NCBI GenBank assembly: GCA_016208235.1
Contig: JACQYN010000257.1
Coordinates: forward strand, 1-38,162
DNA from: Deltaproteobacteria bacterium
Lineage (GTDB): Bacteria > Desulfobacterota > Desulfobaccia > Desulfobaccales > 0-14-0-80-60-11
Reading direction: 5' to 3'
DNA length: 38,162 nt
Below are positions 1-38,162 of this stretch, piece after piece. The translations under genes and the position numbers were made by a program. Within the stretch, counting starts at the first letter, position 1; each line of letters opens with the position of its first letter. The notes under the pieces are model-generated. The model made no database searches. It was not told the DNA's origin and was given only the letters and a program-made list of their open reading frames with translations.

Positions 1-30
1 ATATTCCTCCGTGTTTGAAAATTACCCTGT

Positions 31-1494
31 TTATCTTCCCCGGCCGAATAAGACGATGCGAATCGTTTTCAGCAGGATTGCCAGATCCAGCAAAAAACCC
101 ATGTTTTTTATGTAATAAAGATCAAATTCCAGTTTTTCCTTGGTTTCTTGGATAGTGGCGGCATATTGATGCATCACTTGGGCCCAACCGGTGACCCCCG
201 GTTTCACCAACAGTCGATAACTGTAGTGCGGCACCCGTTCCCGGTAACCGCAAACTACCTGGGCGCCCAGGGGGTCCCCGGCCCGGCGGCCTTCCCGGAA
301 TTCCGGCACCGGCTCCAGGAAGTCCCGGACAAAGACTTCCCGTTCCGGTCTGGGCCCGATGAAGCTCATATCCCCCTTAAGGATGTTATATAACTGGGGC
401 AATTCATCGAGACGAAGTTTCCGGAGCACCCGGCCCGCCCGGGTAATCCGGGAATCCTTCGGGGTGGCGTACTGGGGACCGTTATTTTCCGCATCCTGGA
501 CCATGCTCCGGAATTTGATGATTTGGAAAGGCAGGCCATCTTGACCCAGCCGTTCTTGTTTATAAAACACCGGTCCAGGGCTTTCCAGCTTAATGACTAA
601 ACCGATTAGCAGCATCAGGGGCCAGGTCAGCACCAAAAGCAACGCAGCCAACACCAGATCGATGAGACGTTTGATATGGCGATAATACAGCATCCTCTTA
701 TTCAGACTCTGGAGGAACAGCCAGATATCCGAAATGTGATCCGTGGGCACTTTACCGGTCAAAAACTCATACATGCTGGGCATATCCGTCAACGGCACGC
801 CTTGGAACGAGAGGCGGCTCAAATTGCTGATCAGCGCCGTGGATTTCTCGTGGGTGATGGCCACCACCACCAGGCCCACGCCATGCTGTTTGATCAACTC
901 CACCATCTCCTTGGAGTTTCCCAGAACAGGCGCTCCGGCGATGGTTTGCCCCGCCTTCTGGGGATCGTCATCAACAAACCCGGCCACTCCCAGACCGCTG
1001 TTGCCTTGCTGTTGGATAGCCGCGGCCATCTGCCGCCCGGCTCTTCCTGCCCCCATGATCAGCGCCTTTCTTTGCAGCCGCCGCGGCAAGGCGGTGGCTG
1101 AAAAGGAGAACCGCCACAGCGCGGTCAACCAGATAAACGCCACGGCATGCCATTCCACAAAGTTGCGGGGTATCACGCTCCATGCCGGGTAGCAGAAAAG
1201 CACCATCGCCAGCAGGGTTCCCGCCAGACAAGACAGAATAACCCGGCTGAAATTTTCATGCCGCCGGAAATCCTGATAATGATCATAAAGATTAGCCACA
1301 TAGAGAACCAATATGTAGGTCAACCCCACCAAGAATATTGGAAACCTATATACCTCCAAAAAGAACCTGGGATTCTCGTTAATACCACCGGTTACCAGCA
1401 TCCCAAAGGGCACGGCCAAACAAAAGGCCGCGAGATCGCCGGCCAATAACATCAACGACCAACTGGAGATCTGCAGGCTGAGGATATTGATCAT
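31..1494 (-). CDS. Undecaprenyl-phosphate sugar phosphotransferase (WbaP/ExoY-type), first step of exopolysaccharide synthesis
   Basis: It probably transfers a sugar-1-phosphate from a UDP-sugar to undecaprenyl phosphate at the inner membrane, which starts each polysaccharide repeat unit. In ORF-track numbering, hydrophobic N-terminal segments span about residues 20-150. A Rossmann-like stretch (LIMGAGRAGR) follows near 161, and the C-terminal catalytic domain runs from about 288 with the family motifs KFRSM, DELPQLYN and GPRPE. The length fits the polyprenyl glycosylphosphotransferase family. The track start at 1542 is a TTG with no visible ribosome site. An ATG at 1494 (MINILSLQ) has a weak AGGCAGG upstream and puts the N-terminus next to the first membrane helix, so I prefer it. 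The gene is separated from the rest of the locus by two phage-type genes on the other strand. The sugar specificity cannot be read from sequence. Confidence 0.9.
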   Translation of the reverse strand: MINILSLQISSWSLMLLAGDLAAFCLAVPFGMLVTGGINENPRFFLEVYRFPIFLVGLTYILVLYVANLYDHYQDFRRHENFSRVILSCLAGTLLAMVLFCYPAWSVIPRNFVEWHAVAFIWLTALWRFSFSATALPRRLQRKALIMGAGRAGRQMAAAIQQQGNSGLGVAGFVDDDPQKAGQTIAGAPVLGNSKEMVELIKQHGVGLVVVAITHEKSTALISNLSRLSFQGVPLTDMPSMYEFLTGKVPTDHISDIWLFLQSLNKRMLYYRHIKRLIDLVLAALLLVLTWPLMLLIGLVIKLESPGPVFYKQERLGQDGLPFQIIKFRSMVQDAENNGPQYATPKDSRITRAGRVLRKLRLDELPQLYNILKGDMSFIGPRPEREVFVRDFLEPVPEFREGRRAGDPLGAQVVCGYRERVPHYSYRLLVKPGVTGWAQVMHQYAATIQETKEKLEFDLYYIKNMGFLLDLAILLKTIRIVLFGRGR

Positions 1495-1816
1495 TAGACC
1501 TGCCTGATTGGCGGGAACGATTTCATCGGTCCAATAGCTCAAAAGCGATTGGTGAAGTTAACTCCCTCATCTTTTATGTCTATATCGGCTAGATTTTTTA
1601 ATACAAGAGGTTTTTAGGAATCAGAAATGGCGGTTTCAAGTAAGCTGCCCTGTTGGCCCATGCAAGCTCTAAATTGTAAATATTTCACAGACTGACCCTA
1701 CCCCCTCCAGCAAAGACTCCCAGGGTTAGGTATAACGACCAAATACTGCACCAATCCCGGCTTCTCGGACACAAAATTACCATCAGACCACCCTCTTTGG
1801 CAAGACATACTTGGGG

Positions 1817-1903
1817 AAAATGGGGACAGACGCTATTTTCCTAAAATGTGGGAAACAGGAACAGTTATTTTCCTTAAAGGGAAATAGTGTCTGTCCCCAT
1901 TTT
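1817..1903. repeat. Imperfect hairpin with AAAATGGGGACAGAC arms
   Basis: The left arm at 1817-1839 and the right arm at 1881-1903 are reverse complements apart from two bases, around a 41-base AT-rich loop. The arm word GGGGACAGAC resembles palindromes that accompany REP-associated (IS200-like Y1) transposases in other genomes. No transposase is present here, so this would be a non-autonomous copy. Confidence 0.8.
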
Positions 1904-2002
1904 ATCATGCCATCTTTTCCGGGTGTTCTGGAAAATCTTCCCAATATTGGTTTATCTTTTGGTCTTTCAGTCGGGGTTCAACCTGGATGCCGGGTTCAAG
2001 TT

Positions 2003-2060
2003 GTAGGGGCGCACCCATGTGTGCGTCCGAAATTTGGGCCTACACCCAGGTCGCCTCTCT
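2003..2060. repeat. Degraded copy of the GTAGGGGCG palindrome family
   Basis: The left arm GTAGGGGCGCACCCATGTGT is nearly that of the copy at 32163. The right arm is eroded. An ATACCAAGT word follows at about 2089, as it does around the 32 kb copy. Confidence 0.6.
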
Positions 2061-2154
2061 TCGGGGTTGTCACGGCTTCACGGATTTATACCAAGTTCGC
2101 TTTCAAATGAAACAAATATGTAATGTAATTTATTGATAATCTTTATTCTTTTAA

Positions 2155-2185
2155 CCGAAAACGGAAAACCGAAAACCGAAAACGG
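2155..2185. repeat. Short AAAACGG / AAAACCG tandem array
   Basis: CCGAAAACGG and GAAAACCG words follow each other without interruption just upstream of the Mu-like protease gene. A related array lies in frame inside the FtsX permease gene near 30292-30316. Confidence 0.75.
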
Positions 2186-2223
2186 TATTAAATCTGCCAT
2201 AAGGAGGAAGACAGGAAGATTAC

Positions 2224-3375
2224 ATGGAAACTGACCTGATCATCTCTCTTGAGACCCGGCCGGGCCAGGCGCCGGAGTGGCTCTGCCTGCTACCCCTGGG
2301 GGAAGTAACCCTGGGAGACGAACGCGAGCCCTTCACTGTGGACCAGGAGGCGTTGGCGGCCATGGTGCACCACTTCCGGGAACGGGGCCTGGACCTGGTG
2401 ATTGACTATGAGCACCAGAGCCTTTCCGGAAGCAAGGCGCCGGCTGCGGGCTGGATCAAGGACCTGGAGGCCCGGCAGGACGGTCTCTGGGCCCGGGTGG
2501 AATGGACGGAAGCGGCCCGCAGCCACCTGGAGGCCAAAGAATACCGCTATTTTTCGCCGGTCCTGCGACTGGAAAAAGCCACGCGGCGGCCCGCAGCCTT
2601 GCTGCATGCCGCCCTGACCAACACCCCGGCCATCAACCACCTCTCGCCCCTGGTGGCGAAAGGCAGTGGTCAGTGGTCAGGGGCCAGTGGCCAGAAATAC
2701 ACCGGTCTGGTGGAAGTGGCCAGCCATGTAGGGTGCGCCCTGCGCACCAGCAGTTTGGATGGGAATTTTCCGGAAGGTCAGGGGCAGGACAAGTCTATGA
2801 GGTTTGCAATATCCGAAAAGAAGGAGGAGAAGGTGGAAGCATTGCTGGAGCAACTGAAACACAGATTGGGACTGAAGCCCGAGGCCGCGGCCGCGGAAGT
2901 ATTGGCCCTGGCGGACCAGAGATTTAACGCCGCGGCAGCCTTTGCGGAGGCAGCAAACCTCTTGGGGCTGCCGGAGGACGCCGGCGCGCCCCAGGTCAAG
3001 GGCGCGATCCTGGCCCTGCAAGGCAATCTGGAGCAGCTAAGCCGGGGGCAAGAGGAACTGGCCGCGCTGAAAAGCGAGCTGGCCGAAGGCCAGATTCAAG
3101 AGGCAGTGGAAGAGGCCCTGAAAGCCGGCAAAATTCAGCCCGGACAGAAGGATTCCGCCCTGAAATACGCCCGCAGCGATATGGAGGGCTTCCAGACCTT
3201 TGTGGAGAAGTCTCTGCCGGTTATGCCCCTGGGGGAGCTTAATTTGCTACCCGACGCCGACCCGGGGGAAGGGTTGCTTACCTCCCCGGAGCTGATCATC
3301 TGCGAAGCCCTGGGGATCACCCCTGAAGCCTTCAAGACCCAGGAAAAGCAGTTGCGGAGTGCGCGGCTGATTTAA
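2224..3375 (+). CDS. Mu-like phage head protease/scaffold (gpI-like)
   Basis: This is the processing protease and scaffold protein of a Mu-like phage head. The N-terminal domain (about residues 1-143) has the family pattern: VIDYEHQ with D61 and H64, YRYFSPVL with S111, and LTNTPAINHLSPL. The C-terminal half (about 195-340) is charged, Ala/Glu/Leu-rich and probably coiled coil, as expected for a scaffold. The 383-residue length is near that of family members. Residues of about 147-195 between the domains look foreign: the DNA there has tandem GGTCAGTGG-type words and a TAGGGTGCGCC palindrome like the intergenic repeats. The next gene encodes the matching major head protein. I see no terminase, portal, tail or integrase gene. 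The function call is good; activity in the host is unknown. Confidence 0.88.
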   Translation: METDLIISLETRPGQAPEWLCLLPLGEVTLGDEREPFTVDQEALAAMVHHFRERGLDLVIDYEHQSLSGSKAPAAGWIKDLEARQDGLWARVEWTEAARSHLEAKEYRYFSPVLRLEKATRRPAALLHAALTNTPAINHLSPLVAKGSGQWSGASGQKYTGLVEVASHVGCALRTSSLDGNFPEGQGQDKSMRFAISEKKEEKVEALLEQLKHRLGLKPEAAAAEVLALADQRFNAAAAFAEAANLLGLPEDAGAPQVKGAILALQGNLEQLSRGQEELAALKSELAEGQIQEAVEEALKAGKIQPGQKDSALKYARSDMEGFQTFVEKSLPVMPLGELNLLPDADPGEGLLTSPELIICEALGITPEAFKTQEKQLRSARLI

Positions 3376-3445
3376 AAAAACATCGTCTTCCATGTATGAC
3401 CTGGAGTTCGAGTCTTAACTTGAGAGAACTGCGAAAGTCCCGTTT

Positions 3446-3518
3446 TGTCATCCTGAGCGAAGCGAAGGATCTCGTATGTATGAGATTCTTCGGTCGCTAA
3501 GCTCCCTCAGAATGACAG
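3446..3518. repeat. TGTCATTCTGAA-family palindromic repeat
   Basis: TGTCATCCTGAGCGAAGCGA on the left is answered by an inverted CTCAGAATGACAG on the right, with GAGATTCTTCG inside. It matches the same family at 26815 and 32266 and lies between the two phage genes. Confidence 0.8.
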
Positions 3519-3543
3519 AAAAGAACACGTTCCCAGAGGTCTC

Positions 3544-3596
3544 AACTTTGAACTTTGAACCTTGAACTTGGAACTTTGAACCTTGAACTTGGAACT
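3544..3596. repeat. Heptamer tandem repeat (AACTTTG / AACCTTG / AACTTGG)
   Basis: Seven full 7-bp units plus a partial one are present. The three variants form a 21-bp higher-order unit that occurs twice. The array lies immediately before the gpT-like gene and explains the artificial NLELGTL repeat in the longer track ORF. Confidence 0.85.
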
Positions 3597-3617
3597 ATTC
3601 TAACAAGGAGGATTCCA

Positions 3618-4514
3618 ATGATCATTGACGCCGCCGCTCTGGCGAATATCTATGTGGGTCTAACCACCGCGTTCAACGCCGCGTTTCAGGAAACGGAAGT
3701 CTGGTATCCCCAGGTGGCCATGACCGTGCCCGCCAACACCAAGATTCTGGATTACAAGTTCATGCTGGAATTTCCCATGGTGCGGGAATGGGTGGGCGAC
3801 CGGGTGGTCAAGTCCCTGGAAGGCAAGTCCTACCAGATCACCACCAAAGACTGGGAAGCCACCATTGAAGTGGACCGCAATGACATCCGGGACGACCAGA
3901 TCGGCCTGTACGCGCCCATCGTCGCCGCCCTGGGTGAGGAAGCCAGAAACCACCCGGACAAGCTCATCGCCGACCTCATGAAAACCGGTTGGTCGGATTT
4001 GTGCTTTGACGGTCAGCCCTTTTTCTCCGCCAGCCATCCGGTGGGCAGCGGTATCGCCGCCAATGACGGCGGGGGGTCGGGCACGCCCTGGCTGTTACTG
4101 GACGTGCGGCGGTCCATCAAGCCTTTTATCTATCAGCTCCGTCAGCCGGTGCAGCTCTCCCGCATGGACCGGGCCGACGACGAGCACGTCTTCATGCGGC
4201 GCAAGTACCGCTACGGGGTTGATGCCCGCTACACCTGTGCCTACGGCCTGTGGCAACTGGCTTACGGGAGCAAGCAGGACCTGGACCTCGCCAACTATGC
4301 CGCGGCCCGGGCCGCCATGATGACCCTGAAAAACGCGGACGGCCGTCCCCTGGGGGTGCGGCCCAACCTCCTGGTGGTGCCTCCCGCGCTGGAAGCCACG
4401 GCCCGGGAGATTTTGCACTCCCAGTTCGTCATCGCCGACGCCGCGGCCGGGGGCATGAAAAGCAACGTCTGGCAGAATTCCGCCAACCTCCTGGTAGCGC
4501 CGGAACTGGCTTAA
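3618..4514 (+). CDS. Mu-like phage major head (capsid) protein, gpT-like
   Basis: This is the main shell protein of a Mu-like head. The sequence has the strongly conserved family course: an N-terminal segment (MIIDAAALANIYVG), a VRNDIRDD-like turn reading EVDRNDIRDDQIGLY, then GQPFFSASHP, and a C-terminus ending NLLVAPELA. The ORF track starts at 3555 inside the heptamer repeat. The ATG at 3618 has AAGGAGG seven bases upstream and gives 298 residues, close to the usual length of about 305, so I set the start there. It follows the protease/scaffold gene by 242 bp of host-type repeats, whereas these genes are close together in phage genomes. No other structural genes follow. It appears intact, with no frameshift. 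Confidence 0.9.
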   Translation: MIIDAAALANIYVGLTTAFNAAFQETEVWYPQVAMTVPANTKILDYKFMLEFPMVREWVGDRVVKSLEGKSYQITTKDWEATIEVDRNDIRDDQIGLYAPIVAALGEEARNHPDKLIADLMKTGWSDLCFDGQPFFSASHPVGSGIAANDGGGSGTPWLLLDVRRSIKPFIYQLRQPVQLSRMDRADDEHVFMRRKYRYGVDARYTCAYGLWQLAYGSKQDLDLANYAAARAAMMTLKNADGRPLGVRPNLLVVPPALEATAREILHSQFVIADAAAGGMKSNVWQNSANLLVAPELA

Positions 4515-4549
4515 GACCGAGTTGGGTTCAAAGAGCTATTTTGGCAGCC

Positions 4550-4587
4550 GCAGGCTTTAGCCTGCGCCTGCACAGGCGAGACGCCTG
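4550..4587. repeat. Two adjacent small hairpins
   Basis: GCAGGCTTTAGCCTGC (4550-4565) is followed by CAGGCGAGACGCCTG (4573-4587). The second is a degraded inverted relative of the 4651-4690 element. Neither is followed by a T-run. Confidence 0.65.
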
Positions 4588-4650
4588 GGCCACTTGTTTG
4601 ATTGCGACTGGGTATAAGATGATCTGTTGAAAAAGTGTTTTTGAGGGCAG

Positions 4651-4690
4651 GGCTGGTGGCCACAGGCGTCTCGCCTGTGGCTAACCAGCC
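4651..4690. repeat. 40-bp palindromic element
   Basis: GGCTGGTGGCCACAGGCG pairs with CGCCTGTGGCTAACCAGCC around a short centre. It lies between the convergent capsid and exosortase genes, so it might also halt transcription, but it lacks a U-tract on either strand. Confidence 0.7.
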
Positions 4691-4766
4691 CTCCTTTCAT
4701 ACTCCCTCCTACCCTAAAGGTTCGGGGCAGTCAAGGCCCAAGGCAAGGGGGGGGACGCCATTAAGA

Positions 4767-6284
4767 TCACTCGGGGATAATTTTTGGTAATACGCTTATC
4801 ACCAGGTTTGCAAAGCTATTCAAATTCCCCCGCACCGCTTCCATGTCTCCGTCAATTGGGATGATTAGGCGTACAAGGGCGGCATCCGTGCGGCGATTAA
4901 TGAGACCATGATAAATTAAGTAAAATTTATTCCATCTGTCGCTTGTTACAATTTTTCCTCCCACCAGGTTCCAGTAATAAACCAATACTTTTTTCCCCAT
5001 GGCATCCATAATCATGTAATTTACCTTCTTGCCAGGGGCAATTTCTGTAACTCCTGATTTTAATGTATCCCAGCCAGATCCCGGAAGGCAATGCCGGGGA
5101 GTATGGCCGATGCTTTCAGTTTCTTGGTTTTCGTAATAAGCTATCCACAGGGAAATCTGCTTATGATCAGAAATTGCTTTATAATCGGCATTAAAATAGG
5201 CATGAGCCCCCGTTGCCTTGATCATCTCGGGATCAACCGGGATGGGGTTTCCATGCCAAGGGCCTATCTCCAAAGGAAATTTATCAAAACTTTGTTTCAG
5301 GGGGCGGGGATTAATCCGGGTTCCTAAATGTATTAAAGGAATCGCCAGACACATTAGCACCAAACCGGCAATCAGATTTCGGTTGATAGCTCTCCTTCCC
5401 GCGGATGGAGTCGGGGCAATGGGAGCAGCGGGATCGGATGACAAATTCTCCGGTTGGAGGCGATTGAGCAACTGGTTTACTGTCAAAAGCAACCCAAAGC
5501 AGAATACAAAAATCAACCACCCGGAAAAGGAATGCCAGAAACCTGGTTGCTCTAAGATGGGGAAGAGACCCATGGCTGCCACGCGAAAGGCATTGGCCAA
5601 AATAGCCCCTGGAATTAAAATAACCAAGAGTAGCGAGACTTTCCAGGGGCGGCGTTGATAAAAATAGCAAAAAATACAACCCAGGGCGAAAAGTGCCAGG
5701 ATATAGCGCAATCCACTGCATGCGGCTACCACCTGTAACTGCCGATTACCTAAGTCAATAATATTTCCATGACGGAGAACTGGAATACCTCCAAAACGGA
5801 GCAGCGCCGTTGCCAGGCGGGAGGAAATCAACTGCAAGGGAAGAGTAAGGTCAGCGATAAAGGTGATGGGTGGAGGAAGCATCAGGAATAAGAGGAAAAG
5901 AGGAAAGCTGAGGGTTTTACAGAGATCCCAGCCGCCAATCAGGATGAAAAGTCCTATTAAACAGATCAGAAAAGAGAGCTGGGAAAAATAGCGCCCTGTC
6001 CCCACGACTCCAATAACATGGAGGCCCAATGCGAAAATCAAAACCGCCAGGCCTATCCAAGAGGATTTCCATGGCCTGTTGAGAAGTTCATCTTTTTTTA
6101 GATAAACAATGTAGGCGCTTACAAACGGTAAAAGCAAACCAAAAGAATAATCTTCATTTTCGGATAGAAGGGTCGCTAAATAAATCAGGACCGGCCAGAA
6201 TAAATACAATATGCCGGCCATCAATACTGTTGCGGTTATTATATTAACTGACGGAATAGGCAGGGTTCGGGTTTCATTTTTCAT
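4767..6284 (-). CDS. Exosortase with fused EpsI domain
   Basis: Exosortases are inner-membrane cysteine transpeptidases predicted to cut C-terminal sorting tails (PEP-CTERM or similar) from secreted proteins, and they co-occur with exopolysaccharide loci. The N-terminal part (about 1-275) has some eight hydrophobic segments, the family opening EDYSFGLLLP and all three catalytic residues: C189 in VVAACSGLRY, R234 in ANAFRVAAMG and H251 in WHSFSGW. Residues from about 305 to 505 form an EpsI domain (typical words FPLEIGPWHG and RHCLPGSGW). The 505-residue length fits exosortase-EpsI fusions such as types A or D. I cannot fix the subtype without models. A GAGGG ribosome site precedes the ATG. 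No protein with an obvious sorting tail is encoded in the window, so substrates must lie elsewhere. Confidence 0.92.
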   Translation of the reverse strand: MKNETRTLPIPSVNIITATVLMAGILYLFWPVLIYLATLLSENEDYSFGLLLPFVSAYIVYLKKDELLNRPWKSSWIGLAVLIFALGLHVIGVVGTGRYFSQLSFLICLIGLFILIGGWDLCKTLSFPLFLLFLMLPPPITFIADLTLPLQLISSRLATALLRFGGIPVLRHGNIIDLGNRQLQVVAACSGLRYILALFALGCIFCYFYQRRPWKVSLLLVILIPGAILANAFRVAAMGLFPILEQPGFWHSFSGWLIFVFCFGLLLTVNQLLNRLQPENLSSDPAAPIAPTPSAGRRAINRNLIAGLVLMCLAIPLIHLGTRINPRPLKQSFDKFPLEIGPWHGNPIPVDPEMIKATGAHAYFNADYKAISDHKQISLWIAYYENQETESIGHTPRHCLPGSGWDTLKSGVTEIAPGKKVNYMIMDAMGKKVLVYYWNLVGGKIVTSDRWNKFYLIYHGLINRRTDAALVRLIIPIDGDMEAVRGNLNSFANLVISVLPKIIPE

Positions 6285-6494
6285 AATAATTAACCCTCAA
6301 TTTAAGGAACAATTATTCACTCAGACAAATAAACCTTATATTTTTCAAAAAGCTTTGCACACTTTTTAAAATCTCATCTTATCCACAAATGTCATCCCGA
6401 GCGACGTAAAAAATCTCGCATTTCTTTAGATATTACAGCTCCTTCAAGATAACCATGATCCCGCGATATCAGGTTTTTAATGGATTCTAACACC
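6285..6494. other. Gene-free spacer with a half repeat
   Basis: About 210 bp of AT-rich sequence. TGTCATCCCGAGCGACG near 6393 is one arm of the TGTCATTCTGAA family, without a clear partner arm. I see no gene. Confidence 0.5.
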
Positions 6495-7448
6495 TCACGG
6501 TATCTTTTGAAACCATTCGCAGGTTTGTTTCAGTCCATCGATTAACTTGGTTTGAGGGGAAAAATTAAGATATTTTCTAGCCCGGCTGATGGCCACAAAA
6601 TTGCGCTGCACCTCGCCCGGCCGCGTCGGCAAATAAGTTACCGGTGGAAAGTTCTCCCTTCCCACTGTTTGGCGCATCAAATCAACCAACTTATTGACGC
6701 TGGTTTCCCTTCCGGTTCCCAATTGTATGGGTTGGCCATAAGGGATTTCGACCTGAATCGCGGCGGCAATCGCTTGACAAAGGTCTTTCACAAAGAGGAA
6801 ATCCCGGGTCTGTTCGCCATCACCGTAGATGGATAATTGCTCACCGGCCTGTATCTGCCGAAAAAATTTTGCCACCACGCTGCCTTTGTGATAAGAATAA
6901 GGGCCATAAACATTGGAAAATCTTAAAGAAATAGTTTTGAGGCCATAGCTCCCCCAAAAGGCGGAACAATATCCCTCTCCTGCCAGTTTGCTGGCGCCAT
7001 AAGGGGAAACAGGATGGGGCGACATTTCTTCATGAACCGGCGGGTCCACATCTCCCACTATGGCGCCTCCGGTGGAAGCGAAGATAAAACGCTCAATTTT
7101 GTGGCTTACCGCAGCTTCCAATAAGTTAAGCGTCCCCTGAACATTGATGGACATGTCCATATGGGGGTCGGCCACCGAATCGGCGACTCCGGTATGGGCC
7201 GCCAGGTGGATAACGATCTTGGCTCCCGCCATAGCTTCATCTACTGCCTGGCGGTCCCGGATATCCGCCACAATCAGCTCGGCAGGCAGATTATCCAGGT
7301 CCTGAGCCTTGCCCGCGCTGAGATTGTCCAGGACGCGCAGCACCCCTTTTATGGGCAAGAGGCTGCGGATCAGATTTACCCCGATAAAACCGGCCCCGCC
7401 GGTAATAAGCAGGTCTTTGCCTTCGAATTCGAACCCAGACTGTTTCAA
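6495..7448 (-). CDS. NAD-dependent sugar epimerase/dehydratase (GalE-like extended SDR)
   Basis: It probably epimerises or dehydrates a nucleotide sugar to feed polysaccharide synthesis. An NAD-binding glycine motif GGAGFIG lies at residues 17-23. The catalytic STGG (about 125) and YGASK (Y150, K154) follow, and the downstream RFSNVYGP and DGEQTRDFLFV words are typical of UDP-glucose 4-epimerase-like enzymes. The length of 317 residues is normal. The start codon is TTG, supported by AGGAGA seven bases upstream, and no closer ATG exists. It lies downstream of the secreted unknown protein and upstream of the exosortase gene on the same strand. The exact substrate (UDP-Glc, UDP-GlcNAc or UDP-uronate) cannot be told from motifs. 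Confidence 0.9.
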   Translation of the reverse strand: MKQSGFEFEGKDLLITGGAGFIGVNLIRSLLPIKGVLRVLDNLSAGKAQDLDNLPAELIVADIRDRQAVDEAMAGAKIVIHLAAHTGVADSVADPHMDMSINVQGTLNLLEAAVSHKIERFIFASTGGAIVGDVDPPVHEEMSPHPVSPYGASKLAGEGYCSAFWGSYGLKTISLRFSNVYGPYSYHKGSVVAKFFRQIQAGEQLSIYGDGEQTRDFLFVKDLCQAIAAAIQVEIPYGQPIQLGTGRETSVNKLVDLMRQTVGRENFPPVTYLPTRPGEVQRNFVAISRARKYLNFSPQTKLIDGLKQTCEWFQKIP

Positions 7449-7538
7449 TATTTTTTCTCCTGATCTTCCCCTGCAAAGGCCATTATAGTGATAGCAAGAT
7501 TCGTGCTCAAATTTTTAAATTCATGCCGTGCTAAATTC

Positions 7539-9287
7539 CTAGGGGTGCGCACCGGATTTTTTATCCGGTAACCCCGCGCCAGCCAACAAGGCTTTGAGAA
7601 ACTCTGCGTTTTGATTGTCTTTTTTCGCCTTCATCAGCAGCAGGTAGTCCGAGGCGGCCAGGAAAACCAGCTTGCCGTCGCTAAAAGCCAGGGGAATCGT
7701 CTCTTTTTTACCGTCCACCTCCACCGTGAAAACCGCCTTGGCCAGTTTCTTTGATTCCTCCCACCGGGGAAAGGGAGAGGGCAGGTCCAGGTCCACCTCA
7801 TAGGTGCGGTCTCCCCAAGAGACCTTGACTCTTTGCAGGGAAGGCAGTTTGCTAGGCGGGCCCTTTTTTAAGCCTAATAAGCCATAGAGAGGCGTTTGGG
7901 GCTTTTTATCAGGGGTTTGGGGCTCAGCCGGGTTTAGGGAGAAAAATATCGGCTTTTTCGCGGCCAGCAATTTCTCCAACACCTGCGGTTTTTCATACTT
8001 ATAAGTTTCCGGCAAATAAAATATTTTGGCATTCGCCGGGAGAGGCTCGGCCAAAACTTGCTCCACCAGGAGAAAGTCCGGCGCCATGCCAGCGCGCAGC
8101 AGGCCCGCCAGGGTCCTGATACTTTGAGCGTTATCCGGTTGCCAGTACTGGGAGTAGCGGGGTTTTACCACATAGAGGCCGCTGCCCTTGCGGGTATCGG
8201 GATAGACCTGGACTCCTTTCGCCAGGGCCGCAAACATCGCCTGCCAGCGAACCTTGTCGGTCTCGTAAATATCTTTTTTGGTATCCATGTCCACCGGCCA
8301 GTAGCCCGCGCCCCGGGCGCCGCCGGCTACTGCCGCCAGAACATCCGCCTCCAGCTCCTGGGGGCTGGGGGTCTTCATTTTTGGCCCGCAGCGGTTGCTC
8401 TGGAGGAGGAGATAAAAAGGGACTCGTCCCTTGGTCGCGGCCCGCAGATAATTGCCCCAAGCCTCTGTTTGGTAAAGCCCCAGGGGATCTTCCGTAGTAC
8501 AGGCCCCCAACATGACGCTGAAAGCCCGGTTGCGAGTGACGATCAGGTCATAGATATCCCAGTAAGAAGCCCGCGGGAAGCTGGACCAGCGTTCCCCACA
8601 GACGGCGATGGTGGAGGGGTAGATGAATAGTTCCAATTTGGGATAGCGTTCCTTGAGGGTATCCCAGATCTTTTCATACCAGCGGTTTTGGATTTTCTGG
8701 AGCCAATCAAAATATTGGATTTTCTCTGCCTCACTCAAAGATCCGGTTATATTAAACCCCAGTTCCTTTTCCCCGGCCGCCTGATGCCGGGCCAGGGCTT
8801 GCTTGTCCACCCTTGCCCCCACCCATTCCTCTCCCCCGATGATCAGGCCGACAACGTTGGGGAATTCAGTAGAAAGTTTCGCCATGGCCAGGAGATAATC
8901 CAAAGTTTGTTTTTGAATATCCGGGTTCAAAGCAAAATCCAGCGTTGTGTTGGGCACTCCGGGTATCCCTCCCTTGGGGGAGACGCGGTTGGTGCGCAGC
9001 CAGACCTTGATTCCCCGTTTGGCGGCATCGGCCAGAAACCGCCGTTCCGGGGTAAATGGCGGCAGGCTTTTGGGATTGTTGAGCATTAAAACGGTAATGC
9101 CCTGCCGCTGAAATTGGTCCATGTAATCCAGGTAAATCCTGGCCCTTTCCGGCGGAGCCGCGACCATTCCCCATTGCCGAAAATCCCACCAGGGTCGGAA
9201 ATCCCCGGCCCATGCTTCCGAACTCCCCCAGATGGCCCCGAGCAGGAAAAGGGCCAATATCGTTCCGGACTTCAGCCCACGGCCCAT
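7539..9287 (-). CDS. Secreted protein of unknown function, possible TIM-barrel glycoside hydrolase-like
   Basis: I do not recognise the family. The N-terminus is a clear signal peptide (hydrophobic LALFLLGAIWG, predicted cut after AWA at about 27), so it acts in the periplasm or outside. The first 340 residues alternate hydrophobic strands with helices in a way that suggests a beta/alpha barrel: GITVLMLNN, GIKVWLRTN, NVVGLIIGGEEW, LELFIYPS, VPFYLLLQSN and GAGYWPVDMD. E153/E154 in GGEEW sit at the end of a putative strand, where hydrolases often carry acids. The C-terminal 230 residues look like a separate, mixed domain. The gene follows the acyltransferase by 2 bp, with AAGGAG in the end of that gene, so it belongs to the operon. 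A role in trimming or modifying the polysaccharide is inference. Confidence 0.8.
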   Translation of the reverse strand: MGRGLKSGTILALFLLGAIWGSSEAWAGDFRPWWDFRQWGMVAAPPERARIYLDYMDQFQRQGITVLMLNNPKSLPPFTPERRFLADAAKRGIKVWLRTNRVSPKGGIPGVPNTTLDFALNPDIQKQTLDYLLAMAKLSTEFPNVVGLIIGGEEWVGARVDKQALARHQAAGEKELGFNITGSLSEAEKIQYFDWLQKIQNRWYEKIWDTLKERYPKLELFIYPSTIAVCGERWSSFPRASYWDIYDLIVTRNRAFSVMLGACTTEDPLGLYQTEAWGNYLRAATKGRVPFYLLLQSNRCGPKMKTPSPQELEADVLAAVAGGARGAGYWPVDMDTKKDIYETDKVRWQAMFAALAKGVQVYPDTRKGSGLYVVKPRYSQYWQPDNAQSIRTLAGLLRAGMAPDFLLVEQVLAEPLPANAKIFYLPETYKYEKPQVLEKLLAAKKPIFFSLNPAEPQTPDKKPQTPLYGLLGLKKGPPSKLPSLQRVKVSWGDRTYEVDLDLPSPFPRWEESKKLAKAVFTVEVDGKKETIPLAFSDGKLVFLAASDYLLLMKAKKDNQNAEFLKALLAGAGLPDKKSGAHP

Positions 9288-9289
9288 TC

Positions 9290-9880
9290 TTAAAGCTTCT
9301 CCTTCTCCGGCTTAATTTGCTGACGATACTTCAGGACTTTGGCCGGCACCCCACCCGCAATGGCATAAGGGGGGATATCCTTGGTTACGACCGAGGACGC
9401 GGCAATGATGGAGCCCCGGCCAATTCTGACCCCCGGCAGAACTAAGGATTTCCCGCCCACCCAGACGTCATCCTCGATGACCACCTTTTCAGAAGATAGT
9501 CCCTGGAGCATCATGGGGATGTTAGTATCATCAAAGTTATGGATCGTAGCCGTGATCATCACGTAAGGAGAAATCATCACGTAACTGCCAATGACAATAT
9601 CGCCATATCGGGTACAGGATATCTGGGTATTTCTCCCAATGTGGCTGGAGTCGCCGATCTCAATGTTCCAGGGAAACCATATGTGCGTGGATTGGCCAAT
9701 AGCCGCCCCTTTGCCGCGAAAAGTGGAAAACAGGAAGCCATAGATGGCCCCCCGCAGCAGGTTACCGGCCTTTCCGGGAATAATCCCCAGTATAGCCTCT
9801 AGCCAGGCCCAGGCTTCTTTCTTGATATTGTCCAGGGTCAAAGGATACTTCTTGCGCATTTGCTTATCAGGTATCGCCAT
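9290..9880 (-). CDS. Hexapeptide-repeat acyltransferase (WcaF/Maa-like)
   Basis: Probably O- or N-acetylates a sugar of the polysaccharide or its precursor using acetyl-CoA. The second half is a left-handed beta-helix built of hexapeptides ([37 protein letters not shown]). The conserved histidine region ATIHNFDD and the closing [13 protein letters not shown] are typical of this acetyltransferase group. I start it at the ATG at 9880, which has GGGAG eight bases upstream. The track start at 9895 is a TTG without such a site. The resulting 196 residues are usual for the family. It lies between the GT4 gene and the secreted unknown gene in the same operon. Confidence 0.88.
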
Positions 9881-9922
9881 CCCTCTATCTCCCAAGAATT
9901 GCCAAATCAGGCGATATTTCCC

Positions 9923-11116
9923 TTAGTTTTTAAAGAAATTGTCGTACAATTCTTTGGTGGTCACCAACATTTTCTCCAAGGACCAGCGCGTAGCTATTTC
10001 CCGGGCTTTTGATCGTCTCTTTTCCCGCTCTGCATCGTTTCGGACCAGATCCACCATCACCTGGGCTAATGCAGCAATGAAGCCGGTCTCATCCCCCTGA
10101 GGCACGACCGTAACGAGATCGCCCAAAATTTCCCCCACCCCGTCACACTCGTAGGCCACCACCGGCAGTTGCATCACCCCTCCCTCCACCAGGACGTTGG
10201 GAAGCCCTTCGTGCTCCGAAGGCATGATGAGGATGTCCAGAATCGCATAAATCCTGGCGATATCCTCTTGGTGGCGCAGGAAGGTCACCGCTTCCTGCAG
10301 GTTCCAGGCGGCCACGAGCCGCTCCAACTCCTGCCGAAAACCCATGGCCTCGGGCGGATCGGGGTCGCCGATAAACAGCAGTCTCAGGTTGGGGAACTGC
10401 TCCCTTAACGAATTCATAGCCTTAAGGGCCACGAGATGGCCTTTTCCGGGCACCAGCCTGGCCACCACCCCGACTATTACCTCTTCGGGACCGAAGCCCA
10501 GGGAATTCCTGATCTCCGCCTTCTTCTCCGGGGGCCAGGCCGCGGTTTGAAGGAAGGGGGCAAAATCACGCCCGGTATAAATCAGGTGATAGGTAGCGGG
10601 GTCTCCGATCCGGGACCGCCGGTAGCGGGCCATTAGTTCCCGGCCCACAAAAATGAAGGCAGAAGTGCAGTTCGCGGCCTGGCGCTCCAGCGCCAGAAAG
10701 GTCCATCTCTGCCAAGCCGGCTTATGATCCGGAAAAGAGGAGCCATGGACCCCGTGGACCACGAAAGGCACGCCCGCGGCCCAGGCCGCCAGCCGGCCCA
10801 GGATGCCGGCCTTGGCCAGGTGAGTGTGCACCAGGTCATAGCGGTTCCGGCGGAAAATTTTCCTGATGGCCAGGAATGCCAGGGGATCCAAAGGGACGGA
10901 AACTTCTTTCCGCATCTGGTCCACCACGAAAATCCGCCAGCCCCGGCCCCGCAGCGACTCCAGAAAAACGGGGTCCACTTCGTGCCCCACGATCAGGTCA
11001 ACTTCGTATCCATGCTTCTTCAGATAATCCACTTCCAGGACCGTGCGGCGGCTGGAGCCGTAGCGGCCATTAAGATTGGTGATTAGGTGACAGATTTTGG
11101 GGGGTCTGGTGGTCAT
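9923..11116 (-). CDS. Glycosyltransferase family 4 (GT-B fold)
   Basis: A retaining cytoplasmic glycosyltransferase that would add one sugar to the lipid-linked repeat unit. The N-terminal domain has the family signature HTHLAKAGILGRLAAW near residue 96. The C-terminal domain has VVARLVPGKGH for the donor site and the E-x7-E motif EHEGLPNVLVEGG. The length of 397 is normal. The start overlaps the stop of the upstream O-antigen-ligase gene by 4 bp (ATGA), showing translational coupling. The sugar is unknown. It is one of two GT-B enzymes here that might use UDP-sulfoquinovose if that donor is made. Confidence 0.92.
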   Translation of the reverse strand: MTTRPPKICHLITNLNGRYGSSRRTVLEVDYLKKHGYEVDLIVGHEVDPVFLESLRGRGWRIFVVDQMRKEVSVPLDPLAFLAIRKIFRRNRYDLVHTHLAKAGILGRLAAWAAGVPFVVHGVHGSSFPDHKPAWQRWTFLALERQAANCTSAFIFVGRELMARYRRSRIGDPATYHLIYTGRDFAPFLQTAAWPPEKKAEIRNSLGFGPEEVIVGVVARLVPGKGHLVALKAMNSLREQFPNLRLLFIGDPDPPEAMGFRQELERLVAAWNLQEAVTFLRHQEDIARIYAILDILIMPSEHEGLPNVLVEGGVMQLPVVAYECDGVGEILGDLVTVVPQGDETGFIAALAQVMVDLVRNDAEREKRRSKAREIATRWSLEKMLVTTKELYDNFFKN

Positions 11117-12414
11117 AAATAGCTGGGCCGCTGGGCTGCGGACGTAACCGGTGCCCCGTCATCTTTCATGGGCGCTTTTATGGTCAGAAGATCCGGTGCC
11201 GGAGCTTGATGGTCTAGTTCCACCAAGGAAAGAAACAGGCCGTATTCAATGGCAAACGTGATGGAAAAGAAACCCTTGTACCCCAAAAGAACGGTCATGC
11301 TGCCGACCATGCTGGCGGCCAGGCACAATGCGTACCAATTAAGCGGCTCCGGCGCTTTACGAGCCATTTTAAACAAGGTGAAAAAGGTCAGGAGCATCAA
11401 GGTCAAAAACGGAATGAACCCAAACAGACCATTGCTGGCCAACTGATCCAAGTAGCCGTTATGCAACGCAGTTTCAGCGCCAAACAATTTGGTAACCTGA
11501 CGGGTGACCTCTTCATGTCCCACCCCGAAGAGCGGGTGAGCCTGGAAAATATGCCATGCCAACGAATCCATCCTTAGGCGGCCCTCAAAGGTATGGTAAG
11601 AGGTTTTGCCCAAGGCAAAGCCCTGGTAAACTCTCTCCAAGCGATGCGACATCCAGCCCACCGCAATAATGATGATCAGGAACCCGCCCAGGATAAGCAA
11701 GATTTTCCAAACCGCCGCTCGAGTCCGAAAGGCCAGGAAAACGCTCATGAAGAACATAACCATTAAGGTGGCCACCCAGGAATTCCGCGACTGGGTAATG
11801 ATCAGGGCGAACAACAATATCCCGATACTGATCAAGGCCAACAGGCGGGAGACCATAAACCCCTTGCGCCAGGCGGCGATCAGCAGCAGCGGCAACGCGG
11901 CATTGATAATTAAGCCGTATTCCCCGTAACTTTTCAGGACGCCGATGGTGCGGCCGTAAGGCATTGCCGTCCCGTAGAACTCCCGGGCCACGTCAGTTTG
12001 GTGGGCGCCTAAAGGATTGATATGGAATACTGCACAGATAATGGTGAACATGGCCATCAGGCAAATGCCCAAAACCAATAAGTTCAAGACCCGGCGATAG
12101 CTTGCCAGGTCCCGGCAGACCGCGTAGGTAGTCAGGATGAATATGAAAAAGACGGCCCGCCCCCCGGTATGGAGAAACTCCACTAAATTCCACATGCGAG
12201 CCAGAGTTAACAAATCAGCAGTTATTATCCAAAAACACAGGGCAAAAAATATTATCTGCACGACATAATGAGGACGCGGCTTGGGACCAAGAAATCGCGC
12301 CATCAAGAAAAGGAGCAATATGCCCCCGATGATGGCCTGGAGGGGGACCACCATGAGCCGGGGCATGGGGAAAAGGGAATGGGTTAATACTACCAGGTAA
12401 TAGAAATTTTCCAT
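11113..12414 (-). CDS. O-antigen ligase/polymerase family membrane protein (Wzy-type)
   Basis: Probably the polymerase that joins flipped repeat units on the periplasmic face. About ten to twelve hydrophobic segments are visible. The large periplasmic loop carries the family words (FEGRLRMDSLAW, AHPLFGVGHEEV, and LHNGYLDQLASNGLFGF) that define the Wzy_C/O-antigen ligase group. The length of 433 is typical. No clear ribosome site precedes the ATG at 12414, so the start may be a later Met such as MPRLMV. The gene ends in a 4-bp overlap with the GT4 gene. Ligase rather than polymerase activity cannot be excluded, but the Wzx and Wzz partners in the same operon favour polymerase. Confidence 0.88.
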   Translation of the reverse strand: MENFYYLVVLTHSLFPMPRLMVVPLQAIIGGILLLFLMARFLGPKPRPHYVVQIIFFALCFWIITADLLTLARMWNLVEFLHTGGRAVFFIFILTTYAVCRDLASYRRVLNLLVLGICLMAMFTIICAVFHINPLGAHQTDVAREFYGTAMPYGRTIGVLKSYGEYGLIINAALPLLLIAAWRKGFMVSRLLALISIGILLFALIITQSRNSWVATLMVMFFMSVFLAFRTRAAVWKILLILGGFLIIIIAVGWMSHRLERVYQGFALGKTSYHTFEGRLRMDSLAWHIFQAHPLFGVGHEEVTRQVTKLFGAETALHNGYLDQLASNGLFGFIPFLTLMLLTFFTLFKMARKAPEPLNWYALCLAASMVGSMTVLLGYKGFFSITFAIEYGLFLSLVELDHQAPAPDLLTIKAPMKDDGAPVTSAAQRPSYL

Positions 12415-12492
12415 GGCACTAAGACATAATCAAAATGAATGTCCAACCCTTTTGCCAGGATGCCTGGTTAAGGGTATGTCCGAATAGAAAAG

Positions 12493-13464
12493 CTACTTCC
12501 CTTGAACTGTGATGTCCTGGGCCCAGCCGGTTTGCCGGCCCATCCGGGAATCTCGCAGAGCTTCCCGAATCTCCAGATGGTCCGCCCCGAAAGGGGTAAC
12601 CGATTTCTTGGCCCGGACCAATTGCCAGGCAAACTCCCATAAACGCCGGAAGACCTGCACTGGCGAGGCCTTAAACCCGAGCAGGAGATACTTGCCGGTC
12701 TGCTTTACATCTTTGCGGAGAGCGGCCAGATAAGCCAGCCGCAAATAGCCCTCCACCCGGGCCTCCCGGCTTGCCCAGGTCAGCCGGGGAAGATAACTGG
12801 CCCGCAACTGCTCGCTGACCGACAGGATGCGGCCCGTCTGGGTGAGGCTCAAGGCGGTCTCGTGGGAACGATAAAGATACAGGTCCCGGTGCAAGGGTTG
12901 AAGCTGGAAAGCAAGCGCGGTCCGCAGCCAGTATTCATAGTCCTCCACGCCGGTGTAGGCCGCGCTGAAATCCCCCACCTGCTCCCTGACCCTCCGCCGG
13001 TAGAGGAAGCAAGGCCCCACGCAATTGGTGTAGGCCAGGGCTTCCGGGTCCTTGACCGTTACCCGCAGCAGCCACTGGCCCTGGCTGTCTATCAAACTGA
13101 AATCTGCATAGACAAAGTCCACTTCCGGGTGGGCTTCCAGGAAGGCCAGGAGTTCAGCCAGGGTTTCCGGGCGGAAACGGTTGTCGTCCGAGGTCCAGGT
13201 GAGATATTCCCCCCGGGCCTGGGCAAACCCGGTGTTCAGCGCGCCGGGCAGCTTGCGGTTGACCTCGTGGCGCACTGACCGGATGCGGCGGTCCAGGCCG
13301 ACATAATGGGCAATGATGTCCGGAGTGCTGTCGGTGGAACAGTCGTCCACAATGATCAGCTCCCAGTTTTCATAGGTCTGGGCCAGGCAACTGTCAATGG
13401 ACTCCGCCAAATAGCGGGACCCGTTATAGACCGGCAAGACGATGGAGATTAACGGCTTTTCCAA
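12493..13464 (-). CDS. Glycosyltransferase family 2 (GT-A fold)
   Basis: An inverting glycosyltransferase for a repeat-unit sugar. The N-terminal nucleotide-binding part reads SIVLPVYNGSRYL and IIVDDCSTDSTPDI. The metal-binding acidic motif is WTSDDNR, and an acceptor loop GVEDYEYWLR gives the ED motif. After about residue 210 the protein continues as a helical tail without membrane segments. The start is TTG at 13464 with AAGGGG six bases upstream; the N-terminus MEKPLISIVLP is standard for the family. It follows the GT-B gene by 21 bp. Confidence 0.9.
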   Translation of the reverse strand: MEKPLISIVLPVYNGSRYLAESIDSCLAQTYENWELIIVDDCSTDSTPDIIAHYVGLDRRIRSVRHEVNRKLPGALNTGFAQARGEYLTWTSDDNRFRPETLAELLAFLEAHPEVDFVYADFSLIDSQGQWLLRVTVKDPEALAYTNCVGPCFLYRRRVREQVGDFSAAYTGVEDYEYWLRTALAFQLQPLHRDLYLYRSHETALSLTQTGRILSVSEQLRASYLPRLTWASREARVEGYLRLAYLAALRKDVKQTGKYLLLGFKASPVQVFRRLWEFAWQLVRAKKSVTPFGADHLEIREALRDSRMGRQTGWAQDITVQGK

Positions 13465-13485
13465 TGATGGCCCCTTGCGCCGGTT

Positions 13486-14619
13486 CTAGTGAGCATACTC
13501 CATTCCCAGGGTTCTTGCCCCTTCCAGCCAGCGGTCCTTCCAGGTGTTGGCCGCGGCAATCGCCAGCCTCCTGGTGATAAAGCCCTGGTCATCAGCCAGG
13601 CGCAGCCCTTCGCCGAGGGCCTCCTCCCATTCCCCCACCGTGGCGCAGCCGTAAACCACCCCCTCAGCTTCATACCGGCGGACGTCCGCCATGGGCGCGG
13701 AGACCACGGGCTTGCCCATGGCCAGGTATTCGTACAGCTTAATAGGGCTCACCGCGGCCACCAGGGCGTTGCGCTTGAAGGGGATCAGGCAGACATCGGC
13801 CTGATCCAAAACCCGGGGCACGTCGTGATAGGGCACGGCCCCCTGGTAGAAGACGTTGCCAGTCTCCCGGAGGAAACGGGAAAACCGGTTTTTCACCAGG
13901 TAGCTCACCGGCCCGTAGAGATGAAAAGCGAAATTCTTGAGCCGGGAGGCCAGGTTGCCCAGCAGGTCCAGGTCCAGCCAGTCGCTGATGGTGCCCACGT
14001 AGGTGGCCACCGGCCGGTCCCGGGATGGTTCGGCCCCGGCTCTCTTAGACCGGTAAGCCTGGAAAAAGGCGAAGTCGCAGCCATTAGGCAGCAGGTGAAC
14101 TTTCCCGGGGCAAAACCGGGAAAACTTGTCCTCCAGTCCCGGGGACACCGCCCAGATGACCCGGGCCAGTTCTCCCACCTGCCGTTCGAACCGGGCAATT
14201 TCGGCCACGAGGTCCTTATAACCGGTGAATTCCCCCCATTCTTCCAGGCAATCATAGATCACCGGGGGAAGCCGGTCTTCCAGGAAAAAATCAAAAGCCG
14301 GATGGGTAATTATCATAAAATCGTAACGGTCCAGGCGCGCTCCCACGGCCCGGGCCAGGAGGCGCCGCCGCAGGCGGTCCGTCCACCGCCGGGCCCAAGC
14401 ATAGCGGTAATAGATCTGCCTGGGAAAAGGATCAGGAATCCGGATAACCCGGCTGGCCCAGGCATCAAGGGGGTGCCCCCGGCCCACTCTTTTCAGGTGT
14501 TTGAGGGGCGTAAAGGTGACCACATCGGCAACATGGCCCCGCAACCGGCTTTCCCTCACCAGATGATGGGTCCGGCTGACCAGGGCATCCCAGGGAGTTA
14601 AAAAGAGAACGCGTTTCAT
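13486..14619 (-). CDS. Glycosyltransferase, GT-B fold (family 1/4, TuaH-like)
   Basis: A cytoplasmic glycosyltransferase of the locus. The first half (MKRVLFLTPWDALVSRTHHL, then IYDCLEEWGEF) resembles the TuaH-like group. The second half has the donor-site words LLPNGCDFAFF, ATYVGTISDWLDLDLL and the acidic-glycine loop SPIKLYEYLAMGKPVVSAP. The length of 377 is normal. It begins 3 bp after the methyltransferase gene, so the two are likely co-translated. The donor and linkage are unknown. A large overlapping plus-strand ORF (370 codons) is a GC-rich shadow of this gene. Confidence 0.88.
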   Translation of the reverse strand: MKRVLFLTPWDALVSRTHHLVRESRLRGHVADVVTFTPLKHLKRVGRGHPLDAWASRVIRIPDPFPRQIYYRYAWARRWTDRLRRRLLARAVGARLDRYDFMIITHPAFDFFLEDRLPPVIYDCLEEWGEFTGYKDLVAEIARFERQVGELARVIWAVSPGLEDKFSRFCPGKVHLLPNGCDFAFFQAYRSKRAGAEPSRDRPVATYVGTISDWLDLDLLGNLASRLKNFAFHLYGPVSYLVKNRFSRFLRETGNVFYQGAVPYHDVPRVLDQADVCLIPFKRNALVAAVSPIKLYEYLAMGKPVVSAPMADVRRYEAEGVVYGCATVGEWEEALGEGLRLADDQGFITRRLAIAAANTWKDRWLEGARTLGMEYAH

Positions 14620-14622
14620 GGT

Positions 14623-15615
14623 TCAAGGATTATCAAATACCAAGTCGTTTCCCTGGCCCCGACTTTTGAAAAAAGCCAGTAACCGGTGTCCCTGGCCGAA
14701 TTTCACCCAGGGATCTTTGGCGGTCAGGTCTTTAAACAACTTCACCATTTGTCCCAAAACGACCCCTCCAGGAATCTTTTGCAGCCAGGCCTTCATTTTT
14801 TTTCTGGTTTGAAGAGGGGCTGCTTTACCGCTGCCCGCCGTAGCCCAATAAAGGAGGTCCAGGCCTTCGGACCCGGCCATATGAACCAGAACCTCGGGGG
14901 TAAAAAAATATAAATGCTCAAAACTGGTCCGAAAGCCTAGCCACTCCTCTTTTAATTGCCTACCGCAAGCGTAGTTGGGCGTGCTCAGGACCACAAGCCC
15001 TCCAGGAGCCAAGAACAGGGCGATTTCTTTGAGAAATGCCCTAGGGCTGAGCACATGCTCAATGACTTCCAGGGCGAGGATGATGTCAAAGCTTTCTGCC
15101 GGAATATCCAGATGTTCCAGGTCCCCCACCCGGACTTCCAGACCGTACCTTTCCTTGGCCACCTGGGCGGCGTACTCAGAGATTTCCACCCCCATGGTCA
15201 GCGCCCCGCGGCTGTGGGCTAAAGCCAACAGTTCTCCGGTGGCGCAGCCGATTTCCAGGAGACGGCTGCCTTTCAGGGGCATTAGTTGTTGGATTTTCTC
15301 CAATTCCCAGGACTTCCGGAGTTTCAGCCAGGGGATGGCAAAGGTGGCATAGCTATTATACCCGATGCCCGTATCTTTTGCGTCATCTGACCCCACAAAG
15401 TAGGACTCTCCATAAAACTTGGACAAATGCTCTTTCTTAGGACGGGGATTAATAAAGGCTAGGCCGCAACTCGCGCACTCCACCACCCGGAGGTCGTCGG
15501 CCCGTATGACCACCATCTGCACCTGTTTTGATCCGCAGGCGTCGCAAGCCACCTCCTCCAGCTGGCCCATATGCCAGCGCCATTTTGGGCCTGTTGCTGT
15601 TTCCGGACTACTCAT
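14623..15615 (-). CDS. Zinc-ribbon class I SAM-dependent methyltransferase
   Basis: Likely methylates a sugar or nucleotide sugar of the polysaccharide. The N-terminus has a Cys4 zinc ribbon (CDACGS then CASCGLAF). A class I Rossmann methyltransferase follows with SAM motif LLEIGCATGELL, the acidic motif VGVEIS-like MGVEIS, and LALEVIEHV. The C-terminus is a helical extension. The track ORF begins at 15669, 58 bp inside the flippase gene. I place the start at the ATG at 15615 (MSSPETATG), which forms an ATGA overlap with the flippase stop; another Met lies 15 codons further on. The target atom (O, C or N) is not evident. Confidence 0.9.
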   Translation of the reverse strand: MSSPETATGPKWRWHMGQLEEVACDACGSKQVQMVVIRADDLRVVECASCGLAFINPRPKKEHLSKFYGESYFVGSDDAKDTGIGYNSYATFAIPWLKLRKSWELEKIQQLMPLKGSRLLEIGCATGELLALAHSRGALTMGVEISEYAAQVAKERYGLEVRVGDLEHLDIPAESFDIILALEVIEHVLSPRAFLKEIALFLAPGGLVVLSTPNYACGRQLKEEWLGFRTSFEHLYFFTPEVLVHMAGSEGLDLLYWATAGSGKAAPLQTRKKMKAWLQKIPGGVVLGQMVKLFKDLTAKDPWVKFGQGHRLLAFFKSRGQGNDLVFDNP

Positions 15616-17072
15616 ACGCCCTCTGCCTGCCAGAGACTCCGTAACTTTTCCCGGGGAATAAGACGCCATATCCAGAAGCTGGCTATTCCCGCCAAAATTA
15701 TCGACAAGGACAGGAACCAGGGACCGGCGATACGTTGCGACCCCAGAGCCAATCCCAGACCCAAGGCGGTGGAGAGCAAAAGTAGCAAAGAAGAGTTAGC
15801 GCACTTTCTGCCGAATTTGCCAGCCGCATATAATAAGGACCACCCGGTATGACATAAGTAGGAAATAAGGTAGGCTATCGCCATGCCGAAAGCCCCATGG
15901 GCGGGAACCAGAATAAGGACAAAGATAATCAACACCATGGCCCAACCGAAGTTCATGATACAGCCAGCCCACATGCGGCCAGCCCCCACCAGGGCTTGAC
16001 CTATGGTCTGGCTGGCCACGTTCAAAACGGTCACCACCACCATCAGCGCCAGGACCACCCCGCCCTCAATAAACTGGGAGCCGTAAAGGCGGATGAGCCA
16101 GGGGCTCAAGCCGATGACCACGAATCCCAGGGCCAGGCTGAAGCTCCAGGTGGCCTTGAGGTTGAGGTTCACCAACCGGGTGAAGTGCGCGGCGTTGTTG
16201 TCACCGTGCAGTTCCGATAAGGTGGGCACAACCACCATGCCCACGATGAAGGGCAGAAACACGAGAAACATACGAAATTGATTGGCGGCGTTGAACAGGC
16301 CCAGTTCGGCGTAACCGTTGGGCTGGTTGGCCAGAATGGCGTTGGCGGCCCAGGTAGCCGGCGTGGCCAGGCTGGCGGCCAGGAGGGCCGGCAGGGAAAA
16401 ATCCCACAGGGTGCGGCGCTCCGCCCAACTGCCCCGGTAAACCAATACTATTCCATGATTGGCACACTCCTGCCGCACCGCCCTAAGGGCCAGCATGGCA
16501 CCGGCCAGGCTCGACACCAAAAGGGCCAGCATGGCGCCCATGAGTCCCATAAGGTAGACCATGACGACAGTGAGGGGCAGGGTGAGGCCCCCGGTCAGGA
16601 GATTGACCCGGGCCGAGGTCCTGAAGGCCTGGAAGCCGGAAAGGGTGCCGGTCTGGACTCCCAAAAGGGCGGAGGGTATGAGGGACAACGCCCCCACTTG
16701 CAAGTAGGGAGCCAGGTGAGGGGCGTTTAAGGTCCGGGCGGCCAGCCAGGGAGCCGCCAGGAGGAAGGCCAGGGTCAGTGCGAGCCCCGTGGCAACGGCC
16801 ACCAGATTGCAGAGGCCGGTGAGGCGGCCCAGGCGCTGGGGGTCTTTGGTCTTCAGTTCGGCCACGTACTTGGTGTTGGTGAGCCCCAGCCCGAAACCCG
16901 CGAAAATCCCCAATACCACCATGGTGCTCTGGATCATGGCGTATTCGCCGAACCCGGCCTTGCCCAGGAAACGGGCCACAATCACCGCGGCGGCTAAAAT
17001 AGAGACCTTCCAGGCCACCGTACCCACCAAGCTCCAGAAAATCCCTCGGGCAAACCTTTTGCTCTGCTTCAT
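15612..17072 (-). CDS. Polysaccharide flippase (Wzx, MATE/MOP superfamily)
   Basis: Flips undecaprenyl-linked repeat units across the inner membrane. The 486-residue protein has about twelve to fourteen hydrophobic helices, with the usual amphipathic first helix (FARGIFWSLVGTVAWK), GFGEYAMIQS in the second, and the NAANQFRMFLVFLP word of this superfamily in the middle. Its stop overlaps the methyltransferase start by 4 bp. It lies next to the sugar-nucleotide genes and upstream of the transferases, the usual place in Wzx/Wzy loci. Confidence 0.92.
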   Translation of the reverse strand: MKQSKRFARGIFWSLVGTVAWKVSILAAAVIVARFLGKAGFGEYAMIQSTMVVLGIFAGFGLGLTNTKYVAELKTKDPQRLGRLTGLCNLVAVATGLALTLAFLLAAPWLAARTLNAPHLAPYLQVGALSLIPSALLGVQTGTLSGFQAFRTSARVNLLTGGLTLPLTVVMVYLMGLMGAMLALLVSSLAGAMLALRAVRQECANHGIVLVYRGSWAERRTLWDFSLPALLAASLATPATWAANAILANQPNGYAELGLFNAANQFRMFLVFLPFIVGMVVVPTLSELHGDNNAAHFTRLVNLNLKATWSFSLALGFVVIGLSPWLIRLYGSQFIEGGVVLALMVVVTVLNVASQTIGQALVGAGRMWAGCIMNFGWAMVLIIFVLILVPAHGAFGMAIAYLISYLCHTGWSLLYAAGKFGRKCANSSLLLLLSTALGLGLALGSQRIAGPWFLSLSIILAGIASFWIWRLIPREKLRSLWQAEGV

Positions 17073-17172
17073 GATCGGCGAACAGGACTCCGGAGCCCAT
17101 CTCGATGGCCTCGGGCCGGGAGAGGACTACAAACGGTTCTGCCGTCCTTCCCCAGGGGTTTTATCCTCAAGG

Positions 17173-18321
17173 TCACTGCCAGGCGACCTTGGGGTAGATC
17201 AAGCTGGAGTTGATATTATCCTTGTATTTCTGCACCGTTTGCAGCATCCCCCGCATCATCTCTGCCGTGAGAAAGTGAGGCTTCAGGCCCAGGGAAAGCA
17301 AGCCGGTATGGGCCGGATTGTAGTAGTGCTCCTCTGCTTCCCGCCGCGGGTTGGGAATATTCTGAATCGTTACCTGCAGCCCCAGTTTCTCCCCCGCGGC
17401 CTTGACCTTGTTGGCCAGATCGTTGACGCTGAAGGTTTCCACAAACTGGTTGAAGACCCGGTATTGCCCCGTTTCGGCGGGATGAAGCAGGGCCAATTCC
17501 ACGCAGGCCATGGTGTCCATGATGTTCAGGTAGCCCCGGGTCTGACCCCCCTGGCCATACACGGTGAGGGGGGTTCCCGCCACGGCCTGCACCAAAAAGC
17601 GGTTCAGGACCGTGCCGAAGATGTCGTCGTAGTTAAAAATGGGGCCCAGACGCTCATCTTGGCGGGATTCCTCCGTGTCAATGCCGTACACCGGCCCCTG
17701 GTTCAGGTCGGTAACCCGGATGTCCCAGGTGCGGCAGTAAAAATAGAGCATGTCGCCGTCTTGGGCCTTGGTCAGATGATAGAGGGAACCTGGGGCCTTG
17801 GGATAAAGAAATCTATGCCGGCGGCCTTTATGCTCGACTTCCAGGTAGCCTTCTTCGATGTCGATGTTGGGGGTGCCGTACACCCCCATGGTCCCCAGCT
17901 TGACAATATGGCAGTCTCTATTAACCTCTTTCACCGCGTGAATCAAGTTGAGGGTGGAAACCAGGTTGTTGGTTAGAGTAAAGACGGCTTCCTTATGTCC
18001 CATCATGGAATAAGGCGCGGCCGGCTGTTCCGCATAGTGGACCACCGCGTCGGGCTGGAATTGGCGAAAGAGGTCAAGGAGAAAAGGATAGTCGCAAACG
18101 CTGCCGATATGGACGTCAACCTTGAAACCGCTGACGGCCTCCCAAAGAGCGGCCCGCTGATGAAGATTGGGGATCGGTAGGAGAGGTTCCCGGTTCAGTT
18201 CCGTGGAAGCGCACCGGCGGAAATAATTGTCCACCACCGCCACCGCGCTTCCTCGCCGGGAGAGGTACATGGCGGTGGCCCAACCCAAATAACCGTCTCC
18301 CCCCAAGATCAGGACACGCAT
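17173..18321 (-). CDS. UDP-sulfoquinovose synthase-like SDR (SqdB/Agl3-type)
   Basis: This SDR matches the family that converts UDP-glucose and sulfite into UDP-sulfoquinovose, the sulfonated sugar of sulfolipids and of some archaeal glycans. Family words are frequent: LILGGDGYLGWATAMYLS at the NAD site, VVHYAEQPAAPYSM near 93-106, KLGTMGVYGTPNIDIEEG at 141-158, and YPKAPGSLYHLTK with Y181 and K185. TDLNQGPVYG comes later. T144, Y181 and K185 align with the catalytic residues described for plant SQD1 (T145, Y182, K186). The length of 382 is normal. It overlaps the upstream dehydratase gene by 13 bp. Placement in a polysaccharide operon suggests a sulfonated glycan. Some SqdB-like SDRs may use other substrates, so activity is inferred. 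Confidence 0.85.
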   Translation of the reverse strand: MRVLILGGDGYLGWATAMYLSRRGSAVAVVDNYFRRCASTELNREPLLPIPNLHQRAALWEAVSGFKVDVHIGSVCDYPFLLDLFRQFQPDAVVHYAEQPAAPYSMMGHKEAVFTLTNNLVSTLNLIHAVKEVNRDCHIVKLGTMGVYGTPNIDIEEGYLEVEHKGRRHRFLYPKAPGSLYHLTKAQDGDMLYFYCRTWDIRVTDLNQGPVYGIDTEESRQDERLGPIFNYDDIFGTVLNRFLVQAVAGTPLTVYGQGGQTRGYLNIMDTMACVELALLHPAETGQYRVFNQFVETFSVNDLANKVKAAGEKLGLQVTIQNIPNPRREAEEHYYNPAHTGLLSLGLKPHFLTAEMMRGMLQTVQKYKDNINSSLIYPKVAWQ

Positions 18322-19391
18322 GGGACAGGCTCCATTTTCCGGGATTCCGGGAGTAGCTCCGGGGGCAACAGACGGCTGCTGATCAGGAAATCCCTAACCT
18401 CTTTTTTACTCATAGCCGGCTCTTCGCTGGAGATATAGGGCCGGTTCGCCCGTTTCCCGGTATCGCCAGGATAAGAATAGTCAATGTTGCGATAGATGCC
18501 CCGGGCTGCGGGCAAGACCACGAACATGTCCGCCAGTTCCAGAGAGCGAGGCACCTCATCCGGGGTCATCAGTTCCTCGTACATCTTTTCCCCGGGTTTG
18601 GCGCCGATGAACTCGAGGGCGACGGAGGCCGGAGAGTGGCCATAGTAGGGAGCAAGCAACTCGATCATCACTTCGGCCAGATCCATGATGGAGATCACCC
18701 GCATTTTGGTGACCATTACTTCCCCGCCCCGGGCCAGAAGCGCGCCTTTCAGGACCAGTTCCGCGGCCCGGGCAATAGTCATGATGAAGCGGGTCATACC
18801 CGGGTCAGTGACCGTCACCGGTCCCCCTTTCTTGATCTGGTCATGGAAAATTGGGATTACCGACCCCCGGGAACCCATAACATTGCCGAAGCGCACGCTG
18901 GAGAATTGCTGTCTGGCATTTTGATTGATGACGTTGGCCGCGGTGATGAGGCGTTCCCCCATTAATTTGGAGGTGCCCATGACGGTGGTGGGGTTGACGG
19001 CCTTATCACTGCTGGTGAAGATGACTTTTTTAACCCCGTTTCCCAGAGCGGCCTGGATAATATTCTGAACCCCGATTATATTAGTTCGCACGGCTTCGAA
19101 GGGGTTGTACTCCGAGAAAAAAACATGCTTGAAAGCTGCGCAGTGAAAGATCATATCCACTCCCCGGGCCAGAGACCCCATTTTGGGGGCATCCCGGATA
19201 TCCCCCAGATAGGCGTTGAAATCGCTCCTGGAGCGGTAATCTTCATTCATTAAGAATAGTGCGCTTTCATTGTTGTCCAGGGCCCGGATTTCCGCGGGCC
19301 CAAAGGTGAGCAACTGGCTTACCAGTTCCTGGCCGACGGTGCCTGCGGCGCCGGTGACCACGATGCATTGATTTGCAAAGATATTATCCAT
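18309..19391 (-). CDS. UDP-sugar 4,6-dehydratase, CapE/FlaA1-like (Polysacc_synt_2 family)
   Basis: Probably acts on UDP-GlcNAc or a related UDP-sugar to give a 4-keto-6-deoxy product. The NAD site is TGAAGTVG at 13-20. The active site reads SSDKAVNPTTVMGTSK, with D129 and K130 of the family and Met138 at the position where most SDRs have Tyr (M-x3-K142). Met at this position is known in CapE-type enzymes, which also invert C5. The remaining family words GSVIPIF, TDPGMTRFIMT and GEKMYEEL are present. The length of 360 is normal. Downstream partners such as CapF/CapG are not in the window. It is the first sugar-nucleotide gene after the export block and overlaps the sulfoquinovose-synthase-like gene. 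Confidence 0.9.
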   Translation of the reverse strand: MDNIFANQCIVVTGAAGTVGQELVSQLLTFGPAEIRALDNNESALFLMNEDYRSRSDFNAYLGDIRDAPKMGSLARGVDMIFHCAAFKHVFFSEYNPFEAVRTNIIGVQNIIQAALGNGVKKVIFTSSDKAVNPTTVMGTSKLMGERLITAANVINQNARQQFSSVRFGNVMGSRGSVIPIFHDQIKKGGPVTVTDPGMTRFIMTIARAAELVLKGALLARGGEVMVTKMRVISIMDLAEVMIELLAPYYGHSPASVALEFIGAKPGEKMYEELMTPDEVPRSLELADMFVVLPAARGIYRNIDYSYPGDTGKRANRPYISSEEPAMSKKEVRDFLISSRLLPPELLPESRKMEPVPCVS

Positions 19392-19573
19392 GGGCTAACC
19401 TATTTTTAGTCAATCCTTTTGACGTTCTTATTCCGGCCCCTAAATGACAATGGGGATTTTAATATTAATAAAAAAGAGCCTCTCATTAATATGTTGGAAA
19501 AGGTGACACCCTGATAGCCTGTAAAAAAAGGGATGGATTTGTAGGAAGAACCCGGATAATCAACCTAAATCTG

Positions 19574-20737
19574 TTAGCCTCGCAAACTTGCCCATAGCCG
19601 GTGCCAACAAGACCGGGGCTTCAATTGAGGTGGGAGGGCCTCAACAGATGTGGATTTTTCGTCAGTCTCAACCGCGTTTAGAGACAATTCGGAATCTTCT
19701 TGGGGCTGCAAGTCTATCCTCTCTGCTGCCATGTGAGTAAGGGCCTGGGTCAAAACTGGCATTAATTGGCTCACCATTTCCACGACCAAGCCTTCCAAGC
19801 GAGTCAGCCGGGTTGACATCTCTGCCACCGCTATCTGCAAGCCGTTATCGGTTCCTTGCATCCCGGGTCTCGCCGCCTCGGGCAAGGCGACCGGTTCTGC
19901 TCCAGCAATTGCCTCCCCCTTTTCCTCCTCGCCTTCCAGGGAGCCGCCCTGGGCGGCGATGACGGTGTCGATGAATTCCCCGTCGATCTCCTGGCGGCCT
20001 TCGGCGAAGCCGGCCACCAGGGCCAGGTCGCACCAGGCGTTCAGGCGCCGGGGCACCCCCCGGGTGTATTCATAGAGCCTGTCCAGGGCCGATTCCGTAA
20101 AGATGCCGCTGCCCCCGGCCCGGGCCAACCGGAAATTCACGTACTCTTTGGTTTCCTGCAAATTCAAGGGGGTCAGGTGGTAATGCACCGAAACCCGCTG
20201 GGCCAGCTGCCGCAAGGCCGGATGGCGCAAACGGTCCCGCAGCCCCGGTTGCCCCACCAGGATCACTTGCAAAAGCGGTTCCTTTTCGGTCTGCAGGTTG
20301 GATAACAGCCGCAGTTCCTCCAGGGCCTCGGGCCCCAGGTTCTGGGCCTCATCCACCATCAGGGTCACGTGTTCTCCCCGGGCATAAGCGGAGAGCAAAA
20401 ACTGGTTAAAGGCCGCCAGCCGGGCGACCCGGTTGCCGAAGTGACCTCGGACCCCAAATTCCTTCAGCAACAAATCCAGGAGATCTTCCGCGCCCACCGA
20501 CGTCTGGTACAGCACCCCCAGCCGCTGGTTCCTTTCCCGGGATTTCAGGAGGGACTTGATCAGGGTGGTCTTGCCGGTCCCCACTTCCCCGGTGAGGACG
20601 ACAAACCCCACCCGCTGATTGACGCCGTATTCCAGATAAGCCCGGGCCAGCTTGTGCTGCGGACTGAGATATAAAAAACCCGGGTCCGGCAGCAGGTTAA
20701 ACGGGCGCTCTTTTAATCCGTAAAAATTTTCGTACAT
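19574..20737 (-). CDS. ExeA-like AAA ATPase of exosortase/EPS loci
   Basis: A cytoplasmic ATPase of the kind regularly found beside exosortase-associated polysaccharide genes; its exact job is not established. The opening YENFYGLKERPFNLLPDP is typical of the ExeA/general-secretion-A-like family. Walker A is GEVGTGKTT at 50-58 and Walker B is LMVDEAQNL. TPLNLQETKEYVNFRL and GVPRRLNAWCD mark the sensor and lid region. Residues after about 290 are an acidic, variable tail with a possible coiled coil. It lies 9 bp after the tyrosine-kinase-type gene, so the two are in one transcript. Confidence 0.88.
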   Translation of the reverse strand: MYENFYGLKERPFNLLPDPGFLYLSPQHKLARAYLEYGVNQRVGFVVLTGEVGTGKTTLIKSLLKSRERNQRLGVLYQTSVGAEDLLDLLLKEFGVRGHFGNRVARLAAFNQFLLSAYARGEHVTLMVDEAQNLGPEALEELRLLSNLQTEKEPLLQVILVGQPGLRDRLRHPALRQLAQRVSVHYHLTPLNLQETKEYVNFRLARAGGSGIFTESALDRLYEYTRGVPRRLNAWCDLALVAGFAEGRQEIDGEFIDTVIAAQGGSLEGEEEKGEAIAGAEPVALPEAARPGMQGTDNGLQIAVAEMSTRLTRLEGLVVEMVSQLMPVLTQALTHMAAERIDLQPQEDSELSLNAVETDEKSTSVEALPPQLKPRSCWHRLWASLRG

Positions 20738-20745
20738 ATGTTCAC

Positions 20746-21651
20746 TTATTTAAACAGCCACAGTTTTTCTTTCCAGCGCAAGTTATCATCCTGGTAATCA
20801 TATTTCCTGGACACGCTCTCTGCTTTATTCAGGACAAATCCCAGGAGATTAAACTTTTGCAGCATCTCCCGGCAGCGCTCGATGTCCTCTCTGGAAGTCT
20901 TACAGGCCTCCACCACCACCATGATGCCGTCCACCAGCGGCGCAAAGGCGAGCGAGTCCGCAAAGGCCAACAGCGGCGGCAGGTCGAAGAGGACATAACG
21001 GTTGGGATAATAGTGTTTCAACTCCTGGACTAGATCGGCCATTAACGGGGAATTGATGAGTTCCGCCGCGTTCGTCGCGGGCCGGCCCCCGGGCAAGACG
21101 ACCAGTTTGGCCAATCCCTGGGGATGAATTAATAGATCCCGGATGGGAACCCCCGCAGTCAAATAGTCCACCAGCCCTTCTTGCGTCTCCAGGCCGAAGT
21201 ATCGATGCACCGAAGGGGCTCGCAGGTCTGCGTCCACCAGCAGCACCGTCTGGTTCACTTCCTGAGCGATGCTGATGGCCAGGTTGATGGCGGTCAGGGT
21301 TTTGCCTTCTCCTGGCTGGGGGCCGGTGATCATCAAGGTATTTTTGTTTTCGGTCTTGGTGCGCTGCAGGATATGGGTGCGCAGGAGTTTAAAGCCCTCG
21401 GCCACCGCGTCTGCCACTTCCCCGCCCCCGGCGATCAGCCGGTTCCGCCGCATTATCTCCGGATCCACCGCCACGGTACGGGTAATGGAATAAGAAATTT
21501 CCGGCGGCACGACCTCGGGGTCGCCCAAACCCAGGGGACTGACCGGGGTAATGGGGGGAAATATGGGCTCAGCTTCGGGAGGGCTATCCGCCGTGGTTTT
21601 CTTTTTATGGAGGGTCTTCGCCTTTTCCAGGGCCTTGTCGATGAAGCTCAA
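20746..21651 (-). CDS. BY-kinase-type ATPase (CpsD/CapB-like) of the EPS locus
   Basis: Bacterial tyrosine kinases of this group phosphorylate themselves and control polysaccharide length together with the Wzz-like protein. Walker A is GPQPGEGKT (110-118), Walker A' is VLLVDADLRAP and Walker B is YVLFDLPPLL. The N-terminus MSFIDKALEKAK is typical of exosortase-locus kinases. The C-terminus has only a few tyrosines (KYDYQDD) rather than the usual tyrosine-rich tail, so autophosphorylation may be reduced or absent. The start is TTG with AGGATGG nine bases upstream. It lies downstream of the chain-length gene, separated by 151 bp holding a palindromic repeat. Confidence 0.88.
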   Translation of the reverse strand: MSFIDKALEKAKTLHKKKTTADSPPEAEPIFPPITPVSPLGLGDPEVVPPEISYSITRTVAVDPEIMRRNRLIAGGGEVADAVAEGFKLLRTHILQRTKTENKNTLMITGPQPGEGKTLTAINLAISIAQEVNQTVLLVDADLRAPSVHRYFGLETQEGLVDYLTAGVPIRDLLIHPQGLAKLVVLPGGRPATNAAELINSPLMADLVQELKHYYPNRYVLFDLPPLLAFADSLAFAPLVDGIMVVVEACKTSREDIERCREMLQKFNLLGFVLNKAESVSRKYDYQDDNLRWKEKLWLFK

Positions 21652-21712
21652 GTTAATTTTCCATCCTAGATAAATGGATTAATACCAATTCGTTATCAAA
21701 GGTATGTTTTCC

Positions 21713-21770
21713 GTAGGGGCGAACCTTGTGTTCGCCCCGGACGCTGGGCGAACACAAGGTTCGCCCCTAC
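21713..21770. repeat. Perfect 25-bp-arm palindrome (GTAGGGGCGAACC family)
   Basis: Arms at 21713-21737 and 21746-21770 are exact reverse complements, around an 8-bp centre. The same arms occur exactly at 36752-36811. It sits inside the EPS operon between the chain-length and kinase genes, so the RNA would form a strong hairpin there. Confidence 0.92.
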
Positions 21771-21802
21771 AGGTTATTACCTTATAAAAGCAGCTGAGCC
21801 GT

Positions 21803-23557
21803 TCAAGAATACTTCCGGGCCAGGCGCATGAGTTTGGCAGTCAGTACCCAGAGGTCCATATAAAGAAAGTGGAAGAGGAGCAACACTGCAAAAAGGGAGA
21901 AACCGGTCACCGCCCAGATCAACTTCTGCTTTTTCCGGGCGTCGGTATCGTCCTCCCGGGTCCGGATCCGGGCGATGCTCCCCAACACCGGCAGGCCGGT
22001 GAGCTGCGCCAATTCATCTCCGGATTTCACCGAGTGGTCCAGATGCTCCACCAGGGCCACCATCCCCAAACCTCCCCCCAGGCTCATGATCAAGCCGGCC
22101 AGGATAATGAGCAAGCGTTTGGGGGACACGGGTTTCTCAGGATAACTGGCGGGATCGACGATGGTGAACTTCTCGCCCTTCTGGTGTTCTTCCATGCCCT
22201 CGGAAATCCTGGCTTCCATAATCTTGTTCAGGACTTCCTGATACTTGGCGTGGGCATTGGTGTAATCCCGCTGCAGCGCCAGATATTCCTGCTCCAGTTT
22301 CGGAGTCTCTTCCAGGCGATGGTGAAACATCTGGAGCCTTTCCTTCAGCGCGGCGCGCTGCCTTTGCAGAGACGCGATTTCATTTCCCGAGGCCTGAATT
22401 TGGGTGGTAAGACTGACATAAGCGGGATTCTCCGCATCGGCCACCGGCTTTGCCGGCGCCGGCGTTTCCCCAGTTTTTTCCAGGAGCGCGATCTCGTTTT
22501 TTAACTTCTTGACTTCGGGGTGTTCGTCGGAGTATTTTCCCTGTTTTTGAGCCAGCTCCGCCTTGAGCTGGGTGAGTTTTTGCCGCTTCAAGGCGCCGCC
22601 GCCGCCTTTTTGGCCCACCAATTTTTCCAGTTGGGCCATTTCCCGGCGCACCTTGCGAATATCCGGATGGTCATCGGAAAATTTGGACTGCAGGTCGGCC
22701 AGCAGGACCTCCAGGGTCCGATAACGGCTCTGGGGATCCATGACTCTTTCCCCCGTGGCCCCCATGACGGGGGTATCCGGCTTCACCGTGGCCAACTGGC
22801 CTTCCAGATAGATTTTTCGATCTTCCGTGGCCCGAATGGTATTGTCCAGCTGTTTTATTTCCGTTTCCAGCCGCTCCGCCTGACCCAGATTGAATTGGTA
22901 AAGCTCCGGGGTGATGCCTTCGTGCGCTTCTTTAAATTTGGCAATCTTCTCGCCCAGGCCTCCCAGGCGCTCTTGCAACCCTTTCAATTCCGTTTCCAAA
23001 AACTCGGTGGTGGTCTTGGCCTGCGCTTCCCGGAGCTTAAGATTTTGCTCCAGATAGGAGGAGGCCAGGGTACTGGTCACTTTCTGCACCGTATCGGGAT
23101 TCTTGCCGCGATAGGAGACGGCAAAGGCAATGGTAATCGCGGAGCTCCGGGCCGCGGCCGTGCGGGATTTTGGTTTATCTGCGACATCCGCGCTGATGGT
23201 GTCCAGTTTGATGTCTTCCCGCATTTTTTCCAGGATCTCTTCCCTGGTGTATTTCTCCTGCATTTCCGGGTAAAGCTTGAATTGTTGAATGATGTCCCAC
23301 AGTTTGGTGCGGGACAAGATTTGCTGGGTAAGGCTCTGGATGCGTTGGTCGGCAAAACCGGTGACCGTGGAACGCACGAATTCCGGGGGGATTTGCTGCT
23401 CCTCGATGAGGATGGTGGAAGAGGACTCGTAAATGGAGGGCAGCACGATGGCCACGATCACCGCGGCCAGGAAGACCGCCAGGGCCGGATAGAGGAAATA
23501 TTTTTTTCTCGCCTTAAAGATGGCCAAATAATCAAGAATATCTTTGTTCTGCTCCAT
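21803..23557 (-). CDS. Wzz/GumC-type polysaccharide chain-length protein
   Basis: An inner-membrane co-polymerase that sets polymer length and connects Wzy to the exporter. The N-terminal Wzz domain starts at about 8 with a membrane helix at 21-40. A long periplasmic coiled-coil region follows (about 160-460). The C-terminus has the proline-rich second membrane helix (SYPEKPVSPKRLLIILAGL) and a further hydrophobic segment near 552-572. There is no fused kinase domain; the kinase is the next gene. An internal duplication is visible: residues of about 282-312 and 330-361 share the pattern L-A-L/Q-K-Y/F-SDDHPD/SDEHPE followed by a basic stretch and LEK. The 584-residue length suits exosortase-locus members. 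Confidence 0.9.
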   Translation of the reverse strand: MEQNKDILDYLAIFKARKKYFLYPALAVFLAAVIVAIVLPSIYESSSTILIEEQQIPPEFVRSTVTGFADQRIQSLTQQILSRTKLWDIIQQFKLYPEMQEKYTREEILEKMREDIKLDTISADVADKPKSRTAAARSSAITIAFAVSYRGKNPDTVQKVTSTLASSYLEQNLKLREAQAKTTTEFLETELKGLQERLGGLGEKIAKFKEAHEGITPELYQFNLGQAERLETEIKQLDNTIRATEDRKIYLEGQLATVKPDTPVMGATGERVMDPQSRYRTLEVLLADLQSKFSDDHPDIRKVRREMAQLEKLVGQKGGGGALKRQKLTQLKAELAQKQGKYSDEHPEVKKLKNEIALLEKTGETPAPAKPVADAENPAYVSLTTQIQASGNEIASLQRQRAALKERLQMFHHRLEETPKLEQEYLALQRDYTNAHAKYQEVLNKIMEARISEGMEEHQKGEKFTIVDPASYPEKPVSPKRLLIILAGLIMSLGGGLGMVALVEHLDHSVKSGDELAQLTGLPVLGSIARIRTREDDTDARKKQKLIWAVTGFSLFAVLLLFHFLYMDLWVLTAKLMRLARKYS

Positions 23558-23659
23558 GTCTCATTGCCCTAGGTTCAGCCCTTGGTTTTTCTTGGAAGAC
23601 ATCTACGTGGCATTAATTTGCCTTAATTTTGGAAAAATTAGTGCAATTCACATGCCATC

Positions 23660-24862
23660 TTACCGCTGGTAATGGAAAGGGTACGAATAGGTGAGCATCA
23701 GCCATACCGCTTGCACGGTGGCGCTTCTGTGGTTGGTAAGATCATCCCGCAGACCGAAACGGTAGCCGGGAGATAATGCTAATTTTTCCGTCATCTTATA
23801 ATTTAACTGCGGCGAAACGCTGAAATAATCGTTTCTGAAATTGTTTTGGTCTGAGATCTGGCTGCTAATATAATACTCTGCATTTAAGCTTCCCGATAAT
23901 TTTTCCGTGAAATAATAATTCACCGCCCCATAAACCCGGTTCACTTCGGACAGGCTGGCATAAGCCGAAGGTGATTCGTCCCGGCGATACCCTGCGGTGG
24001 CACTTAAATTAGTCCAGCGCCGGGTGGTGGAGATATCGAAATAGGGGTTGACCTCCGTCTTCTTCAGCCTTGCCTGCCGGACCGTGATGAAAAAGGGGAA
24101 TTGGGAAGTATCCAGGACCTGAGTCTGAAAATCCATGGCGGTAATATTTATGCCGCCCACCAGGTTGGCTTCCCAGTTCTCGGAAAATTTGTGTTGACCT
24201 CCCCCATAAATTCTCAGGGTCTGCACCCGGTCACTACCGGGATATCTCGTCTCTCTAACCAGGACATTACCCTGGAGCAGGGTTTTTTCGTTTTTCAGGG
24301 GATAATCCAGACGCAGGCCGGCCTGCTGGGTGGCGTAATTGCGAAAGCGGGGATCATCATAACTGACTTTATTAAAATTATAATTGACCGTGGCCGCCAG
24401 CCTTTCGGTCAGGTTATAGGTGATCCCCGGCCCCACCATAATGGACTCCCGGGGGGTGCGGTTCATGATCAACCCGGACGCGGCCAACTCTTCTTGCAGG
24501 GTGGAATCGACAATATAGGCGCTTTTCAGGCTGAGGCCCCAGCGAGGAGAAATCTTGTATTGGCCATTGATTTGATAGTTTTGGTCTATATGGTCAATCT
24601 GACCGTTGCTGAGATAATGCAGCCCGGTCAGGCCCAACTTGCCCTGGAGTTGGCTGGTTTCCGTGGTGTAATTGAATTCTGCCCCGGGTGACAGGGTAAA
24701 TATAACATCGCTCACCGGCTGGGCAAAACTATAATTTAGATTACTGTTGAACTCCGTCTTCGCCTGGATGGAAGGGACGACGGACCAGTCCGCGGCTAAT
24801 GCAAATTGCGGCCCTAAAACCACCCAGAGGAGTGCCAGCGCCGTCCAGGCCCTGGTGCCCAT
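23660..24862 (-). CDS. Outer-membrane beta-barrel protein of exosortase/EPS loci
   Basis: The protein starts with a signal peptide (WTALALLWVVLGPQFALAAD). It then consists almost wholly of alternating amphipathic strands with aromatic girdles, such as KLGLTGLHYL, NYQINGQYKISP, YGAVNYYFTEKLSGSLNAEYYI and VWLMLTYSYPF, and ends FHYQR. This is the build of outer-membrane barrels that lie beside exosortase polysaccharide genes. They are presumed to take part in export or anchoring of the polymer; direct evidence for their function is scarce. The length of 400 is typical. A GGGGGAG site lies 10 bases before the ATG. It lies between the Wza-like and chain-length genes. Confidence 0.85.
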   Translation of the reverse strand: MGTRAWTALALLWVVLGPQFALAADWSVVPSIQAKTEFNSNLNYSFAQPVSDVIFTLSPGAEFNYTTETSQLQGKLGLTGLHYLSNGQIDHIDQNYQINGQYKISPRWGLSLKSAYIVDSTLQEELAASGLIMNRTPRESIMVGPGITYNLTERLAATVNYNFNKVSYDDPRFRNYATQQAGLRLDYPLKNEKTLLQGNVLVRETRYPGSDRVQTLRIYGGGQHKFSENWEANLVGGINITAMDFQTQVLDTSQFPFFITVRQARLKKTEVNPYFDISTTRRWTNLSATAGYRRDESPSAYASLSEVNRVYGAVNYYFTEKLSGSLNAEYYISSQISDQNNFRNDYFSVSPQLNYKMTEKLALSPGYRFGLRDDLTNHRSATVQAVWLMLTYSYPFHYQR

Positions 24863-24890
24863 AAATTTTTTGCTCCCCCTGCAAAATTAT

Positions 24891-25583
24891 TTAGGGCACT
24901 ACCACCACATCCCCCGGAAGCAGGGTGCGGTTTTGCTCCAAGGATTCCCCCTTGCTGACAGCCTTATAATTAAAGGGAAAGACTTCTTCCTTGCCGCCGA
25001 CCTTACGGAGAACCACCACTGACCCCGGCGCGGCAAAAGGAGTCAGGCCGCCGGCCAGGGCAAGGGCTTGCATCACGTTGGTGGGACGGCCAACCAGGAA
25101 TTCCCCCGGTTTATTAACCTTGCCGGTTACATAAATTTTATAGCCCTGCGGTTTCAGGAGGATGACCGTGACGTTGGCGTCGCTGACGAATTTTTCCAGG
25201 CGGCGGTGGATATCTGCCTGCAGTTGTTTGACAGTGAGTCCCGCGACCTGGATTTCGCCGATTAATGGATAAGAAATCTTCCCATCAGGCCGGACGACCA
25301 TCTGTTTAGTCAGTTCGGGTTCTTTCCAGACGGAAATCTCAATCAGATCATCCGGTCCCAAGGGGTAAGTATCTTTATCCGGAGGCGCACTGGCGCCAGC
25401 CTCCCCTGGGGTCCCGGCATACTGTCCCCCGGGGGAAACACATCCCCAGATCGCCGCCATGCTTAACAATCCCAATGCTACCCAGCTAAGCACCCTTAGC
25501 CAATTCCTGTTCATCATGGCCCGTCCAACATAAGAGGTTTGGGTTATCTGGACAACAATAATAATCTTTATGCTCTTTGTCAA
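24891..25583 (-). CDS. Polysaccharide export outer-membrane lipoprotein (Wza-like)
   Basis: The exit channel component for the polysaccharide. A lipoprotein signal is present (WVALGLLSMAAIWGC), with an atypical Trp before the Gly-Cys. The polysaccharide export domain follows (YPLGPDDLIEISVWKEPELT, VRPDGKISYPLIGEI), and then one SLBB-type domain (YKIYVTGKVNKPGEF). The protein ends at VVVP, so it is a short single-SLBB version like those in exosortase loci. The start is uncertain. The track start at 25583 adds 22 extra residues; the Mets at 25517 or 25514 give a more normal signal peptide, but no strong ribosome site is seen for any of them. It is the first gene of the EPS operon. Confidence 0.9.
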   Translation of the reverse strand: MTKSIKIIIVVQITQTSYVGRAMMNRNWLRVLSWVALGLLSMAAIWGCVSPGGQYAGTPGEAGASAPPDKDTYPLGPDDLIEISVWKEPELTKQMVVRPDGKISYPLIGEIQVAGLTVKQLQADIHRRLEKFVSDANVTVILLKPQGYKIYVTGKVNKPGEFLVGRPTNVMQALALAGGLTPFAAPGSVVVLRKVGGKEEVFPFNYKAVSKGESLEQNRTLLPGDVVVVP

Positions 25584-25617
25584 ATTTTTTATGACAGAAT
25601 TGCAGCAATTATAAAAT

Positions 25618-25646
25618 ATTATACCTTATTTGCATGGAACTGTTCA
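25618..25646 (-). promoter_or_regulatory. Candidate sigma-70 promoter of the EPS operon
   Basis: Read on the minus strand there is TGAACA, a 17-bp spacer and TATAAT. The -10 is a perfect match and the -35 matches four of six. It lies about 35-100 bp upstream of the possible Wza-like starts. The window has no mapped transcript, so this is a prediction. Confidence 0.5.
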
Positions 25647-25672
25647 TAGTAGTTCCTTATTATATTTGCATG
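25624..25672. promoter_or_regulatory. Possible operator: direct repeats and small palindrome over the -35 region
   Basis: CCTTATTTGCATG (25624-25636) recurs as CCTTATTATATTTGCATG (25655-25672). Between and partly overlapping them is the palindrome GGAACT-N9-AGTTCC (25636-25656), which covers the -35 box. This arrangement would suit a dimeric regulator, none of which is encoded nearby. Confidence 0.4.
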
Positions 25673-25801
25673 ATTCTAAAGAAGTTGGAAAAGAACAGAG
25701 GATTTCGCCAGGAACGCATGTTCCCGGGAAATAAAAGTGGAGATGGAGGTCTGACTTAGGGGAGCAAGGAATACCTGCCGACTCTGCCCCCCCCGCTGAT
25801 T

Positions 25802-26551
25802 CTAGGAGTAGAGACGCCGGCAGACCAGGCATTGGGGATTGGCCTTTACCGGCTTTTCGTTGAAAAGAAATTGATCCCCCTTAAAGGTCAGGAGCCGCCC
25901 CAAAAGAGCCGCACCCATGCCGCCCAGGATGCGCAAGGCCTCCAGGGCCTGGAGCGTGCCCAGGATCCCGGGCAGAGGTCCCAGGAGCGCGGGTTTTTGG
26001 CCGTTCGTAGCTTCCGGGAAGGCGCAGGCCAAACAGGGGCCCTGGCCCGGCCAGAAGGTGGTGACGCGGCCGTCCATTTCCCACACCCCGGCGTGGATCA
26101 GGGGCAGACGGAATTTCACCGCGGCCTGGTTCAGAAGATACCCGGCCGGAGCGTTGTTCATGGCGTCGATTATCAGGTTGCAGTTGGCGGCCAGGCGGGA
26201 AATGTTGTGTTCGGAGACGGTCTTGGCCTGCCCTTCCACCAAGGAAAAGGGGTTCAGGTCTTTGAGGCGGCGTTCGGCCACCGTGGCCTTGGCCTTACCC
26301 AGATCCCGCTCCCGGTAGAGGACTTGATGGTTGAGGTCGGAAAGAGTCACCCGGGACTGGTCCACCATGCGGATGGCGCCGACGCCGGTGGACAGGAGAT
26401 AGAGAGCTACCGAGGATGCCAATCCCCCGGCGCCGGCGATGAGCACCCGGGAGGACTTCAGCTTTTCCTGGGCCTCCCTGCCCCACCCTTCCAGGGCCAT
26501 CTGGCGCGCATAGCGGGTTATTTCGGCAGGGCTAAGATTATTGATGGTCAT
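25802..26551 (-). CDS. ThiF/MoeB/HesA-family adenylyltransferase (E1-like)
   Basis: Enzymes of this family adenylate the C-terminal Gly of a small sulfur-carrier protein such as ThiS or MoaD. The nucleotide motif is IAGAGGLASSVALYL, followed by VDQSRVTLSDLNHQVLYR and the DAMNNAPAGYLLN loop of the active site. Two zinc-binding CxxC pairs are present (CLAC and CLVC near the C-terminus). The 249-residue length fits MoeB/ThiF. The start at 26551 has AGGGAG upstream; the track start at 26572 does not. No ThiS, MoaD or other carrier gene is near. The downstream neighbour on the same strand is the EPS operon, which appears to have its own promoter. Thiamine, molybdopterin and other sulfur-transfer roles are all possible. 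Confidence 0.88.
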   Translation of the reverse strand: MTINNLSPAEITRYARQMALEGWGREAQEKLKSSRVLIAGAGGLASSVALYLLSTGVGAIRMVDQSRVTLSDLNHQVLYRERDLGKAKATVAERRLKDLNPFSLVEGQAKTVSEHNISRLAANCNLIIDAMNNAPAGYLLNQAAVKFRLPLIHAGVWEMDGRVTTFWPGQGPCLACAFPEATNGQKPALLGPLPGILGTLQALEALRILGGMGAALLGRLLTFKGDQFLFNEKPVKANPQCLVCRRLYS

Positions 26552-26814
26552 TTCACTCCCTACTGCAGGCATGGGAGGGGTTCGTTACCCACCCCCCGCC
26601 CTTTTACCTAAGATTTGTCTAATGCATCGGCTCCCTCGGGCCCGAACTTTAACTTCCGGGCGCCCGCGGTTATAATGGCAATTGCTCATGAGTTTTTGGC
26701 TCTCATAGAGAAAATGAGGTTTTACCAGTGACCTGTCCCAGGATTAGCCCAATAAAGTTTCGAGGGCTTTTCTTCCTCCCATAGAGGGGCTTAGGCGCTA
26801 ACTTAACCAATATT

Positions 26815-26899
26815 TGTCATTCTGAACGGAGCGAAGCTTCGTTTCGAATCTCGATTTTCCAATGAAATGAGAGATTCTTCGCTGCGCTCAGAATGACAG
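26815..26899. repeat. TGTCATTCTGAA-family palindromic repeat
   Basis: Left TGTCATTCTGAACGGAGCGA and right TCGCTGCGCTCAGAATGACA are near-inverted, with GAGATTCTTCG inside. It matches 32266-32350 almost throughout, and the match continues into both flanks (ATATT before, AGCCTTAT after). Confidence 0.88.
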
Positions 26900-26961
26900 A
26901 AAAGCCTTATATTAGGGCCTATGCCCTTGAGGGGTGGCTGGGGTGAGGGTGACCATTCTGC

Positions 26962-26987
26962 GGTGGGGCGGGCCTCCGTGCCCGCCA
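26962..26987. repeat. 26-bp GC-rich repeat, also inside the FtsX permease gene
   Basis: The 26-bp word beginning CGGTGGGGCGGGCCTCC is present exactly, in inverse orientation, at 30102-30127 inside the permease coding sequence. Confidence 0.9.
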
Positions 26988-27004
26988 CCCATGACGGCCG
27001 AGAC

Positions 27005-27090
27005 GGCCGCCCCCCCCTCACCCTACCCTCTCCCCCCAAGGGGAGAGGGAAATAATATGATATATCCATAAGATACAAAACTGATGGGTA
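27005..27090. repeat. Composite repeat: CCCTACCCTCTCCCC palindrome plus ATATATCCATAAGATAC
   Basis: A GC-rich hairpin (CCCTCTCCCC...GGGGAGAGGG) is followed by GATATATCCATAAGATACAA and a GGTAATGG tail. The same order occurs at 34318-34406 with few differences. Confidence 0.82.
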
Positions 27091-27180
27091 ATGGCCAGCA
27101 CCAGAGGAGGGGGAATTATAAGGCCCAATAATTTGTTAAGGTGTATCCGGGATACGATAATAAGAGCTTGCCCCAAATCG

Positions 27181-27208
27181 AACTTTGAACCTTGAACTTT
27201 GAACTTTT
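27181..27208. repeat. Heptamer array (AACTTTG / AACCTTG)
   Basis: Four 7-bp units of the same family as 3544-3596, ending 48 bp before the ABC ATPase start. Confidence 0.75.
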
Positions 27209-27255
27209 CAAACCGGGAAAAACTGTTTTTCAGGGAAATTTTCCAGGAAATATCA

Positions 27256-27921
27256 ATGATTGAACTGACGGGGGTGAACAAAACCTACCGCCGGGGGCCC
27301 GAAGAGATTCTGGCCCTGAGGCGCATCAATCTCAGCATTGCCGCCGGGGAATTCGTGGCCATCAGCGGCAAGAGCGGCTGCGGCAAAAGCACCCTCCTGC
27401 ACATCATCGGCGGCCTGGAGCCCCCCACCTCCGGGCGGGTGATGGTGGACGGCCGGGACCTGGCAGGGCTTTCCGACCAGGAACTCACCCAATTCCGCCG
27501 GGACCGGGTGGGGGTGGTCTTCCAGTCTTTCAACCTTCTGCCCCTCTTGACCCTGGAAGAAAACGTGGCCCTGCCCCGGGTGCTCCAGGGTTTTTCGTAT
27601 TACCAGGCCCGGAAGGAGGCCGCGCACTGGCTCGAGGAAGTGGAGCTGAGCCACCGCCGCAGCCACAAACCCCACCAGGTCTCGGGCGGCGAGATGCAGC
27701 GTGCGGCCATTGCCCGGGCCCTGATCAACCGGCCCGCGGTGCTCCTGGCCGATGAACCCACGGGTAACCTGGACTCCGCCACCGCCGCCCAGATCCTGGA
27801 ACTCTTCGGCCGCCTGCACCGGGACTGGCGGCAGACCGTGGTCCTGGTGAGCCACGCGGCCGAAGTGGCCGCGTACGCGGACCGGGTGCTTTCCATGCAG
27901 GACGGGATTATACTCCCGTGA
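27256..27921 (+). CDS. ABC transporter ATP-binding protein (LolD/MacB-type)
   Basis: The ATPase partner of the FtsX-type permease that follows. It has Walker A (SGKSGCGKST), the Q-loop region VVFQSFNLLPLLTLEENV, the signature VSGGEMQRAAIARAL, Walker B (VLLADEPTGNLD) and the H-loop VLVSHAAE. The length of 221 residues is standard for LolD/MacB-type ATPases. The track start at 27199 lies partly in repeat sequence. The ATG at 27256 (MIELTGVNKTY) has a CCAGGAA upstream and matches the normal N-terminus. The substrate could be a lipoprotein, a lipid or a peptide; neighbours do not decide it. Confidence 0.93.
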   Translation: MIELTGVNKTYRRGPEEILALRRINLSIAAGEFVAISGKSGCGKSTLLHIIGGLEPPTSGRVMVDGRDLAGLSDQELTQFRRDRVGVVFQSFNLLPLLTLEENVALPRVLQGFSYYQARKEAAHWLEEVELSHRRSHKPHQVSGGEMQRAAIARALINRPAVLLADEPTGNLDSATAAQILELFGRLHRDWRQTVVLVSHAAEVAAYADRVLSMQDGIILP

Positions 27922-27923
27922 AG

Positions 27924-27955
27924 AAGTTCCAGGTTCCAAGTTCCAAGTTCCAAGT
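27924..27955. repeat. Heptamer array, inverted (AAGTTCC units)
   Basis: On the minus strand it reads AACTTGG three times plus AACCTGG, the same family as 3544-3596. It begins just after the ABC ATPase stop. Confidence 0.8.
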
Positions 27956-28084
27956 TTTTTGTAATACTTCCAGGAACTTTTCACGCCTTATGGAGAAAAC
28001 CCTCTTGAATAGCGGCTGAGAAAGTTTTTAACCTGGAAATAGTATTATGTACCAGAATTACTTTACATTTACTAGTAGCCGTAA

Positions 28085-28214
28085 ATTCCCTCCCCCTTGA
28101 GGGGGGAGGGTTAGGGTGGGGGTGGCGTATTTTGGTCTGATTACAGCTATTTGTCCAAGTCGCCCCCCTCCCCCCTCCCCCAACCCCATCCCCCCGTGGG
28201 GAGGGGGAGATTCT
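28085..28214. repeat. G/C-rich palindromic repeats (CCCCTTGAGGGG and CCCCCGTGGGGAGGGGG)
   Basis: Two related elements lie head to head: TCCCCCTTGAGGGGGGAGGG near 28090, and a C-rich run ending CCCCGTGGGGAGGGGGAG near 28214. Related elements occur near 27020, 34330 and 38075. Confidence 0.7.
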
Positions 28215-28269
28215 ACCTGATTTTATTTTGCCGGTTATTTCTGGGACACGACACCTGGAACTTGGAACT

Positions 28270-31053
28270 ATGAATCCTTTCCTCTTCCGCATCTCCCTGA
28301 GCCATTTTACCGAATACCCCGGCCGCACCCTCCTGGGCATTCTGGGCATCGCCCTGGGCACCGCGGTTTACTTAAGCATCTCCCTGGCCGCGGCCAGCGC
28401 GCTCAAAAGCTTCCAGGCCGGGGTGACCGCGGTGGCGGGGAAGGCCCAGTGGCGGCTGCAAAGCCCCGGCGCGCCCCTTTCTGAATCCCTCTTTGCCCGG
28501 GTACGGCGCTTGCCCGAGGTCAAAGCCGCGGCGCCGGTGGTGGAAAGCGTCCTGGAATTTACCGGACCTAATAAAGGCCCGGTGCTGCTGTTGGGGATCG
28601 ACCCATTCTCCGAACGGCCTTTCCGCAATTACGACTTTAAAGCAGCCAGCGGCCTGGACCGGGACGCGTGGATAAAGTTTCTGACCGAGTCCGGCGCGGT
28701 GCTGGTGAGCGAGCGCCTGGCCGCAAGGCAAAGATTGAAGCCCGGCGATACCCTGCCGGTGCTGGTGGGCACGGCCCGGCGGAACCTGAAGGTGGTGGGG
28801 GTTTTCCGCTCTCCCGGCGGCCTTTATCCTCTCGAAGGCGCGATGCTCCTCATTGACCTGGCCGGGGCCCAGGAGCTTTTGGACCGGGTGGGGCAACTGG
28901 ACTATATCGACCTCATCTTCTCCGGGGACGAAGCCGCGGCTGCGGCCCGCGTCTCCCAAAACCTGCCCCCCGGCGTGGACCTGGTGCGCCCCGGGTCCCA
29001 GGGCCGCCAGATGGAAGGGATGGTGGCCTCCTACCGCCTTAATCTCACGGTGCTCAGCGCCATTGCGCTGTTCGTGGGCATGTTCCTTATCTATCAGTCC
29101 GTCACCCTCTCGGTGGTGCGCCGCCGCCGGGAGATCGGCCTGCTCCGCACCTTAGGCATGGGCCGGCGCCAGGTTTTGTTTCTTTTTTTAGCCGAGGGCC
29201 TGGCCGGGGGCGCGGTGGGCGGCCTCCTGGGTCTGGGCTTAGGCGTGGTCCTGGGCAAAAGCGCCCTGGGGATGATGACCCATAATCTCAGTTCCCTCTA
29301 CACGCCGGTTCAGGCCGGAGAAATTTTTGTCCATACCCCCCTTCTTCTCCAGGCCTGGGGCCTGGCCGTGGCCGCCACTCTCCTGGCCGCCTGGATACCC
29401 GCCCGGGAGGCGGCCCGCACCCGGGTCCGGGCCGTGTGGTACCGGGAGGAACTGGAAGAGCGCGTCCAGAGCCGGACCGGGGTTTTTTTTGGCTTGGGCT
29501 TGCTGGCCCTGGCCCTGGCCGGGGTTTTTGTATTGCTGCGTTTAGGGTCCGGCCCTTCCCTTCCGAGTTTCGCCGCGGCCTTCCTCATCCTCCTGGCCTT
29601 TGCCCTGTTCACCCCCCTTGCCGCCCGCACCCTGGGTGAACGCGCCCAGCCACTCCTGCGCCGCGTTCTGGGGCCTCCGGGTGACCTGGGCTGCCGGTAT
29701 CTCTCCGGTTCCTTGAGCCGCAGCGCGGTCTCCATCGCCGCGTTGGCCTGCGCCTTGGGGATGCTCATTGCCGTGGCGGTGATGATCGGCTCTTTCCGCC
29801 AGGCCGTGAACTCCTGGGTGACCCGCTCCATCAGCGGCGACATCTTCTTCGGGCCCGCGGTCTTCTCCACCGCCGCGTATGATCACTATCTCCCCCCGGA
29901 AATCCTTACGGACCTGCAACAGGATCCGGACATTGAAGACATCTATCTTTACCGCTGCGTGCGCCTGCCTTTCCGGGACCGCTTTATCCTGGTGATCGGC
30001 GGCAGCTTTGACGTCCTGGCTAAATACGGCGGCCTCTGGTTCCGGCAAGGGGATGGGGCAGAGATAATGAAGGAAGTTGGGGAAGTAGGCCAAGGGGGTC
30101 CGGCGGGCACGGAGGCCCGCCCCACCGCGCCGGCACTGCCAAAACAAAATCCCCCCTACCCCCCTTTAGAAAAGGGGGGTGAAAGTTCTCCTTTATCAAG
30201 AGCGGTTAAAAGTCCCCCTTTCTTAAAGGGGGATTTAGGGGGATTTTCCGGTTTGGCTCAGCAGACTGAATCGAAAGATCTCCTCGGAAAACGGAAAACG
30301 GAAAACGGAAAACGGTCCATAGTCATCTCCGAACCTCTGGCCGAGACCTTCGGCTATAAAGAAGGAGATATTCTAGAACTCCCCACACCTGTGGGCCTTC
30401 AGCTCTTGAAAATCACCGGGGTCTTTTACGACTACCGCACGGACGGCCCCAGCGTCTGGATGGACCTCCGCCAGTTCCGGCGCTTTTGGCCGGATACCCA
30501 CCTGAACGCGGTGCGCCTTTATCTAAAGGACAAAGCGAAAATTCCCGAGGTCCAGGCCCGGCTGTACGAAAGATACGGCTCCCGTTACCGGCTCCTGACC
30601 CTATCCCACCAGGAACTGCGCCAGGGAATATTGAAAATATTTGATGAAACCTTTGCCCTCACCTACGCGTTGGAGGGGGTGGCGGTGGTGGTCGCGGTCT
30701 TCGGGATCATCACCACCTTCCTATTGCTCATCATGGAAAGGGAGCGGGAATTGGCGCTCCTCCAGGCCCTGGGGGCCTCCCGGGGCCAGATTCTCCGCAT
30801 GGTCCTGGTGGAATCCGGCCTCGCCAGCTTCCTGAGTTTCTTGTTAGGCGCGCTTTGCGGTTCCCTATTATCTTTATTACTGATTTATGTCATCAACAAA
30901 CAGGCCTTCGGCTGGACCATCCACCTCTACTGGACCCCGGGCATCTACTGGCAGACTTTTATCTTAGTCCTGGCCCTGGGCCTGCTCTCCGGGGCCTACC
31001 CTGCCTGGCGGGCCATGCAGCCGCATCTGTCTGCAATCCTAAAAGAAGAATAA
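28270..31053 (+). CDS. FtsX-type ABC transporter permease with repeat-derived insertion
   Basis: Two FtsX modules are present. The N-terminal helix (GILGIALGTAVYLSISLA) is followed by a periplasmic MacB-type domain. FtsX domain 1 (about 255-390) has RRREIGLLRTLGMGRRQVL, then come central helices near 400-520 and a second periplasmic domain (about 525-790). FtsX domain 2 at the C-terminus has ERERELALLQALGASRGQIL. Residues of about 596-682 are unlike the rest: proline-, lysine- and glycine-rich (NPPYPPLEKGG, SPPFLKGDLGG, RKTENGKRS). The DNA there consists of the same repeats seen between genes. Without this stretch the length would be about 840, usual for the family. The reading frame is kept. 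The start at 28270 (MNPFLFRIS) is chosen over the track start at 28228, which lies in repeats. Confidence 0.92.
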   Translation: MNPFLFRISLSHFTEYPGRTLLGILGIALGTAVYLSISLAAASALKSFQAGVTAVAGKAQWRLQSPGAPLSESLFARVRRLPEVKAAAPVVESVLEFTGPNKGPVLLLGIDPFSERPFRNYDFKAASGLDRDAWIKFLTESGAVLVSERLAARQRLKPGDTLPVLVGTARRNLKVVGVFRSPGGLYPLEGAMLLIDLAGAQELLDRVGQLDYIDLIFSGDEAAAAARVSQNLPPGVDLVRPGSQGRQMEGMVASYRLNLTVLSAIALFVGMFLIYQSVTLSVVRRRREIGLLRTLGMGRRQVLFLFLAEGLAGGAVGGLLGLGLGVVLGKSALGMMTHNLSSLYTPVQAGEIFVHTPLLLQAWGLAVAATLLAAWIPAREAARTRVRAVWYREELEERVQSRTGVFFGLGLLALALAGVFVLLRLGSGPSLPSFAAAFLILLAFALFTPLAARTLGERAQPLLRRVLGPPGDLGCRYLSGSLSRSAVSIAALACALGMLIAVAVMIGSFRQAVNSWVTRSISGDIFFGPAVFSTAAYDHYLPPEILTDLQQDPDIEDIYLYRCVRLPFRDRFILVIGGSFDVLAKYGGLWFRQGDGAEIMKEVGEVGQGGPAGTEARPTAPALPKQNPPYPPLEKGGESSPLSRAVKSPPFLKGDLGGFSGLAQQTESKDLLGKRKTENGKRSIVISEPLAETFGYKEGDILELPTPVGLQLLKITGVFYDYRTDGPSVWMDLRQFRRFWPDTHLNAVRLYLKDKAKIPEVQARLYERYGSRYRLLTLSHQELRQGILKIFDETFALTYALEGVAVVVAVFGIITTFLLLIMERERELALLQALGASRGQILRMVLVESGLASFLSFLLGALCGSLLSLLLIYVINKQAFGWTIHLYWTPGIYWQTFILVLALGLLSGAYPAWRAMQPHLSAILKEE
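30092..30316. repeat. In-frame cluster of intergenic-type repeats inside the permease gene
   Basis: In order: the 26-bp GGCGGGCACGGAGGCCCGCC word (inverse of 26962-26987), a CCCCCCTTTAGAAAAGGGGGG hairpin, a TCCCCCTTTCTTAAAGGGGG element almost identical to 34466-34503, and a GGAAAACGGAAAACGG array. All lie within codons 596-682 of the FtsX gene without a stop. Confidence 0.88.
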
Positions 31054-31055
31054 TC

Positions 31056-31168
31056 TTTCACCACAAAGGCACCAAGAATCACCAAGAAAGCAATCATTGT
31101 GGGCGGGTTCCCCGCCCACAATAAATATTCTTTGTGAATCTTTGTGCCTTGGTGTCTTTGTGGTGAAA
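31056..31168. repeat. Long imperfect inverted repeat (CACCACAAAGGCACCAAG) with nested hairpin
   Basis: TTTCACCACAAAGGCACCAAG on the left is matched by CTTGGTGTCTTTGTGGTGAAA on the right. Nested inside is ATTGTGGGCGGG-TTC-CCGCCCACAAT (31096-31122). It starts right after the permease stop, so it may also end that transcript, though there is no U-tract. Confidence 0.85.
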
Positions 31169-31222
31169 ATCATTTTCTTCCCCCAGGATGACATAACCTC
31201 ACCTTAATGTTATTCTTACATA

Positions 31223-32029
31223 ATGCTCAAACGCACCTTCATCCATCTCCCCGGCGTGGGGGAGCGCACCGAGGCCCATTTCTGGCGCCAGGGCCTCCAC
31301 ACCTGGGAGGATTTCTTAAACGCCAGGGAGGTGCCGGGCCTGGGCCGGCAAAGGCTGGTTTTTCTCCGCTCCGGTGTGAAGGAATCCCTGGCCCAGGAAG
31401 ACAATCCCGCGTATTTCGGGCCCCTGCTGCCCGTGGCCGAGCGCTGGCGGCTGTTTCGCCGCTTCCGGGAGCGGGCCGCGTACCTGGACATCGAAACCAC
31501 GGGCTATACCTGGCCGGGCCTCCAGGTCACAGTGGTGGGCCTCTATGACGGCCGGACCATGCGCCAGTTCATCCACGGCCGGAACTTGGAAGAATTTCCC
31601 GAGGCCCTGGAAAATCTGGACCTGATCGTCACCTTCAATGGCTCCCAGTTCGACCTGCCCGTGCTTCGGACCTATTTCCCGGGCCTAAAACTCCCCCCGG
31701 TGCACCTGGACCTCCGCTTTATCCTGACCCGCCTGGGCTTTCGGGGCGGCCTGAAAAAGATCGAGCCCCGCTTCGGCATCAAGCGGCCTCCGGAGGTGGA
31801 CGGGATGGACGGCTACGAGGCCGTGCTCCTCTGGGACCGCCACTGCCGGGGCGATTACACCGCCTTGCCCACACTCCTCACCTACAACCGGGAAGACGTG
31901 GTCAACCTGGAGACCCTGATGGACCGGGCCTTCCATTTGGCTCAGAGCAGATTGCTGGGGGGTGGGGGCCAGGGGCTTAATATCTGTGCGCAAAGGGAAA
32001 AAGGGGGAGAGGCGAAGCAAGGATGGTGA
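31223..32029 (+). CDS. RNase H-like 3'-5' exonuclease-family protein with HhH-like N-terminus (YprB-like)
   Basis: A probable DEDD-type nuclease. The N-terminus LPGVGERTEAHFWRQGLHTWEDFL resembles a helix-hairpin-helix DNA-binding motif. The catalytic acids are visible: D89 and E91 in YLDIETTG, D144 in FNGSQFDLPVL, and D225 in YNREDVVNLETL. The size of 268 residues matches YprB/RNase_H_2 proteins, whose exact substrate is unsettled. The last 25 residues (GGGGQGLNICAQREKGG) look low in complexity and may come from adjoining repeat-like DNA. The ATG has no visible ribosome site. It stands alone between repeats. Confidence 0.85.
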   Translation: MLKRTFIHLPGVGERTEAHFWRQGLHTWEDFLNAREVPGLGRQRLVFLRSGVKESLAQEDNPAYFGPLLPVAERWRLFRRFRERAAYLDIETTGYTWPGLQVTVVGLYDGRTMRQFIHGRNLEEFPEALENLDLIVTFNGSQFDLPVLRTYFPGLKLPPVHLDLRFILTRLGFRGGLKKIEPRFGIKRPPEVDGMDGYEAVLLWDRHCRGDYTALPTLLTYNREDVVNLETLMDRAFHLAQSRLLGGGGQGLNICAQREKGGEAKQGW

Positions 32030-32131
32030 GTAAAATAAGCAACTAAACCCTCTTCGCCTTTTCACTTTTTCGCCTTTTTCCCCTTAATAACTTCTCTGAC
32101 CCTTCCCCCCACTTTCCACAGGTGCTAACTT

Positions 32132-32254
32132 ATACCAAGTCGCAAACAAACCACGCGTAATTGTAGGGGCGCACCCGTGTGTGCGCCCTCAATCTGGGGC
32201 GGACACATGGGTCCGCCCCTACAAGAAAATTGTCGTTTGTTTGCGACTTGGTAT
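32132..32254. repeat. Compound element: 20-bp perfect terminal inverted repeats enclosing a GTAGGGGCG palindrome
   Basis: ATACCAAGTCGCAAACAAAC (32132-32151) is the exact reverse complement of the right end (32235-32254). Nested inside is the GTAGGGGCGCACC palindrome (about 32163-32222). This has the shape of a small non-autonomous mobile element or one repeat inserted in another. Confidence 0.9.
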
Positions 32255-32265
32255 TAAACAATATT

Positions 32266-32350
32266 TGTCATTCTGAACGGAGCGAAGCGGAGTGAAGAAT
32301 CTCTAATTTTCCTACGAAATGAGAGATTCTTCGCTGCGCTCAGAATGACA
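32266..32350. repeat. TGTCATTCTGAA-family palindromic repeat
   Basis: Second close copy of 26815-26899. The similarity continues about 10-20 bp into each flank, ending in AGCCTTAT. Confidence 0.88.
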
Positions 32351-32416
32351 AAAAGCCTTATGTTAACGCTTATACCTCCCCTCCCCTCCCCCCCACAAAA
32401 TCATTTCTAAATGTAA

Positions 32417-32445
32417 TTGAGCTAGGAGTGCTGCTGTCGTAAGAT
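32417..32445 (+). promoter_or_regulatory. Weak candidate promoter for proS
   Basis: TTGAGC, 17 bp, then TAAGAT, each matching four of six consensus bases, ending 33 bp before the proS start codon. A ribosome site GGAG lies before the ATG. Confidence 0.3.
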
Positions 32446-32478
32446 AAATTTGGTAAAATATTATAGATTGGAGTTGGT

Positions 32479-34209
32479 ATGTTCTATTCACGAATGCTTA
32501 TTCCCACTCTCAAAGAAAACCCCGCGGAGGCGGAAGCCGTCTCCCACCGGCTGCTGTTGCGCGCGGGCATGATCCGCAAGCTGGCCTCCGGCATCTATAA
32601 TTATCTCCCCCTGGGTCTCAGGGTGCTCCGCAAAGTGGAGCGCGTGGTCCGGGAGGAGATGAATCGGGCCGGGGCCCAGGAAGTGCTGCTGCCCGCGGTG
32701 CAGCCCGCAGAGCTATGGGAAGAATCAGGCCGCTGGCAGATTTACGGCAAGGAGCTGCTGCGCTTTCAAGACCGCCATGGCCGGGACTGCTGTTTCGGCC
32801 CCACCCATGAAGAGGTGATCACCGACCTGGTGCGCCGGGAGGTGCATTCCTACCGGCAACTTCCCCTCAACCTCTACCAGATCCAGATGAAGTTCCGGGA
32901 TGAGATACGCCCCCGCTTCGGGCTGATCCGGGGCCGGGAATTTTTGATGAAGGACGGCTACAGCTTCCACGTGGACGAAGCCGACGCCGAGGCCTGCTAC
33001 CAGGCCATGTATGACGCGTACAACCGCATTTTTCAACGCTGCGGCTTGCGGTTCAAGGTGGTGGAGGCAGATAGCGGTCCCATCGGCGGCAGTTTCTCCC
33101 ATGAATTCATGGTCCTGGCGGACACCGGCGAAGACCTCCTGGCCTCCTGCCTGGCCTGCGACTATGCCGCCAACCTGGAGAAGGCGGAAGTGGTCCCGGC
33201 CGCAGCCAACCCCGGGCCCGCGGCCGCCGCAGCCGCGCCCGAGGCGGTGGCCACCCCGAACGTACGCACCGTGGAGGAAGTGGCCGCTTTCCTTAACGTT
33301 ACTCCCCGGGAAATCGTCAAAACTTTGATTTACGAAACCGAGAAAGAGCCGGTCGCGGTCCTCATCCGGGGGGACCACGAAGTCAATGAAGTGAAGGTGA
33401 AAAAGCTTCTGGGGGTGATGGACCTGACCCTGGCCGGCGCGGGCCGGGTCCGGGAACTCACGGGCGCAGAGGTAGGCTTCGCGGGCCCGGTGGGGCTCAA
33501 TCTGCCCATCTATGCCGACCAGGCCGTGGCCGCGCTGGCCGCGGCGGTCACCGGGGCCAATAAAACCGATCACCACCTGGTCCGGGTCAATCCCCAAAGG
33601 GACATAAACATTACCCAGGTTGCGGATCTGCGCACCGTCACCGCCCAGGACCCCTGCCCCCACTGCGGCGGCTGTACAAAAATCCTCCGGGGCATTGAAG
33701 TGGGCCATATCTTTAAGCTAGGAATCAAGTATTCCCAGGCCCTGAAGGCCACCTTCCTGGACGAAGCCGGCCAGGAGCAATTTATCTTCATGGGCTGCTA
33801 CGGCATCGGGGTGAGCCGCATCATGGCCGCGGCCATCGAACAGGGCCATGACGACCAGGGGATGATCTTCCCCATGGCCCTGGCCCCCTTCCAGGTGGCT
33901 CTCATCCCCATTTCTTTAAACGACGCAGCCACCAGGGAGAAAGCCCTCAGTTTGCACGCGGCCATGGAGGAAGCGGGCCTCGAGGTCCTCTTCGACGACC
34001 GGGATGAACGCCCGGGGGTGAAATTCAAGGACTGCGACCTGTTGGGCATCCCCTTAAGGGTGGTGGTGGGGCCCAAGACCCTGGCCGCGGGGAACGCAGA
34101 GGTTCGTCAACGGCGCACCGGGGAGACCATTATGGCGCCCTTGGAGGAATTGCTGCCTTACCTCCAGGATCGCATCCGCCAGGAGATGAATGAGAAAGCC
34201 GAAATCTAA
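32479..34209 (+). CDS. proS: Prolyl-tRNA synthetase
   Basis: Charges tRNA-Pro with proline in the cytoplasm. Class II motifs are clear: the opening [32 protein letters not shown] at about 107, motif 2 [25 protein letters not shown] at about 139-163, and motif 3 [17 protein letters not shown]. Between motifs 2 and 3 an inserted YbaK-type editing domain runs from about 255 to 390 ([27 protein letters not shown]), typical of the bacterial form. The anticodon-binding domain is at the C-terminus ([20 protein letters not shown]). The length of 576 is standard. An Ala/Pro-rich linker (about 234-255) precedes the editing domain. GGAG lies five bases before the ATG. Confidence 0.97.
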
Positions 34210-34317
34210 GCGGGTTTTGTAAAAATTCCCCCTCTTACCCCCGTTGAAAACTGAGCTTTACCGACAAGTGGAAGGGGTGGAGAAGGCTTACGGAGGTATA
34301 AAGCAATTTCATGGCCT

Positions 34318-34406
34318 CATCCCCCCATCACCCTACCCTCTCCCCCCCATGGGGGGAGAGGAAATGATTGATATATCCATAAGATACAAACTTATGGATA
34401 ATGGAT
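34318..34406. repeat. Composite repeat, second copy
   Basis: CATCACCCTACCCTCTCCCC hairpin followed by GATATATCCATAAGATACAAA and ATGGATAATGG. It parallels 27005-27090 in order and orientation. Confidence 0.82.
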
Positions 34407-34465
34407 AACTTAAAAAAAAATGTAAATATGAGAAGTCTCCCATTATCAACAAGATTTGGTTATTA

Positions 34466-34503
34466 AGTCCCCCTTTTCTAAAGGGGGATTTAGGGGGATT
34501 TTA
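34466..34503. repeat. CCCCCTTTTCTAAAGGGGG palindromic repeat
   Basis: The hairpin is followed by ATTTAGGGGGATTTT. Nearly the same 35 bp occurs in frame in the permease gene at about 30212-30247. Confidence 0.88.
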
Positions 34504-34562
34504 TATTTTCCTAAAAATCCCGTATATTTTTAGGTTTTTCCAAAGGTAATACCAGGAGTTGC

Positions 34563-36716
34563 ATGTCCACTAGAATCATCCGCCTCAACGATATCGTGGA
34601 AGAGGTGCAGAAGCACCATCCGGAGGCGGATACCTCTCTGATTGAGAAGGCCTACGTCTTTTCAGCCCGGGCCCATGAGGGACAGACCCGCCTCAGCGGC
34701 GTAGCCTACCTTTCCCATCCCCTGGAAGTCGCTTATCTTCTGGCCCAAATCGGTTTAGGCCCGGTGACCGTGGCCTGCGGCCTGCTTCACGACACCGTGG
34801 AGGACACCGACACCACCATCGACGACCTGGACGAATACTTCGGGGAAGAAGTGGCGGACGTGGTCAACGGCATCACCAAGATCGGCCAACTGGTCTTCGG
34901 GGACCGTATCACCCAGCAGGCGGAATACGTCCGCAAGATGATCCTCTCCATGTCCCACGACATCCGGGTCCTGCTGGTGAAGCTGGCCGACCGGGTCCAC
35001 AACATGCGCACCCTGGGCTACATGCCCCCGGCCCGGCAGAAGCGCATCGCCCAGGAGACCCTGGACATCTACGCGCCCCTGGCGGGCCGGCTGGGGATGT
35101 TCCGCATCAAGGCGGAGCTGGAGGACCTGGCCTTTTTCTATCTGGAGCCGGACGCCTACCAGCAGATCCAGGAAGGTCTGGCCCGGAAAAAGGGGGAACG
35201 GGAGAAATATGTCCGGGAGATCTGTGAGTTACTGAGAGAGAAATTGGCGGAGAATCACCTGGAAGGTGAGGTCAGCGGCCGCCTGAAACATTATTACAGC
35301 ATTTACCGCAAGCTCCAGGCCCAGCAGATCACCCTGGATGAACTTTACGACCTCCTGGCCTTTCGCATCATCCTGAACACGGTGTCCGAATGCTACGAGG
35401 CCTTAGGCGTGATCCACGCCCTCTTTCGGCCGGTGCCGGGCCGCCTCAAGGACTACATCGGCATGCCCAAGGCCAATATGTACCAGTCCATCCACACCAC
35501 GCTCATCGGCCGCTACGGGGAGCGTATGGAAGTGCAGATCCGCACCCGGGAGATGCATCGCATCTCTGAAGAGGGCATTGCCGCGCACTGGAGCTACAAG
35601 GAGAACCGTCAATTCCAGGACAAGGACGGCGAACGCTTCGCCTGGCTCAAACAGATCGTGGACCTGCAAAAGGACCTGAAAACCCCCCAGGAACTCCTGG
35701 AGGGGGTGCGCCTGGAACTCTACCCCGAGGAGGTGTACGTCTTCACGCCCACCGGGGATGTCAAGGAACTGCCTCAGGGAGCCACTCCGGTGGATTTCGC
35801 CTATGCCATCCACACGGAAGTGGGCCACCGCTGCACCGGCGCCAAGGTCAACGGCCGCATGGTGCCTTTGCGCCATGAACTTTCCAACGGCGATGTAGTG
35901 GAGATCATCACTTCCCCCCACCACCGCCCCAGCCGGGACTGGCTGCAGTTTGTGCGTACCCCCAAGGCCCGGAACAAAATCCGCCAGGAACTCAAGGCCG
36001 CGGAACGGGAACAGAGCATCACCCTGGGCAAGGAACTCCTGGAACGGGAACTGCGGAAACACAGCCTAAGCCTGCAGAAGCTCCTGAAAGAAGGGGAAGA
36101 ACTGAAAAAGATCACCCAGGAACTCTCCTTTGTGCGCAACGAGGACCTCCTGGCCGCCATCGGCCACGGCAAGGTGACCCCCGGCCAGGTCGCGGGGCGG
36201 CTGCTCAGGGCCGCGGCTCCCCCCCCGGAAGAAGAGATTATCCCCGCCGAGCCGGCGCCCCGGAAGGAAAAGGACCTGGGGGGCATCAGGATCAAAGACC
36301 TGGACGACCTGCTCATCCGCCTGGCCAACTGCTGCCAGCCTATCCCCGGAGATAATATTATCGGCTATATCACCCGGGGCAAAGGGGTGACCATCCACCG
36401 GGCCGACTGCTCCTATCTGGCCCACACCGAATCCTTCCGCCATATCCCCGCGCAGTGGGACGGCGCGCCCCAAAAACTCTATCCGGTGAACATCCGGGTG
36501 GTTACCGTGGACAAACCGGGGCTGCTCGCCGATATCACCAGCGCCCTGAAGATGGCGGAAGTGAACGTCACTCGGGCTTCAGTGGAGACCACCGCGGAAA
36601 AGAAAGGAGTTGCCAACTTCACCATCCAGGTGGCGGACCAACAACACCTGGAAAAGGTGTTCGCGGCCCTGAAGAGGCTGAAAGAAGTGATTTCGGTGCG
36701 GCGGGTGACTGGATAG
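34563..36716 (+). CDS. Bifunctional (p)ppGpp synthetase/hydrolase (RelA/SpoT family)
   Basis: Makes and breaks the stringent-response alarmone (p)ppGpp. The N-terminal HD hydrolase is intact: H52 in LSHPLEVA, H76-D77 and E80-D81 in HDTVEDT. The synthetase domain has YYSIYRKLQAQ and GRLKDYIGMPKANMYQSIHTT. The RxKD form of its signature is that of bifunctional Rel rather than synthetase-only RelA (ExDD). A TGS domain (VYVFTPTGDVKELPQGATPVDFAYAIHT) begins near 393. A zinc-finger-like region has NCCQPIPGD, and an ACT domain closes the protein (about 640-717). The length of 717 is normal. AGGAG lies before the ATG. The name rel or spoT would both be used for such a single enzyme. Confidence 0.96.
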   Translation: MSTRIIRLNDIVEEVQKHHPEADTSLIEKAYVFSARAHEGQTRLSGVAYLSHPLEVAYLLAQIGLGPVTVACGLLHDTVEDTDTTIDDLDEYFGEEVADVVNGITKIGQLVFGDRITQQAEYVRKMILSMSHDIRVLLVKLADRVHNMRTLGYMPPARQKRIAQETLDIYAPLAGRLGMFRIKAELEDLAFFYLEPDAYQQIQEGLARKKGEREKYVREICELLREKLAENHLEGEVSGRLKHYYSIYRKLQAQQITLDELYDLLAFRIILNTVSECYEALGVIHALFRPVPGRLKDYIGMPKANMYQSIHTTLIGRYGERMEVQIRTREMHRISEEGIAAHWSYKENRQFQDKDGERFAWLKQIVDLQKDLKTPQELLEGVRLELYPEEVYVFTPTGDVKELPQGATPVDFAYAIHTEVGHRCTGAKVNGRMVPLRHELSNGDVVEIITSPHHRPSRDWLQFVRTPKARNKIRQELKAAEREQSITLGKELLERELRKHSLSLQKLLKEGEELKKITQELSFVRNEDLLAAIGHGKVTPGQVAGRLLRAAAPPPEEEIIPAEPAPRKEKDLGGIRIKDLDDLLIRLANCCQPIPGDNIIGYITRGKGVTIHRADCSYLAHTESFRHIPAQWDGAPQKLYPVNIRVVTVDKPGLLADITSALKMAEVNVTRASVETTAEKKGVANFTIQVADQQHLEKVFAALKRLKEVISVRRVTG

Positions 36717-36751
36717 GAAACAACGAATTGCGGTCAAAAAGGTATTAACAT

Positions 36752-36811
36752 GTAGGGGCGAACCTTGTGTTCGCCCTGGATAGCGCGGGCGAACACAAGG
36801 TTCGCCCCTAC
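36752..36811. repeat. Perfect 25-bp-arm palindrome (GTAGGGGCGAACC family)
   Basis: Arms at 36752-36776 and 36787-36811 are exact reverse complements and identical to those at 21713-21770; only the 10-bp centre differs. It lies between the convergent rel and rpmB genes and could fold in both transcripts. Confidence 0.92.
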
Positions 36812-36841
36812 GCAAAACTGACCGCTGATATCTGCTAGCTT

Positions 36842-37033
36842 TTACGCCGGCTTAGCAACCAAACCCGAGCGCAAACACCGGGTACAAACCCGCAAGTAAC
36901 GCACGGTTCCCTGTTGCAGGGTGCGGACCCGGCGCAGGTTGGGTTTCCAGCGGCGCTTGGTGTGGTTGTTGGCGTGGCTGACGTTGTTGCCCACCACGGG
37001 GCGTTTGCCGCAAAGGTCACAGGTATAGGCCAT
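36842..37033 (-). CDS. rpmB: 50S ribosomal protein bL28 (zinc-binding form)
   Basis: A structural protein of the large ribosomal subunit. The 63-residue product starts [26 protein letters not shown] and has the [11 protein letters not shown] core. Cysteines in CDLC (5, 8) and CTRC (50, 53) form the zinc-binding set of the C+ type. The track gives much longer ORFs reaching 37080 and 37315; I take the ATG at 37033 because AGAGGA lies about eight bases upstream and the N-terminus is exactly that of the family. It is transcribed divergently from the metzincin-like gene. Confidence 0.96.
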
Positions 37034-38021
37034 GATTCCGTCCTCTCTAAAAAATATAAATTTGACAGATTTGATTCCAAAAAACAAGGGGCAAGTAAGG
37101 AAATTTCCGCTCACAGCCTGTCTGGGGGCGGTTTTTCTGGCCTTTCTTTTATTTTTCGGTCTCCTGGCCGGGGCCGGGGCCAAGGAATTGTCCTCCCAGG
37201 AAGAAGCGGCCCTCTTCTCCTTAACCGACCTGGGACCGGTGGATCTGACCCCCAAAACAGTGGCGGTGGAAATTTTCATCTCTCCGGACCCGGAAATGGC
37301 CCCCTGCCGCCGCATGATGGCCCTGGTATGGACCCGGGTCCAGGAATTTTATGGCCGCCTGGGAGTCAATTTGGCCCAAACCGAGGGCCGGTCCGAACCG
37401 GGGCCGTTGGCGCCGGGACAACGCCTGCGCGTGGAGATGTTGACCCATAAGGAATGGCTGGCCCGGAGCTTCAAGGCCTTTGACGTGGCCCCCCCTTTCC
37501 GGCTGCGCTTCCTCCAGGTCTGCCGGGACAAGTGCGCGTTCGCGCACCTGCCCCTGTCGGTGGTCCATGTCTCTTTCAAGAAGTTTCAAGACGCGGAGTT
37601 AAGCGCCAAGCGCGGGGATGCCGAACAGAACCGGCACTGGCTGGCCAATCTGCTGATCCATGAGCTGGGGCACTTGCTGGGGCTTTATCATGCCCATGAG
37701 TTTGTCAACGATCCCATTCCCAAGATCCTTCCTGACCGCAAGACCCCGAATTTCATGAGCCATGAGATCGCGTTCAAGTCGCAGCTGGGCGCGGTGGATT
37801 TTCAGAAACGCCTGATTCACAGTTACCTGGGAAAGGGCAAGGTCTATCAGCAATATGCCCAGGTGGAGTTCGACCCCCTGCGCTATCTGGAACTCATCAA
37901 AAAACACAACGGCTACCGGGAACCCAAGGCCGGGAAAAAGGATGGAATGCAGAAAAAGTCGGGGCAGAAAGGGAACCCCCGGACCTTCGACGATGATGAT
38001 GATGAAGACGATGAAGATTAA
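37032..38021 (+). CDS. Predicted secreted metzincin-type zinc metallopeptidase
   Basis: An N-terminal hydrophobic segment (about 27-48, [24 protein letters not shown]) reads as a signal peptide, so the enzyme would act outside the cytoplasm. The catalytic zinc motif is H-E-x2-H-x2-G-x2-[12 protein letters not shown] with H210, E211, H214 and H220. About 30 residues later NFMSHE fits the Met-turn of metzincins. Two cysteines in CRDKCAF may form a disulfide. The C-terminus is low complexity and ends [11 protein letters not shown], a possible calcium-binding or simple-repeat tail. The start is doubtful: the ATG at 37032 overlaps the rpmB start codon and has no ribosome site, while TTG codons at 37062 or 37071 would still leave the signal peptide. 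I do not recognise a named family. Confidence 0.8.
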
Positions 38022-38072
38022 TAAATAGGGAGGCTCTTGCAAAAGTCTAACCTAACGAGTACTGGCTTCTGT

Positions 38073-38113
38073 TCCCCCTCCCCACGGGGGGAGGGGGTTA
38101 GGGGGAGGGGGGC
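38073..38113. repeat. G/C-rich palindromic repeat (CCCCACGGGG type)
   Basis: TCCCCCTCCCCACGGGGGGAGGGGG is a near-perfect hairpin followed by TTAGGGGGAGGGG. It is related to the elements near 28090-28214. Confidence 0.75.
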
Positions 38114-38162
38114 GTCTTTCGTGGGTAACTAACTAATAATACACCCTAAACTTTCTCACCCC

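Follow-up and report, generated by a model that had tools for sequence, protein, structure and literature searches.

The permease gene and its linker

The window, that is, the whole stretch of DNA analysed, is a contig (C238) of 38,162 nucleotides belonging to a Desulfobaccales assembly of 3.08 Mb in 272 contigs. It carries the gene of an FtsX-type ABC permease downstream of that of its ATPase partner, and part of the permease reading frame consists of repeats that also lie between genes of the same window. The features are as follows.

27199..27921, + strand: ABC ATPase partner gene (ABC_tran, Pfam), upstream of the permease
28270..31053, + strand: YbbP/LolCE-like FtsX permease gene, 927 aa, reading frame intact (ORF, Pfam, NCBIfam, fold match)
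30058..30316, + strand: repeat-derived linker, codons ~597-682, missing in repeat-poor relatives, residues 609-680 predicted disordered
30102..30128, + strand: GC hairpin repeat GGCGGGCACGGAGGCCCGCCCCACCGC, matched exactly in inverted orientation at 26960-26986
30146..30181, + strand: CCCCCTTT-family hairpin arm 1 (AAAATCCCCCCTACCCCCCTTTAGAAAAGGGGGG), coding for NPPYPPLEKGG
30182..30207, + strand: 26-nt spacer separating arms 1 and 2, common to relative G002
30208..30248, + strand: CCCCCTTT-family hairpin arm 2 (AAGTCCCCCTTTCTTAAAGGGGGATTTAGGGGGATTTT), coding for KSPPFLKGDLGGF, 95% copy at 34465-34502
30287..30316, + strand: heptamer array (AAAACGG)n, coding for GKRKTENGKR, copy at 2157-2186
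26960..26986, - strand: intergenic copy of the GC hairpin repeat
34465..34502, + strand: intergenic copy of arm 2
2157..2186, + strand: intergenic AAAACGG/AAAACCG array

The permease is of the YbbP/LolCE-like type, with a duplicated architecture of two MacB_PCD/FtsX modules (Pfam) and a matching fold. The best full-length fold match of its predicted structure is E. coli YbbP (YbbAP, PDB 9ge6, E 3e-22), followed by LolC/E and MacB, while its best sequence matches are LolC/LolE permeases. Its score against the NCBIfam lolCE model, 139.8 bits, is under the cut-off of 362 bits and so sets it apart from true LolC/E equivalogs. The known YbbP and LolC/LolE structures, of about 800 residues, have no such insert as the one described here.

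The sequence-only reading had assigned four repeat types to codons 596-682. All the matches are real, although coordinates and lengths needed small corrections: the supposed exact 26-bp match to 26962-26987 is in fact an exact match of 27 nt, inverted, between 30102-30128 and 26960-26986, and the near-identical 35-bp match to 34466-34503 extends over 38 nt at 95% (30210-30247 against 34465-34502). The resemblance of the array to 2155-2185 was borne out, with 93% identity between 30287-30316 and 2157-2186. The resemblance is not due to chance, as the host genome returns 77 matches to the linker segment at E<=1e-3, and the GC hairpin repeat was found at about 15 places in the stretches of that genome that were examined. 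Arm 1 (30146-30178) is an inverted copy of arm 2 (82%); the spacer in inverted arm pairs elsewhere in the genome is mostly 2-5 nt long, and 19 nt in one.

As first read, the frame stays open across about 87 codons and the peptide is rich in proline and glycine; both points hold, with no stop anywhere in the segment. The peptides within it include SPPFLK and GDLGGFSGLAQQTESK, and three heptamer units make exactly seven codons (KPETENR) where they are in frame inside proteins. The gene frame has no stop in the linker, and each of the five other frames has 1-6. Chance was rejected as the cause of the open frame, the probability for shuffled sequence being about 0.016, with the proviso that the species are not independent and that the product over them is therefore no probability. 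The RNA of the segment is predicted to fold at -81 kcal/mol (z -4.2).

Distribution of the repeats in the genome and beyond

The host genome holds 59 distinct CCCCCTTT arm loci, a lower bound, as the census was drawn from searches and selected genome stretches. They comprise 39 head-to-head pairs, 11 opposite-order pairs and 9 single arms. The permease pair belongs to the opposite-order group, which typically takes the form of a 78-bp unit whose spacer is short. The 78-bp unit, AAAATCCCCC...GGGGGATTTT, is present in several copies and has terminal inverted repeats, as MITEs do. Among these 59 loci (again a lower bound), the permease copy is the sole one within a recognisable gene. An ORF of 171 aa on contig C87 that holds an arm copy was not counted as a gene, having no Pfam match. 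Dozens of sites that are not within long ORFs would encode the same peptides as the arms.

Elsewhere in the phylum, outside this family, the CCCCCTTT repeat passed a strict cut-off in 22 of 297 genomes, and the long-ORF cases examined there were N-terminal read-throughs or doubtful ORFs. A search of a plasmid collection returned three short matches only. A 38-nt stretch of arm 2 (30208-30248) is 94.7% identical to two plasmids of Acinetobacter indicus, a phylum away, and 90% identical to a third Acinetobacter plasmid.

The window contains further repeats. Large GTAGGGGCGAACC palindromes, whose family numbers dozens of copies in the genome, lie at 21694-21783 and 36739-36830; this family is also present in the permease loop of relative G005. 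Two copies of a TTTGTCATTCTGAACGGAGCGAAG repeat, at 26803-26902 and 32254-32354, are separated by about 5.4 kb and lie in intergenic clusters rich in repeats.

The same loop in related genomes

The relatives are metagenome-assembled genomes labelled Deltaproteobacteria, Syntrophobacterales, Desulfobacca or Desulfobaccales. Permease orthologues were found in 20 of the 22 genomes of the family and the loop was recovered in 19, twelve of which carry in-frame repeats there. The remaining seven (G007, G009, G010, G012, G015, G017 and G020) have a short loop without repeats. The distance between the GGLWFR and SEPLA anchors is 30-42 residues in repeat-free relatives, outgroups of the order included; it reaches 72-121 residues in genus g1, 97 in G013, 57 in G008 and 67 in G016. 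The sequence-only reading had taken the loop to be new. Rather, it is an already variable loop that grew, and it is not new to the host genome, because every member of the genus for which that part of the gene was recovered has it.

The repeats recur across genera, but not the same ones. CCCCCTTT arms are found in the loop of the host (G000) and of G001, G002, G003, G005, G006 and G013 (a single arm in G003 and G005), hence in genera g1 and g8; heptamers occur in these genomes and in G008 and G016 (g1, g8 and g3); and a GGGGGCCAGGGGC hairpin occupies the loop in g6 and g9. The order of the arms is identical in G000, G001, G002, G006 and G013. The loops of G011, G014 and G018 were considered as repeat-free, a view abandoned because their GGGGGCCAGGGGC stretch matches 47-55 times in each genome; all three have a GGGGGAGGGGGCCAGGGGC hairpin there. 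Two further families are present in G005, one of CCCCTCACCC type and one a GTAG-hairpin element that is 130 nt long and occurs dozens of times; in that genome the loop frame is open to the end of the contig and the rest of the gene lies on another contig. In the 8 species compared directly, the segment is free of stops and of a length divisible by three. None of the relatives with the loop recovered carries the same segment devoid of similarity to repeats, and the suggestion of a hotspot or stepwise accretion is upheld by the different repeats that orthologues of other genera hold in the same loop.

A tree of the permease built without the loop groups G013 with G008 and G016, apart from g1, its deep forks being weakly supported. 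This placement implies two or more gains of the arms, or else a single gain with several losses.

Predicted structure and constraint

In an AlphaFold2 model (mean pLDDT 72, 23 sequences), residues 609-680 have a pLDDT of 22-30 and form the sole long stretch under 50. This predicted disordered segment is set in a well-predicted periplasmic domain, between helix 596-608 and strand 683-687; the loop precedes the strand SIVISE of the second periplasmic domain. Before and after the insert the protein is normal, as had been proposed, with MacB_PCD and FtsX domains in Pfam and a predicted fold on either side.

Comparison of the host with five relatives gave dN/dS values of about 0.12-0.21 for the flanks, summarised as about 0.13, and of 0.47-0.68 for the linker, which by this sequence measure is nearly unconstrained. 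Predicted to be disordered and apparently under weak constraint, the insert gives no impression of being a functional domain acquired by the protein. Without the arms, the linker is 48-68% identical in nucleotides between G000 and its relatives. The arms themselves are conserved at 71 of 72 nt in G002 and at 69 of 72 in G013; 23 of 24 third positions are identical in each case, against 67% and 57%, respectively, in the flanks. The binomial values for this excess, 9e-4 (G002) and 3e-5 (G013), are guides only, the arms being simple in composition. Those of G001 and G006 are less similar to G000.

Other genes with in-frame repeats

A second gene shows the same behaviour. An LpxK-heptosyltransferase (LpxK-WaaF) fusion (loci L205, L206, L207, L208, L211 and L212) carries arms in frame in its interdomain linker in G001, G002, G004, G005 and G006; in those five genomes and in G003, a transferase loop also contains a heptamer array. 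Its arms are identical at 67 of 69 nt, with 23 of 23 third positions conserved against 62.5%. The two genes are separate in g3, g6 and g9, and in G016 and G021 the spacer between the split genes holds a CCCCCTTT-type repeat. In G018, an in-frame heptamer array (KPRKPDTENRKPKTENR) lies inside the RibD_C domain of RibD (L200, contig C293). This RibD and LpxK-WaaF were the exceptions among the long ORFs of relatives in which heptamers or arms occur; the others that were read looked like extensions of the N or C terminus, ORFs on the opposite strand, or short ORFs.

Candidate mobilizing enzymes

Y1/IS200-like transposase genes are present in 18 of the 22 family genomes. G010, G015, G017 and G020 have no Y1_Tnp match and 0-3 repeat matches, a correlation that follows phylogeny, as three of these four genomes belong to one genus. 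Among 14 Y1_Tnp genes whose surroundings were examined, none was seen to be directly flanked by CCCCCTTT arms. As read from the sequence, these arms and the GC hairpin at 30102-30128 lack the GTAG/CGTC foot, while the hairpin element in the loop of G005 has a GTAG foot (GTAGGTGCGAACC). Other GTAG hairpins do flank Y1 genes. In G002, the permease is directly followed by a Y1/IS200-like transposase gene (L183:1027-1925, contig C12) set between GTAGGGTGGGC hairpins, and after it the final 69 nt of the permease gene appear a second time, at 91% identity. On contig C219 (L237) of the host genome, copies of the GTAGGGGCGCACCC hairpin family lie around a Y1_Tnp gene. Members of that family also occur in the window at 2001-2038 and 32161-32198.

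Origin of the linker

We consider it probable that small mobile repeats have accreted in a permissive loop, filtered for an open frame, and that the arms are kept near their consensus by exchange with intergenic copies. The loop before SIVISE would tolerate extra residues. Short palindromic repeats, abundant in this Desulfobaccales family, would have entered it at different times and in different lineages through transposition of hairpin elements, perhaps by means of Y1/IS200-like transposases (RAYTs). Insertions that shift the frame or bring in stops would presumably be purged; the remainder, open and in frame, would be translated without harm into a peptide that is disordered and nearly neutral. 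The arms would be maintained by intergenic copies, through conversion or reinsertion.

Conservation of the arms could also reflect selection, acting on the peptide or on the DNA or RNA hairpin. The expanded loop might be adaptive, its Pro/Gly-rich peptide serving in partner docking, lipid handling or periplasmic spacing, with the arms under purifying selection. The peptides NPPxPPLEKGG and KSPPFLKGDLGGF are indeed kept in several species, and the silent sites of the arms drift less than the flanks. However, these silent positions are as conserved as the amino acids and their identity is therefore not predicted by selection on the peptide alone; moreover, the same peptides recur at dozens of places outside long ORFs, sister genera hold other repeats or none in the loop, and the rest of the linker has diverged to the extent given above, so that an adaptive role appears unlikely to us. 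We give slightly less credit still to a single old ancestral insertion conserved for a function of the DNA or mRNA hairpin, such as translational pausing or mRNA stability. The very stable predicted RNA and the common arm order in five genomes fit this explanation, but it leaves the unrelated repeats of G005, G011, G014 and G018 unexplained and demands losses in G011, G014/G018 and G008/G016 (on deep forks that are weakly supported), and the same elements fold alike at intergenic sites. For the identity of the arms, exchange with intergenic copies or recent reinsertion is favoured over hairpin constraint.

Two explanations remain. Translational bypass could remove or skip the segment, or the gene could give two separate products; the exceptional stability of the mRNA hairpins is what speaks for this, but bypass would not require the stop-free segment, divisible by three, seen in the 8 species, and we hold it to be highly improbable. 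An assembly or binning artefact at a repeat comes to mind because the genomes are metagenome-assembled and contigs break at the loop in G005 and G011. It is the least credible of all, an error being very unlikely because independent assemblies from different sites (DeMMO6, WY4, SURF_52 and Lac Pavin) agree on the same loop with in-frame repeats.

Comparison with known repeats

The STRR of cyanobacteria are 7-nt units found mainly in intergenic arrays. The TAACTGA repeats of Beggiatoaceae are likewise 7-nt units in mainly intergenic arrays (PMC4679880); compared with both, the heptamers described here have a different unit and also occur in frame inside proteins.

The Rickettsia palindromic elements (RPEs), of about 150 bp, lie in frame in many unrelated genes (Ogata 2000, 2002; PMC10969869). 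As far as these accounts describe them, the likeness is close: palindromic repeats in frame in ordinary proteins, read as extra peptide, and, in our case too, a multi-copy palindromic element in a conserved gene without loss of frame. By the same accounts, RPEs are scattered over genes, whereas the repeats here are almost all intergenic, the permease standing alone among the 59 host loci rather than being one of many unrelated genes. A further difference from the RPEs as reported there is that several unrelated families share one loop, which is found across genera with differing content. Prokaryotic MITEs (ERIC, BOX, Coxiella QMITE1) are small, non-autonomous inverted-repeat elements that likewise make translational fusions (PMC10969869). 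For the repeats described here, neither a parent insertion sequence nor a target-site duplication was noticed.

On intragenic RAYT/REPIN repeats, the literature yielded one relevant paper (Di Nocera 2013, PMC3733652). The GTAG/CGTC REPs that it describes are short hairpins, also arranged as HH/TT dimers, which are mostly intergenic, in some cases inside ORFs, and linked to RAYTs; REP clusters encode 43-82 aa, and different REPs occupy nearly the same site of recB in two Xanthomonas species. The CCCCCTTT arms are short hairpins as well, but without a GTAG or CGTC foot, are mixed with heptamer arrays, and differ less from species to species than the silent sites of the flanks do. The permease case belongs beside RPEs and intragenic REPs (PMC10969869, PMC3733652), as a multi-family, multi-lineage accretion at one site.

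Implications

Repeats inserted in frame have been known from single, scattered cases; what is new here is the pile-up of several families at one loop. Its gain of different repeat families can be traced across about 19 species, and a second gene behaves alike. The long-standing question of whether insertions of this kind are junk that is tolerated or material from which new parts of proteins arise thereby becomes directly testable. The silent sites of the arms, far more conserved than those of the host gene, would point to ongoing exchange between intergenic and coding copies. More tentatively, a few protein loops in this bacterial family may act as intergenic DNA inside genes, gaining several repeat families independently in different lineages and exchanging sequence with intergenic copies. 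If this is true, a protein loop and the mobile repeats of its genome evolve in concert.
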